From Corallococcus soli (GTDB taxonomy: Bacteria; Myxococcota; Myxococcia; Myxococcales; Myxococcaceae), in contig NZ_JAAIYO010000015.1 in assembly GCF_014930455.1 (NCBI RefSeq), positions 1 to 64,000 on the forward strand: a DNA stretch of 64,000 nt, in the 5' to 3' direction. A program made the translations under genes and the position numbers. Every line of letters starts with the position of its first letter. Position 1 is the first letter of the stretch. The notes beneath the pieces are model-generated. The model was given only the letters and a program-made list of their open reading frames with translations, searched no databases and was not told the DNA's origin. Below, one piece after another: positions 1 to 64,000 of the stretch.

Positions 1-1440
1 TCCCGCATGTACCGCACCGGAGACCTCGCGCGCCGTCGCGCCGATGCGCAACTGGAGTACCTGGGCCGCACCGACTTCATGGTGAAGCTGCGCGGCTTCC
101 GCATCGAGCTGGGCGAAGTCGAAGCCACCCTGCGCCAGCACCCCGCCGTCCAGCAGGCACTCGTCCTCGCTCGCCGCGACTCACCCACCGGGGACCCGCG
201 CCTCGTCGCCTACGTCGTCGCCTCCAACGTCCACCCCAACGATCTGCGCACGCACCTCCAGCAGAAGCTGCCCGAGTACATGGTGCCGTCGGTCTTCGTC
301 CCCCTCGCGGCCTTCCCCCTCACGCCCAACGGCAAGATTGATCGCAACGCGCTCCCCACGCCCGACGCGGGGCTCGCCCGCACCACGGGCGAGCACCAGG
401 CGCCGAGAGATCACCTGGAGCAGGAGCTGGTCACGATCTGGGAGGAGGTGCTCGGCATCCAGCGCATTGGAGTGACGAGCCACTTCTTCGAACTGGGAGG
501 CCACTCGCTGCTCGCCGTGAGGCTCATGGCAAGCATCCGCGAGCACCTGAAGCGAGAGCTGCCGCTGTCCGCGCTGTTCCAGGCGCCCACGGTGGAGCAA
601 CTGGCCGCGCTCCTGCGCGAACTGCCCGAGACCTTCTCGCCCCTCGTCGCCATCCGGCGCGGAGGAACCCGCCGTCCGTTCTTCTGCGTCCACCCCGTCG
701 GCGGCAACGTGCTGAGCTACGCGGAGCTGGCGCAGGGCCTGGGAACGGATCAGCCCTTCTACGCGCTCCAGTCGCCGGGGCTGGACGGCAAGCCGCTGTC
801 ACCCAGCACCATCGAAGAGATGGCGGCGACCTACGTCGGGCTCATCCGCACCGTCCAACCCCAGGGCCCCTACCGCCTGGGAGGCTGGTCCATGGGAGCG
901 TTGGTGGCGTTCGAGATGGCCCGCCAGCTCCAGGCCGCCGGTGACACCGTGGAGGTGCTGACCCTCATCGACCCGAGCAATGCCACCGAAGCGCGCGTCA
1001 ACATCGACGTCAAGGATCCCGGTCAGGTGCTGGCCCAGTTCGCCAGCGACCAGGGCGGGCTCTCCGGTCAGGACGTGGGGCTCCCCACTCCGGCGGTGCT
1101 CGAACGGGGCCTGGACGCGGCGCTCGAGGACCTGATGGTCCAGGGACGTGAGTCGGGCCTGCTCAGCCCCCAGGTGCAGCTGCCGCAGGTGCGAACCCTC
1201 TTCGAGGTCTTCGCCAACAACCTGCGCGCCATGAAGCACTACCAACCCGAGCCCCTCGCGGGCCGCATCGTCGTGCTGCGCGCCAGCGAGCGGCCAGCGG
1301 CGGAGCAGAACGACCGGGGCTGGAGTGCGCTCGCCCAGGACGGACTCCTGCTCCTGGACGTGCCCGGCAACCACTACAGCGTGCTGCGCGCCCCGAACGT
1401 GCGGACGCTGGCGGAGCGGCTGAAGCGACTGCTGACATAG
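1..1440 (+). CDS. Non-ribosomal peptide synthetase, C-terminal part (A-T-TE), 5' partial
   Basis: The gene enters from the left edge, so this is the last module of a longer NRPS; the frame is open from base 1. Counting from the ATG at base 7, the adenylation-domain motifs A7 (YRTGDLARR), A8 ([12 protein letters not shown]) and A10 ([13 protein letters not shown]) lie within the first ~115 residues. A carrier domain follows with [10 protein letters not shown], where Ser167 is the phosphopantetheine site. From about residue 215 comes a type I thioesterase with GGWSMGA (nucleophile Ser295) and a late His in [11 protein letters not shown]. The TE releases the finished peptide, so this is the end of the assembly line. 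The substrate cannot be read because the A-domain core lies outside the window. An acylase gene follows on the same strand. Confidence 0.95.
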
Positions 1441-1483
1441 GCGCCCAACCCCAGACGTCGTACGCGCGCACGGCAATGTCCTA

Positions 1484-1507
1484 TCTAGCCACGAATAGGT
1501 GGCTAGA
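1484..1507. promoter_or_regulatory. Perfect 9-bp inverted repeat between the NRPS and acylase genes
   Basis: TCTAGCCAC, a 6-nt spacer, then GTGGCTAGA form an exact dyad 44 nt after the NRPS stop and 47 nt before the acylase start. There is no T-run on either side, so a Rho-independent terminator is unlikely. The left arm overlaps a TATCTA that could serve as a -10 element. It may be an operator for the acylase gene; this is inferred from position only. Confidence 0.45.
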
Positions 1508-1553
1508 CTAGGAATGCCCTTGTCGGTCCCTCTCCAAGAGGTAGGCAAGAGTC

Positions 1554-3992
1554 ATGCGATCCGCCCCTGTTTCCCTGTTCCTGACGCTGACGGTGCTCTG
1601 CGGTTGTGAGAGCACCGAAACGCCGGCGCCTTCGAGGTTGAAGGCGACGGTCCACCGGACCGCCCACGGCATCCCCCACATCCAGGCCGACGGCTATCGG
1701 TCCCTGGGGGCGGGAGTCGGCTACACGCAGGCGCAGGACGCGGTCTGCATCCTCGCGGATCAGTTCCTGAAGGTCCGGGGCGAGCGTGCGCGGTACTTCG
1801 GTCGGGGACCCCAGGACGCCTACGTGGAGAGCGACTTCACGTACCGGGGGCTCGCGCTCCGGACCCGCGCCGAGGCCACCTTCGCCTCGCAGTCCCCTGA
1901 GCTGCAGGAGCTCGTGAAGGGCTATGCAGCGGGCTACAACCAGTACCTCAAGGACACGCCCGCGGATCAGCGTCCCGCGCCGTGCAAGGGCGCGAACTGG
2001 GTGAAGCCCATCAGCGCCTTCGACCTGCTGGCGTACCACCTGGACCTGTCGCTGTTCGACACGCTCATCCCGCTGCTCGGCTACGTGGCGAACGCGCAGC
2101 CGCCGTTGGTGAGCGCGGGAGGCCAGGGACCCCAGTCGCGTCCGCTCGCCCTGTCGCCGCGCAAGGACGAGCTGGGCAGCAACGGCTGGGCCCTGGGTCG
2201 GGAGAAGACGGCCGGAGGCCGGGGCATGCTGGTCGCCAACCCCCACTTCCCCTGGGAGGGAAGTCTCCGCTTCCACGAGAGCCACCTGACGATTCCGGGG
2301 AAGCTCGACGTGTACGGTGTGTCGCTCCTGGGCGTGCCGGTCATCAACATCGGCTTCAACCGGAACGTCGCCTGGACGCACACGGTGACGGCTTCGAGCC
2401 ACCTGACGCTGTACCGGCTCAAGCTGGTGCCGGGAGACCCCACGGCGTACCTGTACGACGGCCAGGTCCGCCGGATGACGGGCCAGGAGCACACCATCGC
2501 CGTGCGCCAGGACGACGGCAGCCTGGGAAAGGAGAAGCGCACATACTGGCGCAGCCACCACGGCCCGATGCTCAGCGGGCCCGGAGCGGACTGGTCAAGC
2601 GAGCTCGCCTACACGGTGCGGGACGCCACCGAAGGCAATGATCGCTTCGCGGAGCACTGGCTGCGCATGAACGTGGCCCGCAGCCTGGAGGAGGCCACCC
2701 AGGTGGAGCGCACGGTGCGAGGCGCGCCGTGGGTCAACACCCTGCTGGCGAGCGTGGACGGCGACACGCGCTACGTGGATGCCTCCCCCGTCCCCGCGCT
2801 GAGCGCGCAGACCGTGGAGGCCTATCGCGCCTCGCTCGAAACCACGCCGGACGCCCCGGTGTTCGCGTCGCTGGGGTTGATCCTGCTGGACGGCAGCACG
2901 TCCCGTGACGAGTGGGTGAACCTGGACGGCGAAGCGAGGGGCCTGGTGCCAGCGCCCGTCGCGCCGCAGCTCGTCCGGAACGACTACGTGTTCAACGCGA
3001 ACGATCCGGCGACGTTCGCGAACCCCGCCGCGCCGTTGCTCGACCTGCCCTTCGGCTATGAGATCTTCGGGACGCAGGGCCGGCTCAGCACCCGTTCACA
3101 CATGAACCTCTCCCTCATCACGGAGCAGGGAGAAGGCGCGGCGTCCGGGAGCGACGGACGCTTCACGTTGGACGAGTTGGAGCAGGCCATCCTGAGCAAC
3201 CGCACCTGGGTGGCGGAGCAGTTGCGAGCCCCCGTCGTGCAGCGCTGCCAGGGCGCGGATCCCGTGATGGTCGAGGGAGTCCCGGTGGACATCACGGAGG
3301 CCTGTCAGTTGTTGGCGTCGTGGGATGGCCGGCTGGACCTGGACCGCAAGGGCGCCATCGTGTGGCGCGAGTTCCTGAATGGGTTCAGCCGTTCGGACCT
3401 GACGCAGAAGGGCGAGCTCTTCGCGCAGCCGTTCGATCCGCTCCAGGCCGCCACCACGCCGTCCGGGCTGACGCCGGCCCCGGTGGAGGGGACGGATCCG
3501 GTGAACCAGAAGCTGGGTGAAGCCGTGGCGGTCCTGACGAAGGCGGGCATCGCGGTGGGAGCCCGGCTGGGAGACGTGCAGTTCGCGCGCAAGGAGGACC
3601 GGGTCATCCCGATGCACGGAGGGGCCGCCTTCGAGGGTGTCACCAACGTCGTCGGCTATTCGGGAGCGAACGCGACGCTGCTGCCCCAACCGCAGCCGCA
3701 GGGAGCGCTCGTGTCACCCGGCACGGGGCTGACCGAGAAGGAGGGCTACCTCGTCGACTTCGGAACGAGCTTCCTGATGGTGATGGAGTTCACGCCGCAG
3801 GGTCCCCGCGCGAACGCGGTCCTCTCCTACTCCGAGAACGCCGACCCCGACTCACCCCAGTTCGCGGACCAGACGGACCTCTTCTCCGGAAAGCGGCTGC
3901 GGCCCATCCTCTTCAACGAGGCGGACATCCTCGCGGATCCGGCGTTGGTGACGACGGAGCTTCAGGTCACCACTTCGTCCAGGCTGGAGTAA
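1554..3992 (+). CDS. Penicillin acylase family Ntn hydrolase, lipoprotein
   Basis: An 812-residue precursor amidohydrolase of the penicillin/acyl-homoserine-lactone/aculeacin acylase family, which removes acyl side chains from amides. The N-terminus has a short hydrophobic segment followed by VLCGC, a plausible lipobox, so the product is probably exported and lipid anchored. The autoprocessing site ELGSNGWALG is present: Ser209 would become the N-terminal nucleophile of the beta subunit. Residues 30-200 would form the alpha subunit. Downstream MLVANPHFPW and VINIGFNRNVAWTHT match the family's substrate-binding core. The start was chosen for the signal sequence and the purine-rich AAGAGGTAGGCAAGAG just upstream. 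It follows the NRPS with only a dyad between. PvdQ is a known family member that trims an NRPS product in the periplasm, but any such role here is inferred. Confidence 0.88.
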   Translation: MRSAPVSLFLTLTVLCGCESTETPAPSRLKATVHRTAHGIPHIQADGYRSLGAGVGYTQAQDAVCILADQFLKVRGERARYFGRGPQDAYVESDFTYRGLALRTRAEATFASQSPELQELVKGYAAGYNQYLKDTPADQRPAPCKGANWVKPISAFDLLAYHLDLSLFDTLIPLLGYVANAQPPLVSAGGQGPQSRPLALSPRKDELGSNGWALGREKTAGGRGMLVANPHFPWEGSLRFHESHLTIPGKLDVYGVSLLGVPVINIGFNRNVAWTHTVTASSHLTLYRLKLVPGDPTAYLYDGQVRRMTGQEHTIAVRQDDGSLGKEKRTYWRSHHGPMLSGPGADWSSELAYTVRDATEGNDRFAEHWLRMNVARSLEEATQVERTVRGAPWVNTLLASVDGDTRYVDASPVPALSAQTVEAYRASLETTPDAPVFASLGLILLDGSTSRDEWVNLDGEARGLVPAPVAPQLVRNDYVFNANDPATFANPAAPLLDLPFGYEIFGTQGRLSTRSHMNLSLITEQGEGAASGSDGRFTLDELEQAILSNRTWVAEQLRAPVVQRCQGADPVMVEGVPVDITEACQLLASWDGRLDLDRKGAIVWREFLNGFSRSDLTQKGELFAQPFDPLQAATTPSGLTPAPVEGTDPVNQKLGEAVAVLTKAGIAVGARLGDVQFARKEDRVIPMHGGAAFEGVTNVVGYSGANATLLPQPQPQGALVSPGTGLTEKEGYLVDFGTSFLMVMEFTPQGPRANAVLSYSENADPDSPQFADQTDLFSGKRLRPILFNEADILADPALVTTELQVTTSSRLE

Positions 3993-4238
3993 CAGGAGCG
4001 TGAGGGGGCCGGACACCTTCGCCCCCATGACGGTCGCCAGCGGGGATGGGAGCCCCTGGCGCCCTGCTCACGAAGGGGTTGCGGCGGGGCGCGCGCCCCC
4101 AGGTTCGGAAGGGTCAGGTGGGCGGGACACGACCTGCTCACCATGCACACCCTTGAGGTGAGGCCTTCGCGCCGTTGCCTCGTGCGCGCCCGGTGCGGCC
4201 ATTCATCCCAGCCTGCGCGCGCACGGGGAGCGCCCGCC

Positions 4239-5483
4239 ATGGAACCCATCGCCCTCCTGCCCGGTCAGGTCATCGTCTCGCTGAACTTCGACGACGGCCT
4301 GGCCAGCCAGGCACAAGGAGCCTCCATCCTGCAGGCCCGGGGAATGCGAGGGACGTTCTTCGTCCACAGCACGCGGATGGGCCAGTCGGGCCGGCTCACG
4401 CTCGCGCAGGTGCGCGCCCTCCGGGACGCCGGGCACGAGATTGGCGGCCACACGCTCACCCACCCGCACCTCACCGAGCTGTCCGCGAACGATCAGCGCA
4501 AGGAGATCTGCAACGACCGGGTCGCCCTGCTGAATGCCGGCTTCCGCGTCACGTCGTTCGCGTACCCCTTCGGGGACAAGGACGCGACCACGCGGCAGAT
4601 CGTCATTGATTGCAACTACAACTCCGCGAGGGAGAGCGGAGGACTGCGCACGGCGACCGGAGGCTCCGGCAACCCCTACGCCGAGCCCGTGCCCCCCGCG
4701 GACGCGTACGCAATCCGGACCCACGGCTCCGTGCAGGCCAGCACCACGCTGGAGGACCTGAAGAACCAAGTCCTGCGCGCCGAGGAGTCAGGGGGAGGTT
4801 GGGTGCCCATCGTCTTCCACCACATCTGCGGGCCGTGCAATCCGCCGCAGACCTACTCCATCACGCCCGCGACGTTGACGGCGTTCGTGGACTGGCTGGC
4901 CATGCGGGTGTCGAAGGGCACCACCGTCGCCACCATGGATGCGGTCATCGGCGGGGTGCTGAAGCCGCCCGTCAGCTGGCCGTCTTCGCAGCTTCTGAAG
5001 AACCCTTCGCTGGAGTCGGATGCAAACGGGGACGGGACGCCTGACTGCTGGCAGCGCGGCGGCTTCGGCTCCAACACCTTCTCGTGGACGCGGACACAGG
5101 ACGCCCACGGAGGCAGCTGGGCGCAGCAGGTGCGCATCACGCAGATCACTAGCGGAGACCGGAAGCTCATCACCCGCCAGGACGACAGCAGTTGCACGCC
5201 GACGCCCACGGCGGGGCATCACTACCGAATCTCCGCCTGGTACAAGGCCACCACGCAGGTCCGGTTCAAGGCGTACTACCGGAACAGCGCGGGCGCCTGG
5301 ATCTACTGGTCCCAGGGCCCTCTGCTGCCCGCGCGAACCAGCTACACCTTCGCTGAGTGGACGACACCCGCGGCCCCCTCCGTGGCCCGGGCCCTGAGCA
5401 TGGGGCTGTCCATTGATCAGGTCGGCACGCTGACCATGGATGACTTCGCGCTCGCGGATGTAGAGACAAGCGCGTCACCGTGA
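4239..5483 (+). CDS. Polysaccharide deacetylase (NodB domain) with C-terminal carbohydrate-binding-like module
   Basis: The 414-residue product has the NodB motifs: LNFDDG (metal-binding Asp), GHTLTHPHL (the HxxxH zinc pair) and FAYPFGD, all in the first ~150 residues. This is the fold of carbohydrate esterase family 4, which removes N- or O-acetyl groups from chitin, peptidoglycan or exopolysaccharide. From about residue 245, after PPVSWPSSQLLKNPSLE, a beta-rich module of ~160 residues resembles a CenC-like carbohydrate-binding domain. The ATG at 4239 has GGGGAG eight bases upstream and is preferred over the ATG at 4143, whose extra 32 residues are Arg-rich and do not resemble a signal peptide. 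With either start no classical signal peptide is seen, which is odd for this family. Confidence 0.85.
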   Translation: MEPIALLPGQVIVSLNFDDGLASQAQGASILQARGMRGTFFVHSTRMGQSGRLTLAQVRALRDAGHEIGGHTLTHPHLTELSANDQRKEICNDRVALLNAGFRVTSFAYPFGDKDATTRQIVIDCNYNSARESGGLRTATGGSGNPYAEPVPPADAYAIRTHGSVQASTTLEDLKNQVLRAEESGGGWVPIVFHHICGPCNPPQTYSITPATLTAFVDWLAMRVSKGTTVATMDAVIGGVLKPPVSWPSSQLLKNPSLESDANGDGTPDCWQRGGFGSNTFSWTRTQDAHGGSWAQQVRITQITSGDRKLITRQDDSSCTPTPTAGHHYRISAWYKATTQVRFKAYYRNSAGAWIYWSQGPLLPARTSYTFAEWTTPAAPSVARALSMGLSIDQVGTLTMDDFALADVETSASP

Positions 5484-5554
5484 GCCCGTGAGCGGTTACG
5501 GCCGGGACGCCCGGGACGCCCGGGACACGGACACCGAAGCTGGGCCTGGAGCCC

Positions 5555-5608
5555 AAAAAACGAAAGGCCCTGGAGTCACCGGCTTGCACCGGAAACTCCA
5601 GGGCCTTC
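5555..5608 (-). terminator. Rho-independent terminator downstream of tRNA-Pro
   Basis: A perfect 13-bp stem (5564-5576 with 5595-5607) is followed, reading leftward, by GTTTTTT. The loop contains a second small CCGG pairing. It lies five bases beyond the 3' end of the tRNA-Pro gene on the same strand. Confidence 0.9.
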
Positions 5609-5612
5609 ATTT

Positions 5613-5691
<79 letters not shown>

Positions 5692-5774
5692 AACCGCCGT
5701 CGTGAAACGGTGCGCCCTTATGCCCTCGCCGCTCTCCTGGGTCAAGCGCGAGGTGAAGGGTTCCGTGGGAAAAC

Positions 5775-6161
5775 TTACTCGTCGCCTTCTTCCATTCCCT
5801 CGTCGAAGTCCTCGCCCCGGGCTTCCGCCGCGTCCGCCGCCGCTTCTTCCTGGGCGTCGATCTCCGCGTGGTTCTCCGGAGGGGCCTCGCCGTTCAACGC
5901 GCTCTTGAGCACCTGGCTCGGCCGGAAGGTCAGCACCCGACGCGCGCTGATCTCGATCTCCTTGCCCGTCTGCGGATTGCGCCCCACGCGCGCCTTCTTC
6001 TGGCGCACCTGGAAGTTTCCGAACCCGGAGATCTTGATCTTGTCCCCGCGCTCCAGCGTCTCCTTCACGGTGTCGAACACGAGCTCGACGATCTCCGCCG
6101 ACTCCTTCTTCGAGAAGCCGACCTTCTCGTAGACCCCCTCGATGATGTCCGCTTTCGTCAT
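5775..6161 (-). CDS. ihfA: Integration host factor alpha subunit (HU/IHF family)
   Basis: A 128-residue DNA-bending protein. Residues 1-95 are a complete HU/IHF domain with ISGFGNFQVR and the DNA-inserting arm region RVGRNPQTGKEIEISAR. The remaining ~30 residues are an acidic tail rich in Glu, Asp and Ala, not present in the enterobacterial protein. Position directly after pheS-pheT matches the well-known pheST-ihfA order and supports the alpha subunit call over HU. The 93-base gap from pheT contains a possible own promoter. The tail could tune DNA affinity, which is inference. Confidence 0.92.
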   Translation of the reverse strand: MTKADIIEGVYEKVGFSKKESAEIVELVFDTVKETLERGDKIKISGFGNFQVRQKKARVGRNPQTGKEIEISARRVLTFRPSQVLKSALNGEAPPENHAEIDAQEEAAADAAEARGEDFDEGMEEGDE

Positions 6162-6202
6162 GCGAGTCCTCTGGCACCCGTGCTGGCCGGTGAACGCGAG
6201 GC

Positions 6203-6232
6203 ATGGTGTCAGCCTTCCCCGAACCGTGTCAA
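6203..6232 (-). promoter_or_regulatory. Candidate promoter for ihfA
   Basis: In the gap between pheT and ihfA, reading leftward, a perfect -35 TTGACA (6232-6227) is followed after 17-18 bases by a weak -10 (ACACCA/CACCAT). It would let ihfA be expressed apart from pheST. Only the -35 is convincing. Confidence 0.4.
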
Positions 6233-6254
6233 CGTCCTGACTTCATTCAGGAAT

Positions 6255-8666
6255 TCAGGCGCGCAGGGCCGCCCCCAGCCGCTGGTTCACCTCGGCGATG
6301 ATGCGCTGGTGCGCCGTCGTGACCTCCACGTCGGTCAGCGTCCGCTCGGCCGAGCGATACCTCAGCGCGTACGCCAGGTTCTTCTTCCCCTCGGGGATGG
6401 GCTTGCCCGTGTACACGTCGAACACCAACGCGTCCTCCACCAGCGGCGCCCCCACCTCCAGGATGACCTGGCGGACCTCCTCGTTGCGCAGCTCCACCGG
6501 CACCACCACCGCCAGGTCGCGCAACACCGCCGGGTACTTCGGCAGCCCCGCCGCCTGCGGCACCAGCTTCGCCGCCGCGTACAGCGGCTCCGTGTCCAGC
6601 TCGAACACGAACACGCCCTCCGGCAGCCCCAGCGCCTTCGTCACCCGCGGGTGCACCTCGCCCACATGCCCCAGCACCGTCCCGTCCGCCAGCGACACCT
6701 GCGCGCAGCTTCGCGGGTGGTACGCCGGAGGCTCGGCCGGCGCGAACGTCGCGCCCTCCACATGCAACGCGTGCAGCAGCGCCTCCACCGCCCCCTTCGC
6801 GTCGTAGAAGTCCACGCGCGCGTCCTTCTGCGTCCAGCTCCGGCCGCCCCGGACGCCCCACACCAGGCCCGCCACGCGCGGCACCTCGCGTGATGCGGGC
6901 TTCATCCCCTGCCCGCCCTGCGCGTCCCGGAAGTACGCCCGGCCCGTCTCGTAGAGCCCCACCGTCTCCACCTGGTGGCGCACGCTGCGCGACAGGTTCT
7001 CCAACAGGCCCGGCAGCAGGCTGGTGCGCATCACCGACTGCTCGACGCTCAGCGGGTTCATCAGCGCGATGGGCGCTTCCTTCCCGCCCAGCACCTCCAG
7101 CGACTTCGGCGCGACGAACGAGTAGTTCACCACCTCGTTGAGCCCCACCCCGCCCAGCGAGTGGCGCAGCCGACGCTCGGCCTCCATCTGCGGGGGCTCC
7201 GGCGCCAGCGTGTCCAGGCCGCGCGGCAGCCGGGCCGGGATGTTGTCGTAGCCGAAGACGCGGGCGACCTCCTCCATCAGGTCCTCCTCGCGCTCCACGT
7301 CCACGCGCGCCCGGGGCACCTCGAACGTCGTCTGCCCCGCGCCGTCCTCCACGTTCTTGAACCCCAACGCCCCCAAGATGCGCCGGCACTCCGCCTCCGG
7401 CACCACCACCCCCAGCACCTTCTCCACCCGCCCGTAGCGCAGCGTCACCCGACGCGGCGGCTTCGGAGAGGGCTGCACGTCCACCCGGCCCGGCGCCACC
7501 GTGCCGCCCGACAGCTCCGCGATGAGCTGCGCGGCCCGGTCCAGCGCCGGCAGCACGGCGTCCAGGTCCGCCCCGCGCTCGAAGCGGTGCGACGCCTCCG
7601 TGTGCAGCGCGTACCGCTTCGCCGACCGGCGCACGCCGGAGCCCACGAAGTGCGCGGACTCGATGACGATGCGCTTCGTGCCCTGCGTCACCTCGCTGTC
7701 CCCGCCGCCCATCACGCCCGCCAGCGCCTGCGCGCGGTCCCGGTCCGCGATGACCAGGTCGTCCGCGTCCAGCGAGCGCTCCTTGTCGTCCAGCGTGCGC
7801 AGCTTCTCGCCCGCCTTCGCGGTGCGCACGACGATCTCCTGGCCCGCCACCTTCTCCAGGTCGAACGCGTGCAGCGGCTGCCCGTACTCCAGGAGCACGA
7901 AGTTGGTGACGTCCACCACGTTGTTGATGGCGCGCACGCCGCACGCCTTCAGCCGGTCCTGCATCCACTGCGGAGACGGCTGGACGGTGACGTTCTCCAC
8001 CACCCGCGCCGCGTAGCGCGGACACCGCTCCGCCGCGTCGATGCGCACCTTCACCAGCTCCGCCACCGGCTTGCCGGACTCCGCGGGCTTCGGCTCGGGC
8101 ACCTTCAGCGCCGCGCCCGTCACCACGCCCACCTCGCGCGCCACGCCCAGGTGGGAGAGCGCGTCCGGCCGGTTCGGCGTGACGTTCACCTCCAGCACCG
8201 AGTCATCCAGCCCCAGCGCCTCCGCGATGGGCAGGCCCAGCTTCGTGTCCGCCGGCAGGATGAGCAGACCGGAGGAGTCCTCGGTGATGCCCAGCTCCTT
8301 CGCCGAGCAGAGCATGCCGAAGCTGTCCACGCCCCGGAGCGCGGCCTGCTTGATCTCCATGCCGTTGGGCAGCTTCGCGCCCACCGTGGCCAGCGGCACC
8401 TTGTCGCCGACCTTGAAGTTCTTCGCGCCGCACACCACCTGGAACAGCGCCGACCCGCCGATGTCCACCTGCGTGACGGACAGCTTGTCCGCGTTGGGGT
8501 GCTGCACCGACTCGCGGATCTGCGCCACCACCACGCCGCGCAGGCCCTCGCCGGGGCGCTCCACCCCTTCAATCTCCAGCCCCGCCGCGGTCAGCTTGCG
8601 CGCCAGCTCGTCCACCGACGGCGGCAGCGCCACGTAATCACCCAGCCACTTCACCGAAATCTTCAC
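6255..8666 (-). CDS. pheT: Phenylalanyl-tRNA synthetase beta subunit
   Basis: An 803-residue subunit of the (alpha-beta)2 PheRS, of normal length. It shows an N-terminal tRNA-binding OB domain (about 40-150, with LSVTQVDIGG and VVCGAKNF), the B3/B4 editing region (about 210-400), the B5 domain (about 405-475) and a C-terminal anticodon-binding FDX-ACB domain ending in RRSAERTLTDVEV-like sequence. The start is GTG (MKISVKWLGDYV) with AGAGGGTGG upstream. It lies 30 bases after pheS in the same operon. Confidence 0.97.
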   Translation of the reverse strand: MKISVKWLGDYVALPPSVDELARKLTAAGLEIEGVERPGEGLRGVVVAQIRESVQHPNADKLSVTQVDIGGSALFQVVCGAKNFKVGDKVPLATVGAKLPNGMEIKQAALRGVDSFGMLCSAKELGITEDSSGLLILPADTKLGLPIAEALGLDDSVLEVNVTPNRPDALSHLGVAREVGVVTGAALKVPEPKPAESGKPVAELVKVRIDAAERCPRYAARVVENVTVQPSPQWMQDRLKACGVRAINNVVDVTNFVLLEYGQPLHAFDLEKVAGQEIVVRTAKAGEKLRTLDDKERSLDADDLVIADRDRAQALAGVMGGGDSEVTQGTKRIVIESAHFVGSGVRRSAKRYALHTEASHRFERGADLDAVLPALDRAAQLIAELSGGTVAPGRVDVQPSPKPPRRVTLRYGRVEKVLGVVVPEAECRRILGALGFKNVEDGAGQTTFEVPRARVDVEREEDLMEEVARVFGYDNIPARLPRGLDTLAPEPPQMEAERRLRHSLGGVGLNEVVNYSFVAPKSLEVLGGKEAPIALMNPLSVEQSVMRTSLLPGLLENLSRSVRHQVETVGLYETGRAYFRDAQGGQGMKPASREVPRVAGLVWGVRGGRSWTQKDARVDFYDAKGAVEALLHALHVEGATFAPAEPPAYHPRSCAQVSLADGTVLGHVGEVHPRVTKALGLPEGVFVFELDTEPLYAAAKLVPQAAGLPKYPAVLRDLAVVVPVELRNEEVRQVILEVGAPLVEDALVFDVYTGKPIPEGKKNLAYALRYRSAERTLTDVEVTTAHQRIIAEVNQRLGAALRA

Positions 8667-8696
8667 AGGTCCACCCTCTTGCCCATCCGGCTGGAA

Positions 8697-9746
8697 TCAG
8701 AACTGCGCGAGGAAGCGTGCGTCGTTCTCGAACATCATCCGCAGGTCGTCGATGCCGTAGCGCAGCATGGCCAGGCGCTCCACGCCCATGCCGAACGCGT
8801 AGCCCGTCACCTCCTTCGGGTCGTAGCCCGCCGCGGTGAAGACGTTCGGGTGCACCATGCCGCTGCCCAGCACCTCCAGCCACCCCGTCTGCTTGCAGAC
8901 GCGGCAGCCCTTGCCACCACACGACGCGCAGGTGACGTCCACCTCCGCCGACGGCTCGGTGAAGGGGAAGAACGACGGACGGAAGCGCGTGCGCGTGTCC
9001 GAACCGAAGAAGGCCCGCACGAACGCGTCCAGCGTCCCCTTCAGCTCCGCGAAGCTCACGTCCTTGTCCACCAGCAGGCCCTCCACCTGGTGGAACATGG
9101 GCGTGTGCGTGATGTCCGAATCGCGCCGGTACACCCGGCCCGGCATCACCGCGCGGATGGGCGGCTTGCGCGACAGCATGTGCCGCACCTGCACCGGCGA
9201 CGTGTGCGTGCGCAGCAGCGACGGGCTGTCCGCCTTCTTCGCGTGGCCCAGCGTGGGCTCGTCCACGTAGAACGTGTCCTGCATGTCCCGCGCGGGGTGA
9301 TCCTTGGGCAGGTTCAGCGCCTCGAAGTTGAAGTAGTCGAGTTCGATCTCCGGCCCGACGGCCACCTCGAACCCCAGCCGCGCGAACGTGCGGACGATGT
9401 CCTCCATCGTGCGCGACACCGGGTGCCGCCCACCGGGCAGCACCGCGCGCCCTGGCAGCGTCACGTCCAGCTTGGGGCCCTTGAGCTGGGCCTCCAGCGC
9501 GGCGTCCTCCGCGCGGCGCACGGCGTCCGCCAGGAGCTGCTCCAGCTCCGCCTTGACGGTGTTGGCCACCTCGCCCAGCGCCCGCCGCTCGTCCGGGGGC
9601 AGCTTGCCCATGCCGCCCAGGATGGCGGACAGCTCGCCCTTCTTGCCCAGGTAGCGGATGCGCAGCGCCTCCACCTGCGAGGGCTCCGACACGCCCGCGA
9701 TCTCCTGGCGCGCCGCGTCCGCCAACGCCTGCAACCGGTCTCGCAT
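8697..9746 (-). CDS. pheS: Phenylalanyl-tRNA synthetase alpha subunit
   Basis: A 349-residue catalytic subunit of PheRS, a class II synthetase charging tRNA-Phe. An N-terminal coiled coil (about 1-85) is followed by the catalytic core with GGRHPVSRTM (motif 1 region), VYRRDSDITHTPMFHQVEG (motif 2) and GMGVERLAMLRYGI (motif 3). A longer open frame reaches 9908, but the ATG at 9746 has GGAAG six bases upstream and gives the usual family length. The upstream extension is proline-rich and overlaps the rplT terminator, so it is rejected. Confidence 0.96.
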   Translation of the reverse strand: MRDRLQALADAARQEIAGVSEPSQVEALRIRYLGKKGELSAILGGMGKLPPDERRALGEVANTVKAELEQLLADAVRRAEDAALEAQLKGPKLDVTLPGRAVLPGGRHPVSRTMEDIVRTFARLGFEVAVGPEIELDYFNFEALNLPKDHPARDMQDTFYVDEPTLGHAKKADSPSLLRTHTSPVQVRHMLSRKPPIRAVMPGRVYRRDSDITHTPMFHQVEGLLVDKDVSFAELKGTLDAFVRAFFGSDTRTRFRPSFFPFTEPSAEVDVTCASCGGKGCRVCKQTGWLEVLGSGMVHPNVFTAAGYDPKEVTGYAFGMGVERLAMLRYGIDDLRMMFENDARFLAQF

Positions 9747-9798
9747 GGTCCTCTTCCCGCCTTCCATTGCACGCCCCGGGCGCCATCCGACGCCGGGC

Positions 9799-9868
9799 AA
9801 AAAAAAGGGCCGCCCCCGTGTTGGAGGCAGCCCGTTTGGCTTCAGGGGGCCGGCTTCAGGAGCCGGCC
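9799..9868 (-). terminator. Tandem hairpins and T8 tract ending the rpmI-rplT unit
   Basis: Reading leftward from the rplT stop there are two hairpins. The first is a perfect 8-bp stem (9868-9861 with 9855-9848). The second is an 8-bp stem with one G-U pair (9833-9826 with 9814-9807), followed immediately by eight Ts (9806-9799). The second is a canonical Rho-independent terminator and separates rplT from pheS. Confidence 0.88.
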
Positions 9869-9873
9869 GGGTC

Positions 9874-10221
9874 TCAGGCTGCCTTCGCGATGTTGGCGAC
9901 GGCGGCAAAGCCCGCGGGGTCCGCGATGGCCATGTCGGACAGGACCTTGCGGTCCAGGCCGATCTTCGCCTTCGCCAGCCCGGCGATCAGCTTCGAGTAG
10001 GACAGGCCCACCGTGCGCGCCGCCGCGTTGATGCGGACGATCCACAGCGAGCGGAAGTTGCGCTTGCGCACCGCGCGGTCGCGGGTGGCGTAGTCCAGGG
10101 CGCGTTCCACGGCCTGGTTGGCGCGCTTGTAGCAATTCTTGCGGCGGCCGCGGAAACCCTTGGCCAGCTTGAGAATGCGATTACGACGACGACGAGCCTT
10201 GAATCCCTTTTTGACGCGCAT
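9874..10221 (-). CDS. rplT: 50S ribosomal protein L20
   Basis: A 115-residue protein with the typical basic N-terminus [13 protein letters not shown] and the conserved [20 protein letters not shown]. It binds 23S rRNA early in large-subunit assembly and in several bacteria represses its own operon. It lies 92 bases downstream of rpmI and is followed by a strong terminator. Confidence 0.98.
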
Positions 10222-10313
10222 GACACACTCCTGACTTCTTGAAGGTGACCCTGGGGTGCTGGCCTCACGCCGCTCCGCCAGGACTCACGGATGGTCCAAG
10301 CCCGAGGAAAAAC

Positions 10314-10520
10314 TCAGGCCCCGTAGGGGAACAGCTCCTTGATGACCTTCTTCGCGTCCATGTCGCGCAGGTGACCGGTACCCCGGTTGCCGCGCTTCTG
10401 CTTGGGCGTCTTGGAGAAGGTAAACAGGTGCTTGCTGAAGGCCTTGCCGAACTTCACCTGGCCGCTCTTCTTCACCTGGAAGCGCTTCTTCGCGCCACTG
10501 CGGGTCTTCAACTTGGGCAT
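10314..10520 (-). CDS. rpmI: 50S ribosomal protein L35
   Basis: A 68-residue protein beginning MPKLKTRSGAKKRF, the family signature, and ending in KELFPYGA. The start at 10520 is preceded by the purine-rich GAAGGAAGG; the longer open frame to 10625 is not needed. The 199 bases between its start and the thrS stop contain no gene, so infC, usual at this place, is missing. I saw no recognisable L20-type leader there but cannot exclude one. Confidence 0.96.
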   Translation of the reverse strand: MPKLKTRSGAKKRFQVKKSGQVKFGKAFSKHLFTFSKTPKQKRGNRGTGHLRDMDAKKVIKELFPYGA

Positions 10521-10719
10521 GGTCCCAATCCTTCCTTCTGCTTCCTGTCGGCACGGCAGCCATCGCGGCTGACGGCGGTCCACGACACACGGTTCGCGGA
10601 CGCTTTGAGCGGAAGCCTCTATCACTCTTTCGAGCCGTTGGGGGTAGCGTTTCCTACAGCCACCGCTGAAACCCCCGCCGTCCTGCGTACTCCCCGTCCC
10701 TACACCCCCCTACCCCGGG

Positions 10720-12648
10720 TCAGGGCAGGGCCGCTTCCTTGGCCAGCAGCGCCTCGAAGTCGGCGAGCTTCATCGACTTGAGGTCCTCGCCGCCATAGCG
10801 ACGGGGGGACACGGCGCCGGCCTCCACCTCGTTGTCGCCCACAACCAGGGTGAAGGGGATCTTCTGGAGCTGGGCCTCGCGGATCTTCGCGTTGAGCGTG
10901 ATGCCGCGCTCGTCCAGCTCCACCCGGTAGCCCTTGGCGCGCAGGTCGTCGCGCACCTTGCGGGCGTAGTCCAGCTGACGGTCCGCCACGTACACCAGGG
11001 TCGCCTGCACCGGGGCAAGCCACGCCGGGAACGCGCCGGCGAAGTGCTCGATGAGGATGGCGGTGAAGCGCTCGAAGGAGCCGAAGATGGCGCGGTGGAG
11101 GACCACGGGGCGGTGCGGGGCGTTGTCCTCGCCCACGTACGTCAGGTCGAAGCGCTCCGGCGCCAGGTAGTCCAGCTGCATGGTGCCCAGCTGCCACCGC
11201 CGGCCGATGCTGTCCGACACCGCGAAGTCGATCTTCGGGCCGTAGAAGGCGCCGTCGCCCGGGGCCAGCTCGTACTCCAGGCCCAGCGACTCCAGCGCGG
11301 CCTTGAGGCCCTCCTCCGCGCGGTCCCAGAGGGAGTCATCTCCCAGGCGCTGCACGGGGCGCGTGGACAGCTTCACCGCGTAGGTGAGGCCCACCGCCTT
11401 GTAGACGCGATCCAGCAGCTTCACGAAGCGCTTCACCTCGTCGGTGATCTGGGCCTCCGTGCAGTAGATGTGCGCGTCGTCCTGGGCGAACTGGCGCACG
11501 CGGGTGAGGCCGCCCAGCGACCCGGCCGCCTCGTTGCGGTGCAGCACGTCCTGGGTGTGCAGGCGCAGGGGCAGGTCGCGGTAGCTGTGCTTCTTGAAGC
11601 CGTAGAACAGGTGGTGCGACGGGCAGTTCATCGGCTTGAGGGAGAAGTCGTGCTCGCCGGACTCGCTGTCGAGCACCAGGAACATGTTCTCCTTGTACTT
11701 GCCCCAGTGGCCGCTGGTCTCCCACAGCCCCTTGTTGAACATCAGGGGCGTCTTGATCTCCACGTAGCCGTCACCGGCCGTGAGCGAGCGCATCCAGTCC
11801 GACAGCGTCTGGTAGAGCGTGGTGCCCTTGGGCGTCCAGAAGGCCGCGCCCGGCGCGTACGGGTGGAAGTGGAAGAGGTCCAGCTCCTTGCCCAGCTTGC
11901 GGTGGTCGCGCTTCTTCGCTTCCTCGATGCGCGTCATGTACGCATCCAGCGCCTTCTTGTCGAAGAACGCCGTGCCGTACACGCGCTGGAGCATCGGGTT
12001 GCGGTGGTCGCCGCGCCAGTAGGCGCCGCTGGAGGAGAGGATCTTGATGACGCCGATCTTCCCCGTGCTGGGCGCGTGGGGCCCCAGGCAGAAGTCCACC
12101 CAGTCACCGTGGGTGTAGAGCGTGAGCGTCTTGGCGCCCTTGGCGGCGATGTCCTTGACGATCTCCACCTTGAACTTCTCGCCCTTCTCCTCGAAGAGGC
12201 GCACGGCGTCCTCCATGGAGACCTCCGTGCGGACGAAGGGCATGTCCTGCTTGAGCTCCGCGTTGGCGGCCGCTTCGATCTTCTCCAGCTCCTCCGGCGT
12301 GAAGGGCTTCTCGCGGAAGAAGTCGTAGTAGAAGCCCTCCTCCGTCGCGGGACCGATGGTCACCTGCGTGCCGGGGAACAGGCGCTGCACGGCGCTGGCG
12401 ACCACGTGCGCGGCGTCGTGGCGGATGAGGTCCAGGCCCTCCGGGCTCTTGGGCGTGAAGATCTGGAGCTTCGCGTCCTCGTCCAGCGGGCGCGACAGGT
12501 CCACGTCCTGGCCGTTCACCCGGGCGAACAGGGCCGCCTTCGCGAGCCCCACACCGATGCTGCCCTTCACGAAGTCCGCGATGGTCGTCCCCCGAGGCGT
12601 CTGCTTCTGGCTGCCGTCGGGGAGCGTCACCGTGATGGATTCGGACAT
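10720..12648 (-). CDS. thrS: Threonyl-tRNA synthetase
   Basis: A 642-residue class II synthetase with a complete domain order. The TGS domain covers about 1-62. The SAD editing domain includes [16 protein letters not shown] and the downstream Cys/His set. The catalytic core contains [38 protein letters not shown]-type motif 2 sequence and a motif 3 [13 protein letters not shown]-terminal anticodon-binding domain follows. The ATG at 12648 gives the standard [13 protein letters not shown] start; the open frame continues upstream through tRNA-Val, which cannot be coding. A hairpin with a T-rich tail sits just before the start and could be either the tRNA terminator or an attenuator. Confidence 0.97.
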
Positions 12649-12670
12649 GGCTTGAAAACCCCTGCGCTGG

Positions 12671-12711
12671 AAAAGCCACGGGCGGCAGGCTCTTTGGAAG
12701 CCTGCCGCCCG
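12671..12711 (-). terminator. Hairpin with T-rich tail between tRNA-Val and thrS
   Basis: A perfect 13-bp GC-rich stem (12711-12699 with 12691-12679) with a 7-nt loop is followed, reading leftward, by TGGCTTTTCC. It lies 24 bases past the tRNA-Val 3' end and 23 bases before the thrS start. It may terminate the tRNA transcript or attenuate read-through into thrS. Confidence 0.75.
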
Positions 12712-12734
12712 CGAGATGGAACGCTTACTGATGA

Positions 12735-12806
<72 letters not shown>

Positions 12807-12895
12807 GTCGTGCGGATGGGCGCGGGGAATAACAGCGGGCTCCCACACCTGTCAAGGAAACACGAACGCGGGGGCTTCTCTTCCCGACGCGCGCC

Positions 12896-13582
12896 CTACC
12901 CCGCGTCCTCCAACAACACGCGGACCCGCTTCATCACCGCGTCGAACATGGCGGGCGTGAGCCTCCCTGTCTGGGTGTTCTGCTGGCTGACGTGGTAGCT
13001 GCCCACGAGCCACCGGCCGTCCGGCAGCCGGAACTCCGCGCCGTGGCCGAAGGCGGGCCGTGGCGGAGGAATGATGCCCCCCGTGCGGGTCGCGGACGCC
13101 AGCGCGGCGTTCCACCCGATGGCCCCCAGGGCGAGCAGCACCCGGCCGGGCAGGAGGGCCATCTCCCGGTCCAGGAACGGCGCGCACCGGGCCAGCTCCT
13201 CCGGCAGGGGCTTGTTGTCCGGCGGGGCGCACCGGGCGGCGGCGACGATGAAGGCGTCCGTCAGCTTGAGCCCGTCGTCGATGCGGTCGCTCCGGGACTG
13301 GTTGGAGAAGCCCGCGCGGTGCAGGCCCGCCATCAGGAACTCCCCGGAGCGGTCTCCGGTGAAGTACCGGCCCGTGCGGTTCGCGCCGTGCGCCGCGGGG
13401 GCCAGCCCCACGATGATCAGCCGGGCCTTCGGGTCGCCAAAGCCGGGGACGGCCCGGCCCCAGTACTCCCAATCCCGGTAGGCCCGCCGCTTCACCCGGG
13501 CCACCTCTTCGCGCCAGGCCACCAGCCGGGGGCAGGCCCGGCACGCGATGATCTCCTGGTGCAGCCTCTCCAGCTCCGTCAC
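12896..13582 (-). CDS. Type-5 uracil-DNA glycosylase (UDGb family)
   Basis: A 228-residue DNA repair enzyme that removes uracil and other deaminated bases. Four cysteines that would hold a 4Fe-4S cluster are visible: C14 and C17 in CRACPR, C118 in ARCAPP and C133 in ARCAPF. Motif 1 is [14 protein letters not shown] (about 59-72), which lacks the catalytic Asp of family 1, as is usual for family 5. Motif 2 is [12 protein letters not shown], starting at H197. The start is GTG and overlaps the stop of the upstream permease gene by four bases (GTGA), implying co-translation. Confidence 0.9.
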
Positions 13583-14874
13583 GGACCGCCGGCTCCCCCC
13601 TTGTAGAGGTCGGTGCGGCGGTAGCGCTGGATGACCACGCTCAGGACGACCTTGAGGATGGCGCTGGCCGGCACCGCCAGCAGGATGCCCACGAAGCCGA
13701 ACAGCTCTCCGAACGCGAGCACCGCGAGGATGACCGCCACGGCGGACAGGCCCACCTTCTCACCCACGACGCGCGGGGTGATGACGAAGCCCTCCAGCAT
13801 CTGCCCCACCACGAAGGTCGCCGCCACCACCGCCAGCTGCCACGGCCCCTGCCACGACAGCAGCACGCCCATCATCGCGAGCACCACGCCAATGCCCGTG
13901 CCCAGGTAGGGCACCATGTTGCCGAAGCCGGCGATGAGGCCAATGGCGATGGCCAGGTCGATGCGGGCCACGGACAGGCCCGCCGCGTAGATGACCGACA
14001 GGATGGCGCCCACCGCGAGTTGGCCCTGCACGAAGGCGGACAGCACCTCGTCCACCTCGCGGAAGCGCTGGCTCACCAGCGCCACCGAGCGACGGGGCAG
14101 CAGGTCCTTGATGCTCCCCATGAGGCGCGGGTAGTCCTGGAGGAAGAAGAACGCCAGCACCGGCACCACCGACAGGCCCAGCAGCGTGGTCACGAAGCGC
14201 GCGGTGTTGCCGGCGAAGCTCGCCACCAGCCGCGCCGCCGTGGGGCCCGCGCTCTGGAGCAGCTCGGAGGCCTTCTCGCCCAGCTCCGCGGTGCGCTGGC
14301 TCACCAGCTCCGGCAGCGACATGCCCAGCAGCGACTCCACCTGCGGCACCACCTGGGTGCTGGCGCGCGCGAAGAAGCCGGGCAGCTTCGCCGCCTCGTC
14401 GCGGAACACCGGCACCAGGTACAGCCCCGCGCCCACCATCAGCAGCGTGCCCGCCACGAAGAGCACCGTCGTGCCCAGCGTCCGGTCCAGGCCGCGCTTC
14501 TCCAGCAGCGTCACCACCGGGTTGAACGCGTACGCGCCCGTCAGCGCCAGCAGCACCGGCACCGCCACCCCGCCGAACACCGACAGGAGCGCGAACACCA
14601 ACGCCAGCGAGCCCACCATCGCGCCGGACCACACCAGGTCCACCCGGCGCGCCGCCGCCTCGTCCAGGGCCGCGGGGTCGCCGGGCGGGGGCACGGGCTC
14701 CGGGTGCACGACGTGCAGCACGGGGGAGACTTCCGGGGGGGCCACGGACTCCAGGGCCCTCTGGGGGGCCCTCACCGCGCGCTCACTGCCTTTCTTGCGA
14801 CGTCCGATGACCGCCTCCTGGTCCCCCCATCCTACGGTGTCTTCGGCTCCGGATTGCGCGTGAGAACGGACCAA
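13579..14874 (-). CDS. AI-2E/PerM family membrane permease
   Basis: About 430 residues, with eight or so predicted membrane helices from about residue 85. The family pattern is complete: a long central amphipathic region (about 150-250), then helices around LSVIYAAGLSVARIDLAIAI and the conserved GxGxxxPYLG-like NMVPYLGTGIGVVL and VVGQMLEGFVITPRVVG. Family members export small molecules or move ions; the substrate here is unknown. The start is uncertain. The TTG at 14874 gives an atypical hydrophilic leader, while a strong AGGAGG (14819-14814) faces no ATG, GTG or TTG at normal spacing and instead an ATC at 14808. The gene overlaps the downstream glycosylase by four bases. Confidence 0.85.
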   Translation of the reverse strand: MVRSHAQSGAEDTVGWGDQEAVIGRRKKGSERAVRAPQRALESVAPPEVSPVLHVVHPEPVPPPGDPAALDEAAARRVDLVWSGAMVGSLALVFALLSVFGGVAVPVLLALTGAYAFNPVVTLLEKRGLDRTLGTTVLFVAGTLLMVGAGLYLVPVFRDEAAKLPGFFARASTQVVPQVESLLGMSLPELVSQRTAELGEKASELLQSAGPTAARLVASFAGNTARFVTTLLGLSVVPVLAFFFLQDYPRLMGSIKDLLPRRSVALVSQRFREVDEVLSAFVQGQLAVGAILSVIYAAGLSVARIDLAIAIGLIAGFGNMVPYLGTGIGVVLAMMGVLLSWQGPWQLAVVAATFVVGQMLEGFVITPRVVGEKVGLSAVAVILAVLAFGELFGFVGILLAVPASAILKVVLSVVIQRYRRTDLYKGGAGGP

Positions 14875-14998
14875 AGGGGTCGCCCGCCACCTTGCGCTCC
14901 AGGGTGCCGACCTGAATGTGACCTGGCTCCGCGTCCACCACCAGCCGCCGGGACGCCTGGAGCAGGATGGACTTCTCCGTCCACGGCCCCGGCGTCAC
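14783..14998 (-). CDS. Possible small GTG-start ORF upstream of the permease
   Basis: A 71-codon frame beginning VTPGPWTEKSILLQASRRL overlaps the 5' end of the permease frame. Its first ~40 codons have the strong G/C third-position bias of real genes here and read like a genuine protein tail. There is no convincing ribosome-binding site, and the last ~25 codons lose the bias. It may be a short gene or a decayed fragment. No family recognised. Confidence 0.25.
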   Translation of the reverse strand: MTPGPWTEKSILLQASRRLVVDAEPGHIQVGTLERKVAGDPFGPFSRAIRSRRHRRMGGPGGGHRTSQERQ

Positions 14999-15038
14999 CT
15001 GCGTGATCGGACTCCAGCGAGTCCATCACCCTGGCGCA

Positions 15039-15422
15039 TCACGGAGCGTCGCCTCCAGCCTCCGGCGCCGTGGGGCGCAGCTTGACCTTCAGCGTCACCC
15101 GCGCCCCGCTGGGCTCGTAGTAGGTCGTGTAGGGCCAGAAGCCCCGCTTCTTCACCTGCACCTGGTGGAAGCCGGCGTCGCCCAGGCGCAGGCTGCGGGA
15201 GGCACTGGAGAAGTCGCTGCACAGGCCCTGCTGCACGCCGTCCAGCAGCACCTCGGCGTCCGCGGGCTCGCATCGGAGCACCACGTCGCCGCGCTTGCCC
15301 TCGGCTGCGGCCATCAGCTCACGCGCCCGGGCCATCGTCGCGGGCTGTTCCTGCTTCGCCGCGCAGCCGGCCGTCAGCAGCGCCGCCAGCGGGAGCACCG
15401 CCGTCCACCGGGTGCGCATCAC
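15039..15422 (-). CDS. Small lipoprotein with PEGA-like domain
   Basis: A 127-residue protein with a signal segment WTAVLPLAALLTAGCAAK containing a lipobox (TAGC), so it is probably membrane anchored. Residues ~45-110 (VVLRCEPADAEVLLDGVQQG, then RLGDAGFHQVQVKKRGFWPY) follow the beta-strand pattern of PEGA/carboxypeptidase-like surface repeats, including the 'V-x-L-D-G-x' turn. The start is either GTG 15422 or the adjacent ATG 15419. This start overlaps the stop of the 38-residue ORF upstream (TGATG), suggesting translational coupling. Function unknown. Confidence 0.75.
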   Translation of the reverse strand: MMRTRWTAVLPLAALLTAGCAAKQEQPATMARARELMAAAEGKRGDVVLRCEPADAEVLLDGVQQGLCSDFSSASRSLRLGDAGFHQVQVKKRGFWPYTTYYEPSGARVTLKVKLRPTAPEAGGDAP

Positions 15423-15535
15423 GGCGCCACGGTCGGTTCGACGGGGCGCTCCGACACGCCCGTCGCAGGGACCTTCCGCGTCTGGAGCGTCTTGTCCCCC
15501 AGCAGCAGGCAGTGCATGGCGCGGTTCAGGAGCAT
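15419..15535 (-). CDS. Hypothetical 38-residue protein
   Basis: The frame MLLNRAMHCLLLGDK… has strong G/C third positions throughout. Its ATG is preceded by CGAGGA at good spacing. Its TGA overlaps the lipoprotein start. It sits between the LPP20-like gene and the PEGA-like lipoprotein on the same strand. A short hydrophobic start (about 1-12) is followed by a polar, proline-containing tail. No family recognised; it could be a leader peptide coupling translation of the next gene. Confidence 0.5.
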   Translation of the reverse strand: MLLNRAMHCLLLGDKTLQTRKVPATGVSERPVEPTVAP

Positions 15536-15567
15536 CGGCGTTCCTCGGGCTGCCGCGAAACCGGCGG

Positions 15568-16398
15568 CTACTGCGTGACGATGGCGACGCGGCCCTCGGC
15601 CAGGAAGCGCGTGTTCACCTCGGTGAGCGCGCGGGCCCCTTCCGCGCTCAGGACCAGGTCGGAGCCCTGGAGCTCCGCGACCTTCACCACCAGCGGCTTG
15701 TCCCCCACCAGCGAAGCCTTCTTGGCGGCGTCCAGGCTGTCGAACCAGGCCGCCACGCCCGTGGCGCTCCGGGCTTCTTCCGTGAGCACCGTCGCGCCGT
15801 AGAGCGGCTTGCCCGCCGCGTCCACCAGCCGGGGCGCGAGCACGGGCTTGAGGCCCAGCCCTCGCGCGTCCACGACGAGGCCGGTGTATTTCTTCGCGCC
15901 GTCGGCGTTGAGCACGATGGCCGCGTCCTGCGCGGGGATCAGCGCCGCGGAGAGCGCCGCGAGCGGGACCTCCACGTCCAGTTCCACGCCGCTGTCGGAG
16001 AAGTAGCGCCGGGCCACGACCTTGTAGCCCTTGATGGCGCCCTCGACGCGGCCCTTCACCTCCTCGCGCGCCCACTCGTCGGCCACGGTGCGGCCGGCGC
16101 TCACCTGGATGCCCTTGGCCCGCTCCAGCAGGTTGCGGAACGCGTCCATCTTCGCGGCGCGCTCGGCGCCCAGTCGCGCCTGCGCGGGATTGGCCGCCTT
16201 CAGGTCCGGTGCGCCGGAGCCCGTGGCGCGCAGCACCTGACCTTCCCAGTTGATGCCGGGAGCGCCAGGCGCGGCGACGGTGCGCGCGGCTTCACCCGCG
16301 GCGGGTGTGGTGGCGGGTGCGGCGACCTTCGCGTCCTTGCCCTGGCCCAGCGCCGTCAGCGGCACGACCAGCAACAATCCCCACAGCGAACGTCTCAC
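15568..16398 (-). CDS. Secreted LPP20/FlgT-like protein
   Basis: A 276-residue exported protein. It starts at GTG 16398, with GGAGGAG six bases upstream; this gives the signal peptide VRRSLWGLLLVVPLTALGQG, whereas the longer ATG frame has an Arg/Pro-rich leader. Residues ~75-190 resemble the LPP20/FlgT-N domain (RLGAERAAKMDAFRNLLERA, then GRVEGAIKGYKVVARRYF, then VELDVEVPLAAL). This is a fold found in surface lipoproteins and flagellar T proteins. Here there is no lipobox cysteine after the signal. It heads a likely three-gene unit with the 38-residue ORF and the PEGA-like lipoprotein. Envelope role inferred. Confidence 0.75.
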   Translation of the reverse strand: MRRSLWGLLLVVPLTALGQGKDAKVAAPATTPAAGEAARTVAAPGAPGINWEGQVLRATGSGAPDLKAANPAQARLGAERAAKMDAFRNLLERAKGIQVSAGRTVADEWAREEVKGRVEGAIKGYKVVARRYFSDSGVELDVEVPLAALSAALIPAQDAAIVLNADGAKKYTGLVVDARGLGLKPVLAPRLVDAAGKPLYGATVLTEEARSATGVAAWFDSLDAAKKASLVGDKPLVVKVAELQGSDLVLSAEGARALTEVNTRFLAEGRVAIVTQ

Positions 16399-16596
16399 GG
16401 AGCACTCCTCCCGCTGTCGCCGAGGATGCGGCGAGCGCACAGGAAACCACTCCGGGCATTCAAGGGGGCCACTCCGCGCGAAGTCAAGGCGACCCGGGGC
16501 ATGGGCGGCTCCACCGGACCCGACTTCCATGCGCACCGCGAACCGCCGGTGGCACCGCGCAGTCGCGGTGGCACACGCGGAGGGTAACGCCGAGCG

Positions 16597-16929
16597 TCAG
16601 TTCTCGTTCGCGTGACGGTCGACGTAGGCGTCGATCATCTTGCGGTGCCGCTCGGTGAGCAGGGTGAAGCGCACGCCCGACTGCTCGCGGCGGCCCAACT
16701 CCTTCCATTCGCGAACGACTTCACCCTCGGCGTAGATGATCTCCTCGGAGCCGGGGAGCTGGAACTGGAGGCCGACGCGACGGGCTTCGTGCTGGGGCTC
16801 GATGAGGCGCGACAGGCTGACGCCTTCCTGGCTGATGTCCGCGGCGCGGGTCATGTACGGCACGCCGCCCATGTACTTGTTGAGGTAGATGTCCAGGGGC
16901 GCTCGATTGGCCTTCCGCTTCTCGCTCAT
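16597..16929 (-). CDS. PilZ-domain protein
   Basis: A 110-residue single-domain protein. The second PilZ motif is clear as DISQEGVSL (about 32-40). The N-terminal RxxxR arginine motif is only loosely matched by KRKANRAPLD, so c-di-GMP binding is uncertain. The conserved beta-strand ending GVRFTLLTERHRKMIDAYV is present. Myxobacteria use many such PilZ proteins in motility and development. No same-strand partner adjoins; the FKBP gene is divergent. Confidence 0.85.
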   Translation of the reverse strand: MSEKRKANRAPLDIYLNKYMGGVPYMTRAADISQEGVSLSRLIEPQHEARRVGLQFQLPGSEEIIYAEGEVVREWKELGRREQSGVRFTLLTERHRKMIDAYVDRHANEN

Positions 16930-17168
16930 TGGCTCATGACCTCCGGCTGGTGCAACAGGCTGCTGCGGGGGTGCAGCGACCTGGAGGCACAGTACGGTCA
17001 GTCGTCATGCGCGCAAGAAAACGGCGTGATCCACGGCTGCGCGCACTCCTCGTTTTTCCGCTCGCTGGATTCTTCGCGCTGTCCTGTGCACGAGCTGCCC
17101 GCGCACGTTCGTCCCGCCCCTCGGGGCGCGTTGGCTATAGTCCCCCCATGCTCGTGAAAGGCGGAAGC

Positions 17169-17897
17169 ATGCGTATGCAGTGGATGGCGGCCCTGGTGCT
17201 GGCGCTCGGCGCTCCGGGCTTCGCCCAGGCACAGGCCCCGACGAAGACGTCCAAGCCGGCCGCTCCGGCCGGGGCCACCAAGGCCCCCGCCCCGGAGCTC
17301 CAGACCGAGGATCAGAAGACGCTCTATTCGCTCGGCGTGTCGCTGGGCCAGAACGTGACGACGCTCGCGCTGTCGCCCGAGGAGATCCAGATCGTCCAGC
17401 GGGGGCTCCAGGACGCGCTCACCGGCACGGCGCCCGCGGTCGACCCCAAGGAGTTCAGCGGCCGGATCCAGGTGCTCGCCAAGAACCGGCAGGCCCAGGC
17501 CAACGTCGCCACGCTGGAGCGCGCCGCCAAGGAGCCCTCCACCACGCGGCTGCCCTCCGGCGTCCTCTACCGCGAGCTGACGGCCGGCACCGGCAAGAGC
17601 CCCCGCCCCACCGACACCGTGAAGGTGCACTACCGGGGCACGCTGATCGACGGCACGGAGTTCGACAGCTCCTTCAAGCGCGGCGTGCCGGTGGAGTTCC
17701 CGCTCAACGGCGTCATCCCCTGCTGGACCCAGGGCGTGCAGAAGATGAAGGTCGGCGGCAAGGCGAAGCTCACCTGCCCCGCCGCCACCGCCTACGGCGA
17801 CCGTCCGCCCACGGGCTCGCGCATCCCCTCCGGCGCCGTGCTCCAGTTCGAGATCGAGCTGGTGGATGTGCCCGGCAACACCGCCATCGGGCAGTAG
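17169..17897 (+). CDS. FKBP-type peptidyl-prolyl cis-trans isomerase, periplasmic (Mip/FkpA-like)
   Basis: A 242-residue isomerase. A signal peptide (MRMQWMAALVLALGAPGFAQAQA) is followed by an Ala/Pro/Lys-rich spacer. The FKBP-N dimerisation helix region covers about 45-125 (TEDQKTLYSLGVSLGQNV). The FKBP domain covers about 135-235 with VKVHYRGTLIDGTEFDSSFKRG-type sequence and the active-site IPCWTQGVQKMKVGGKAKL. The ATG at 17169 has GGCGGA upstream and best suits the signal peptide. It should assist folding of exported proteins. It converges with the next gene at a shared hairpin. Confidence 0.92.
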   Translation: MRMQWMAALVLALGAPGFAQAQAPTKTSKPAAPAGATKAPAPELQTEDQKTLYSLGVSLGQNVTTLALSPEEIQIVQRGLQDALTGTAPAVDPKEFSGRIQVLAKNRQAQANVATLERAAKEPSTTRLPSGVLYRELTAGTGKSPRPTDTVKVHYRGTLIDGTEFDSSFKRGVPVEFPLNGVIPCWTQGVQKMKVGGKAKLTCPAATAYGDRPPTGSRIPSGAVLQFEIELVDVPGNTAIGQ

Positions 17898-17916
17898 GCG
17901 CGGCGTCCAACACGAC

Positions 17917-17941
17917 GGGGGCCCGTGCGACACGGGCCCCC
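17917..17941. terminator. Hairpin between convergent genes
   Basis: A perfect 11-bp stem (17917-17927 with 17931-17941) with a CGA loop lies between the FKBP stop and the stop of the convergent gene. There is no T-run on either side; it may serve as a bidirectional intrinsic or Rho-assisted end. Confidence 0.5.
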
Positions 17942-17950
17942 GCGAGAGCT

Positions 17951-18193
17951 TCACACCGGCGAGCGCACCGACCGACCGCCGAAGGGCGGATCCGCCATGA
18001 TCGCCTGGGCCAGCCGGTCCGCGAAGGCACGCCCCTCCCGCGCGAAGGACTCGCGCTCCTCGTCGTTCAGGAGCACGCGCACCTCGAACTGGACGAAGCC
18101 GCCCACCACCACCTCGATGGACAGCGCCCCGCCCCGACCGCGCAGCACGCGGTACAGGAGCGGGCTCTGGAGGAGGACCTCCTCGTCGCTCAC
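17951..18193 (-). CDS. Hypothetical 80-residue protein
   Basis: A small acidic protein, with no signal peptide or membrane segment. It starts GTG and overlaps the stop of the upstream lipoprotein gene by four bases (GTGA), so the two are probably co-translated. The sequence LSIEVVVGGFVQFEVRVLLNDEERESFAREGRAF suggests beta strands followed by a helix. The frame keeps the strong G/C third-position bias of neighbours. No family recognised. Confidence 0.7.
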   Translation of the reverse strand: MSDEEVLLQSPLLYRVLRGRGGALSIEVVVGGFVQFEVRVLLNDEERESFAREGRAFADRLAQAIMADPPFGGRSVRSPV

Positions 18194-18846
18194 GGGATTT
18201 CCGCCACCTGCGCGTCAGCCACCGGGGCGTTGATGACCATCACCTCCGGCACGCCGCCGGACGTGTAGCCGCCGAACTTGAAGCAGTCCGTCTCCTCGGG
18301 CGTGGTGCACTTCCACACGCCGGGGTCGGCCTCCACCGGCAGCCGCGCGCAGACCTTCCGGTCCGCCAGGTCCAGCGTCATCATCCGCAGCGGCCCTTCG
18401 AAGTTCTTCGCCGGCAGGCCGAGCGCCTGACCCAGCACCGCCGGATCATGCTTCCCGTCCGCCGTCTTCGACTTCTCCACCGCGCCCTGGATGGTCTCCG
18501 ACGGCGCCGCGAACAGGTAGCAGGCCACGTCGTTGCAGCGGCCGAAGTTCTTCGCGCCCGTCTGCACCACGAACTTCTGGTACGCGCTGTCCGTCATCAG
18601 CCAGGACACCTTGCCGTTCGCGAAGTTCTTCGCCACGTGCTGGTCGATGCCGTACGGGCTCGCCAGCGCGTCGGCCTGCGTGGAGATCTCCTTCTGCGTG
18701 GGGTCGCAGTTGTCGACCAGCGACGCCACGGGAGGCGGCTGCGTCGTCGGCTCGGTGGGCTCCGGCTTCGTGCCACCCTTCATCGAAGCACAGCCGACCA
18801 CCGTCGACAGCGAGCCCAGCAGTACCGCACGGAAGATAGGATTCAT
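18190..18846 (-). CDS. Lipoprotein of unknown function
   Basis: A 218-residue protein with an N-terminal signal and lipobox (LSTVVGCASM), a Thr/Pro-rich spacer (about 25-40) and a globular part. The globular part contains six or so cysteines (DNCDPTQ, GRCNDVACYLF, VCARL, WKCTTPEETDCF), as expected for an exported disulfide-bonded protein. The ATG at 18846 is preferred to 18852 because GAAGGA lies six bases upstream of it. It overlaps the 80-residue gene by four bases. No catalytic motif seen. Confidence 0.75.
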   Translation of the reverse strand: MNPIFRAVLLGSLSTVVGCASMKGGTKPEPTEPTTQPPPVASLVDNCDPTQKEISTQADALASPYGIDQHVAKNFANGKVSWLMTDSAYQKFVVQTGAKNFGRCNDVACYLFAAPSETIQGAVEKSKTADGKHDPAVLGQALGLPAKNFEGPLRMMTLDLADRKVCARLPVEADPGVWKCTTPEETDCFKFGGYTSGGVPEVMVINAPVADAQVAEIP

Positions 18847-18888
18847 GGCCATTCCTTCAGTAGAGGTGAATGAAGAAAGGCCCGGATA

Positions 18889-20988
18889 TCACAGGGCTGC
18901 GGCAGTGGCCCGCAACAACGACTCGGCGCTGACGGGGGCGCCAGTGGCGTGGCGCATCCATTCGTCCGGCGTGACGGAGCCGTGGATGGCCATGCGCTCG
19001 AACTCCGCGCCCAGCGGTCCGTGCTTCTTCAGGTGCTCTTCAATCTGGAACGCGATGAGGTGCCCCAGCGGGTAGTCCGGCAGGTACAGCGGGTAGCTGA
19101 TCATGTGGCTGTAGATGCCCAGCAGCGGGCTGTCCTTCCGGCCCAGCACCGGCGCGTAGTACTGGTTCCACACGTCGCGCGACACCTGGGCCACCGCTTC
19201 GCGAAGCTGCGCGGGCGTGGCGTCCGGGTGTTCGTACATCCAGTGCCACGTGGCCATGTCCACCAGCGCCACGCCGGCGATCTCCCAGGACTGCCAGAAG
19301 TCGTTGAGCACCCGCTCGCGCTCGCTGGCCGCGTCGGGCTGGCCCAGGCCCAGCAGCTCCAGGTCGCGCGCCTGGAAGACGAACGCGAGCGCTTCGGTGA
19401 AGGCGTTGTTGGGGACGCCGGACAGCAGCGTGTGGTCCACCTGGTACAGGCTGAAGACCTGCTCCACGTTGTGCCCCAGCTCGTGCACCGCGATGTTGTA
19501 GCCCTTGTAGTCCATGCCCCCTGGCTCCACGCGCGTGCGCAGGCGCGGGAAGTCTCCCCGGCGCAGCGCCGGCTGGGCGTGGCCCGCGCCCCGGGACGCA
19601 TCCACGCGGATGTACGACGCGAGCACGTTCGCCTTCTCCGGCGTGAAGCCCAGGGCCTGGAGGATGCGGGGGATGTCGCGCGCGAACGCGTCCGCCGTGG
19701 GGTAGCGCTTGCGCGTCAGCGCATCCAGCTGCGCCTCCGGCACCTTCGCGCCCGGCCGGAAGCCGGGATACCAGAGGTCCTGCGGCTCCAGCGGGCGGCC
19801 CAGCCGGGACTCGATGAGCTTCGCCACGCGCGGCACCAGCGGTGACGCGAGCAGCTCCGTGAGCAGGGCGCGCACCCGCTCCTCCGGCAGGCCCCGCTCC
19901 AGCTCGAAGCTGCGCGCGATGCGCGTGGGGGCCACCGGCGAATATGGATCCGCCCGCCGCGACGCCTGGAAGGTGGCGAGCAGCTTCGCGTAGCGCGTGT
20001 CCGGCTCCGGCGCGGCGTCCGCCTTCGCGGGGCGCTCCGGCGCGTTCGCCTCCACCGACTCCGGCGGCGCCACCGTCACCGCGTTGGTGAACGGATCCCA
20101 GTCCACGCGCGGGTTGTCGATGACGGCGGCGGGGATGGACTGGGTGACGATGCGCTCCATCACCTGGACGATCATCCGCTGCTTGGCCAGCCCCTTCGCG
20201 TCCGTGTAGTCCGCCTTCAGCTCGTCGCGCAGGTTCCAGTGACTGATGAGCCGCAGGCCCTTGGGGAACAGGCGCTGGCCCTTCGCGTCCACCAGGTGAT
20301 GCATCCAGACGTTGTATTCGGCGATGTAGAGGTTCGCGGCCGCGATGGCCTTCGCCGCCTGCTGATCCACCGCCGCGGGCACGCGCCGGTTGAAGCGCGA
20401 CGCGAGCTTCGCCTCCGCCCACTGCCGCCGCGTCCAGGACGGGCCCGCCTTCACCCGCTCCTCCAGCGTGGTGAGCGGGAAGTTGAGCAGCGCGACGAAG
20501 CCCGGCTTCGCCTGGAACAGGTCCGACGTGACGTTGGAGGAAGGATCATACGCCGCCAGCAGCGGCTCCACCGGCAGCAGCGGCCCCAGGTCCAGGTCCG
20601 TGAACCACTGGAGCTCGCGGCCCAGCTCGTTCATGTGCCCGTCGAACTGTTCGAACAGGCCCTCCATGCGCCGGAACGTCGCGTCCAGCAGCGGCCCCTC
20701 CGGCAGGAACTGCTCGCGCGCGAACGCCGCCAGGTCCCCATCCTCCGCGCGCCACAGCGAGGCCACCTGCTCCACGCCCCGCTCGATGCGGGCCCGCTGC
20801 GCCTCGCCGTGCTTCGCGACCAGCTCCGCCTTGAGCGCGGCCAGCGCCTCCTTCGTCACCGGCGCCGCGGGGGCCACCGCGCTCCGGGCGTCCACCGGGG
20901 CCGTGGGGGTGGAGGTGGTGGCGCAGCCGAGCGCGGCCACGAGCGGGAGGAAGCGCAGTCGCGCGACGCGGGAGGTAGGGGTGGCCAT
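18889..20988 (-). CDS. HEXXH zinc metallopeptidase-like lipoprotein
   Basis: A 699-residue exported protein. The signal RFLPLVAALGCATT has a lipobox (ALGC), followed by an Ala/Pro linker. The long helical body carries the zinc motif AVHELGHNVEQVF at about residue 520 and, 25 or so residues later, NNAFTEALAFVF, where Glu would be the third ligand. This is the gluzincin arrangement of M2/M3-type peptidases. It probably degrades or trims peptides at the cell surface. The exact family is not clear to me. The ATG at 20988 has CCGGAG upstream. Two cold-shock genes separate it from an ACE-like peptidase on the same strand. Confidence 0.75.
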   Translation of the reverse strand: MATPTSRVARLRFLPLVAALGCATTSTPTAPVDARSAVAPAAPVTKEALAALKAELVAKHGEAQRARIERGVEQVASLWRAEDGDLAAFAREQFLPEGPLLDATFRRMEGLFEQFDGHMNELGRELQWFTDLDLGPLLPVEPLLAAYDPSSNVTSDLFQAKPGFVALLNFPLTTLEERVKAGPSWTRRQWAEAKLASRFNRRVPAAVDQQAAKAIAAANLYIAEYNVWMHHLVDAKGQRLFPKGLRLISHWNLRDELKADYTDAKGLAKQRMIVQVMERIVTQSIPAAVIDNPRVDWDPFTNAVTVAPPESVEANAPERPAKADAAPEPDTRYAKLLATFQASRRADPYSPVAPTRIARSFELERGLPEERVRALLTELLASPLVPRVAKLIESRLGRPLEPQDLWYPGFRPGAKVPEAQLDALTRKRYPTADAFARDIPRILQALGFTPEKANVLASYIRVDASRGAGHAQPALRRGDFPRLRTRVEPGGMDYKGYNIAVHELGHNVEQVFSLYQVDHTLLSGVPNNAFTEALAFVFQARDLELLGLGQPDAASERERVLNDFWQSWEIAGVALVDMATWHWMYEHPDATPAQLREAVAQVSRDVWNQYYAPVLGRKDSPLLGIYSHMISYPLYLPDYPLGHLIAFQIEEHLKKHGPLGAEFERMAIHGSVTPDEWMRHATGAPVSAESLLRATAAAL

Positions 20989-21002
20989 GCGGGCTCCGGA
21001 AA

Positions 21003-21037
21003 ATACAAAAGGCCCGACCCCGGGGGATCGGACCTTC
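21003..21037 (-). terminator. Terminator of the first cold-shock gene
   Basis: Reading leftward, an AAGGTCCGATCC arm pairs (with G-U pairs) with GGTCGGGCCTT, followed by TTGTATTTT. It nearly repeats the terminator of the second cold-shock gene. Confidence 0.8.
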
Positions 21038-21075
21038 TGAGGATGCATCAGAACGTCGTCAGGAAGACGACGGGA

Positions 21076-21279
21076 CTAGATGGGGCGAACGTTCTGCGCC
21101 TGCAGGCCCTTGGGGCCCTTGGCGACGTCGAACTCCACCTTCTGGCCCTCGGCCAGCGAGCGAAAGCCATCCGCCTGGATCGACGTGTGGTGGCAGAAGA
21201 GATCCTCGCCCCCGCCGTCCTGCGTGATGAAACCGAAGCCCTTCGCATCGTTGAACCACTTCACGGTACCAGTCGCCAT
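21076..21279 (-). CDS. Cold-shock protein (CspA family), copy 1
   Basis: A 67-residue single OB-fold RNA chaperone. The RNA-binding motifs are present: [11 protein letters not shown] (RNP1) and [10 protein letters not shown] (RNP2, with FCHH in place of the common FVHF). It is about 90% identical by eye to the copy 390 bases upstream, with the same spacing of 5' elements, so this is a recent tandem duplication. Each copy has its own terminator. Confidence 0.95.
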
Positions 21280-21330
21280 TGCCTTGTTCTTCTTTCATCA
21301 CGGATGGGCAGGGACGCCGTCCGGTCCTTA

Positions 21331-21354
21331 CAGAGAGTCAACCCTACAAGACGG
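21331..21354 (-). repeat. Conserved 24-nt 5' block, cold-shock gene copy 1
   Basis: A 24-base sequence (on the minus strand starting CCGTCTTGTAGGG and ending GACTCTCTG) lies 51 bases before the start codon. It is identical to the block before copy 2, while flanking bases differ. It contains TTGACT but no convincing -10 at 16-18 bases. It may be part of the promoter or a 5' UTR control element. Confidence 0.55.
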
Positions 21355-21396
21355 GCGCACACTAGGCACCGGTTCGACCAGAAGTCCACCGTCCAG

Positions 21397-21432
21397 AAAT
21401 ACGAAAGGTCCGATCCTGGGGGATCGGACCTT
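21397..21432 (-). terminator. Terminator of the second cold-shock gene
   Basis: A perfect 12-bp stem (21432-21421 with 21416-21405) with a 4-base loop is followed, reading leftward, by TCGTATTTC. Confidence 0.8.
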
Positions 21433-21469
21433 CCGGGTGCTTCACGAAGTCGTCAGGAAGACGACCGGC

Positions 21470-21673
21470 TCAGATCGCGCGAACGTTCTGCGCCTGCAGG
21501 CCCTTGGGGCCCTTGGCGACTTCGAACTCCACCTTCTGGCCTTCGGCCAGCGAGCGGAAGCCGTCCGCATTGATCGCGGTGTGGTGGCAGAACACGTCCT
21601 CGCCGCCGCCATCCTGCGTGATGAAACCGAAGCCCTTCGCATCGTTGAACCACTTCACGGTACCGGTCGCCAT
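21470..21673 (-). CDS. Cold-shock protein (CspA family), copy 2
   Basis: A 67-residue OB-fold protein with [11 protein letters not shown] and [10 protein letters not shown]. It differs from copy 1 at only a few positions (for example DL/DV, TSIQ/TAIN, EFD/EFE, RPI/RAI). Both copies carry an out-of-frame ATG 19 bases before the start, inside the shared leader ATGAAAGAAGAACAAGG. It is transcribed from its own upstream region and followed by its own terminator. Confidence 0.95.
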
Positions 21674-21723
21674 TGCCTTGTTCTTCTTTCATCGCGGACA
21701 GGGAGAGTCGCCGTCCGGTCCCA

Positions 21724-21747
21724 CAGAGAGTCAACCCTACAAGACGG
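21724..21747 (-). repeat. Conserved 24-nt 5' block, cold-shock gene copy 2
   Basis: Identical to the block at 21331-21354 and placed 50 bases before the start codon instead of 51. The unequal flanks suggest the block itself is under selection. Confidence 0.55.
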
Positions 21748-21795
21748 CGACAAGCCTAGACGCCCCTCCCAGAAGCTGTCTACTCCCTGTTCACG

Positions 21796-23652
21796 TCACC
21801 AGCCGCACTTCTGTCCCTTGTTCTGTTCCTGGAGCCAGCGACGCAGCGGCGCGAAGTATTCCAGCATGGGCGTCGCGTCGATCTGCCGGCCGCCCGTCAT
21901 CGCGAACATCGCCTCCGGCCAGGGCTTGCTCGCGCCCAGCTCCAGCATCGCCTGGAGCCGCTGCCCCGCCGCCTTGTTGCCGTAGATGGAGCACTCGTTC
22001 AGGGGGCCCGTGATGCCGGCCGCCTCGCAGAGCGACTTGTGGAACTGGAACTGGAGGATGCGCGCCAGGAAGTAGCGCGTGTACGGCACGTTCGCCGGGA
22101 CGTGGTACTTGGCGCCCGCGTCGAAGTCCTGCTCCGTGCGGTCCACCGGCGCGCCCACGCCCTGGTACTTCTGGCGCAGCGCCCACCAGCTCTTGTTGTA
22201 GTCCTCCGGCGTCACCTTCCCGCTGAAAACATCCCAGCGCCACTGGTCCACCAGCAGGCCGAAGGGCAGGAAGGCCACCTTCTCCAGAGCGTCCTTGAGC
22301 TGCAGGTTGATGACGTTCTTGTCGTTCTTTTCCACCGCGCTCAGCAGGCCCGCCTGCTGGAGGTAGGAGGGCGTGATGGACAGCGTGAGCGCGTCGCCAA
22401 TGGCCTCGTGGAAGCCGTCATTCGCGCCAGCCTGGAAGAGGACCGGGAGCTTGTAATAGTAGGTGTAGTAGTAGTTGTGACCCAGCTCGTGGTGGATGGT
22501 GACCAGGTCCTCTTCGGTGGGCTTGATGCACATCTTGACGCGCAGGTCGTTGTCGTACGTCACGTCCCAGGCGGAGGCGTGGCAGACGACGTCGCGATCG
22601 CGGGGCTTGGTGAACTGCGAGCGCTCCCAGAAGGTCTGCGGCAGCGGCTTGAGGCCCAGCGAGGTGAAGAACTTCTCGCCCAGCTTCACCATCTTCTGCG
22701 CGTCATAGCCCTGCTTCACCAGCGCGGCGTCCACGTCCAGGCTGGCCTGCCCGGGGAACGGCTCCACCAGGGGGTAGATGTTGTTCCACTCCTGGGCCCA
22801 CATGTTGCCCAGCAGGTGCGCGGGGATGGGCTTGCCGGCGGGCACCTTCGCCTCGCCGTACTGCTTCGCGAGCCGGCCGCGCACATAGCAGTGCAGCTCG
22901 TCGTACATGGGCTTGACCTGGCCCCAGAGGCGCTGCGCCTCCTTTTCGAACTCCTCGGGCGGCATGTCGTAGCCCGACCGCCACAGCGTGCCCAGGTCAT
23001 TGAAGCCGATGTCCTTCGCGCCCGCGTTGGAGGCGTTGACGAGCTGGGTGTACAGCGGTCGCATGGGGCGGCTGATGGAGTGCCAGCCCTGCCACGCTTC
23101 GAGCAGCGTGGGCTCGTCACGGCTCTGCGCCATCACCTCGGACAGATCCCCCAGATCGCGGCACTTCGCCTTGCCGTCCTTGCCGCAGTACTTGCCCTTG
23201 CCGAACAGGCCATCCAGCTTCGCCGCGGTGGCGGCCAGCTCCGCGCGCTGGGCGGCGTTGGCCGGGGCGGGCAGCGTCTGGGAGACGCGCAGCAGGTGCA
23301 GGATGCGCGCGGTGTCCGCGTCCAGCGTCAGCCCGTCGAAGCGGCGCGACTCCTTGATGGCGCCGTTGACGTAGGCCATCACCTCCTCGTTGATGGCGGC
23401 CACGTTCCGCTCGGTGTCGTCGGTGATGTACGTGCTCTTGATCCAGTCGGCGGTGGCCTGCCGGGTCCAGAGCTTCTTCAGGTCCGCGTTCAGCTTCTCG
23501 GCGAACTGCTTCGCCTCGGCGGGGGTGGCCTCGGCGGCCGGGGACTTCGAGGCGGGGGCGGGCGTCGTCTGCGCGCAACCGGAGATGGCCACGAGCGACA
23601 GGGCGGCCAGGGCCGCGCGCATCAAGGGTTGCTGGAAGAGATAGCGGGTCAT
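21796..23652 (-). CDS. Peptidyl-dipeptidase, M2 family (angiotensin-converting-enzyme-like), lipoprotein
   Basis: A 618-residue exported zinc peptidase. The signal MRAALAALSLVAISGCAQ has a lipobox. The zinc site TIHHELGHNYYY lies at about residue 410; about 20 residues later DGFHEAIGDAL supplies the third ligand, as in ACE. Family sequence such as ILHLLRVSQTLPAPANAAQ, GNMWAQEWNNIYPLV and CHASAWDVTYDNDLRVKMC is present, so the enzyme looks complete. It would remove C-terminal dipeptides from peptides outside the inner membrane. The start is uncertain: ATG 23652 is used because it leads straight into the signal; ATG 23679 is also open. Confidence 0.93.
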   Translation of the reverse strand: MTRYLFQQPLMRAALAALSLVAISGCAQTTPAPASKSPAAEATPAEAKQFAEKLNADLKKLWTRQATADWIKSTYITDDTERNVAAINEEVMAYVNGAIKESRRFDGLTLDADTARILHLLRVSQTLPAPANAAQRAELAATAAKLDGLFGKGKYCGKDGKAKCRDLGDLSEVMAQSRDEPTLLEAWQGWHSISRPMRPLYTQLVNASNAGAKDIGFNDLGTLWRSGYDMPPEEFEKEAQRLWGQVKPMYDELHCYVRGRLAKQYGEAKVPAGKPIPAHLLGNMWAQEWNNIYPLVEPFPGQASLDVDAALVKQGYDAQKMVKLGEKFFTSLGLKPLPQTFWERSQFTKPRDRDVVCHASAWDVTYDNDLRVKMCIKPTEEDLVTIHHELGHNYYYTYYYKLPVLFQAGANDGFHEAIGDALTLSITPSYLQQAGLLSAVEKNDKNVINLQLKDALEKVAFLPFGLLVDQWRWDVFSGKVTPEDYNKSWWALRQKYQGVGAPVDRTEQDFDAGAKYHVPANVPYTRYFLARILQFQFHKSLCEAAGITGPLNECSIYGNKAAGQRLQAMLELGASKPWPEAMFAMTGGRQIDATPMLEYFAPLRRWLQEQNKGQKCGW

Positions 23653-23697
23653 GGGCGTGGACACTAGGGGAACTGGCATGCCCTCGCACCCGTGAAG

Positions 23698-24633
23698 TCA
23701 AGGACGCCGCACGTCCTGCTCCCTGGGTGAGCGTCGCGGCCCCGCTGTCTGACGCAGCGCAAGAACGGCGCGGTCCTTCTCCTTCGCCTCCAGCATGAAG
23801 TCCGCCGGCCCGTCGAGCGCGGACACCATGGCGCGGAAGTCTTCCGGGAGGATGAAGTCCGCGTGCGCGCCCGGCCGACCGCCCGCCTTCTGGGACGCCA
23901 GGTGGAACTTCGGCCGCAGGTCCAGTGCACGCCAGGTGGCGGCGGCCTCGCGCACCAGCTCCGCCACGGGCATCACCGGAGTCGAGGGCAGCACCGCGTT
24001 GTGCAGGTTGTCGCCCACCATGGGCACGCCATGTTCGCGGGCCAGGGGGAGGACCTCGCGCGCGCTCCAGACCTTGTCGTCATGCTCCACGGTGAGCCGC
24101 TGGCGCAGGTCCTCCGGCAGCGCGTCCAGCATCCGGTGGGCGGCGTCCAGCGCCTCGGGGCGGCTGGGGGCGGCGCCGCCCACGTGCACGACGACGCGGC
24201 ACTCCGGGCCCGCCTCCAGGAGGTCCAGCACACGCGCGCTGTAGCGCAGCTCCGCGACGGCCGCGTCTCGCACCCGGGCGTGGCGCGAGGACAGCGAAGC
24301 CCCCGCCGGAGACGGGTGCAGGGACAGCCGCTGCTGGGACCGACGCGCGATGCGGGCGAGCGTGGCGAAGGTGCCCGCGAAGGTCTTCCACCACGGCAGC
24401 GTGTTCACCGGATGGGAGCCGAACGGGATGAGCGACGAACCGATGCGGAAGACCTGGATGCCCTGGGCTTCGTTGAACCGCAGCAGCTGCTCCAGCTCCT
24501 CCAGGTTCCGGGCGATGAGCGCCTCCAGGCGCTGGGGCGTCGCACCAGCGAGCCGGCACGTATGGCCCGCGCTCACGCCCAGGGTCAGGGACTGGGCCAC
24601 ATAGCCCAGCCGATAGGTCGAGGGGCCTTCCAT
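23698..24633 (-). CDS. uvsE: UV damage endonuclease, UvsE/UVDE family
   Basis: A 311-residue TIM-barrel endonuclease that nicks DNA 5' to UV photoproducts. The family start RLGYVAQSLTLG is followed by RFNEAQGIQVFRIGSSLIPFGSHP. Metal-ligand segments include LSLHPSPAG, VVVHVGG, LTVEHDDK, VGDNLHN and KFHLASQK, with a final DFMLEAKEKD. The set appears complete. The ATG at 24633 begins the conserved region; a GTG 18 bases upstream is also possible. The divergent neighbour is a DHH phosphoesterase, so the pair may share a role in nucleic-acid repair (inference). Confidence 0.88.
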   Translation of the reverse strand: MEGPSTYRLGYVAQSLTLGVSAGHTCRLAGATPQRLEALIARNLEELEQLLRFNEAQGIQVFRIGSSLIPFGSHPVNTLPWWKTFAGTFATLARIARRSQQRLSLHPSPAGASLSSRHARVRDAAVAELRYSARVLDLLEAGPECRVVVHVGGAAPSRPEALDAAHRMLDALPEDLRQRLTVEHDDKVWSAREVLPLAREHGVPMVGDNLHNAVLPSTPVMPVAELVREAAATWRALDLRPKFHLASQKAGGRPGAHADFILPEDFRAMVSALDGPADFMLEAKEKDRAVLALRQTAGPRRSPREQDVRRP

Positions 24634-24754
24634 GAGGCAAAGGGTCACCACGTCCGCGCGCGATGACCTCGCGCGCCCGGGGGTCGTCCGGAGAGCAGCC
24701 GGCCACGACGAGCCGTCCCTGCCGCGCAGCTACAGAGAGTGACAGCTTTGCACC

Positions 24755-25870
24755 ATGCTGCTCGGACACACCCGCGATGTCAGCTGGCCCGCACCGGAAC
24801 CGGAGCTGGCGAAGGCCCGGCGGTTCCTGGAGGACTGCCGGGGCAAGCACGTCCTCGTCGTGCCGTATCCGGACGCGGATGGGCTGGCGTCCGGCGTGCT
24901 GATGCTGCGGGCGCTCCAGTCGCTGGGTGCGCGCCCGACCGCACGGCTGCCGGGCAAGGGAGAGGACCTCCACACGGAGACCTTCCTGGAGCGCCTGGGC
25001 ACGGCGCCCGCGGAGGCGCTGGTGGTGCTGGACATGGGCAACCGCTGGGGCGGGACGCTGCTGCCGGGCGTGCCCACGCTCGTCGTGGATCGCCATGACC
25101 GCCGGGGCGCGAAGGGGTTCTCTCCCGAGGTCCAGGTGCTGACCGCGTACGGCCACGAGCCCGTCGCCAACACCAGCGTGCTCACCTACGTCCTCATGTC
25201 GCACTTCGTCGTGCCGGGGCCCCTTGAGTGGCTGGCCGCGCTGGGCACCGTGGCGGCGCTGGGGCCGGATGCGCCGATGCCCTTCCTCAAGGACGCGCTG
25301 CGGCGGGCGAAGCGCACGGCGGTGGTGGAGACCGTCTCGCTGTTGAACGCGGCCACGCGCTCGCACCGGATCGCTACGCCGCTGGCGATGCAGGTGCTGC
25401 TTCGCGCGGGCAGCGCTTCGGACATCCTCGAAAGCCGCGTGCTGGGCGTGGATGCGCTGCGGGACTGTCGCCTGGAGGTCCAGCGCGAGGTGGCCCGCTG
25501 CGCCAAGACGCCGCCGCGCTTCGCGGGCAACGTGGCCCTGCTGCTCTTCAGTTCGGAGACCCAGGTGCATCCGCTGGTCGCGGTGCGGTGGGCCCAGCGG
25601 ATGCCGGACCACGTCGTCATCGCCGCCAACACCGGCTACCTGCCCGGCAGGGTGGACTTCACGCTGCGAAGCCGCGCGCCCCTGGAACTCCAGGGGCTCA
25701 TGCGGGGCGGGGAACGACCAACGCTGGAGGAGACCGCCGAGGAGGGCGTCGTGCGATACGCCGTCAGTGGCAGCCTGCCGCCCGCGGACTTCCTGCGCCT
25801 GTTGGAGGGCATGGGCTTCCGGGGACTGAACGGCCTCGACGTGGAGCGACGCGGTGTCGCTCCGGGCTGA
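24755..25870 (+). CDS. DHH-family phosphoesterase
   Basis: A 371-residue protein with the DHH-superfamily motif I as VVPYPDADGLASG (D40, D42) and a later LVVLDMGN and LVVDRHDRRG, the latter standing for the DHH motif. The C-terminal part (about 260-365, ending GGERPTLEETAEEGVVRYAVSGSLPPADFLRLL) resembles a DHHA1-type domain, although the GGG signature is only partly visible. Members are RecJ-like exonucleases, nanoRNases or cyclic dinucleotide phosphodiesterases; which one applies cannot be read. It is divergent from the uvsE-like gene, with 121 bases between. Confidence 0.8.
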   Translation: MLLGHTRDVSWPAPEPELAKARRFLEDCRGKHVLVVPYPDADGLASGVLMLRALQSLGARPTARLPGKGEDLHTETFLERLGTAPAEALVVLDMGNRWGGTLLPGVPTLVVDRHDRRGAKGFSPEVQVLTAYGHEPVANTSVLTYVLMSHFVVPGPLEWLAALGTVAALGPDAPMPFLKDALRRAKRTAVVETVSLLNAATRSHRIATPLAMQVLLRAGSASDILESRVLGVDALRDCRLEVQREVARCAKTPPRFAGNVALLLFSSETQVHPLVAVRWAQRMPDHVVIAANTGYLPGRVDFTLRSRAPLELQGLMRGGERPTLEETAEEGVVRYAVSGSLPPADFLRLLEGMGFRGLNGLDVERRGVAPG

Positions 25871-25888
25871 GCGGGAGCGGATTGCGAT

Positions 25889-26440
25889 ATGACGGGGCGG
25901 ATGCTTCGCGCCCTCCCTGCCCTCCTCTTCGCGTTGAGCCTTGCTTGTGATTCCTCCGACGATCCGCCTCCGGGCGGCATGGAGGGCTGCGAGGCGTTCG
26001 CCTTCCCCCTGTCGGGAGTCACCGACGCCAGCCACGTGAGTTCGTGCAGCAGCGCCGCGTGTGGCAACGGCGAGAACCCTCCCAACTCCGGCCTGCACTG
26101 CCCTACGTGGCTGCCCTGCCGGAGCTACACCGAGGAGCAGCCGCGCTGCTCGTGGCTGCACAACCTGGAGCACGGGCACGCGGTGTTCCTCTACAACTGC
26201 CCGGAGGGCTGCGCCGATGAGGTCGCGAAGCTGGAGGCCGCGCAGGCCCGTGCCGCGCAGGGCAGCAACGGCGTGCGCCGCGCGCTCATCGCTCCCGATG
26301 CACAGCTCCCCAAGCGCTTCGCCGCGATGTTGTGGCGCCGCACGTACCTGATGGACTCCGTGGATCCGGACGCGCTCGCGTGCCTGCTCGCGTACCAGGA
26401 CCGGGAAGCCCCCGAGCCCGGGCTGCTCTGCGCCCCCTGA
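25889..26440 (+). CDS. DUF3105-domain lipoprotein
   Basis: A 183-residue protein with a signal and lipobox (LFALSLACDSS). The DUF3105 core is clear: HNLEHGHAVFLYNCPEGC, then ALIAPDAQLPKRFAAMLW and CLLAYQDREAPEPG. The N-terminal third has many cysteines (GCEAF, SSCSSAACGNGEN, LHCPTWLPCRSY), likely disulfides. It follows the DHH gene by 18 bases and may share its transcript. Family function is unknown. Confidence 0.85.
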   Translation: MTGRMLRALPALLFALSLACDSSDDPPPGGMEGCEAFAFPLSGVTDASHVSSCSSAACGNGENPPNSGLHCPTWLPCRSYTEEQPRCSWLHNLEHGHAVFLYNCPEGCADEVAKLEAAQARAAQGSNGVRRALIAPDAQLPKRFAAMLWRRTYLMDSVDPDALACLLAYQDREAPEPGLLCAP

Positions 26441-26537
26441 GCGAGCCCCTGGTGGTGTGACAGGAGGCCTGACGACCGGGGGAGCGAAGTCGCAGGCGCC
26501 GGAAGGCATGAGAGCGCTGAAGCGTACTAGCGCCTCC

Positions 26538-28394
26538 ATGACCAACCCCATTCGACGCGCCCTCGCGGCGCTGCTGACGCTGACGTGTCTGGGGGCGCTG
26601 TCGGCCCAGGCCGCCACGGGTGTGCAGGGCCCCGTGCCTCCCGCGTTCCAGAACCGCCTGATGGTGGGCCTCTTCGAGGAGGCCGGCCAGAACTGGATGC
26701 GCGACAGCGACGTCCCGTGGGACGCGCGCTACCGCTACTTCACCAAGGGCTGGGCGGACAACTGGGGCTATGGCGCCCGCGACGGTGCCTGGGCCACCAG
26801 CTTCTTCACCGAGACGAAGGCGCAGGGCTTCGTCCCCGTCGTCACCTACTACCAGCTCTTCGGTGAGCCGGGCGGTGGCGAGCAGCAGACGCTGGCGAAG
26901 CTGAAGAACGCCACCACGATGCGCGCCTACTTCGAGGACGTGAAGCTGCTCCTCCAGCGCGCGAAGGCCTACGAGGGCCCCGTCGTCGTGCACGTCGAAC
27001 CCGACGCCGTCGGCTTCCTCCAGTTCCAGACGAACTCCAACCCCCACGCCTCCGCGGCCATCGCCGCCTCCGGGATGCCGGAGCTCGCGGGCCTGCCCGA
27101 CACCGTCGCGGGCTGGAGCCTGGCGTTCCTCCAGCTGCGCAAGGCGGTGGGCGCGAACAACGTCGTGCTCGGGCTGCACATCTCCGCCTGGGCCAGCGGC
27201 AAGGACATCGCGTTCAACTCGCTCACGGATCCGCTCCAGCCGGAGGTGGACAAGGTCGTCGCGTTCATCAACCCGGCAGGGCTCGCGGCCAACGTCACGG
27301 GCTCCACCTACGACGTGCTCGTGGGGGATCCGCTGGACCGCGACGCGGACTTCTACCGGCTCACGCAGGGCGCGGACCACACCTGGAACATGAGCGACAC
27401 GGCGTCCATCACGTCCCGCTCCTACAACCGCTACGCGGAGTGGCTGCGGCTGTTCAACCAGACCACCGGCAAGCGCTGGGTGCTGTGGCAGATCCCCCTG
27501 GGCAACTCCAACCACCTCAACGTCAACAACAGCGGCGGGGCGCGCCAGGGCTACAAGGACAACCGCACCGAGTACTTCTTCGGCGCGAGCGGCGACGCGC
27601 ACCGGCGCAAGTTCGCCAACGTGGGCGTCATCGCCCTGATGTACGGCGCGGGCGCGGGCGGTCAGAGCTCCTACCAGAACGACCTCGCCACCGACGGACA
27701 GCCCTACCTCAAGAAGCGCGCGGGCGCGTTCCTCCAGGCCGGCGGACTCTCCCTCCCCGCGGCCGGCACCACCCTGCCGCCTCCGGGCGGCGGTACGCCC
27801 GATGCGGGCACGCCACCTGTCGACGCCGGCACGCCCCCCACCGACGGCGGCGTGGACGGCGGCACCGATGGCGGCGTGGACGGCGGCACCCGGCCGGATG
27901 CGGGGACGACGGATGGCGGCACCGGTTCGTCCGATGCGGGCACGTCCTCCGACCCTTCGAAGTACGGCTTCGAGTCCAGCACGCAGGGGTGGAGCGCGTC
28001 CGGCGCCGCCCTCTCGCCCGTCAGCACCAGCACCTCCAAGGCCTACGCGGGCACCCGTTCGCTGGCTGTGACCTTCAATGGAACCTCCGGCAAGGGCACC
28101 GTGGCCGTGGCCAACGCGGCCGTGCCGGCGGGCAGGACGGTGACGTTCCGCTTCTGGCTCCCCACCGGCAGCAAGCTCCTCGGCGTGCAGCCCTACGCGC
28201 TGGAGGGCGCGGCCGCGAACTGGCGCTGGACGGGCACCTGGTTCGCCGTGGGCAGCCTCAAGGCGGGGGCCTGGAACACCGTCACCGTGAAGCTGCCTTC
28301 GGGGTCCACCACGCCCCTGTACCAGTTGGGCGTGGAGTTCCAGACGAGCGGCACCTGGAAGGGAACGGCGTACCTCGACGCCGTCACCTGGTAG
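26538..28394 (+). CDS. Secreted multidomain protein: GH-like domain, Asp/Gly/Thr linker, C-terminal carbohydrate-binding-like domain
   Basis: A 618-residue exported protein. A signal peptide (MTNPIRRALAALLTLTCLGALSAQA) precedes a ~390-residue domain with glycosidase-like features: RLMVGLFEEAGQNWM, VVVHVEPDAVGF (possible acidic catalytic residue), VVLGLHISAWASG and KRWVLWQIPLGNS. I could not assign it to a known family. A ~70-residue linker of DAGT and DGGVDGGT repeats (DNA repeats around 27,790-27,950) leads to a final ~140-residue beta domain (GFESSTQGWSASG… YLDAVTW) typical of carbohydrate-binding modules. The alternative start at 26508 lacks a better signal. A polysaccharide-degrading role is inferred. 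Confidence 0.75.
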   Translation: MTNPIRRALAALLTLTCLGALSAQAATGVQGPVPPAFQNRLMVGLFEEAGQNWMRDSDVPWDARYRYFTKGWADNWGYGARDGAWATSFFTETKAQGFVPVVTYYQLFGEPGGGEQQTLAKLKNATTMRAYFEDVKLLLQRAKAYEGPVVVHVEPDAVGFLQFQTNSNPHASAAIAASGMPELAGLPDTVAGWSLAFLQLRKAVGANNVVLGLHISAWASGKDIAFNSLTDPLQPEVDKVVAFINPAGLAANVTGSTYDVLVGDPLDRDADFYRLTQGADHTWNMSDTASITSRSYNRYAEWLRLFNQTTGKRWVLWQIPLGNSNHLNVNNSGGARQGYKDNRTEYFFGASGDAHRRKFANVGVIALMYGAGAGGQSSYQNDLATDGQPYLKKRAGAFLQAGGLSLPAAGTTLPPPGGGTPDAGTPPVDAGTPPTDGGVDGGTDGGVDGGTRPDAGTTDGGTGSSDAGTSSDPSKYGFESSTQGWSASGAALSPVSTSTSKAYAGTRSLAVTFNGTSGKGTVAVANAAVPAGRTVTFRFWLPTGSKLLGVQPYALEGAAANWRWTGTWFAVGSLKAGAWNTVTVKLPSGSTTPLYQLGVEFQTSGTWKGTAYLDAVTW

Positions 28395-28421
28395 GGCCCT
28401 TGCGGCTCCGGTGACGGCTCC

Positions 28422-28455
28422 GGTCCCGCGGGTGCGTGCAACCGCCCGCGGGACC
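28422..28455. terminator. Hairpin after the CBM protein gene
   Basis: A perfect 11-bp stem (28422-28432 with 28445-28455) with a 12-base loop lies 27 bases after the stop codon. There is no T-run. It also lies within the leader of the next gene, so it could influence that gene's translation. Confidence 0.5.
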
Positions 28456-28474
28456 GACGTAGGGTAGCGCCGCC

Positions 28475-29596
28475 TTGAGCACCCTGCCCCTGCCGACCCC
28501 TGTCTCCCGCGAGCGCGTGCGCGCCATCGACTGGCTGCGCGGAATCTCCGTCCTGTTCATGATCCAGTGCCACGCGTTGGCGCTGCTCACCCCCGAGCTG
28601 CGCAAGAGCGCATGGACCGGCTGGTTGTTGAAGATCGACGGGCTGGTGGCCCCCGCGTTCATCTACTCCGCCGGGTTCGCGCTCTCGCTGCTGATGGTGC
28701 GCAGCGCCGCGGGGGGCGTGCTGGAGGACCGCGTGCGCCGCAACCTGCGCCGCATCGCGGAGGTGTTCGCCGTCGCCGCGCTGGTCAACGCCGCGTGGTT
28801 CCCCGTGCTGAAGGAGCCGGTGTGGCTCCTGCGCCTGGACATCCTCCACTGCGTGGGCCTGTGCCTGCTGCTCACCCTGCCCCTGGCCGCGCTGCTGGCC
28901 CCGCGCCCGCGCGTGCTCGCGACCACGGCGCTCGTCCTGGCGATGGTGGCGTTCGCGCTCGCGCCCTTCACCGACACCGCCGGCGAGCCGTGGGCGTCGT
29001 TCCTGCGCAAGTCCTCCTGGGCCACCTTCCCGCTGCTACCGTGGATCGGCTTCGCGTGGCTGGGCGCCTTCTGCGGCACCATCGCGGGCGCGTGGGGCCG
29101 CGCGGGGCTGGCCCGCGCCCTGGTGTTCCTCATCGCGGTGGGGCTCGCCGGGACGCTCATGCCGCACCTGCTCAGCGGCCTCTATCCCCCGCACCGCTTC
29201 TACGTCACCAACCCGTCCAACTCCGCCACCCGCTTCATGTGGGTCTGCGCGGTGCTGCTCGGGCTCTTGTGGGTGGAGGGCCGGATGGCGCCGGACGCGA
29301 AGCCCTCACGGGGCCGGCGCTTCCTGGAGGTGTTCGGGACCGCGTCGCTGTCCGCGTACTTCTTCCACGAGATGCTGCTGTTCTACCGGACGTTCGGCTT
29401 CTCGTTCCAACGCGTCTGGGGCGATCGCAGCGGGTGGCTCCAGTACGCGGGCCTGCTGGCGCTGCTCATCGCGTGCACGTACGCGCTGTGCCTCGCGGTG
29501 GATCCAGCGGAGCGCGCGCTCAAGAACGGCTTCGCGCGCGTCCGCCAGCTGGCGCTCAGTGGCCCGTGGATGCGGCCTGCTCGAAGGCGCGGATGA
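28475..29596 (+). CDS. Integral-membrane acyltransferase (DUF1624/HGSNAT-like)
   Basis: A 373-residue protein with about ten membrane helices. The N-terminal motif [21 protein letters not shown] is the signature of this group: an Arg before the first helix, with conserved Asp and His. [18 protein letters not shown] and [15 protein letters not shown] are also characteristic. Relatives acetylate sugars of glycans at the membrane. The only start available is TTG at 28475, with no strong ribosome-binding site. The 3' end runs 41 bases into the convergent VOC gene. Confidence 0.78.
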
Positions 29597-30044
29597 CGTC
29601 CGGCGGGGCCTGCACCAGTTCGATGAGCACGCCCTCGCCGCTCAGCGGGAACTGATCGCTGGCCTTCGGGTGGATGAAGCACACGTCGAAGCCCGCCGCG
29701 CCCTTGCGGATGCCGCCCGGCGCGAAGCGCATCCCCTGCCCCTCCAGCCACTTCACGGCCGTGGCCAGGTCGTCCACCCACAGCCCCACGTGGTTGAGCG
29801 CCGGGTCGTGCACTTTCGGACGGCCGTCGGGGTTGACGGGCTGCATCAGGTCCACCTCCACCTTGAAGGGGCCCGCGCCCGCCACGACGATGTCCTCGTC
29901 CACGTTCTCCCGTTCGCTGCGGTAGGTGCCATGGGCCTGGAGGCCCAGGGTGTCCACCCACAGCCTGCGCAGGGCGCCCTTGTCGAGCCCCCCGATGGCG
30001 ATCTGCTGGATGCCCAGAATCCGGAACGGTCGTGTCGTCTCCAT
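29556..30044 (-). CDS. VOC (glyoxalase/bleomycin resistance/epimerase) superfamily protein
   Basis: A 162-residue protein with two beta-alpha-beta-beta-beta modules: [21 protein letters not shown]… and [21 protein letters not shown]. Metal ligands would include His87-type HVG and a late Glu in [11 protein letters not shown], matching methylmalonyl-CoA epimerase or lactoylglutathione-lyase-like members. The substrate cannot be inferred. The ATG at 30044 begins the conserved part; a longer frame to 30128 has no ribosome-binding support. Its 3' end overlaps the convergent acyltransferase gene. Confidence 0.85.
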
Positions 30045-30185
30045 GGGCGGGCACCGTCGCAAATGGGGTTTCCCCACGCAAGCGCGGGCCACGCCCGGGG
30101 CCGGGAAAAATTCACCGGATAAACCCATTCCGGACGTCGGTCGTTTTGAAGGGCACGCCTGCTACTTCCAGTCCGGGAGCCTTTC

Positions 30186-31997
30186 ATGTCCGCCTTCTTC
30201 TCCAAGCGCCGCGTGTCCTTCCTCAGTGGTGCCCTGCTCTCCGCCAGCCTCGTGGCCGCGTGCTCCACCTCGCGTTCCCCTGCGGAGTCACAGGCGCTGA
30301 CCCATGCCGAAGCGCGCCCGTCCCGCGCCAACTCCGCGCCCAGGGATGACGCCGCCCCCACGCTCCCCGGGCCCGTGGAAACGGAATCCGCCGACGGCGA
30401 CACCGCGAGCACCAAACTCTCCGCCCCGCCGCCTCCGAGCACCGCGCCGGAGCCCATGCGCCGCGCGCCGCCGGCCCAGCAGCAGGCCATGATGCCCGCG
30501 AAGCCAATGCCATCCGGCGTGGCGATGGGCATCTCGGGTGTCGGCGCCGGAGGCGGAGGGATGGTGGCCCCGGCCCCCGTGATGGAGAAGTCCAAGAAGG
30601 AGATGCAGGCGGAGGACAAGTCGCTGACCGAGGGCGGCAACACCTTCGAGGCCTACAAGCCCAACGCCTTCACCGAGACGACGAAGGACGCGCTGTCCAC
30701 CTTCGCGGCGGACGTGGACACGGCCTCCTACTCCATGGCGCGGCGCTACCTGCAGAACGGCCAGCTGCCCCCCACCCACGCGGTGCGCGTGGAGGAGTTC
30801 GTCAACTACTTCAAGTACCGCTACACCCCGCCGGAGGAAGGGGCCTTCACGGTGCACCTGGAGGGCGCGCCCTCGCCCTTCAACGCGCGGCGCCACTTCG
30901 TGCGCGTGGGCGTGCAGGGCAAGGTCGTCTCCCGCTCGCAGCGCAAGCCCGCGCACCTGGTGTTCCTGGTGGACACCAGCGGCTCCATGGCGTCGTCGGA
31001 CAAGCTGCCGCTGGCGCTGGAGTCCATCAAGGTCGCGGTGAAGAACCTCAACGAGAACGACACCGTGGCGCTCGTCACCTACGCGGGCTCCACGAAGGAC
31101 GTGCTGGCGCCCACGCCCGCCACGGACGTGAAGAAGATCCACGCGGCCCTGGACACGCTGGCCGCGGGCGGCGGCACCGCCATGGGCTCCGGCATGGAGA
31201 CGGCCTACAAGCACGCGGTGAAGAAGGCGTCCGGCAGCGTGGTGTCCCGCGTGGTGGTGCTCACCGACGGTGACGCCAACATCGGCCCCAACCTGAGCGC
31301 GAAGGACATGCTCGCCAGCGTGCAGAAGTACGTGTCCGAGGGCGTCACCCTCACCACGGTGGGCTTCGGCATGGGCAACTACCACGACTCGCTGATGGAG
31401 CAGCTGGCGGACAAGGGCAACGGCAACAGCTTCTACGTGGACAGCATGAAGGAGGCGCGCAAGGTCTTCGAGACGCAGCTCACCGGCACGCTGGAAGTGA
31501 TCGCCAAGGACGTGAAGTTCCAGGTGGAGTTCAACCCGAAGGCCGTCAGCCGCTACCGCCTGATGGGCTACGAGAACCGCGACATCGCGGACAAGGACTT
31601 CCGCGACGACAAGGTGGACGCGGGTGAGATTGGCGCGGGCCACACCGTCACGGCGCTGTACGAGGTGGAGCTGACGGGTGAGGCGCAGGAACTGGCCACG
31701 GTGCGCATCCGCGCCAAGGCGCCCAACGGCACGGAGGCCAAGGAGCAGGCCTTCCCGCTCACGAACGCCAACATGAAGGCGTCCCTGGAGGCCGCGTCGC
31801 CCGACTTCCGCTTCGCCGCCGCCGTCGCCGCCACCGCGGACATCCTCCGCGCCGCGCCCGCCGCGGAGGGCTGGAGCCTGGCCACCGCGCAGAAGCTGGC
31901 GGAGGGCGCCGTGGGCAGCGACACGGAGCGCACCGAGTTCGTCAAGCTGATTGGTCAGGCCCGCGCCCTCACCAGCGCGTCCGCCCGCGGCCGGTAA
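30186..31997 (+). CDS. VWA-domain lipoprotein (YfbK-like)
   Basis: A 603-residue protein. The signal and lipobox (LVAACSTS) are followed by a long Pro/Ala/Met-rich disordered stretch (about 25-145). The N-terminal 'VWA-associated' segment TFAADVDTASYSMARRYL comes next, then a von Willebrand A domain (about 255-430) with a complete MIDAS: LVFLVDTSGSM, a conserved Thr, and VVLTDGDAN. The C-terminal DUF3520-like part follows (about 440-600). It is likely a metal-dependent adhesion or scaffold protein on the envelope; the ligand is unknown. A strong terminator follows. Confidence 0.9.
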   Translation: MSAFFSKRRVSFLSGALLSASLVAACSTSRSPAESQALTHAEARPSRANSAPRDDAAPTLPGPVETESADGDTASTKLSAPPPPSTAPEPMRRAPPAQQQAMMPAKPMPSGVAMGISGVGAGGGGMVAPAPVMEKSKKEMQAEDKSLTEGGNTFEAYKPNAFTETTKDALSTFAADVDTASYSMARRYLQNGQLPPTHAVRVEEFVNYFKYRYTPPEEGAFTVHLEGAPSPFNARRHFVRVGVQGKVVSRSQRKPAHLVFLVDTSGSMASSDKLPLALESIKVAVKNLNENDTVALVTYAGSTKDVLAPTPATDVKKIHAALDTLAAGGGTAMGSGMETAYKHAVKKASGSVVSRVVVLTDGDANIGPNLSAKDMLASVQKYVSEGVTLTTVGFGMGNYHDSLMEQLADKGNGNSFYVDSMKEARKVFETQLTGTLEVIAKDVKFQVEFNPKAVSRYRLMGYENRDIADKDFRDDKVDAGEIGAGHTVTALYEVELTGEAQELATVRIRAKAPNGTEAKEQAFPLTNANMKASLEAASPDFRFAAAVAATADILRAAPAAEGWSLATAQKLAEGAVGSDTERTEFVKLIGQARALTSASARGR

Positions 31998-32036
31998 TCC
32001 CCGGGGGAGACACCCAGGGCATGCAGCAAGGGGGTC

Positions 32037-32081
32037 CCCGCCCGTCACCGGAATGTCCCGGTGACGGGCGGGGTCTTTTTC
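32037..32081 (+). terminator. Strong Rho-independent terminator
   Basis: A perfect 16-bp stem (32037-32052 with 32059-32074), a 6-base loop and a downstream TCTTTTT. It ends the VWA lipoprotein transcript. Confidence 0.93.
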
Positions 32082-32159
32082 GGGCGCGGCACTGAACAGG
32101 AGCAGGGCCCCCGGGGACGTCTGGCCAGGGCTCGGGAGCGCGCATGTATGCTGCGCGGC

Positions 32160-32855
32160 ATGAACAGACCCGCTCTCTGGAACCCCTCGTTGCTGGTGGC
32201 CCTGGCCTCGTTCGCCTGCGGAGGCTGCGGTGATTCCGCCTCGGGTGGCGGCGTGACCCTGGGCGAGGAGCAGAAGGGAATCGCGACCTACTACGACGCC
32301 AACGGCAGCGGCAATTGCAGCTACGACAAGGGCGGCGACCTGATGGTGGCGGCGATGAACGCCGACCAATACGACAACAGCGCCGCCTGCGGGCAGTGCG
32401 TGGACGTCGTCGGGCCCAAGGGCTCCCTGCGCGTGCGCATCGTGGACCAGTGCCCGGACTGCGACAAGGGACACCTGGACCTGAGCCGCGAGGCCTTCGA
32501 GAAGGTCGCGGAGATGAAGGACGGCCGGGTGGACATCACCTGGACGCCGGTGTCCTGCGACGTCGCCGGCCCCGTGAAGTACCACTTCAAGGAAGGCAGC
32601 AACCCCTGGTGGACGGCCATCCAGGTGCGCAACCACCGGCTGCCCATCAAGAAGCTGGAGTGGAAGCGCGACGGCGACTGGAAGAGCCTGCGGCGCGAGA
32701 GCTACAACTACTTCGTCACCGACGAGGGCGTGGGCGAAGGCAGCTTCCAGCTGCGCGTCACCGCCAGCGACGGCCAGCAGCTCACCGACACGCTGGAGAA
32801 GGTGCTGGACGACAAGGCGGTGGACGGGGCGGAGCAGTTCGCGCCCAAGAAGTAG
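32160..32855 (+). CDS. Bacterial expansin-like lipoprotein (EXLX family)
   Basis: A 231-residue exported protein with a lipobox-like LASFACGGCGDS. The D1 double-psi beta barrel shows GIATYYDANGSGNCSY, AACGQCVDVVGPKGSLRVRIVDQC and HLDLSREAF, including the polysaccharide-site Thr/Asp positions. The linker VDITWTPVSC leads to D2 (about 140-225), with WWTAIQVRNHRLPIKKLEW as the aromatic carbohydrate-binding face. Expansins loosen cellulose or peptidoglycan networks without hydrolysis. The start at 32160 gives the best signal; an ATG at 32148 is also open. It is convergent with the giant ATPase gene. Confidence 0.88.
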   Translation: MNRPALWNPSLLVALASFACGGCGDSASGGGVTLGEEQKGIATYYDANGSGNCSYDKGGDLMVAAMNADQYDNSAACGQCVDVVGPKGSLRVRIVDQCPDCDKGHLDLSREAFEKVAEMKDGRVDITWTPVSCDVAGPVKYHFKEGSNPWWTAIQVRNHRLPIKKLEWKRDGDWKSLRRESYNYFVTDEGVGEGSFQLRVTASDGQQLTDTLEKVLDDKAVDGAEQFAPKK

Positions 32856-32879
32856 GCGCGAACCGCTCTGGGGAGGACG

Positions 32880-35800
32880 CTAGCGCCGCAGCATGCCGCG
32901 CAGCAGCTCCAGCGCCTCGGTGATGCCCTGCCAGACCTGGAGGGCCTTGATGCCCTCCCCTTCGCCCTGCACGTTGCGGCGGGCGGCGCGCTCCAGCGGC
33001 AGGAGCGCCCCTTCCACCAGCTCGATCTGCCGGCTCAGCTCCGCCGGAGTCGGGCCGCTCGCCGCGCGCTGCAGCGACTCCGCCGGGGATGGGGCCGGCA
33101 TGGACACGGACACCGGCCGGTCCGCCAGGGCGGTGATGGCGTGGGAGAGCTGCGCCAGGTACGGCCCGAAGTCAGGGGCCGGCGCGGCCAGCGGGACGTT
33201 CCTCAGCGTGGGCGCCTCGGACGCGGTCGCCACGCGCTCCGTGAGCGCCTTGAGCAGCTGCGCCATGTGCTTGAGGTACGGCGCCAGGTCCGTCGCCGGA
33301 GCGGACGGGACGACCACCGGGGCCGGGGCCGGGGGAATCGGCGGCGGCTTCGCGGCGGCCTCGCGGCCCACGCGGGCCACCTCCAGGACGGCCTCGCGCA
33401 GGGCCTCCAGGTGCGGGGCCACCTCCACCATGGGGTCGACGTCGGGGGCGCTGCCCGCCTGGGCCGCGGCCTGGACCACGGCGTCGCGCACCGCGCCCAG
33501 CTGCTCCTCGATGGCGCCCAGCTGACCGGTGACGCGCGCCACGGGGTCGTCCTCCTTGCCCCCCATGCGCTTGACGCGGGCGAAGCCCTGCTTGATCTCC
33601 TCCCAGCGCTTCGCCTTCTCCGGCGTCAGGCGCCCGCGCATCTCCGCCAGCTTGAGCAGGTTCTGCTCCGCGGCGGTGGTGAGCGTCTGGGACTCGCCCT
33701 GGTAGTGGTCGTCGATGCGGCGCTCCAGCTCGTCGTCCGTCATCGCGGAGACGACCTTCTCCGCCATCTTGTTCATGTTGCGGTAGCTGCCCTGCAACTT
33801 GAACGCGGGCTCCGAGCGGAAGCGCTCGTCCTGCGCGGCGGACGCGATGTACTGGAGGTTCACCTTGAGCAGCACCTGCTGCACGCGGAACAGGCGCTGG
33901 AAGACGGCGACGATCTCCTGGAGCTCCGCCGCCGCGTAGCCGTGCTTCAGCTCGCCCGCGGGCACCTCCTCGCCCTTCGCCATCCGGATGAGGCGGTGCA
34001 CGTCCTGGGGGTCTCGCGTGCCCAGCGGCGCCAGCACCGGGTTGGAGGTGAGCGCGTTCTCCAGGTAGCTGAGCGCGAACAGGTCCTCCTTGCCGTCCAG
34101 GATGTCACCCAGGTTGTACGTGTCCGCGCGGTTGGCGAGCATGTCCGGGATGCGGAAGCGGTCGCCCGTCTCCGTGTACGGGTTGCCCGCCATCACCACG
34201 CAGAACTTCTTGCCGCGCAGGTCATACGTGCGCGTCTGGCCATTCCAGACACCCTCCACGCGGCGCTGGCCGTCGCACAGGGAGATGAACTTCTGGAGCA
34301 GCTCCGGATCCGTGTGCTGGATGTCGTCGAGGTAGAGCATCACGTTGTTGCCCATCTCGAAGGACAGGTTGATGCGCTCCACCTCCTGCCGCGCGGTGGC
34401 GTTGGGCGCCTCCGACGGATCCAACGACTTCACGGAGTGGCCCAGCGCCGGCCCGTTCACCTTGACGAAGGTGAGGCCCAGGCGGCTGGCCACGTACTCC
34501 ATCAGCGTCGTCTTGCCGTAGCCCGGGGGCGACATGAGCAGCAGCATGCCCATGCGGTCCGTGCGCTTGCCCTCGCCCGCCGCGCCCAGCTGCTTGGCCA
34601 GGTTCGCGCCGATGAGCGGCAGGTACACCTCGTCGATGAGCCGGTTGCGCACGAAGCTCGTGAGCACCTTGGGCGTCAGCTCCTCCAGCCGCAGCTTGCG
34701 CCGCTCCTTGTCCAGCAGGTCGCGCAGGTACGCGCGGTACGCCAAATAGGCGGGCACGCGCACCTGACGGAACTCACCCAGCCGGGACAGGAACTCGTCC
34801 AGGCGCAGGGGCAGCTTCCGGTCCTGCACGCGCGGGTGGCTGCCCAGCAGGCCCGTGGCCTCCGAGGACGTGATGGCGCCCGCCGTCTCGCGGTCCAGCT
34901 TGCGCTCGGTGATGAGCACCACCGCCGCCTCCAGCGACACGTAGGCCGCGTCGCCCGCGCCCCCCTCGCGCTTCGCGAGGAACGCGTCCACCCAGGCCCG
35001 CGCGATGCGCAGGCGCTCCGGCAGGTTCTTCTCCAGGCCGCGCAGGTCCTCGTCGAACGCGGTGCGCGAGCCGTGCCGGTCCAGGTGCGCGAGGAAGGCG
35101 TCCTTCACCGCCAGGGCCTCGCGGCTGGTGGTGAAGCGCGGGTGCTCCACCGCCAGCTCCTCCACGAGGTAGCGGCCCGCCTGCCGCCCCTCCGCCGGTG
35201 ACGCCGCGAGCCCGTGGCCCTTGAGGAAGGCGAGCACCTGTTCGCCCAGCTCGTCGCCCAGCGCCACCAGGTCCGACGACGTGTCGAACGCCTGGCGCAG
35301 CCGCCCCAGGCTCTGCGCGCGCCGGTGGAACACGCCCCGGAGCGTCTCATCCGCGTCGAACGCCCAGTAGAGCGCGGCCCAGGCGCGCGGCACCGGGGCG
35401 AAGCGCAGCAGGCCCGCCCCCTGGTGCAGCGGGAGCAGCTTCTCCAGCAGCGTCACCGCGTCCGCGTCGTGCACGCCGCGCTCGTAGCCCTCGTCGAAGC
35501 GGTCCGCGGAGTACGCCCGCACGCGCTCCAGCAGCTGGCCCTGCGCGCCGCCCTCGTACAGCGCCGCGAGCGTCAGGCCGCCCCGGCCCTCCTCCGCGTC
35601 CATCAGCAGGGCCGCGGCCAGGTACTCCGCGCGGTAGACGTCGCGGGTCTCGGAGACGAGGTGCTGCTCCCAGAGCTCGCGGTACTTGAGCAGCTCCGGG
35701 TCCTCCAGCTTCTGCGTGTAGTCGGAGCCGGTGAGCTGCAGGTACAGCGCGCCGTCGCGCGGCACCAGCGTCAGGTCCAGGGGCTGGGTGTTGACGTGGA

Positions 35801-38420
35801 AGCGGTAGGGCCCCAGCTTGATGAGCCCCTCGCCGCCCTCGAACAGGTCCTGCCGGTCGCGCAGGGCGCGCAGGGCGTCCTGCTTGGCGGACTTCACCCG
35901 CGACATCACCTCGTCCGAGCGCACGCTGTCCTGCAGCGCCAGGAGCTGCTCGGCCAGCTGCCGCAGCTTGAGGATCATCGCGTCGGACGCGAAGTAGGCG
36001 TTGAGCTCGTCGTCCGCCTTGAAGCCCTTGGCCCGCCGCTGCACGCCCTGGAGGATGCGCTCCGCGGCGCTGAAGAGGCCGGAGGCGCGGCGCTGGCGCT
36101 CGTCCACCAGCGACTGCTTGCGCGCGCCGAAGGCCTCCAGCAGCTCCTCGCGCTTCGTGGTGATCTGCCCCAGGAACTCGTCGAACTCGCCGAAGCGGCC
36201 CTCCAGCTCCTCCAGCATCACGGTGAGCCGCGACAGCGCCTCGTCGCACTTCTCCGGCGCGTCCGCCTGGGACAGCGCGTTCTCGATGCTCTGGCCCAGC
36301 AGCTTGAACTGCGCGCCGAACTCCGCGCGCTTCTCCCGGCTGCTCAGCTCCTTGCGCCGCGCCTGGAGCCCCGCGCGCACGCGGTTGAGGCGGCTGAACA
36401 GCTCGGAGATACCCTCCAGGATGCGGGCGCGCGCCAGCGGGTCGCCCACCTGGAGCCCGCCCACCACCTCGCCCAGCACCTCCAGGCCCTGGCCGGTGCG
36501 CTCCACGTCCTCCACCAGCGGCGCCAGCTCCGCCGTCGTCGTCACCGGCTCCAGCCGCTCCAGCAGGCCATCCAGCCGGGCCGCCAGCGGTTGCAGCGCC
36601 TCCCCCTTCTGGAGGAAGTCCACGCACGCGGTGCTCACGGCGTCGGACGCGGCCACCACCGCCTGCTCCAGGGCGTCCACGCGCCCCAGGTCCATGTAGC
36701 GGACGTCCTTCAGGGTGATGAGGTGCCCGCGGTGCCGGCGCAGCTCCGCCAGCGCCCGCATGTAGCCCTCCGCGTCGGTGAGCCCCTCCGGCTGTGACTG
36801 GAGCAGCAGCGTGTCCTGCGCCGTCACCGCCTGCGCGAGCGACTCCTCCGCGCGCTTGCGCATCGCGAGGACCTTCTCGAACTCATCGATGATGAGCTCG
36901 GAGGTGCGCCGCAAGAGTTCAATGGGCTCCTGGAGCCCGACCTCCGCGTGGTTCAGCCAGTAGTACGCGTCCAGCGCCCGCGTGGCCGCGGACACCAGGT
37001 CCTCGTAGGTGCGGCGGGTGGGCTTGTCCGTCCTCGCCACGCGCGGCAGCGTCAGCGCGTCGCTGATGCCGCGCACCAGCTCCGCGTTGCCCACCTTGCC
37101 CAGGTAGCCGGGCGCGGGGGGCAGCCGCGCCGCGTGCTCGTCGGAGACGAACGGCGTCTGCCACACCTGCATGGGGTGCACGCGCGTGGGCTCCTGCGAC
37201 GTGGCGCGGAACACCACCAGCCCACCGTCCGCGAAGAGGCTCATGCCGTTGGCGACCAGCGGCGTCTGCACCTCCTTGCGCACCAGGTTGTACGGGAACA
37301 ACACGTAGTGGCCCTCGTCCCGGCGGTGGAAGACGTAGAGCACGTCCTCGCCGTTGGGTGAGCGCACCGCCTGGTGGAACTCCATCTGCTCCGACGCGCC
37401 GTCGAAGACCTTGTAGTCGCCCGTCTGGAGGTAATAGCCGCCCGGGAAGACGATGCCCTGGTCCTCCGGAAGCCGCACGCAGGACTGCCCGATGGCGTCA
37501 ATGCGCACCACGTGCTGGGTGCGCGCGTTGAAGACCAGGTAGCGGTGCGCCTTCTCCCGGAACGGCAGAACGCGCAGCAGGATGATGCCGCCCACCTTCG
37601 TCCAGGCGAACTCCGCGTCGTCCAGCGCCTGGTCCGGGTCGTCCACCGGCTCGCTGTAGATGCCCAGACCCGTGGCGGTGTTGTCCTCCACCTTGATGGT
37701 GAGGTCGCCCTTCACCGTCTCCACGAACACTTGATCCAGCACGTTGACGTGCGGGTGCTGGCCCAGCACGTACTGCTCACGCGTGGCCACCGTCCACTCG
37801 AAGTCGTGCGACGGCGGGTAGACGTGGTCGCGCTCGCCCTGGTTGTCGACGTAGGTGGCGTGGCCCTCCACGTCCACGTTGAAGCGGAAGACCTTGAGGT
37901 CGCGCGCGGACAGGCCCGTCTGGAACACCGCCAGCAGGCGCGAGTCCCGCCGGCGCAGCTGCAACAGCTTCGCGTCCTTGTAGTACTTGTACAGCTCACC
38001 GAAGTCCTTCACGAACCGGGGGTCCGCGAGGAAGCCGCCGGCCTCCGTGGAGGGCACGGCGGACAGGTCGAAGCCCTCGGCCGTCTTCTCGAAGCGGTGC
38101 AGCGAGAAGACGTCCGAGACGACCGTCTCCTTCTTCAGGCCGATGAAGACGTTGTAGCCGAAGAGGAGGTACTTCCCGACGCTGACGATGTCGCGCGGGA
38201 CGCAGTTGTTCTCCGTGCGCACCCGCTCGTTGCCGATGACGGTGAGTTCCGTGCCACCGAACAGCGCCTTGCGCCGCCCGTTGAGGTCGTTGGCGCGGGT
38301 CGCCAGTGCGTCCGCCTGGGAGTGGAGGCGCGCACGGATGACCTCGTAGCTGCCGCCCTCCAGCGTCGCCTCGCCCCCGGGCACGGAGGTGCCCGGGGTC
38401 TTGCCGCTGTCAGTTGCCAT
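32880..38420 (-). CDS. Giant AAA+ ATPase (1846 residues; DUF3686/'DNA repair ATPase' type)
   Basis: The N-terminal ~450 residues (starting about VIRARLHSQADALATRANDLN) match what I recall of the DUF3686 region and look beta-rich. A long helical part follows (about 470-860), with coiled-coil segments such as REELLEAFGARKQSLVDERQRR. The AAA+ domain lies at about 1270-1520, with Walker A SPPGYGKTT near residue 1300, Walker B NVMLYLDDIQ, sensor CVVMAGNP and a candidate arginine finger in RFRIPDMLANR. The C-terminal ~250 residues alternate helices with a Pro/Ala linker. No membrane segment. The 'DNA repair' label of relatives rests on weak grounds. It is the last gene of an operon with an SPFH protein and a DUF1449/NfeD-like protein; 61 bases separate it from the SPFH gene. 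Confidence 0.85.
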   Translation of the reverse strand: MATDSGKTPGTSVPGGEATLEGGSYEVIRARLHSQADALATRANDLNGRRKALFGGTELTVIGNERVRTENNCVPRDIVSVGKYLLFGYNVFIGLKKETVVSDVFSLHRFEKTAEGFDLSAVPSTEAGGFLADPRFVKDFGELYKYYKDAKLLQLRRRDSRLLAVFQTGLSARDLKVFRFNVDVEGHATYVDNQGERDHVYPPSHDFEWTVATREQYVLGQHPHVNVLDQVFVETVKGDLTIKVEDNTATGLGIYSEPVDDPDQALDDAEFAWTKVGGIILLRVLPFREKAHRYLVFNARTQHVVRIDAIGQSCVRLPEDQGIVFPGGYYLQTGDYKVFDGASEQMEFHQAVRSPNGEDVLYVFHRRDEGHYVLFPYNLVRKEVQTPLVANGMSLFADGGLVVFRATSQEPTRVHPMQVWQTPFVSDEHAARLPPAPGYLGKVGNAELVRGISDALTLPRVARTDKPTRRTYEDLVSAATRALDAYYWLNHAEVGLQEPIELLRRTSELIIDEFEKVLAMRKRAEESLAQAVTAQDTLLLQSQPEGLTDAEGYMRALAELRRHRGHLITLKDVRYMDLGRVDALEQAVVAASDAVSTACVDFLQKGEALQPLAARLDGLLERLEPVTTTAELAPLVEDVERTGQGLEVLGEVVGGLQVGDPLARARILEGISELFSRLNRVRAGLQARRKELSSREKRAEFGAQFKLLGQSIENALSQADAPEKCDEALSRLTVMLEELEGRFGEFDEFLGQITTKREELLEAFGARKQSLVDERQRRASGLFSAAERILQGVQRRAKGFKADDELNAYFASDAMILKLRQLAEQLLALQDSVRSDEVMSRVKSAKQDALRALRDRQDLFEGGEGLIKLGPYRFHVNTQPLDLTLVPRDGALYLQLTGSDYTQKLEDPELLKYRELWEQHLVSETRDVYRAEYLAAALLMDAEEGRGGLTLAALYEGGAQGQLLERVRAYSADRFDEGYERGVHDADAVTLLEKLLPLHQGAGLLRFAPVPRAWAALYWAFDADETLRGVFHRRAQSLGRLRQAFDTSSDLVALGDELGEQVLAFLKGHGLAASPAEGRQAGRYLVEELAVEHPRFTTSREALAVKDAFLAHLDRHGSRTAFDEDLRGLEKNLPERLRIARAWVDAFLAKREGGAGDAAYVSLEAAVVLITERKLDRETAGAITSSEATGLLGSHPRVQDRKLPLRLDEFLSRLGEFRQVRVPAYLAYRAYLRDLLDKERRKLRLEELTPKVLTSFVRNRLIDEVYLPLIGANLAKQLGAAGEGKRTDRMGMLLLMSPPGYGKTTLMEYVASRLGLTFVKVNGPALGHSVKSLDPSEAPNATARQEVERINLSFEMGNNVMLYLDDIQHTDPELLQKFISLCDGQRRVEGVWNGQTRTYDLRGKKFCVVMAGNPYTETGDRFRIPDMLANRADTYNLGDILDGKEDLFALSYLENALTSNPVLAPLGTRDPQDVHRLIRMAKGEEVPAGELKHGYAAAELQEIVAVFQRLFRVQQVLLKVNLQYIASAAQDERFRSEPAFKLQGSYRNMNKMAEKVVSAMTDDELERRIDDHYQGESQTLTTAAEQNLLKLAEMRGRLTPEKAKRWEEIKQGFARVKRMGGKEDDPVARVTGQLGAIEEQLGAVRDAVVQAAAQAGSAPDVDPMVEVAPHLEALREAVLEVARVGREAAAKPPPIPPAPAPVVVPSAPATDLAPYLKHMAQLLKALTERVATASEAPTLRNVPLAAPAPDFGPYLAQLSHAITALADRPVSVSMPAPSPAESLQRAASGPTPAELSRQIELVEGALLPLERAARRNVQGEGEGIKALQVWQGITEALELLRGMLRR

Positions 38421-38481
38421 GGATGTTCACCGAAAAAGGGATGCGGGTCGCGGATGCGCCGGAGGACGGGGCCTTGAGGCC

Positions 38482-40641
38482 CTAGCCCTGCTTCTCGAGG
38501 AGGGCCGAGGCCTCCGTCTGCACCAGCGCCTTGATGCCGGCGGCGGTGGAGGCGGTGGGGCTGAGGGACATCCGGTTGAGCAGCGCGGCGACGGCCAGGT
38601 TCTGCGCGTCGTTGCTGAGGCCCGGCTTGGAGAGGATCTCCTTCAGGTCCGCCGGCAGGTCCTTCTCACCGTTGAGGTAGCCGCCGAGCGTCTTCTTCAG
38701 CGCCTCGCTGTGGTCCAGCGCGCCGTCCACGGAGCTGCCGAAGGAGACGGCCTTGATGAAGTTCTCGAAGAACTTCCCGTCGCCACCGACGATCTGGAAC
38801 TTCGCGTTGCTGAAGGCCTGACCCAGCACCTGGGCCTGCGCCTGCGCGATGTCCTTGCGCACGTTGATGGCCGCCAGCTCCACGTCGCGCTCCTTGTTGA
38901 GGCGCAGGCGGTACTCCTCGTGCTCGCGACCCACGCCGTCCAGGGCCTTCATCGCCGTGGCCTTCTCCGACAGGCCCCGCGCCTCGGCCATCAGCTTCTC
39001 CTGGATGGCGGCGGCCTCGGCGAGCAGCTTCTCGCGCATGGCGAACGCCTCGGCCTCGCCGCGCTTGTGGATGGCGCCGGCTTCCGCCTCCTGCACGCGG
39101 GCCTGGGCCATGCCCTTCTCTTCCAGGCCGGACGCCTCGGCGAGCAGCTTCTCGCGCGTCGCGGAGGCCTGCGCCTGGCCCTGCTTCTGGATGACGGAGG
39201 CCTCGGCCTCCTTCACGCGCACCTGCGCCATGCCCAGCTTCTCCGTGGCGACGGCGTCGGCTTCACGCACGCGCACGTTGGCGAGCCCCTCGGCGGCGGA
39301 CTCGGCCTGGATGCCCTCGGCCAGGCGCATCTTCGCCTTGGCCGACTTGTCCGCGGCCTCCAGGTCCGCCTCGGCCAGGGTCAGCTTCTCCTTGGCGAGG
39401 AAGACGGCGATCTTCGCGCTGGCGTCCGCGGCGGTGACGTCCTTGACGGACGCCTCTTCCGCGTGGCCCTGGGCGGCGATGATGAGCGCGTCCTTGTTGC
39501 GCCGCGCCTCCGACGTCACGCGCAGGTCCTTGATGTTCTCCTCTTCCTGGGCGACGGTCTTCTCCACCGCGATGCGGGCGCGCACCACGTCGGCGATGGC
39601 CTTCTTCTCCCCCTCCAGCGCCTTCTCCTTGGAGATGCGCTGCATCTCCGTCTCGCGCTCGCGGTTGATGGCTTCCAGGGCGCGGTCCTTCTCCACGCGC
39701 TCGGTCTCCACGCCCACCACGCGCTCGCGGTTCTTCTGCGCCACCTGCACCTGGCGCGTCTTGTTCTCCTCGTTGATGGCGATCTCTTCTTCCGCCTTGA
39801 TGCGCGCGAGCTGCGCCTTGGCGAACTCCTCGCTCTTCACGCGGTCGGCCTCGGCCGTCTCACGCGCCTGGATGATGTCGATCTCCCGGCGCTGCTTGGC
39901 GGCGGCCTCTTCGCGCTGACGCTGCAGGGCGAAGATGGCCTCGTCGGCTTCCACGTCCCGCTTCGTCACGGCCATGCGCTCGGACTGGCGCAGCTCGTTG
40001 GTGAAGACGTTCTGCTCGGTGGTCAGCTGGGTGATCTTCCGGATGCCCTGGGCGTCCAGGATGTTGTCCTTGTCGAGCATCTCCACCGGGGTCTGCTCGA
40101 GGAAGTCGATGGCGCAGTCCTCCAGCATGTAGCCGTTGAGGTCGCGGCCAATGGTCTCCACGACCTTGTCCTTGATCTCATCGCGCTTGGTGTAGAGCTG
40201 CTCGAAGTCGAAGCTCTTGCCCACCGTCTTGAGGGCTTCGGAGAACTTGGCCTCGAAGAGGTTCTCCAGCGTCTCCTGATCACTGGCGCGCACGCAGCCG
40301 ATGGACTGGGCGACCTTGAGCACGTCCTCGCGGGTCTTGTTCACGCGCACGAAGAAGGTGACCTTGATGTCCGCCCGGATGTTGTCCTGGCAGATGAGGC
40401 CTTCCTTGCCGCGACGGTCGATTTCAACCGTCTTCAGCGAGATGTCCATCACCTCCGCGCGGTGGACGATGGGGAGGACGACGGCGCCGGTGAACGTCAC
40501 CGTGGGCTCGGTCTTCATCGTGTTGACGATGAGCACCTTGCCCTGATCCACCTGGCGGTAGAACTTCGCCACGCTGACGAAGATGCCGAAGAGGATGATG
40601 ATGCCGCCACCGACGATTGCTGCCAGGCTGATGGGATCCAT
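38482..40641 (-). CDS. Flotillin/YqiK-type SPFH membrane protein
   Basis: A 719-residue protein. One membrane helix lies at about 5-27 (LAAIVGGGIIILFGIFVSVA) and an SPFH/band-7 domain at about 30-215 (GKVLIVNTMKTEPTVTFTGAVVLPIVHRAEVMDISLKTVEI-like). A very long Ala/Glu-rich coiled coil runs from about 240 to 640, with recurring EAxAxxxREKLLAEA blocks, and a flotillin-like C-terminal segment ends the protein. Flotillins oligomerise at membrane microdomains. It is longer than Bacillus FloT or E. coli YqiK, mainly through repeats in the coiled coil. The ATG at 40641 has AGGAAGG at good spacing. It sits between the DUF1449-like and giant ATPase genes. Confidence 0.92.
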   Translation of the reverse strand: MDPISLAAIVGGGIIILFGIFVSVAKFYRQVDQGKVLIVNTMKTEPTVTFTGAVVLPIVHRAEVMDISLKTVEIDRRGKEGLICQDNIRADIKVTFFVRVNKTREDVLKVAQSIGCVRASDQETLENLFEAKFSEALKTVGKSFDFEQLYTKRDEIKDKVVETIGRDLNGYMLEDCAIDFLEQTPVEMLDKDNILDAQGIRKITQLTTEQNVFTNELRQSERMAVTKRDVEADEAIFALQRQREEAAAKQRREIDIIQARETAEADRVKSEEFAKAQLARIKAEEEIAINEENKTRQVQVAQKNRERVVGVETERVEKDRALEAINRERETEMQRISKEKALEGEKKAIADVVRARIAVEKTVAQEEENIKDLRVTSEARRNKDALIIAAQGHAEEASVKDVTAADASAKIAVFLAKEKLTLAEADLEAADKSAKAKMRLAEGIQAESAAEGLANVRVREADAVATEKLGMAQVRVKEAEASVIQKQGQAQASATREKLLAEASGLEEKGMAQARVQEAEAGAIHKRGEAEAFAMREKLLAEAAAIQEKLMAEARGLSEKATAMKALDGVGREHEEYRLRLNKERDVELAAINVRKDIAQAQAQVLGQAFSNAKFQIVGGDGKFFENFIKAVSFGSSVDGALDHSEALKKTLGGYLNGEKDLPADLKEILSKPGLSNDAQNLAVAALLNRMSLSPTASTAAGIKALVQTEASALLEKQG

Positions 40642-40756
40642 GGCCTTCCTGTGAAGTCCGTTGGGCGGGCCTTGTTCCAAGCACTCGGGGTCCCCCGCTA
40701 AAGCCACCCGGTGCCGATTGTCGCGCCCGTCCGGAAGGTCCGGAGGACGCCAATGT

Positions 40757-41635
40757 TCATCGATGCGAGCGGGCTCTCGCGACGGCCGCTGCCTTGAGCG
40801 GATCGCGAAGCTGCTCCATTTCCTGGGGCAGGAGCCAGTCCACCGGCTCCACCTCGTAGACACCGCGCTCCGCGTCGTAGCCGAGGATCAACGCCGGCTC
40901 GCCGCGCTTGAGCTGGTTGGGCTTCTCACAGACGACGTTGAGGATGAGGCCGGCGGCCCCGTCGTTGAAGGTCGCGTGGCCGTCACGCGCCGTGACGCTG
41001 CCACTGGAGATGTTGCACACGCGGCCCATCAGGGCCTCGCGCCCCGGGGCGCGCTTGGCGATGAAGACGGGCCGCAGGGGGCGCACCGCGAAGCCGGCCA
41101 CCGTCGTGCCCACCGCGAAGCACCCCAGGCCCAGGCCCGTGCTGATCAGCCACGAGGGGAGCATGGAGAGCGCCTCGTGCGTCACCTGCCCGGATAGCAG
41201 CGACAGCGACCAGGACAGGAACACGACCAGGCTCACCGACACCGTGATGGGGATGCCGCCGAAGCCCAGCGCCGCGAGCAGGCCCGTGGCGGCCTCCGCG
41301 TCATGCAGGTGCGAATGTCCGGCGTGGCCGTGTCCCGCCACGGCCTTCGCGCCGCCCTCCAGCAGCCCCGACGTGGCCTTGGCCCCGCCCTCGAACGCGC
41401 CGCCCACCGCCTTGGCGCCGCCCTCGAAGGAGCCGCTGATCGCCTTGGCCCCCCCCTCGAAGGCGCCGCCCACCGCCTTGGCGCCGCTCTCCAGGTCCAC
41501 GTGGACGTCGCCGTCCAGCATGTCGATGCCCGCCGCGCCGATGATCACGCACAGCCAATAGGCCAGCACCACCCCCAGCAGGATGGTGAAGATCGCGGTC
41601 GGGAACGCCACCAGGGCGTCGAGGAAGGTCGTCAT
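40757..41635 (-). CDS. DUF1449/YqiJ-NfeD-like membrane protein with 11-residue repeats
   Basis: A 292-residue protein, first gene of the flotillin operon. Helix 1 is at about 10-34 (FPTAIFTILLGVVLAYWLCVI). Residues 48-102 hold five tandem 11-mers of the form F/L-E-G-G-A-K-A-x-x-G-x. A His-rich HGHAGHSHLHD (102-112) follows, then two or three helices (about 118-200) and a C-terminal OB-fold (about 205-270: ALMGRVCNISSGSVTARDG… EPVDW). The helices plus OB-fold match YqiJ/NfeD-type flotillin partners; the repeat insert is not something I know from them. The start at 41635 was chosen because it begins the first helix and lies downstream of the divergent topoisomerase start. Confidence 0.82.
   Translation of the reverse strand: MTTFLDALVAFPTAIFTILLGVVLAYWLCVIIGAAGIDMLDGDVHVDLESGAKAVGGAFEGGAKAISGSFEGGAKAVGGAFEGGAKATSGLLEGGAKAVAGHGHAGHSHLHDAEAATGLLAALGFGGIPITVSVSLVVFLSWSLSLLSGQVTHEALSMLPSWLISTGLGLGCFAVGTTVAGFAVRPLRPVFIAKRAPGREALMGRVCNISSGSVTARDGHATFNDGAAGLILNVVCEKPNQLKRGEPALILGYDAERGVYEVEPVDWLLPQEMEQLRDPLKAAAVARARSHR
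41330..41494 (-). repeat. Five tandem 33-bp coding repeats (11-residue units)
   Basis: Units on the protein are LESGAKAVGGA, FEGGAKAISGS, FEGGAKAVGGA, FEGGAKATSGL and LEGGAKAVAGH. Spacing is exactly 33 bp without gaps, and units 2-4 are highly similar in DNA as well. The 11-residue period fits three turns of an extended amphipathic helix of the type that lies on membranes. Confidence 0.9.
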
Positions 41636-41843
41636 GCCTCGGGAATACTTTGGAGTTTGGAGTCGCAAGGGAGTGTAAACGACTGCACTGCCATCCGAAA
41701 ATGCCGCCTGGGGCTTTTCGACCTGCCTGGGGGGCATGCAGCCAGGAAGCGCTCGGGATTGCCGCCCTGGCTCGGGCTGCGCACTACAGGGTGAGCCCGG
41801 GCGTCCAGGTGCCCTGGAGCCCCCGGCCCCTGGGAAGGTCGTG

Positions 41844-42968
41844 ATGCCCTCCAACCTCGCGGTTTTGGAAACCGAGACGCCTTCACCGAGCCGCCGGGCC
41901 GCCCGGGGGCTGACGCAGCTGGAGCGCCTGCGCCGGGAGGGGATCCGCCGGTTGGGGACGATGAAGCGGGGCTTCCGGTACGTGGAGGCGAACGGTCGCG
42001 CCGTGTCCCAGGCGGAGCGGGAGCGCATCGAGGCCCTGAAGCTGCCCCCGGCGTGGACGGAGGTCGCCATCGCGAAGAGGGCGTCCGCGCGACTCCAGGC
42101 GGTGGGGCGGGATGGCGCGGGCCGCTGGCAGTACCGCTACAGCGAGGCGCACACCCAGAAGCAGCAGGACGCGAAGTTCCAGCGCATCGTGGGCTTCGCG
42201 CGGGCGCTGCCGAAGATGCGGCGGCAGGTGAGCAGGGATCTGCGCAAGCGGGGACTGGGCCGGGAGCGGGTGCTCGCGGGGATGCTGCGCATCCTGGGGA
42301 CGTGCTTCATCCGGCCGGGCAGCCAGCGCTACGCGGACGAGCACGGCAGCTTCGGGCTCGCCACGTTGAGGGCGCGCCACGTGAAGGTGACGGGCGACAC
42401 GGTGGTGTTCGACTACCCGGGCAAGTCCGGCGTGCGCCAGCACCGGGAGCTGAAGGATCGCCGGGTGGCCACGCTGGTGCGGCAGTTGCTGAAGGTGCGC
42501 GGGCGCGACGTCTTCAAGTTCGTCGTGGACGACGGCGCGGTGGTGGACGTGCGGCGCCGGCACCTCAACGAATACATCCAGCAGGTGATGGGGCCGGAGT
42601 ACAGCGCCAAGGACTTCCGCACCTGGGCCGGAACGCTCATCTGCGCGTGCGCCCTGGCGCGGGCCCGCGAGCACGTGAAAAACGGAGGCGACAGCGGACG
42701 GGTGAAGAAGACCGCCCTCAAGAAGACGATGGTGGCCGCGGTGCGCGAAGCCTCCGAACACCTGGGCAACACGCCCGCCGTCGCCAGGGCCTCGTACATC
42801 TACCCGCCGGTGCTCGCGCTCTTCGAGCGGGGCCAGGTGGTGGACCGCTACTTCAGCTCCGTGGACGAGCTGGCGGCGCAGGCGGGCGAAGGCATGCACT
42901 GTTCGGAGAAGGCGCTGCTCCACATGCTGGACCGGAAGAAGCGGGGCTCCAGGCAGGCCTCGGCGTAG
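41844..42968 (+). CDS. DNA topoisomerase IB
   Basis: A 374-residue poxvirus-like type IB topoisomerase. The catalytic set is visible: RYADEHGSFGLATLRARHV, an Arg/Lys pair around VRQHRELKDRRV, KDFRTWAGT (second Arg, R259) and the tyrosine segment NTPAVARASYIYPPVL, with Y318 as the likely nucleophile. It relaxes supercoils through a 3'-phosphotyrosine link. Start ATG 41844 has GGGAAGG upstream; a longer frame from 41736 is disfavoured. It is divergent from the flotillin operon with 208 bases between. Confidence 0.93.
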   Translation: MPSNLAVLETETPSPSRRAARGLTQLERLRREGIRRLGTMKRGFRYVEANGRAVSQAERERIEALKLPPAWTEVAIAKRASARLQAVGRDGAGRWQYRYSEAHTQKQQDAKFQRIVGFARALPKMRRQVSRDLRKRGLGRERVLAGMLRILGTCFIRPGSQRYADEHGSFGLATLRARHVKVTGDTVVFDYPGKSGVRQHRELKDRRVATLVRQLLKVRGRDVFKFVVDDGAVVDVRRRHLNEYIQQVMGPEYSAKDFRTWAGTLICACALARAREHVKNGGDSGRVKKTALKKTMVAAVREASEHLGNTPAVARASYIYPPVLALFERGQVVDRYFSSVDELAAQAGEGMHCSEKALLHMLDRKKRGSRQASA

Positions 42969-43055
42969 CATGCCGGGAGACAGGGACTGCCTGGCAGGGA
43001 GGCGAGCGGAGGGAAGCCATTCTCGCGCCTCCGGGAAGGGGCTAGCGTTGCGCCC

Positions 43056-43787
43056 GTGCCCGAGTACGTCACCCACCGAGACGCCCTGCCGCGCGCCGAG
43101 CTGGAGGCCCTGGGGGACGCCCTGCTCGGCTCCCGCTTCGTCGCGCGCAGCCCGCTGATGGGCACCTTCCGCGCGAGCCGGGGCTTCGCGTTCATCTTCA
43201 CGCGGGAAGGCCGCGCGACGCTGGAGGCGCGCTTCCCGTTCCTGTCCCACTACCTGCGCCGCATCCTCGACGACGACAGCGCCCGGGGCCTGCTGCCGTG
43301 GACGCATCGCTGGTTCCGCGGCGCGGACGCGCGGCCCCGTCCCAATGCGTTCTACCTGAACCTGCTGCTGCTGGGCGCGGGCACGCCGGTGGGACGACAC
43401 ATCGACGCGACGTTGCAGGAGCCCAGCGGCGTCCCCGGCGCGACGCCCGAACACGTCAGCGTGCTCTACCTCCGCGTACCACCCGGGGTCCGAGGCGGCG
43501 CGCTGCGACTGCTTCGCGACAACCAGGCCCGGGGTGAGGTGCGGCCCCGGCCCGGCCTGCTGGTGCATTTCCGGGGTGACCTCCAGCATGAGGTGCAGCC
43601 CTTCACCGGCGGGTCGGAGGGCGCGCTGCGGGCGAGCCTGGTCTGTGAGCAGTACGCCTTCGCGGACGACGTGCTCGCGCGCCTCCCGGTATTCCGTATC
43701 CAGTCCAAGGCGGGCTTCTCCGCCTACCTGGCGGCCCAGCGTGAGCGCGACGGGGCCGCCCCTTCCGTGGGGACGCTGGAAGAGTAG
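43056..43787 (+). CDS. 2-oxoglutarate/Fe(II)-oxygenase-like protein
   Basis: A 243-residue protein with the facial-triad pattern H115-x-D117 (VGRHIDATL) and H178 (GDLQHEVQPF), followed by R192 (GALRASLVCEQ), which would hold 2-oxoglutarate. It matches prolyl-hydroxylase-like dioxygenases in spacing. The start is GTG 43056, the first codon of a short leader; no ATG fits. It lies 87 bases after topoisomerase IB on the same strand. The substrate is unknown. Confidence 0.75.
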   Translation: MPEYVTHRDALPRAELEALGDALLGSRFVARSPLMGTFRASRGFAFIFTREGRATLEARFPFLSHYLRRILDDDSARGLLPWTHRWFRGADARPRPNAFYLNLLLLGAGTPVGRHIDATLQEPSGVPGATPEHVSVLYLRVPPGVRGGALRLLRDNQARGEVRPRPGLLVHFRGDLQHEVQPFTGGSEGALRASLVCEQYAFADDVLARLPVFRIQSKAGFSAYLAAQRERDGAAPSVGTLEE

Positions 43788-43904
43788 CGGGCCTGCCCCG
43801 GCGGCCTGGACCGGGGGCATCCGAGCATTCGGGCCGGACTTCGCTTGCGCCCACCGCGCACCAGCACGACGTTTCCTGTTCACCCCTTGCGAGGGAGCAC
43901 GGAC

Positions 43905-44105
43905 ATGGCTGGAAAGAAGCTGCATGAGGGCTACGGCGGCACCAGCGAGCAGCGCCAGCGCCACCTCGAGAACGACAACTTTTCCGAACGCGCGCCCCGG
44001 AATCCGGAGGAACTGGAGGAAGTGCGCAGCGAACCGGAGGCGGATGGCCACCGGATGGTGACGTTCCATCCCCTGGAGCCGCAGTCCCCCGACGACGAGC
44101 CCTGA
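43905..44105 (+). CDS. Hypothetical small hydrophilic protein
   Basis: A 66-residue, strongly charged protein (MAGKKLHEGYGGTSEQRQRHLENDNFSER…) ending in an acidic tail. The ATG at 43905 has GAGGGAG eight bases upstream. It has no hydrophobic segment and looks disordered. It lies between the oxygenase and patatin genes on the same strand. No family recognised. Confidence 0.7.
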   Translation: MAGKKLHEGYGGTSEQRQRHLENDNFSERAPRNPEELEEVRSEPEADGHRMVTFHPLEPQSPDDEP

Positions 44106-44165
44106 GGTACGGGGCCATTCTCGCGACGGTGCCCAGGCCCGGGTTTGCTAGGTTCCGCGCCCGCG

Positions 44166-45230
44166 ATGAGCCAAAGCCTGACCCTGCTGGCCGGTCCCGA
44201 CGCCCTCCGCATCCTCCGCGAGCGCGGTCTGCGCGCGGAGGACGTGGACATCCTCCCCGGTGCTTCGGGGGGACCAAAGTGGCTGGCGCTGGAGGGAATC
44301 GACCGGGTGTTGTTCGGGGAGCTGCTCCAGCAACCGCGCACCCGTCCACTCCACCTCATCGGCAGCTCCATCGGGAGCTGGCGGCTGGCATGTCTGGCGC
44401 AGAAGGATCCGGTGGCCGCGATGAAGCGGTTCGCGGACGCGTACCTGGATCAGCGCTACCCGCCGAAGCCGCCGCCGTCGCTCGTCAGCGAGACGAGTGC
44501 CCGCATCCTCGAAGTGCTCCTGGGGCCTGACGGCGTGGAGGAGATCCTCGCGCACCCGTGGGCACGGCTGCACGTGGTGACGACGCGGTGCAAGGGTCTG
44601 CTCGCGGTGGAGCAGTCCGGAGCGCAGCTCACGGGCTTCGTGCTCGGGGCGCTGGCCAACGCGGTGAGCCGCCGGACGCTCGGGCTCCAGATGCAGCGCG
44701 TGCTCTTCCACACCGCCGGGGACACCAGCCCGTTCGCCGGACTCAAGGACCTGCCGTCGGCGCACCGTCCGCTGACGCGCGACAACCTGCGCCCTGCCCT
44801 GCTCGCCTCCGCCTCCATTCCCCTGGTCATCGCGGGCGTCCACGACATTCCGGGAGCACCTCCCGGCACGTACCGGGACGGGGGCGTCGTCGACTACCAC
44901 CTGGACGTGGACTACGGCGCGGGCGACGGGCTGGTGCTCTATCCGCACTTCTACCCGTACGTCGTGCCCGGCTGGTTCGACAAGTCCCTCAAGTGGCGCC
45001 GCGCGGGCCCGCTCAACTTCCGCCGCGCGCTGATCATCGCCCCATCGCCCAGGCACCTGGAGCGGTTGCCCGGCAAGCGCATCCCCGACCGCGCCGACTT
45101 CACCCGGATGAAGGACGACGAGCGCATCCGGGCGTGGACGCAGGTGCTGACGGAAGGCGAGCGCCTGGGCGATGAGCTGCGCGAGCTCATCGCCTCGGGC
45201 CGCATCGCGGAGCACGTCCAGCCACTGTGA
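44166..45230 (+). CDS. Patatin-like phospholipase
   Basis: A 354-residue lipid acyl hydrolase. The oxyanion loop PGASGGPKW (about 31-39), the nucleophile elbow GSSIG with Ser68, and a catalytic Asp in YRDGGVVDYH are all present, so the Ser-Asp dyad is intact. There is no signal peptide. ATG 44166 is preferred over a TTG at 44145. The C-terminal part (about 260-354) is charged and helical. It converges with an alpha/beta hydrolase gene. Substrate unknown. Confidence 0.88.
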   Translation: MSQSLTLLAGPDALRILRERGLRAEDVDILPGASGGPKWLALEGIDRVLFGELLQQPRTRPLHLIGSSIGSWRLACLAQKDPVAAMKRFADAYLDQRYPPKPPPSLVSETSARILEVLLGPDGVEEILAHPWARLHVVTTRCKGLLAVEQSGAQLTGFVLGALANAVSRRTLGLQMQRVLFHTAGDTSPFAGLKDLPSAHRPLTRDNLRPALLASASIPLVIAGVHDIPGAPPGTYRDGGVVDYHLDVDYGAGDGLVLYPHFYPYVVPGWFDKSLKWRRAGPLNFRRALIIAPSPRHLERLPGKRIPDRADFTRMKDDERIRAWTQVLTEGERLGDELRELIASGRIAEHVQPL

Positions 45231-45283
45231 CCGTGCTCCGGGCGAGCGCCAGGGGAAGCGCGTCACCCTGGGCTCCCCCGCCC

Positions 45284-46498
45284 TCAGGCCGACAGCCACG
45301 AGCGGAGCGCGTCGTAGACCTCCGGGTGGTTGAGCAGGTCCAGGTGGTTCGCGCGCAGGATGATCCGCTGATTCGCTTCGGGAAAGCGCAGCGTGAGTTC
45401 CGGCTGGAGGTGCCGGCCCAGCGCACTGTCCACGGGGACCAGTCCGTCTCCGGGCAACCGCTCCGCCAGCACCTGCGCGGAGGTCGCGGCGACCGCGTAG
45501 CACTCCACCCCGGAGGGCAAGGCGAGCTGGCGCCGGACATCCCCACCCCATCCGAAGCGCTCCCGTCCCTCCCAATGCTCATCGAGCACGTACCCGAACC
45601 GCAGGTCCGTCACGCCCGCCCCGCGGATCCGCCCGAGGCGGGCGAAGGGAGCGCTGTAGGGACTGATGCCCAGCAGCACGTCGATCCAGCTCCCCCCACG
45701 CTCAAGGGGGGAGCCGTGGTGCGGGGTGCCCAGGCACACGAGCCTGCGCAGCCGGTGCCGCCAGACATGGCCCTGCGCCTCCGCGGCGAGGCACGCACTG
45801 CGGGACACGAGACCCCCCATGCTGTGGCCGACGAGCGTCAGGTCCTCCAGCGGCACGGGCCACGCGGCCACGAGCTGCTCCAGCAACTCCGCGAACGCAC
45901 GACCGTTGCGGGAGACGTGCAGCCCGCTGTTGTAGTGCAGGTAGACGGGCGTGTACCCGAGGTCGCGCGCGAGCGCCGCACCATGGTCGTGCCCGAGCCG
46001 GTTCCACTGCGCATCGTTCATCGAGGAGCCGTGCACCAGCACCAGCAACCTGCTCCCGGCCGTCGGCAGCGCGGCACGCAGGGCCTCCGGCGCCAGGGGC
46101 AGCGGCCGGCCGTGGATCCGGAACGCCATCGGGATCGCGAGCGGGTTGCCGCCCTCATCCAGCGCATCTCCCAGCACGCCGTTCAGCGCGGCGACCACCG
46201 CCTCCCGCTGCGGCCCGGGCACGCTGTCGCCCAGCCATGGCTCCAGTTGGGAGATCACTGCGTCAAGCCCGGCGCCAACCTGCCGCGTGACGCCCTGAAG
46301 TGTCGCGTAGAGGAGCCCCGTCAAGGCGCGCACGGGCCGCTCCAGGGGCCTGCCCAGGATCGCGGGTCCACTGGCGATGGTGCAGTGCATCTCCTGCACG
46401 ATGCCCATCACCCCCTGGGTGGCCTGCACCGCGAGGCGGCTGGCACCGCGCAAGGCATCCGCGTTCTTCCGCGCACCGCGAAGGGACTGGCTCGTCAT
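45284..46498 (-). CDS. Alpha/beta-hydrolase (esterase/lipase-like)
   Basis: A 404-residue protein. A helical N-terminal region (about 1-150) is followed by a hydrolase fold with LLVLVHGSSM (oxyanion, about 151-160), the elbow LVGHSMGGL (Ser226), and GDGLVPVDSALG carrying the likely Asp. A final NHLDLLNHPEVYDAL supplies the His. This matches PGAP1-like/lipase-type enzymes. No signal peptide. ATG 46498 is chosen because a TetR-like operator lies directly upstream; the longer frame to 46576 would run through that site. Confidence 0.82.
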   Translation of the reverse strand: MTSQSLRGARKNADALRGASRLAVQATQGVMGIVQEMHCTIASGPAILGRPLERPVRALTGLLYATLQGVTRQVGAGLDAVISQLEPWLGDSVPGPQREAVVAALNGVLGDALDEGGNPLAIPMAFRIHGRPLPLAPEALRAALPTAGSRLLVLVHGSSMNDAQWNRLGHDHGAALARDLGYTPVYLHYNSGLHVSRNGRAFAELLEQLVAAWPVPLEDLTLVGHSMGGLVSRSACLAAEAQGHVWRHRLRRLVCLGTPHHGSPLERGGSWIDVLLGISPYSAPFARLGRIRGAGVTDLRFGYVLDEHWEGRERFGWGGDVRRQLALPSGVECYAVAATSAQVLAERLPGDGLVPVDSALGRHLQPELTLRFPEANQRIILRANHLDLLNHPEVYDALRSWLSA

Positions 46499-46532
46499 GG
46501 CTGGCACACCCCTGGTAACGCTGCCCGGCAAC

Positions 46533-46566
46533 AACCTACCCGACCGTAACCTACCGATGAGTAGGT
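46533..46566. promoter_or_regulatory. TetR-like operator upstream of the alpha/beta-hydrolase gene
   Basis: AACCTACC occurs twice (46533-46540 and 46548-46555). The second copy starts an inverted repeat ACCTAC, 6-nt spacer, GTAGGT (46549-46566). The layout resembles operators of TetR-family repressors. It lies 35-68 bases before the hydrolase start. No such regulator gene is in the window. Confidence 0.5.
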
Positions 46567-46720
46567 CACACGTCAAACGCAGCCCCGGCAGGCCGCCGCC
46601 ACGAGCAACCGCGGGGCCGTGCCCATGAAGGCGTGGATGTCCGGAGGCGAGACAGGGAGCGCGGCCTGGACCCGAAGGCTCACGGGCCCAGTGGGGCGCG
46701 GCTCAAAAAGCCAGACGCTG

Positions 46721-46756
46721 AAAACAGAAAGGGCCCCAGTCTTTCGACTGGGGCCC
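46721..46756 (-). terminator. Terminator after the first initiator tRNA gene
   Basis: A perfect 10-bp stem (46756-46747 with 46740-46731) with a 6-base loop is followed, reading leftward, by TTTCTGTTTTC. Confidence 0.88.
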
Positions 46757-46764
46757 TCTCCAGA

Positions 46765-46839
<75 letters not shown>

Positions 46840-46874
46840 TCACCGTGCTGCGCTTTTGCTTCTGAGTCTGAACA

Positions 46875-46911
46875 CCAGGGGTCTGGTCTTTCATTTCAAC
46901 CAGACCCCTGG
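46875..46911 (-). terminator. Hairpin between the two initiator tRNA genes
   Basis: A perfect 13-bp stem (46911-46899 with 46887-46875) with an 11-base loop. Reading leftward it is followed by TGTTC; reading rightward by CTTTTC. It lies ten bases past the end of copy B. Confidence 0.75.
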
Positions 46912-46919
46912 CTTTTCAA

Positions 46920-46994
<75 letters not shown>

Positions 46995-47096
46995 GCGAGA
47001 ACGAGAGGGTAAGTACATCCGCCTCTCGCGACCGTCAACTCTATTCTCGGCGCCCCACCGCTTTGAAGCGAAGGAGCGCCGAGCGCGAGTGACGTC

Positions 47097-49115
47097 CTAC
47101 TTGCCCAGCTTGCTCAGCAGGTCCGCGAAGGTGCCGAAGCCCTTCTTGCCCGAGCCCACCGGCTTCTGCGTCTTCTGCCACGCCTCGACCTCGGCGCGCT
47201 CCTCGGCGCGGATGGCGCCAGGGATGGACAGGCGGATCTTCCCGGCGGGATCCATGTCGATGATCGCCGCCTTCAGCTCCTGCCCGATGGAGAAGTGCTT
47301 GCGCATGTCCGTGCCGCGGTCGGTGCCCGTCTCGCTGGCCGGGATGAGGCCCTTGCCGCCCGGGAACGCGAGGAACACGCCGTAGGGCTCCAGCCGGTCC
47401 ACCTTGCCGACGACGACGTCGCCCACCTTGGGGCGCGGCGCCGCGGCCTGCGCGGGCTTCGCTTCGGAGGCCGCCTTCGCCGGACGCTCCTCGGGAGGAC
47501 GCTGCGCCTCCTCCTCGGAGATGCGGCGCAGGCCAATGCGCTTGTCGTTGGGGTCGATCTTCTCGATGGACACCCAGATGACTTCGCCTTCCTTCACCGC
47601 GTCACGCGGGTGCGCGATGCGGCGGTCGCTCAGCGCGGAGATGTGCACCAGGCCATCCACGCCCGGGCGCAGCTCCACGAACGCACCGAACGGCTGCAGC
47701 CGGACGACCTTGCCCTGCAGGCGGTCGCCTTCGTGCAGCTCCTCCAGCGCCTTCTTGAACGGATCCTCCTGGCTGGAGCGCAGGGACAGCGTGATGCGCT
47801 CCTTCTGCTTCGCCTTGTCGGAGGAGTTCGGCTGGCCCTCCTCCATGCGGAGGATCTCCACCTCCACGTCGTCGCCCTGCTTCACGACTTCGCTGGGGTG
47901 TCCCACGCGCGTGTAGGACAGCTCGGAGACGGGGATCATGCCCTCCACGCCGCCCAGGTCCACGAACACGCCGAAGTCGCGCACGCCGGAGACCTTGCCC
48001 TTGACCGTCTTGCCCACGGCCAGGTTCTTGCGCGTCTCCGTCGCCAGCTTGCGCTGCTCGTCCTCCAGCAGCGACCGGCGTGACAGCACCACGTTGCGGT
48101 CCCGGACCTCGGTGACGCGGAACTGGAGCTTCTCGCCGATGAACTGATCCGGCTTCTCCACGAAGCGGATGTCCAGCTGGCTGATGGGGCAGAAGGCGCG
48201 CATGTCGCCGATGGCGACTTCCACGCCGCCCTTGTTGACGCTGAGCACCATGCCTTCCACCGGCATGCCGGAGGCGCGAGCCTCGGCCAGCATCGCCATG
48301 GACGCGTTGCCCTTGGCCAGCGCGCGGCTGAGCAGGATGCCGCGGGCACCCATCTCCACCACGTGCGCGTCCAAGCGGTCACCCACGCCGAAGCGCAGGA
48401 TGCCCTCGTCGTCCTTGAGTTCGCGCAGCTCGATCATCGCCTCGGACTTGCCGGAGCCGTCCAGCGACACGAACGCGGTGTCCGCGCCCAGTTGGAAGAT
48501 GGTGCCGGAGACCTTCTCGCCCAGGCGCACGCCGCGCCGGCCGGGAGCCCCGCCGTCCTTGACCTGCGCCTCGAACATGTCGGCGAAGGACTCGGACTCC
48601 TGGACCTCCTCGTAGAGGGGGCTGGACGGCGCCGGCGTCACCGGACGCGGCGTCGGGGCGGGCGTCGGCGTGGCCGCGGAGGCCTGCGCCTCCGCGCCCG
48701 TCTGCTCCGCCGTCGCGGTCGCGTCCGTGGGCTTGTCGCCCTCCAGCGCGCGCGTCTCGATGGAGCCGGAGGCCCGCTTCACGACCACCATGGGGCCGGA
48801 CGCGCGGCGCTCACCGCCGCCGCTGCCTCCCCGGCGCTCACCGCCTCCGCCACCACCGCCGGGGCGTCCACCACGAGGTGCACCCGCATCGCCGCCCTGG
48901 GGACGAGGCTGCGGCGACTGTGCATCGCGCGCCCCACGCTCCCGTCCCGGACCGCGCTGCTCGTCACGGCCTCCGCCGCCACGGCCACCGCCGCGCTCGT
49001 TGCCCTGGCCCCCCGAAGGGATGCCCAGCATCACGTCGCCAAACGTGGCCTTCGGCTTCTTGGGACCGAAACCGCCAGGACCGCCCGAATTACCGCCGCT
49101 CTTCTCGTCGCTCAC
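47097..49115 (-). CDS. S1 RNA-binding-domain protein with RGG/Gly-rich disordered N-terminus
   Basis: A 672-residue protein. Residues ~30-110 are extremely Gly/Arg-rich (RGGGRGGGGRDEQRG, then GGRPGGGGGGGERRGG), an RGG-type disordered RNA-binding region. A Thr/Pro/Ala linker follows (about 125-165). Then come at least five S1 folds (from about 195 to 645), such as GKTVKGKVSGVRDFGVFVDLGGVEGMIPVSEL and GDRLQGKVVRLQPFGAFVELRPGVDGLVHISAL-like units. Length and domain number are near ribosomal protein S1, but the start is unlike it, so I do not call it rpsA. It is likely a translation or RNA-stability factor. It lies downstream of murJ with a 226-base gap holding nothing I recognise. Confidence 0.87.
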   Translation of the reverse strand: MSDEKSGGNSGGPGGFGPKKPKATFGDVMLGIPSGGQGNERGGGRGGGGRDEQRGPGRERGARDAQSPQPRPQGGDAGAPRGGRPGGGGGGGERRGGSGGGERRASGPMVVVKRASGSIETRALEGDKPTDATATAEQTGAEAQASAATPTPAPTPRPVTPAPSSPLYEEVQESESFADMFEAQVKDGGAPGRRGVRLGEKVSGTIFQLGADTAFVSLDGSGKSEAMIELRELKDDEGILRFGVGDRLDAHVVEMGARGILLSRALAKGNASMAMLAEARASGMPVEGMVLSVNKGGVEVAIGDMRAFCPISQLDIRFVEKPDQFIGEKLQFRVTEVRDRNVVLSRRSLLEDEQRKLATETRKNLAVGKTVKGKVSGVRDFGVFVDLGGVEGMIPVSELSYTRVGHPSEVVKQGDDVEVEILRMEEGQPNSSDKAKQKERITLSLRSSQEDPFKKALEELHEGDRLQGKVVRLQPFGAFVELRPGVDGLVHISALSDRRIAHPRDAVKEGEVIWVSIEKIDPNDKRIGLRRISEEEAQRPPEERPAKAASEAKPAQAAAPRPKVGDVVVGKVDRLEPYGVFLAFPGGKGLIPASETGTDRGTDMRKHFSIGQELKAAIIDMDPAGKIRLSIPGAIRAEERAEVEAWQKTQKPVGSGKKGFGTFADLLSKLGK

Positions 49116-49341
49116 TGCCGAGACCTTCCGTTGACGATTTCGACCCCGGACTCCCGTGAAGTCAGGGCCTCTTGAAAAAGGCGGCGCACTCTACACGCGC
49201 GCCATGTGGGGAGGAAGCCGCATACCGACCTCCCCCTCACAATCGGCCTCCTACCGCAACCCAAAGGGGCCTGTCCTGCATTCCGTTGGGTTTCCCAACA
49301 TCGCCTGGAGGGCAGCCGTCCCACCGGGCGCCGCGCCGCGT

Positions 49342-51105
49342 CTACCGGAGGAGCTTCAGCTTCCGGCCCACTTTGCGGAAGACGGCCCCCGCCTCCGGCA
49401 CGCCCAGGGCCGCGGACAGCGCGAAATAGACGAGCCCGAAGGGCACGGCCACCGCCACCAGGCCCAGGACGGGGTGCAGGTCCGGCGGCACGAGCACCCC
49501 GCCGCCCCACTGGGCCCCCACCCCGGGCATGGGGCCCAGGAGGGAGGTGAGGCCCTGCTTGACGCCCAGCGCCACCACCCCGCCCACGGCCGCCGCGCCC
49601 CACAACCGGGGCAGGAGCCCCGCCGGCAGGCCCGCCGGCCCCACGCGCTGCTGGAGCTTGCGGCGCAGCAGCGTCGTCTCCACCCAGGCCACGATGCCGC
49701 TCGACAGGGTGAGGAAGACCGCGCCCATTTCCCGGGGTACGCCCAGCCGCTCCGGCAGCCACAGCGCCAGGAAGTACGCGAAGACGGTGCCCAGGCCCAC
49801 CCGCACCACCGCGTAGCGCAGGGGCGTCTTCGGATCCTTCAGCGCATAGAAGGCGGAGGCATAGAGGCGGCCCACCGTGGAGGCCACCAGCCCCACGGCC
49901 GCGCCCATCAGCAGGTACCAGAGGTAGCGCGAGTCCGCCGCGCTGAAGCGGCCCGTCTGCAGCAGCGCGCCGCCCACGAGGTCGCCCAGGAAGAGCAGCG
50001 CCGCGGCGGAGGGCACCACCCAGAAGGCGATCCGCCGGGAACCCGCATCGATGCGCGAGCGCAGCTTCGCGTGCGCCTCCGCCTCCCCTTCCCCGGTGGC
50101 GCGCGCCATCTCCGGCAGCTCCGCGGCCGACACCGCCATGCCGAAGAGGCTCACCGGGATGAGGTAGATGGTCTGCGCGTAGAGCAGGGAGGACAGGGCG
50201 CGGTTGGAGATGAGGGACGCGAACGCGGTGTCCACCCACGCGCTGAACTGGACCACGCCGCGCCCCAGCACCACCGGGCCGAAGTTCTTCAGCACCTGGC
50301 GCACGGAGGCGCTTGCCAGCGACAGCGCCGGGCGGAAGCGGCCCAGCAGGCGCAGCACCGTGGGCACCTGCACGGCGAACTGGAGGAAGCTGCCCAGCAC
50401 CACGCCGTAGGCCAGCCACTCCGTCAGCGCCTCTTCCGCGGCGCGGCCCCCTTGCGCGTACCGGCCGCCCACCGCCAGCAGCGTGGCGATGATGACGACG
50501 TTCCACACCACCGGCGCCAGGTAGGACAGGAGGAAGCGCCGGTGACTGTTGAGGATGCCCAGGCACCACGCGCTCAGCACCAGGAAGCCCGTGCCGGGGA
50601 ACAGGACGCGCACCAGCCGGATGGCCAGGTCGCGCTCGCCCCCCTCGAAGCCCGGCGCGATGAGGTCCACGAACAGCGGCGTGGCCAGCATGCCCAGCGC
50701 CACCATCACGCTGGTGGCCAGCGCCAGCAGGCCGAACACCGCGCCCGCGACCTTGTCCGACTCCTCCGCGTCCTTCTTGCCCAGCAGCTGGGCGTACACG
50801 GGGATGAAGGAGCCCGACAGCACGCCCTCCCCGAAGAGGTTCTGCAGGAAGTTGGGGATGCGCAGCGCGGCCTTGAAGACGGCGGCGGCCTCCGCGTTGC
50901 CCAGGTAGTGCGCGAAGACCCGCTCGCGCACGAGCCCCATGAGCCGCGACGCCAGGATGCCGATGCCCACCAGCATCGCGCCCCTGCCTCCCGCTCGCGC
51001 GGAGGTGATTGGCGGGTCAGCGGCCGGGGAGTCGGGCTTCGGGGGCGGCGCGGGAGCGGGGACGGTCACGAAGGCGCGGACTCTACGTCCAGCGTCCTGG
51101 GCCAT
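49342..51105 (-). CDS. murJ: Lipid II flippase MurJ (MviN)
   Basis: A 587-residue, 14-helix MOP-superfamily exporter that moves lipid-linked peptidoglycan precursor across the inner membrane. Conserved segments include ILASRLMGLVRERVFAHYLG, AFKAALRIPNFLQNLFGEGVLSGSFIPVY-like sequence (PNFLQNLFGEG) and SFIPVYAQLLGKK. The first ~43 residues form a Pro/Ala-rich cytoplasmic leader. ATG 51105 is used; GTG 51069 is an equal alternative because neither has a strong ribosome-binding site. It is divergent from the encapsulin locus. Confidence 0.95.
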   Translation of the reverse strand: MAQDAGRRVRAFVTVPAPAPPPKPDSPAADPPITSARAGGRGAMLVGIGILASRLMGLVRERVFAHYLGNAEAAAVFKAALRIPNFLQNLFGEGVLSGSFIPVYAQLLGKKDAEESDKVAGAVFGLLALATSVMVALGMLATPLFVDLIAPGFEGGERDLAIRLVRVLFPGTGFLVLSAWCLGILNSHRRFLLSYLAPVVWNVVIIATLLAVGGRYAQGGRAAEEALTEWLAYGVVLGSFLQFAVQVPTVLRLLGRFRPALSLASASVRQVLKNFGPVVLGRGVVQFSAWVDTAFASLISNRALSSLLYAQTIYLIPVSLFGMAVSAAELPEMARATGEGEAEAHAKLRSRIDAGSRRIAFWVVPSAAALLFLGDLVGGALLQTGRFSAADSRYLWYLLMGAAVGLVASTVGRLYASAFYALKDPKTPLRYAVVRVGLGTVFAYFLALWLPERLGVPREMGAVFLTLSSGIVAWVETTLLRRKLQQRVGPAGLPAGLLPRLWGAAAVGGVVALGVKQGLTSLLGPMPGVGAQWGGGVLVPPDLHPVLGLVAVAVPFGLVYFALSAALGVPEAGAVFRKVGRKLKLLR

Positions 51106-51173
51106 GCAGCAGGAAACCCTTCGGCCGCTGTTTCACTTGACGGTGCCCCCACGGGTTGCGAGGGTCCGCCCCA

Positions 51174-51671
51174 ATGGCCGGAAAGTCCGACAACGAGCGG
51201 TCCGACGTCGCGCGCATCCGCGCCGTGCTGGCACGTGAACTCGAAACCATCAACGAGTACGAAGCCTTCGCCGAGGACTCCTCCAACCCGGAGGTCCGCG
51301 CCTTCTTCCTGCACCTGGCGGCCGAGGAGAAGGAGCACGTCTCCGAGGCCACGCACATGCTGCGCCTGCTCGACAAGGGCCAGGACGCGCACTTCGCCAA
51401 GCCCTTCGTCGCCGGTCACTTCCAGCAGGCCGAGGGGGGCGTCGCCGCCGAAGCCGCCCTGCCGGCCGAGCGCGTCGTTGAACCGGCGACGGTGGCCGTC
51501 CGGGCCCCGCCCGCCGTGGGACGCACGACGGCCGAGCCGCTCACGTCCCTGCCGCCCCAGCGCCTCATCTATGGCGTTCCCGCGCCGCCGCCTTCCGCCA
51601 ACAGCCATCCCCTCACCGTGGGCACCCTGCGACGCGGTGGTGGTGGCGGCGGCTCCGGCAGCGGTCGCTGA
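51174..51671 (+). CDS. encB: Encapsulin cargo: ferritin-like iron-loading protein
   Basis: A 165-residue protein. Residues ~10-70 are a ferritin-like helix pair with metal ligands in ELETINEYEAFAED and HLAAEEKEHVSEA. A Pro/Ala/Val-rich flexible region (about 85-145) carries the encapsulin targeting peptide LTVGTLRR near the end. Myxococcus xanthus EncB uses a nearly identical LTVGSLRR tag to dock inside the EncA shell and mineralise iron. Here the tag is followed by a further Gly/Ser tail (GGGGGGSGSGR) rather than ending the protein. ATG 51174 has GAGGG upstream. The shell gene follows 57 bases later. Confidence 0.93.
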   Translation: MAGKSDNERSDVARIRAVLARELETINEYEAFAEDSSNPEVRAFFLHLAAEEKEHVSEATHMLRLLDKGQDAHFAKPFVAGHFQQAEGGVAAEAALPAERVVEPATVAVRAPPAVGRTTAEPLTSLPPQRLIYGVPAPPPSANSHPLTVGTLRRGGGGGGSGSGR

Positions 51672-51728
51672 ACCCCCTTGCCCCCTTTGACTTCCTTCTC
51701 CTCTCCCGCTCCCGTCACGGAGACACCG

Positions 51729-52601
51729 ATGCCTGACTTCCTTGGACATGCCGAGAACCCGCTGCGCGAAGAGGAGTGGGCGCGCCTCAACGAGACGGTG
51801 ATCCAGGTGGCGCGCCGGTCGCTGGTGGGCCGCCGCATCCTGGACATCTACGGGCCGCTGGGCGCCGGCGTGCAGACCGTGGCGTACGACGAGTTCCAGG
51901 GCGTGTCCCCGGGCGCGGTGGACATCGTCGGGGAACAGGAGACCGCGATGGTCTTCACCGACGTGCGCAAGTTCAAGACGATCCCCATCATCTACAAGGA
52001 CTTCCTGCTGCACTGGCGGGACATCGAGGCGGCGCGCACGCACAACATGCCGCTGGACGTGTCCGCCGCCGCCGGGGCCGCCGCCCTGTGCGCGCAGCAG
52101 GAGGACGAGCTCATCTTCTACGGGGATCAGCGCCTGGGCTACGAGGGCCTGATGACGGCCAACGGCCGCCTCACCGCCACGCTGGGTGACTGGACGGCGC
52201 CGGGCGGCGGGTTCCAGACCGTCGTGGAAGCCACGCGCAAGCTCAACGAGGCCGGCCACTTCGGGCCGTACGCCGTGGTGCTGTCGCCCCGGCTGTACTC
52301 GCAGCTGCACCGCATCTACGAGAAGACGGGCGTGCTGGAGATCGAGACCATCCGCCAGCTCGCCTCCGACGGCGTCTACCAGTCCAACCGCCTGCGCGGT
52401 GAGTCGGGCGTGGTGGTGTCCACCGGCCGGGAGAACATGGACCTCGCCGTGGCGATGGACATGGTCGCCGCCTACCTGGGCGCCAGCAAGATGAACCACC
52501 CCTTCCGCGTGCTGGAGTCGCTGCTGCTGCGCATCAAGCACCCGGACGCCATCTGCACCATCGAAGGCGCCCTCCCCGCGGCCCCCCCGGCGCGCCGATA
52601 G
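51729..52601 (+). CDS. encA: Encapsulin shell protein
   Basis: A 290-residue HK97-fold protein, very close to M. xanthus EncA from MPDFLGHAENPLREEEWARL onward. It includes the DIYGPLGAGVQTV, DIVGEQETAMVFTDVRKFKTIP and GESGVVVSTGREN segments. It assembles into icosahedral nanocompartments that store iron and protect against oxidative stress. The start has GGAG upstream (ACGGAGACACCG) and matches the known N-terminus, which lines the interior and binds cargo tags. It is co-directional with encB and the downstream regulator. Confidence 0.97.
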   Translation: MPDFLGHAENPLREEEWARLNETVIQVARRSLVGRRILDIYGPLGAGVQTVAYDEFQGVSPGAVDIVGEQETAMVFTDVRKFKTIPIIYKDFLLHWRDIEAARTHNMPLDVSAAAGAAALCAQQEDELIFYGDQRLGYEGLMTANGRLTATLGDWTAPGGGFQTVVEATRKLNEAGHFGPYAVVLSPRLYSQLHRIYEKTGVLEIETIRQLASDGVYQSNRLRGESGVVVSTGRENMDLAVAMDMVAAYLGASKMNHPFRVLESLLLRIKHPDAICTIEGALPAAPPARR

Positions 52602-52621
52602 CCCTCCCAGCGCGGGTCCCC

Positions 52622-54046
52622 ATGGCGAAGGTCCTGGTCATCGACGATGAGACGAACCTGCGCAAGGTGCTGGCCGCCCTGCTGCGCCGCGACGGGTTCG
52701 ACGTCACCGTCGCGGAGAACGGTGAGCAGGGGCTCGCCGAGTTCCACAAGAACGGCGCGGACATCGTCGTCACCGACCTGGTGATGCCCAAGCTGGGCGG
52801 CATGGAGGTGCTCGCCGCCGTGCGCGCCGCCAACCCGGACGTGCCGGTGATCATCATCACCGCGCACGGCACCGTGGACTCCGCGGTGGAGGCCATCAAG
52901 GCCGGCGCGTTCGACTACATCACCAAGCCGTTTGATCAGGTGGAGCTGTCCTCCGTCGTGGCCAAGGCGGCCAAGACGAACGAGAGCGCCAAGCGCTCCG
53001 TGCGCGCGGACCACAAGGCGAGGTCCGCCATCATCGGCGAGTCGCCACCGATTCAAGACGTCTACAAGATCATCGACAAGGTGGCGGACACGCCCTCCAC
53101 GGTGCTGATCACCGGCGAGAGCGGCACGGGCAAGGAGCTCATCGCCACCGCGCTGCACGGGGCCTCCAGCCGCCGCGACAAGCCGTTCATCAAGATCAAC
53201 TGCGCCGCCATCCCCGCCACGCTCCTGGAGAGCGAGCTGTTCGGCTACGAGAAGGGCGCCTTCACCGGCGCCGTCACGTCCAAGCCGGGCCGCTTCGAGC
53301 TGGCCGACGAGGGCACCCTCTTCCTGGACGAGATCGGCGAGATCCCCGTCGAGATGCAGGTGAAGCTGCTGCGCGCGCTCCAGGAAGGCGAGTTCGAGCG
53401 CGTGGGCGGCATCAAGACGACGCGCGTGAACGTGCGCCTGGTGGCGGCCACCAACCGCGACCTCCAGGCGGAGATCGAAGCGGGCCGCTTCCGCAAGGAC
53501 CTGTACTACCGGCTGGCCGTGGTGCCCATCGTGCTGCCCGCCCTGCGCGAGCGCCGAGGCGACATCCCGATGCTCGCCCTGCACTTCGTGGACAAGTACA
53601 ACCGGCGCCTCAACAAGAAGATTGAAGGCATTGCCGACGACGCGCTGGCGCTGCTCCAGGCGTACGCGTGGCCGGGCAACATCCGCGAGCTGGAGAACCT
53701 CATCGAGCGCGTGCTGCTCTTCGCGGACGGCCCGTCCATCACGGCGAAGGACCTGCCGGAGCCGGTGCGCGGCGGGGCGGGCGTGCAAGCGGGGGCCTCG
53801 GTGGGCGGCTCGCTGGGCACGCTGGACGTCCCGGTGGGCGAGGTGGGCCTCAAGGACATCGTGCGCATGAAGGCCGCGGAGCTGGAGCGGGACCTCATCG
53901 TGAAGAAGCTGGATGAGACGGGCGGCAACGTCACCCGCGCCGCGCGCCTCCTGCAGATCAGCCGCAAGTCGCTCCAGACGAAGATGAAGGAGTTCGGCCT
54001 GCGTGACACCACCCCGGACGGTCAGGACGACGGCCCGGACGAGTAG
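52622..54046 (+). CDS. Sigma-54-dependent response regulator (NtrC family)
   Basis: A 474-residue activator. The receiver domain (about 3-115) has the phosphorylation site D52 in VVTDLVMP and the conserved Thr/Lys. The AAA+ domain (about 140-370) contains GESGTGKE (Walker A), the sigma-54 contact loop [15 protein letters not shown] (Walker B) and an arginine finger in [13 protein letters not shown] Fis-type DNA-binding helix-turn-helix ends the protein ([24 protein letters not shown]). It begins 20 bases after encA, so it may be on the same transcript. Its sensor kinase is not in the window. Confidence 0.95.
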
Positions 54047-54125
54047 CAGCCCCGGCGCGCCGAAATATCGCCGTTCCGTCGGCGGTTTCGGCCCCCGCGT
54101 ACCTTCTCACCCTCAGGGAGCTTGA

Positions 54126-55157
54126 ATGCGGCCGAATCTTCCCACCCTCGGTGGACCACCGAAGCGCAATCCCTTCGGACCGGTGGTTGCCGTCTCCGTC
54201 GTCCTCGGCGCGGCCGCGGGCGGCGTGTGGTGGTGGAAACAGCGCATGGCGGATGCTCCCATGGACGCGGCCTCGCAGGCGGCGCTGGCCGTGGACGCGG
54301 GCAGCGTGGCCCAGGCCCCCGCGGCGCCCCCCGTGCCCATGGATCCGGTGAAGGCCGCGGGCCTGGAGCGCGCGTCCATCCGCATTGAAGGCCCGCTGGA
54401 GACGGCGCTCGTCCAGGCCGCCGGCGCGGAGGTGGGCCCCGCCCTGGCCCAGGTGGTGACACGCACGCTGGTGTGGTGGGTGCGCGTACCCGGGGAGATC
54501 CTCCGGGGCGACACGCTGGACGTGCTCTTCCAGCGCCGGCCCAACGAGGAGCCGCTGGTGTACGCGGTGCGCTTCACCTCCGGCAAGACGGGCCAGACGC
54601 ACCGCGCCTACCGCTTCCAGTCCGGCCCCGAGACGACTGCCCGCTACTACGTGCCGAACGGTGACGAGCTGGAGCTGCGGATGGAGCACTCGCCCATCGA
54701 CAGCTACGAGCAGATCACCTCCCTGCTGCGGGACGGCCGGGGCCACAAGGGCGTGGACTTCCGCGCGCCGGTGGGCACGACCGTCCGGGCGCCCTTCGCG
54801 GGCGTCGTCAAGCGCAAGAACTGGAACTTCGGCAGCAACGGCAACTGCATCGAGCTGGTGGAGTCCGGGGGCAAGGGCCGCCGCGCCCTCTTCCTGCACC
54901 TGGCGGAGCTGCCCCGGTCGGTCCAGCCCGGGATGCGCGTGTCGGCGGGCCAGGTCCTGGCGCAGAGCGGCAACACGGGCCGCTCCTTCGCCCCCCACCT
55001 GCACTATCAGCTGATGCTGGGGGAGAACCGGGTCCTGGACCCCTTCGACCAGCACAAGACCTTCCGGGCCTCCCTGACGGCCACCCAGAAGGGCGCCTTC
55101 GAGGCCGAGGTCCAGCGGCTGGACGGACTGCTGGGCACGTCCGTGGCGGGCAAGTAA
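54126..55157 (+). CDS. M23 (LytM) family peptidase
   Basis: A 343-residue protein with one N-terminal membrane segment (PVVAVSVVLGAAAGGVWWW, about 18-36) facing the periplasm and an Ala/Pro spacer (about 45-75). The catalytic M23 domain lies at about 190-320. The zinc-binding motifs are complete: GHKGVDFRAP (HxxxD) and the late HLHYQLML. It should cleave peptidoglycan cross-links. A beta-rich region (about 85-180) precedes it. It is co-directional with the regulator, with GGGAG upstream of the start. Confidence 0.92.
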   Translation: MRPNLPTLGGPPKRNPFGPVVAVSVVLGAAAGGVWWWKQRMADAPMDAASQAALAVDAGSVAQAPAAPPVPMDPVKAAGLERASIRIEGPLETALVQAAGAEVGPALAQVVTRTLVWWVRVPGEILRGDTLDVLFQRRPNEEPLVYAVRFTSGKTGQTHRAYRFQSGPETTARYYVPNGDELELRMEHSPIDSYEQITSLLRDGRGHKGVDFRAPVGTTVRAPFAGVVKRKNWNFGSNGNCIELVESGGKGRRALFLHLAELPRSVQPGMRVSAGQVLAQSGNTGRSFAPHLHYQLMLGENRVLDPFDQHKTFRASLTATQKGAFEAEVQRLDGLLGTSVAGK

Positions 55158-55171
55158 CGCCCACCCATTTC

Positions 55172-55200
55172 TTGACACTCCTCCGACGGCACGGCTAGCT
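55172..55200 (+). promoter_or_regulatory. Candidate sigma-70-type promoter for the outer-membrane protein gene
   Basis: A perfect TTGACA (55172-55177), 17 bases, then CTAGCT (55195-55200), 38 bases before the ATG at 55238. The -35 matches consensus fully; the -10 is weak but of the kind common in this DNA. Confidence 0.55.
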
Positions 55201-55237
55201 GGCAGGCTCCTGGGCCGTGGGTCGTCGGAGGTTGTGG

Positions 55238-56524
55238 ATGCACAGGTTTCGAACCGTCATCGCCGCGCTGACGCTGGGTGCGCCGCTCGCCGCCAGCGCC
55301 GCGGACATCACCCGCATCGCTTCTTCCTTCGAGGATGATGATCCGTTCGATCTCTTCCTCGACGTGGGGTTCGAGCGCACGCAGACGCGCGCGAAGATCC
55401 TCCGCGAGCAGCTCGGAAGCGGGGGGGAGCTCCGGGAGGTCAACGAGCTCTGGTACAAGGGCGTGGACGCGCGGCTGAACCTGGCGCTCGCGTTCGGCCT
55501 CTGGAAGGACCTGGAGTTCAACTTCAAGCTGCCCATCGTCTTCCAGCAGAACGAGAGCTGGGAGTTCGTGTCCGGCACGGGCCAGAGCAACTCCAGCATC
55601 ACCAACAGCTGCTTCAACGCGGACGGTTCTCCGTACTCGTCGGAAGGCTGCGTGGGTCGGCTCTTCAGCATGCCGCAGGAGAGCTACCGGGGCGGGATGG
55701 GCAACATCCACTTCGGGCTGGCGTACGCCTTCTTTAACCAGGAGAAGGACAGCACGAAGCCCACGTGGATCATCGGCATCGACTACGAGGCGCCCACCGC
55801 CAAGCAGCGCGACCCGAGCGTGGACACCACCGACCCGGACGGGGACCGTGGCAACGTGGGCGACCGCGTCCACAAGTACCAGCTCTACACGTCCTTCTCG
55901 CGACGCATGGGCGCGGCGGACCCGTACTTCAAGGCCTACCACACCATCCCGGTGCGCGGCCCGAAGGCCTACTCCAACTGCGATCAGCGCATCACGAACC
56001 CGCCCAACCTGCCCAACCTGGGCGCCCCGGGCAACTGCGGCCAGGGTCCGTGGAGCCGCCAGGAGACGGGCATCCAGGCCCCCTCGCAGACGGGCATCCT
56101 CTTCGGCGTGGAGCTGGTGCCCTTCGAGAGCGCGGCCAAGGCCCAGAAGTTCACGGTGGACGCGCGCCTCATGGGCAACTACGTGGGCCGCGGCCGGTAC
56201 TACAACGAGCTGAGCTCCGCGCTGCGCAAGCTGCTCACCTCGGAGGACTACCTGCAGGTGGGTGGCCAGATCGGCGTCACTGCTCGCGCCGCGCAGGCCT
56301 TCACCATCCGCGCCTCCGGCAACTTCCTCTACAACACGGACCACCTGCTCACGTCGGAGACCCTCGGTCAGGACCTGAACGGCGATGGCACCGTGGACGC
56401 CAACCCGGGTTCGCCGGAGCTGAACCCCACGTTCGACTGGCGCTACGACCTGGCGTCCCGCCGCTTCCGGGCCATCCAGAGCACCACGTTCCGCTTCGAC
56501 CTGGGCGCCAGCTTCGCCTTCTAG
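55238..56524 (+). CDS. Outer-membrane beta-barrel protein
   Basis: A 428-residue exported protein. The signal peptide MHRFRTVIAALTLGAPLAASAA is cleaved before ADITRIASSFEDDDPFDLFLDVGFER. The rest shows alternating hydrophobic strands rich in aromatic residues, long loops with Asp/Asn/Gly, and a C-terminal Phe (LGASFAF), the outer-membrane insertion signal. No family name recognised; transport or structural roles are possible. ATG 55238 has GGAGG ten bases upstream. It has its own promoter candidate. Confidence 0.82.
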   Translation: MHRFRTVIAALTLGAPLAASAADITRIASSFEDDDPFDLFLDVGFERTQTRAKILREQLGSGGELREVNELWYKGVDARLNLALAFGLWKDLEFNFKLPIVFQQNESWEFVSGTGQSNSSITNSCFNADGSPYSSEGCVGRLFSMPQESYRGGMGNIHFGLAYAFFNQEKDSTKPTWIIGIDYEAPTAKQRDPSVDTTDPDGDRGNVGDRVHKYQLYTSFSRRMGAADPYFKAYHTIPVRGPKAYSNCDQRITNPPNLPNLGAPGNCGQGPWSRQETGIQAPSQTGILFGVELVPFESAAKAQKFTVDARLMGNYVGRGRYYNELSSALRKLLTSEDYLQVGGQIGVTARAAQAFTIRASGNFLYNTDHLLTSETLGQDLNGDGTVDANPGSPELNPTFDWRYDLASRRFRAIQSTTFRFDLGASFAF

Positions 56525-56550
56525 GAGCGGCGCCCCTGGAGCAGCGGCCG

Positions 56551-57384
56551 CTACCGCTGCTTCAGGCCCAGGCCCATCCGGTACACCTCCTGGCCGGGCC
56601 ACCCCGCGCGGCGGGCCAGCTCGGTGCTCAGGGGCTTGAGCTTCTCCCCACGCTCCAGGCCGGACTCCAGCGCACGACGCACCTCTTCCTCGCTCCAGCG
56701 CTGCTCGCCCGTGCGCCCCTCCACCACGATGACCACCTCGCCCCGGGTCTCCTCGGCGGCGTAGCGGGCCACCAGGGCGGACAGCGGGCCCCGGACGAAC
56801 TCCTCGTGCAGCTTGGTCAGCTCCCGCGCCACGCACGCGCGCCGGTCCCCCCAGGCCTCCTGGAGGTCGGCCAGCGTCTCTCCCAGGCGGCGCGGGGACT
56901 CGTAGAGCACGCAGGTGGCGGACAGGGGCGCCACCTCGTCCAGCATGGCCCGGCGCTCCGGCCCCTTGCGCGGCAGGAAGCCCAGGAAGTGGAAGCGGCC
57001 CGTGGGCAGTCCGGACGCGCTCAGCGCCGCCACGAGGGCCGTCGCCCCGGGAATCGGCTCCACCTTCAGGCCACGCTCCAGGGCTTCGGCCACCAGCTTC
57101 TCGCCCGGGTCGCTGATGCCAGGGCTGCCGGCGTCGGTGATGAGCGCGCAGTCCTCCCCTGCTTCGATGCGGTCCAGGATGCGCCCGGCGCGCTGGCCCT
57201 CCGCGAAGGCGGGCAGGCTCACCAGGTCCTTCCCGGTGATGCCGAAGTGATCCAATAGGATGCGTGAGTGCCGGGTGTCCTCGCATGCGAGGAAGCCCGC
57301 CGTGCGCAGCACTTCCAGGGCCCGGGCGGTGACATCCCCCAGGTTCCCGATGGGCGTGGCCACGAGGTAGAGCGTTGCAGCCAA
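56551..57384 (-). CDS. rsmI: 16S rRNA 2'-O-ribose C1402 methyltransferase
   Basis: A 277-residue SAM-dependent enzyme of the tetrapyrrole-methylase fold. Family landmarks are LYLVATPIGNLGD, the middle ITDAGSPGISDPG and PGATALVAALSASGLP, and ELTKLHEEFVRG. It starts with TTG (57384), preceded by GAGGA at seven bases; no ATG or GTG fits. It lies ten bases after yraN, the same neighbour as in E. coli. Confidence 0.95.
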   Translation of the reverse strand: MAATLYLVATPIGNLGDVTARALEVLRTAGFLACEDTRHSRILLDHFGITGKDLVSLPAFAEGQRAGRILDRIEAGEDCALITDAGSPGISDPGEKLVAEALERGLKVEPIPGATALVAALSASGLPTGRFHFLGFLPRKGPERRAMLDEVAPLSATCVLYESPRRLGETLADLQEAWGDRRACVARELTKLHEEFVRGPLSALVARYAAEETRGEVVIVVEGRTGEQRWSEEEVRRALESGLERGEKLKPLSTELARRAGWPGQEVYRMGLGLKQR

Positions 57385-57394
57385 GGACAGGTCC

Positions 57395-57760
57395 TCACAT
57401 GCCGGCGTCGAAGGCGGCGGGGATGTGTTCCACCCGGGCGGCTTCGCCCCGGCCCACGACGGAGATGACGTCGAAGCGCACCATGCGCCCGTCGATGCCG
57501 TTCTGGAAGAGATAGTGCAACGCGGCCTTCACCACCCGACGCTGCTTGGCGAAGGACACCGTGTGCGCCGGGTCCCCCCACACCGCCGAGGCGCGCATCC
57601 GCACCTCCACGAAGGCGATGACTTCCTCGCGCTCCGCCACGATGTCCAGCTCACCGTAGCGGCACGTCCAGTTGCGCGCCCTCACCCGGAAGCCTTGCGA
57701 CTCCAGCAGGCGCACACCCTCTTCTTCCGCTGCGTCCCCCGACTCCCGCCTCGTCCCCAT
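57395..57760 (-). CDS. yraN: YraN family (UPF0102) nuclease-like protein
   Basis: A 121-residue restriction-endonuclease-like fold. The core is AARNWTCRYGELDIVA with Asp in GELD and EVR of FVEVRMRAS in place of the common EVKxR. The Arg-rich N-terminus is normal for the family. It lies between the YhaN-like gene (37 bases upstream) and rsmI, all on one strand. Its role is unproven; relatives are linked to DNA uptake or repair. Confidence 0.9.
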   Translation of the reverse strand: MGTRRESGDAAEEEGVRLLESQGFRVRARNWTCRYGELDIVAEREEVIAFVEVRMRASAVWGDPAHTVSFAKQRRVVKAALHYLFQNGIDGRMVRFDVISVVGRGEAARVEHIPAAFDAGM

Positions 57761-57797
57761 CCCGCCCCCGCTGCCCGCAGAGCACTTCCGGCAGCGG

Positions 57798-59702
57798 CTA
57801 CACGTTAACGGTGCCGTCCGACATCTGGGCGAAGCCGGGGTGGGCGGTGACGTGCAGGACCTGCGTCAGCGTGCCCAGGTGCTTGAGCATGCGCGCCACC
57901 AGGGGCAGCTTCGCCTCGTCCACGCCGGTGAGCACGTCGTCCAGCAGGAAGGGCCGCTTCACCCGGGCGCACGTCTTCTCCACCACCGTCATGCGCAGCG
58001 CCAGGTAGTAGAGATCCAGGTCCTTGGGAGGCAGCTCGCCCACCGGGATGCGGCTGTTCTGCGTGAGCGCGAAGGCATTGCCCTCGCGGTCCCACTCCAC
58101 GCCCTGGTAGCGCCGGTCGGTGAGCGCGGTGAGGTACTGGACGCAGCGGTCCTTCAGGAGCGCCTGCACCGACAACAAATCCGACGTGAGCACGTCCGCG
58201 GCCTGCGACAGCACCACCGGAGAGGGATCCTCCAGCGGATCCACCGGAGCCGGGGCCTGCCCGGGAGCCGTCGCGACCGGCACGGGCGGCGCCTTTGCCA
58301 GCGCGATGGACTCCTTCAGGCGGCCCAGCTCGCGCTCCACCTCGCGCAGGTCGCGCACGTAGGTGCCCTTGGCGGTCAGCTCCGCGTTGAGCTCCTCCTG
58401 CTGCACGCGCATCTCCTGCCCCTGGCGCAGGGCGTCCTGGTACTCGGCGGACGCCTCGAACTCCTCCAGTTGGGTCTGCAGCTCGCCCAGGCGGATGCCC
58501 AGCAGGTCCTTCTTCTCCAGCGCGGGGGCGATCTCGTCGAGCGTCTCCACGTCCAGGGCCTTGATGGCCATACGCACCGGCGCGTCCTCGACCTCGAACT
58601 CGTCGAGGATCTTCTTCTCCCGCGCGCCCTTGCGGTTGTCCTTGGTGCCCCGGCGGGTGGCCTTCTGCAGGTCGTCCACGTAGCGCAGCGCCATCAGCGC
58701 GGCCGTGCCGAAGGCCGGGATGTTGAGCAGCGCCAGGTAGCGCCACATGGGCGCGCCCACGGAGCTGAAGCCCAGGCCCACGCTGAGCCCCAGGAAGAGC
58801 ACGCCCGACCCCAGGCCGCCCCAGAAGTAGCGGTTCTGGGTGAGCGGCGGCACCTTCAACGCCGCGTCCTCCAGCTCCGGGTCGCGATCCGTCTCCAGCC
58901 GCGCCAGCGCCTCGTCCCGCCGCGCCACCGCCTTCGGGTGCCGCTTCACACGCGTGAGGATGTCCTGCGGCAGGCCCAGAGACTCCGGAGAAGGCGCCGC
59001 GCGCCAGGCCGCCTCCGCCTCCACGATGGCGGCCTTGAGGCCCTCGCCACCCCGGAGCTTCGAGTCGGCCTCGAAGATGAGCGACGACAGCTCATCCACT
59101 TTGAACTGGAGCTGATCCACCTCGCGGGAGACGAGGACCTCCTTCTCCAGCGCCTTCACCTTCGCCTCGGCGGCCTGGATGTCCTCCGCGGGCCGCACCG
59201 CGCTGGCCGTCGCCAACGACGGCGTGCTGCCGGAGGCCCTCGCGGCGACCACCTGCGCGGACGCCTTGCGAGGCCGACGCGACGGCAGCATCACCAGTTG
59301 GAGGCAATACACCTGTTCGAACGTGGTGCGCGGCGGCAGGCCCGCCTGGCCCCGCAGGTACTGGTTGATCTCCGCCGTGTCCGACGACATCAGCTCCGGC
59401 TGGCTGGTGGTGGGATTCAGCCGGTGCAGCGAACCGGATCCACCCAGCTCGCGCAGCACCCGGTACGTCATCCCATCCTGGCCCACGAACGTGAGCGCGG
59501 CCTTGCCGGAGCGGCCGCCCGAGCCCACGAAGCTGGAGTCACCGCCGCGGCCATCCGAGAACAGCAGCGACAGCGACAGGCCCGCCAGCGGCAACACGTC
59601 CGCCGTCGGCGGCTTGAGGATGAGGTACCCGGTCTTCAACGGGAAACGGCCAGCGGGGGAAAACCCGCGGACGTTTTGGATGGCAACCTCGACGAAGTGC
59701 AT
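57798..59702 (-). CDS. YhaN/SMC-like ATPase-related protein with degenerate Walker A
   Basis: A 634-residue protein built like an SMC/Rad50/YhaN ATPase. The N-terminal lobe is MHFVEVAIQNVRGFSPAGRF. Coiled coil covers about 165-270 and 385-470, interrupted by two membrane helices (YFWGGLGSGVLFLGLSVGL and YLALLNIPAFGTAALMAL, about 290-340). A C-terminal lobe has Walker B RPFLLDDVLTGVD and a switch His (VTAHPG). The expected GxNGSGKS loop after the first strand is replaced by KPPTADVLPL. No other GKS/T is seen except GRSGKAAL. It may bind DNA ends or membranes without normal ATPase activity. First gene of a unit with yraN and rsmI. Confidence 0.75.
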   Translation of the reverse strand: MHFVEVAIQNVRGFSPAGRFPLKTGYLILKPPTADVLPLAGLSLSLLFSDGRGGDSSFVGSGGRSGKAALTFVGQDGMTYRVLRELGGSGSLHRLNPTTSQPELMSSDTAEINQYLRGQAGLPPRTTFEQVYCLQLVMLPSRRPRKASAQVVAARASGSTPSLATASAVRPAEDIQAAEAKVKALEKEVLVSREVDQLQFKVDELSSLIFEADSKLRGGEGLKAAIVEAEAAWRAAPSPESLGLPQDILTRVKRHPKAVARRDEALARLETDRDPELEDAALKVPPLTQNRYFWGGLGSGVLFLGLSVGLGFSSVGAPMWRYLALLNIPAFGTAALMALRYVDDLQKATRRGTKDNRKGAREKKILDEFEVEDAPVRMAIKALDVETLDEIAPALEKKDLLGIRLGELQTQLEEFEASAEYQDALRQGQEMRVQQEELNAELTAKGTYVRDLREVERELGRLKESIALAKAPPVPVATAPGQAPAPVDPLEDPSPVVLSQAADVLTSDLLSVQALLKDRCVQYLTALTDRRYQGVEWDREGNAFALTQNSRIPVGELPPKDLDLYYLALRMTVVEKTCARVKRPFLLDDVLTGVDEAKLPLVARMLKHLGTLTQVLHVTAHPGFAQMSDGTVNV

Positions 59703-59726
59703 GGCGTGCGCAGTCTAGCCCGAACG

Positions 59727-59758
59727 AAAAAAGGAGCGTCCAGTGACGGACGCTCCTT
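59727..59758 (-). terminator. Rho-independent terminator of rplS
   Basis: A perfect 11-bp stem (59758-59748 with 59741-59731) with a 6-base loop is followed leftward by TTTT, giving six Ts in a row with the stem end. Confidence 0.92.
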
Positions 59759-59803
59759 CTCGCACGCGGCGGTGAAGGCCGCGAGAGGGTTTCTGGGGAC
59801 CTA

Positions 59804-60202
59804 CTAGCCCTGGGCTGCGGCGAGCTTGGCGGCCTTCTTCGCGGCGCGCTCCGGGTCCACCTGCACGTCGACGCGAGAGGCCTTGCCCTTCAGCTCGCGG
59901 AGGTAGAAGAGGCGCTTGCGGTTCACGTCGCCGCGGGTGAGGACCTCGATCTTCTCGTAGCGGGGGCTGTGGAGGGGGAAGATGCGCTCCACGCCGACGC
60001 CGAAGGACATCTTGCGCACGGTGAACGTGGCGCGGTTGGTGCCCTTGGTCTTGCGGATGACCACGCCCTCGAAGGCCTGCACGCGCTCCTTCTCGCCTTC
60101 CTTGACCTTCCAGTGGACGCGAACGGAATCACCCGTACGGAACTGGGTGAGGTCCTGGCGCAGGAACTTGTTTTCGACGTGCTGAATGAGGCTGCGGCGC
60201 AT
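59804..60202 (-). CDS. rplS: 50S ribosomal protein L19
   Basis: A 132-residue protein with the conserved [25 protein letters not shown]-type core and [21 protein letters not shown]. It sits at the 30S-50S interface. The C-terminal ~15 residues form a Lys/Ala extension. It is separated from trmD by 117 bases, with its own promoter candidate, and ends at a strong terminator. Confidence 0.98.
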
Positions 60203-60255
60203 GACGACTCCAAAAAGCGGAACTTGACGCGCAGGGCGCGTGGAAAGAGCGGGCC

Positions 60256-60284
60256 GTACTAGCAGAGACTGCCGTGTCGGACAA
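60256..60284 (-). promoter_or_regulatory. Candidate promoter for rplS
   Basis: Reading leftward: TTGTCC (60284-60279), 17 bases, TAGTAC (60261-60256), 53 bases before the rplS start. Both boxes and spacing fit a housekeeping promoter. Confidence 0.6.
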
Positions 60285-60319
60285 GCCCGCTTCGAAGGGT
60301 TCCGCGAGGACGCGCAGGG

Positions 60320-61057
60320 TTACAACTCTTCCTCACCCCTGGCGAGCAATTTCTGATCCGCCTTGCCGAACTCCAGGCGCGAATACAGATCGGGACGCCG
60401 CGCCTGCGTGAGCTTGATGGCCTTCCAGCGACGCCAGCGCGCGATCCTGGCGTGATCGCCGGACTGGAGGACGGCCGGGACCTCGACGCCCCGGAAGACG
60501 GGCGGCCGGGTGTAGTGCGGGTACTCGAGCAGGCCCTCCTCGAAGCTCTCCGCCACCGAGGACGCCTCGTTGCCCAGCACCCCCGGCACCAGCCGCGTCA
60601 CGGCGTCCACCACCGCCATGGCCGCGACCTCGCCGCCCGTGAGCACGAAGTCGCCCAGGGACAGCTCGCCGTCCAGGTAGGGCATCACCCGTTCGTCCAC
60701 GCCCTCGTACCGGCCGCAGACGAGGATCAGCCCGGCCTCGTGCCGCACCAGCTCGCGCGCGGTGGTCTGGGTGAAGACGGGGCCGCGGGGGCTCATCAGC
60801 AGCACCTTCGCGCCGGGCAGGCGGGCCCGCGCGGCCTCGATGGCGGCCACCAGCGGTTCGGGCTTCATCACCATGCCGGCGCCCCCGCCGTAGGGCGAGT
60901 CGTCGGTGACGTGGTGCTTGCCCACGGCGAAGTCGCGCACGTCGGTGAGCGTGACGCGGAAGAGCCCCTTCTCCTGCGCCTTCCCGAGGATGCTCGCGCC
61001 CAGATAGCCGGACAGCATCCCCGGGAACAGCGTGAGGATCTCCACGGGGTAACTCAC
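60320..61057 (-). CDS. trmD: tRNA (guanine-N1-)-methyltransferase
   Basis: A 245-residue SPOUT-class enzyme that makes m1G37. The trefoil-knot signature is present: [15 protein letters not shown], then [18 protein letters not shown], and [12 protein letters not shown] near residue 60. The start is GTG and overlaps the rimM stop by four bases. Standard neighbour of rimM and rplS. Confidence 0.97.
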
Positions 61058-61599
61058 CCCGCGTCTCCGTCGTCGCGCCCCTCGACCTCCAGGTATTCAG
61101 GGGGGCGGATCACGATGCGCCCCGCCGCGATGTCCACCGACGGAACGAACTCGTCCGCGAAGGGCACCACCAGCTCCGGACGGCCCTTCGCGCGGATCAC
61201 CAGGTTGGGCACCTCGCCGGTGGCCCAGACCTCTTCCACGGTGCCCAGGGACGTGCCCTGCTCGTCCACGGCGGCGAGCCCCACGAGGTCGCCCTGGAAG
61301 AACTCGCCCTCCTCGGGCGGCTCCAGGTCCTCGCGGTAGACGAACACCTTCGAACCCACCAGGGCCTCGGCGGCGACGCGCGTCTCCACGCCCTCGAAGC
61401 CCAGCAGGTCCTCCTTGTTCGCGCCGCGGAAGGACTCCACCACCATCTCGCGCTCCTCACCGGAGCGCAGACGCAGGCGGACACGCTCGACGGTGCCGAG
61501 CGTCTCCGAGGCGGGGTCGAAGCTGCGGACCGCCACCTCGCCCTTCAGGCCGTGCGCGCGGGCCACATAGCCCAGCTCCAGACAGGTGGATGCGCTCAC
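61054..61599 (-). CDS. rimM: 16S rRNA processing protein RimM
   Basis: A 181-residue ribosome maturation factor. An N-terminal RimM barrel ([20 protein letters not shown]) is followed by a C-terminal PRC-barrel ([22 protein letters not shown], then [20 protein letters not shown]). It aids 30S head assembly with S19. Both ends overlap neighbours by GTGA, so khpA, rimM and trmD are coupled in translation. Confidence 0.96.
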
Positions 61600-61880
61600 C
61601 GCGCGGCGTCCGGAGCTGGCGGCACCGCGGGCGAGCCCGGGGCGCGGCGATCGTCGAGAATCTCCAGGCGGACCTTCTGGCCCTGCTTCTGGGCGGCGGC
61701 GTTGAGCAGCGTCCGGAGGGCGTTCACCGTGCGCCCATCACGACCGATGACCTTGCCGACGTCCTCGGGGGCGACCTTCAGCTCATAGAGCTGGCCGCCA
61801 TCCGCCTCGGAGATGCGCAGGGCGACCTGGTCCGGTTGATCGACCAGGGCCTTCGCCAGATACGTGAGCAGCGGCTCCAC
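61596..61880 (-). CDS. khpA: KH-domain RNA-binding protein (KhpA)
   Basis: A 94-residue single KH domain with the GxxG loop inside VGKVIGRDGRTVNALRTLL. It starts at GTG, without a strong ribosome-binding site, 23 bases after rpsP. The Pro/Ala-rich C-terminal ~15 residues extend beyond the fold. It lies in its conserved place between rpsP and rimM. Confidence 0.93.
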   Translation of the reverse strand: MEPLLTYLAKALVDQPDQVALRISEADGGQLYELKVAPEDVGKVIGRDGRTVNALRTLLNAAAQKQGQKVRLEILDDRRAPGSPAVPPAPDAAR

Positions 61881-61903
61881 GTCTTGTCCAGACGGGGGCG
61901 AGC

Positions 61904-62164
61904 TCAGGCGGTGGTCGCCGGGGCCTGCTTCTTCGCCGTCTTGATCAGGTCCGCGACCGTCTCCGAGGGCAGCGCGCCGCTCTTGAGCCAGTAGTTCAGC
62001 CGCTCCTCGTTGAACTGCACCTTCGCGGGGCTGTGGTTGGGGTCGTAGGAGCCGACCTGCTCCAGGAACTTGCCGTCGCGCGGGCTGCGCGAGTCGGTGG
62101 CAACCACATGGTAGTACGGCATCTTCTTGGCGCCCGCGCGGGCAAGACGGAGGACAACGGCCAT
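61904..62164 (-). CDS. rpsP: 30S ribosomal protein S16
   Basis: An 86-residue protein with VVLRLARAGAKKMPYYHVVATDSRSPRDG-type start and LEQVGSYDPN, the family signature. The ATG has GGAG seven bases upstream. First gene of the rpsP-khpA-rimM-trmD-rplS block. Confidence 0.98.
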   Translation of the reverse strand: MAVVLRLARAGAKKMPYYHVVATDSRSPRDGKFLEQVGSYDPNHSPAKVQFNEERLNYWLKSGALPSETVADLIKTAKKQAPATTA

Positions 62165-62209
62165 GGAACGCTCCAGCGAACAGGTGACTTCAACAGTAAC
62201 AGGCGGAGG

Positions 62210-62228
62210 GGGGCGCTCTTAGCGCCCC
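62210..62228. promoter_or_regulatory. Perfect 8-bp dyad overlapping the rpsP -10 box
   Basis: GGGGCGCT, 3-nt spacer, AGCGCCCC. It covers the whole candidate -10. No T-run follows on either strand, so it looks more like an operator or start-site hairpin than a terminator for rlmN. Confidence 0.5.
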
Positions 62229-62245
62229 TACATCTGGATTGTCAA
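62217..62245 (-). promoter_or_regulatory. Candidate promoter for the rpsP operon
   Basis: Reading leftward: TTGACA (62245-62240, perfect), 17 bases, CTAAGA (62222-62217), 52 bases before rpsP. The spacing is ideal. Confidence 0.65.
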
Positions 62246-62264
62246 GGAAGCTCGGGTGCTTATG

Positions 62265-63395
62265 TCACGTCGGGGCTTCCGCGGCCGCTTCGCCCCGGTT
62301 GGCGAGCTGCCCACAGGCGCCGGCGATGTCCCGGCCCCGGTTCCTGCGGATGTACGCCGCGACGTGGGCTTCGGAGAGGATGGCGCGGAACTCCTCCGCC
62401 CGCTCCTCGCCCGTGCTCTGGAACCCCAGGCCGGGGTTCTCGTTGTAGGGGATCAGATTCACCTTCGCCGGGATGTCCCGCAGCAGCTCCCTCAGCCGGT
62501 GCGCGTCCTCGTCGGTGTCGTTGAAGCCCTTGAGCAGCACGTACTCGAAGGTGATGCGCCGGCCCTGGCGCAGCGGGAACTTGCGGCACGCGTCCAGCAG
62601 CGCCGCGATGTTCCACTTGCGGTTCACCGGCATCGTCTTGCTGCGCTGCTCGTCCGTGCTGGCGTTGAGCGAGATGGCCAGCTTGACGTCCGTCTCCTGA
62701 CCGAAGCGCTCGATCATGGGCACCAGGCCCACCGTGGAGACGGTGATGTGTCGGTGGCTGAAGTTGGGGCCGTCCTGGGACTGGAGGATGGCGAGCGCCG
62801 TCTTGAGGTTCTCGAAGTTGTGCAGCGGCTCGCCCATGCCCATGAACACCAGGTTCGTGAGCGGACGGAGCGTCTCCAGGGACTCGTTGCGCCGCACCTC
62901 GCGGTTCACCGCGTGCACCTGGGCGACGATCTCCCCGGGCGTCAGGTTGCGCTTGAGGCCCAGCGTGCCCGTCATGCAGAAGGTGCACGCCATGGCGCAG
63001 CCCACCTGGGTGGACACGCAGAGCGTCTTGCGGTCCTCCGACGGCATGTAGACGGACTCGATGAAGCGCCCGTCGCGCGTCTTGAAGCGGTACTTGATGG
63101 TGCCGTCGACGCTGCGCTGCTCCAGGTCCTTCACCAGCGGGACGATCTCCGCCTGGACCTTGAGCTTCTCGCGCAGGCCCTTGGACAGGTCCGTCATCTC
63201 ATCGAACGTCGTGGCCCCCCGCTGGTGCAGCCAGCGGTAGAGCTGCGCGGCGCGGAACGGGCGCTCGCCCAGCTGCTCGCCCAGGAACAGGGCGAGCTTC
63301 TCCTTGGAGAGACTGGCCACGTCGACCAGCTTCGCCGGCGTGGGCGCGGGCAGGGGCTCGGTGACGGGTAGGACGGTGGCGGTGGACTCGGACAT
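62265..63395 (-). CDS. rlmN: Dual-specificity 23S rRNA/tRNA adenine C2-methyltransferase
   Basis: A 376-residue radical-SAM enzyme that methylates A2503 of 23S rRNA and A37 of some tRNAs. The cluster motif is CAMACTFC (CxxxCxxC). VFMGMGEPLHN, ITVSTVGLVP and AISLNASTDEQRS are the family motifs, and the late GGACGQL-type segment (DIAGACGQLAN) supplies the second reactive Cys. The ~25-residue Pro/Thr-rich N-terminus is longer than in E. coli. Confidence 0.96.
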   Translation of the reverse strand: MSESTATVLPVTEPLPAPTPAKLVDVASLSKEKLALFLGEQLGERPFRAAQLYRWLHQRGATTFDEMTDLSKGLREKLKVQAEIVPLVKDLEQRSVDGTIKYRFKTRDGRFIESVYMPSEDRKTLCVSTQVGCAMACTFCMTGTLGLKRNLTPGEIVAQVHAVNREVRRNESLETLRPLTNLVFMGMGEPLHNFENLKTALAILQSQDGPNFSHRHITVSTVGLVPMIERFGQETDVKLAISLNASTDEQRSKTMPVNRKWNIAALLDACRKFPLRQGRRITFEYVLLKGFNDTDEDAHRLRELLRDIPAKVNLIPYNENPGLGFQSTGEERAEEFRAILSEAHVAAYIRRNRGRDIAGACGQLANRGEAAAEAPT

Positions 63396-63483
63396 CGTTC
63401 AGTCTGGCCTAACGGAAGGCAACGGGCCGTGCTTCCCACAAGAAGGCACGGCAAGTCAAAGGAGGGCACGCCCCCTGCCCTGC

Positions 63484-64000
63484 CTACCCCTTGGAGTCGT
63501 GGTGCTCGGCGGCGCCACGCTTCCAGTAGCCCGTCACGCGCATCCAGTCCTTGTTGAGACCGCGCTCGGCCACCAGGTGTTCCCGGATGGGCTTGAGCGA
63601 CGTCGCCTCGCCCGCCACGAACACGAACCCCTCCCCGGGAGGCTGGGTCCAGGCCCGCAGCGCATCCTCCAGCAGCCGCGTCGTGCCCGCCTCCGCGCCT
63701 CCCCGGTGCAGCCAGGTGAGCTGCACGTCCGCGCGGCTGTCGATGCGCTGCTCCTCGGAGGCGTCCGCCACCTCGATGAAGGCGAACGCGCGAGCGCCCG
63801 CCGGCAGCTCCTCCAGCCGCCGGGCGATGGCCGGCAGGGCGCTCTGGTCGCCCGCGAGCAGGTACCAGTCGAAGTCGTCCGCCACGTCGTGGGTGCTCCG
63901 CGGCCCGCCAATGCCCAGGAAGTCGCCGGGCTTCGTGTGGGCGGCCCACTGGCACGCCGGGCCTTCGCCGTGCAGCACGAAGTCCAGGTCCAGCTCCCCC
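63484..64000 (-). CDS. Siderophore-interacting protein (SIP/ViuB-type ferric reductase), 5' partial
   Basis: The gene enters from the right edge; about 170 residues are visible. They cover the end of the FAD-binding barrel (GPACQWAAHTKPGDFLGIGGPRST) and the complete NAD(P)H-binding half: WYLLAGDQSALPAIARRLE, AFIEVADASEEQ, TWLHRGG and FVFVAGEATSLKPIREHLV, ending in TGYWKRGAAEHH. This matches flavin-dependent ferri-siderophore reductases. Together with the encapsulin locus it is the second iron-related item here, but the two are 10 kb apart with no visible link. Confidence 0.9.
   Translation of the reverse strand, partial: GELDLDFVLHGEGPACQWAAHTKPGDFLGIGGPRSTHDVADDFDWYLLAGDQSALPAIARRLEELPAGARAFAFIEVADASEEQRIDSRADVQLTWLHRGGAEAGTTRLLEDALRAWTQPPGEGFVFVAGEATSLKPIREHLVAERGLNKDWMRVTGYWKRGAAEHHDSKG

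Follow-up and report, generated by a model that had tools for sequence, protein, structure and literature searches.

An 11-residue repeat array in the first loop of an NfeD2/YqiJ-type flotillin partner of Myxococcaceae, a candidate membrane-surface helix

Introduction

Membrane proteins with the same C-terminal NfeD OB domain are encoded beside flotillins in the NfeD2-SPFH2 operons of Escherichia coli (YqiJ-YqiK) and Bacillus subtilis (YuaF-YuaG). PMC2636767 describes YuaF and YqiJ as NfeD homologues in operon with YuaG and YqiK. Eleven-residue repeats are a feature of lipid-surface proteins of animals. Perilipin 4, perilipin 3 and alpha-synuclein have 11-mers with low hydrophobicity, few large residues and a 3-11 helix moment similar to those described below, but they lie free or peripheral on droplets and vesicles. 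Cavin1, a eukaryotic caveola coat protein, has an undecad repeat in its UC1 domain that is reported to bind phosphatidylserine (PMC9231606), and the title of the original UC1 paper terms the domain variable. Here we describe an array of 11-residue repeats in a myxobacterial flotillin partner. To our knowledge, the action of bacterial flotillins and their NfeD partners on lipids is unsettled. Among the open-access matches listed (titles and starts of abstracts), none describes these repeats, and no open-access paper was found on NfeD in myxobacteria or using the word DUF3686.

The flotillin partner and its gene set

The window (the whole stretch of 64,000 nucleotides of Corallococcus soli that was analysed, within a genome of 9.4 Mb) contains a partner-flotillin pair that is of a known kind, given the NfeD-SPFH operons of PMC2636767. 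Its relevant features are the following.

40757-41635, minus strand (stop codon included): NfeD2/YqiJ-like flotillin-partner membrane protein, 292 aa (translation, OB fold, SPFH gene downstream)
41513-41599, minus strand: predicted membrane helix 1, residues 13-41 (AlphaFold2 model)
41171-41248, minus strand: predicted membrane helix 2, residues 130-155 (AlphaFold2 model)
41060-41155, minus strand: predicted membrane helix 3, residues 161-192 (AlphaFold2 model)
40826-41050, minus strand: NfeD-type OB domain, residues 196-270 (AlphaFold2 model, Foldseek and VIA-align)
38482-40641, minus strand: SPFH/flotillin protein, YqiK-like, 719 aa (Band_7 match and YqiK identity)
32880-38420, minus strand: DUF3686/AAA ATPase, 1846 aa, last of the three conserved genes (Pfam, E 2.4e-201)

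The likely start of the partner gene is the ATG at 41635, in line with the orthologue starts, and the stop is at 40757; the longer ORF is an upstream extension. The AlphaFold2 model (48 sequences) has a mean pLDDT of 77.4 and places the strands within residues 206-264. Foldseek gave as best match the QmcA-YbbJ SPFH-NfeD complex (8z5g, E 8.8e-4, with a low global TM-score of 0.18/0.35), followed by the NfeD protein YuaF (2k14, E 8.2e-3). In VIA-align, 3wwv (Z 10.3), 3cp0 (Z 10.1) and YuaF (Z 8.2) scored above other OB folds (Z about 6), and 8z5g reached Z 7.0 over 135 residues. QmcA is presumably the SPFH1 protein YbbK. YbbJ is assigned to NfeD1, the partner group of SPFH1 and not of SPFH2, in PMC2636767. 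Comparison of profiles (hhalign) with E. coli YqiJ gave E 4.1e-5 (probability 69.9), and Pfam YqiJ_N matched one distant relative at E 0.013, weaker than its cut-off. No Pfam or NCBIfam family matched the partner protein at E up to 1, and its profile found two chance-level rows only among solved structures (E 1.5 and 9.2). Both VIA-align and Foldseek detect the C-terminal NfeD OB fold of an NfeD2/YqiJ-type partner, and on the model the protein is of this type, with three predicted membrane helices followed by the OB domain. The first-pass annotation had called it a flotillin partner, and the adjoining gene bears this out, the protein being the partner of a YqiK-like SPFH protein.

This flotillin is 28% identical to E. 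coli YqiK over the aligned part (E 3e-33) and matches Pfam Band_7 at E 1.9e-4 (22 bits, slightly under the cut-off of 23.6); its profile matched no solved structure at E up to 0.1. A flotillin homologue was found beside the partner in 49 of the 50 loci of the genome collection (counting L128, where the two are about 1.6 kb apart) and in all 12 loci of a second set. Myxococcus xanthus AM003 (L093) is among the genomes with the gene pair. Downstream of the flotillin, 45 of the 50 loci have the DUF3686/AAA ATPase, so that the conserved set comprises three genes; among the five loci without it, three had at most 130 bases past the flotillin, L127 lacked a flotillin, and in L128 no ATPase was seen in 2.2 kb. 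The partner-flotillin(-ATPase) set also occurs in Pseudomonadota. The E. coli pair differs from the one described here in that YqiJ is devoid of the 11-mers and no DUF3686 AAA ATPase is annotated beside yqiJK in the stretch viewed. The C-terminal half of the flotillin has a tandem repeat of its own (120 nt or 40 residues, about two copies, 38992-39261, minus strand), and a 24-nt tandem repeat (about two copies, 96% matches) is found at 27839-27890. The record of Comamonas sp. KCTC 72670 (L103) carries a Myxococcus-like operon on a 55,650-base contig, sized as one in the family genome G066; this record is probably mislabelled or mixed.

The repeat array

In translation, residues 48-102 of the partner are five 11-mers without gaps, as listed here with the adjoining linker.

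41330-41494, minus strand: array of five 11-residue units, residues 48-102, in a loop predicted to be cytoplasmic by positive-inside counts
41462-41494, minus strand: unit 1, LESGAKAVGGA
41429-41461, minus strand: unit 2, FEGGAKAISGS
41396-41428, minus strand: unit 3, FEGGAKAVGGA, identical to the consensus
41363-41395, minus strand: unit 4, FEGGAKATSGL
41330-41362, minus strand: unit 5, LEGGAKAVAGH
41300-41332, minus strand: His-rich linker HGHAGHSHLHD, residues 102-112 (His count differs among genera)

The self-identity of the loop at lag 11 has a z of 8.4 against composition shuffles, and arrays of 33 nt and 66 nt are detected at this place by Tandem Repeats Finder (scores 169 and 217), so the array is beyond chance. 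The units had been described as five exact 11-mers; their spacing is exact, but the consensus given for them is matched by only one of the five. As also claimed, every unit combines one acidic and one basic residue with a bulky first position, namely Leu or Phe at position 1, a single Glu at 2 and a single Lys at 6 (5/5). The array (55 aa) has fractions of 0.29 Gly, 0.42 hydrophobic, 0.05 aromatic and 0.18 charged residues, and a net charge of 0. AlphaFold2 draws a helix over residues 48-99, with a confidence by block of 39-59; for a distant orthologue, whose array is longer, it draws helices over 43-94 and 103-128 (42-64). The array had no homology to solved structures at E up to 1. The His-rich segment begins within unit 5, at residue 102. 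Metal binding by this segment was considered as the core function and rejected; orthologous loops have between 0 and 7 His, and 13 of 78 have none, so metal binding cannot be the general function.

Conservation and change of the period

Matches to the partner (E up to 0.001) were found in 81 of the 96 genomes of the family. We extracted 80 orthologues (L001, L003-L081) and analysed 78, since in L072 and L077 the start was not found; the longer form for L072 (L115) has lag 11 as its best (z 6.2), and in L183, which comes from the genome of L077, a clear period is lacking. The best self-similarity lag was 11 in 59 of the 78 loops, 8 in 11 loops and another value in the remaining 8, mostly short ones. 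Successive lysines are spaced by exactly 11 residues in 168 of 217 cases and by 8 in 21. Copy number varies between species within one genus, with 3 to 5 Lys per loop in the genus of the window, 2 to 6 in genus g19 and 3 to 8 in g26. The repeat units thus stay in register across most of the family while their number varies, and neither loss of the repeats nor free spacing is general. The 11-residue spacing on which the first-pass annotation had built is kept in most of the family, except for one clade that has an 8-mer instead. The repeats are real and conserved, within an operon of a known kind.

A tree was built from the conserved parts of 42 orthologues and five outgroups and rooted at the midpoint, beside the outgroups, with some long branches unsure. 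It includes nine of the 11 period-8 rows, and these form one clade (97/94), nested in a larger clade (96/94) together with period-11 genera; a further clade, mostly period-11, lies outside the larger one. This nesting suggests that period 11 is probably the older one in the family, with a single change to 8. The period-8 clade retains E-GG-x-K. A dependence of array length on flotillin length (ring size) was rejected, with r = -0.09 over 38 of the 50 loci. The correlation omits L107 and L115, where the contig end truncates the flotillin, L122, for lack of the start motif, and nine further loci, L123-L125 and L127-L132, whose loop end did not fit the pattern or whose gene was cut.

A search of the phylum matched 91 of 195 genomes at E up to 1e-8, of which 81 belong to the family, one to the same class and nine to the rest of the phylum. 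The loops of the ten matches outside the family were read by autocorrelation. L175 (2438-3397, minus strand) has GVAD repeats at lags 8, 12 and 4, and L177 (857-1768, plus strand) a 12-residue unit; lags 8 and 4 appear in L179 and L173, and lag 4 in L174 and L176. The period is weak or absent in L172 (lags 4 and 9, z 3.2), L178, L180 and L181. In the Nannocystaceae locus L124 (4239-4964, plus strand) HGDxG recurs at period 5 (z 4.6). Seven loops from Pseudomonadota, 19-32 residues long, had no clear period (best z 2.9), and no 11-residue repeats precede the matching LNIGRLP motif in E. coli YqiJ. The varied periods among relatives point to the loop as a place where repeats arise. Within Myxococcaceae, the 11-mer is the commonest repeat form.

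Side of the membrane and amphipathic pattern

We applied the positive-inside rule to the 78 orthologues, assuming three membrane helices. The mean number of Lys plus Arg is 0.08 before helix 1, 3.79 in loop 1 (a count that includes the repeat lysines and is not needed for assigning the side), 0.26 in an 18-residue part of loop 2 and 4.68 in the 22-residue stretch preceding the OB domain. This final count exceeds that of loop 2 in all 78 proteins, and loop 2 has at least two such residues in only one of them. By these counts, the repeat loop is predicted to be cytoplasmic in 78/78 orthologues.

To describe the pattern within the units we used lysines with another Lys 11 residues away, numbering the phased Lys as position 6 (hence 100% Lys there by choice). 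The sample comprised 234 units from 11 genera, weighted by genus and with the period-8 genera left out. Large apolar residues occupy position 1 in 83%, position 5 in 43%, position 8 in 37%, position 11 in 16%, position 2 in 7% and position 9 in 1%. Acids are found at positions 2 (41%) and 10 (49%) only, and positions 3, 4, 7 and 9 have small residues in 94-100% of the weighted units. In 3-11 helix geometry, positions 5 and 8 fall 33 degrees to either side of 1, and positions 2, 6 and 10 at 98-164 degrees from it. The acid shifts between positions 2 and 10 among lineages, both being four residues from the Lys. Among 14 genus representatives (period-8 included), acid and base lie at an offset of +4 in 27 cases and of -4 in 29, where about 7 were expected, a level reached in 0 of 2000 shuffles. 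Offsets of +7 and -7 are also frequent (23 and 16 times against about 6.5), because the four-residue offset combines with the period; +1, -1, +2, -2 and -3 never occur, and +3 twice.

The hydrophobic moment of the loop core is maximal at 97-99 degrees in g1, g19, g7, g26, g12, g4 and g22, seven of the 11 representatives that lie outside the period-8 clade. The other four (g8, g5, g9 and g18) peak at other angles, with g8 still at z 3.2 at 98.2 degrees. A sequence of period 11 can peak only near multiples of 32.7 degrees, so a peak at about 98 is one choice out of few. Mean moments over 18-residue windows, compared with shuffles, have z of 2.4 to 7.9 in these 11 representatives and 0.4 to 1.6 in the 11 period-8 loops. 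In the period-8 representatives the moment at 98-100 degrees does not reach significance (z -1.5 to 1.8). Of these, g20 has its peak at 95 (z 1.8 at 98.2), which g3 and g6 do not. Given that this clade lacks a coherent face, not every orthologue needs a helix face. The sequences also show a strand-like period. In the ten period-11 representatives that were scored, moments at 163.6 degrees range from 0.11 to 0.28, and in g5 this moment exceeds the 98.2 value; among the 11 period-8 loops, 10 have their strongest harmonic at 180 degrees. A strand-like reading is therefore compatible with these numbers.

For the window protein the array has a moment of 0.39 and a mean hydrophobicity of 0.22, and with flanks (61 residues) the moment is 0.32, with an averaging that differs in detail from that of PMC5889406. 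Table 1 of that paper gives moments of 0.30 for alpha-synuclein, 0.35 for Plin3, 0.257 for Plin4 and 0.39 for apoA-I; the same paper reports that 66-aa Plin4 constructs are cytosolic in cells. Plin4 is devoid of bulky residues and relies on how its polar side is patterned, according to PMC8064757. The partner protein did not match Pfam Perilipin (PF03036) at E up to 1, and the orthologue L112 reached E 0.8 with 9.1 bits, where the cut-off is 33. Net charge of the loop cores ranges from -8 to 0 (mean -2.0). Cores that are neutral or acidic are not expected to be attracted to anionic lipid by net charge, and this, besides its eukaryotic setting, separates them from cavin1 UC1, which likewise has 11-residue repeats in a membrane-coat protein and serves as an analogy only. 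The gap-free 11-residue period with an apolar face at the 3-11 angle is found in the window protein and in 7 of 11 genera, is weak in four and is absent from the period-8 clade. The synuclein- or perilipin-like helix of the first-pass annotation therefore stands in part. With an amphipathic face across genera and a moment within the published range it suits the pattern of the family well, but it covers neither the period-8 clade nor other Myxococcota, and membrane binding and the sensing of packing defects are its conjectural side.

Selection on the array

We calculated pN/pS for within-genus pairs of equal array length only; these pairs share ancestry and are not independent. Array and OB part compare as 0.08 vs 0.18 in the window's genus (g1, 68 pairs), 0.33 vs 0.23 in g19 (58), 0.41 vs 0.15 in g7 (6), 0.10 vs 0.14 in g5 (1), 0.09 vs 0.09 in g3 (4), 0.18 vs 0.06 in g6 (3), 0.29 vs 0.26 in g26 (1) and 0.41 vs 0.40 in g4 (3). 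The array ratio is above that of the OB part in g19, g7 and g6. By these ratios the array is constrained about like the folded domain in some genera and less in others. Between units of the same gene, pS (0.49) is larger than pN (0.22), and unit conversion could be lowering pN.

Explanations for the array

Our preferred reading for Myxococcaceae, held tentatively and at somewhat less than an even chance, is a conditional, tethered surface helix in a repeat-prone loop, with lipid contact as its conjectural part. The first cytoplasmic loop of the NfeD2/YqiJ-type partner would be held to the membrane at both ends. Next to the flotillin ring its Gly/Ala-rich array, probably unfolded when alone, would fold on the inner leaflet as a weakly amphipathic 3-11 helix. 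The lipid side would then be formed by positions 1, 5 and 8 (Phe/Leu/Val/Ala) and the cytoplasmic side by Lys 6 with Glu 2 or Asp/Glu 10, with small residues elsewhere. Perilipin helices are free and the 55-aa loop is tethered, and tethering would replace the length and avidity that they require; by this analogy, anchoring on either side may let the loop do without the length of free Plin4. Duplication or loss of whole units would alter the copy number, tuning the footprint of the helix. We consider it doubtful, as a wider proposal, that myxobacterial flotillin assemblies have their own perilipin- or cavin-like helix in the NfeD partner, whose array would set the grip of the ring on the inner leaflet or its thinning, and might so affect flotillin assembly, while unit number and length evolve fast.

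The same loop could instead contact protein and not lipid. It would be a helix of hendecad (4-4-3) or octad/tetrad (4-4) type, with Gly or Ala at intervals of 3-4 residues, packing on partner or flotillin neighbours round the ring. Since periods built of fours and one three suffice for packing, this would explain 4, 8, 11 and 12 alike, including those of the phylum relatives and of the period-8 clade, and the i+4 spacing of acid and base, the small residues at positions 3, 4, 7 and 9 (94-100% of weighted units) and the SPFH-NfeD complex QmcA-YbbJ as best Foldseek match are in its favour. Packing of small residues, however, does not require the consistent apolar stripe of the 11-mers, copy number differs among species of one genus, and loop length is uncorrelated with flotillin length (r = -0.09, 38 loci); overall, protein contact appears somewhat unlikely. 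We regard as unlikely, and more so, a loop that is mostly spacer, i.e., a flexible Gly/Ala linker that changes by replication slippage under selection for a soluble and roughly neutral composition only. The variation in copy number within the window's genus and within g19, the single change of the unit itself from 11 to 8, the low AlphaFold confidence in the array, and the absence of a clear period in the seven Pseudomonadota loops (19-32 residues) and of such repeats in E. coli YqiJ would all suit a spacer. It accounts poorly for the excess of pS over pN among units (0.49 and 0.22), for pN/pS of 0.08-0.41 between species, and for the shift of the acid between positions 2 and 10, in which phase and i+4 charge spacing are preserved. 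The 11-residue Ala/Gly/Lys units are also reminiscent of group 3 LEA proteins, and similar 11-mers exist in other proteins of the family, so that one may think of a stress helix that folds upon drying and protects the spore membrane. This is very improbable, as the partner matches no Pfam family, LEA included, at E up to 1, a predicted membrane helix holds the loop at either end, and the gene set is also present in Pseudomonadota, where no repeat was seen.

If the array is a tethered surface helix, the amphipathic 11-residue solution of animal lipid-surface proteins would appear also in a bacterial SPFH system. The orthologues form a natural series, with about 2 to 8 Lys-bearing units, two unit lengths and relatives with none, that provides a ready test of the loop. 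Across these relatives, this one loop has been rebuilt on repeat periods of 4, 5, 8, 11 and 12 residues.

Similar 11-mers in other proteins

Searched against its own genome, the array matched eleven places at E up to 10. Besides its own gene, only a 523-aa protein stood out (L002, 835-2403, plus strand), with matches to eCIS_core and to a putative metallopeptidase (DUF6782) and about four similar 11-mers (GAKAVGGAIAD). Of the other nine places, L163-L166 and L169-L171 looked unrelated, L168 is the opposite strand of the array, and the ninth is L167. Proteins of the eCIS_core type with such 11-mers were also found in other genomes of the window's genus, and a search with the 523-aa protein gave matches in 29 of the 96 family genomes, partner orthologues included. 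The presence of 11-mers in unrelated proteins fits a generally useful helix motif, and equally a habit of composition. Frames of 326-420 aa end in tails of 11-mers, for example VADGAKDVGNK and IADGAKKVGSA, with an aromatic residue after them at the C-terminus or close to it, and these resemble amphipathic membrane tails. They are located as follows.

L192, 1101-2288, minus strand: frame with 11-mer tail
L195, 123-1334, plus strand: frame with 11-mer tail
L196, 1115-2293, minus strand: frame with 11-mer tail
L197, 1052-2029, minus strand: frame with 11-mer tail
L198, 1143-2216, minus strand: frame with 11-mer tail
L187, 1127-2386, minus strand: frame with 11-mer tail
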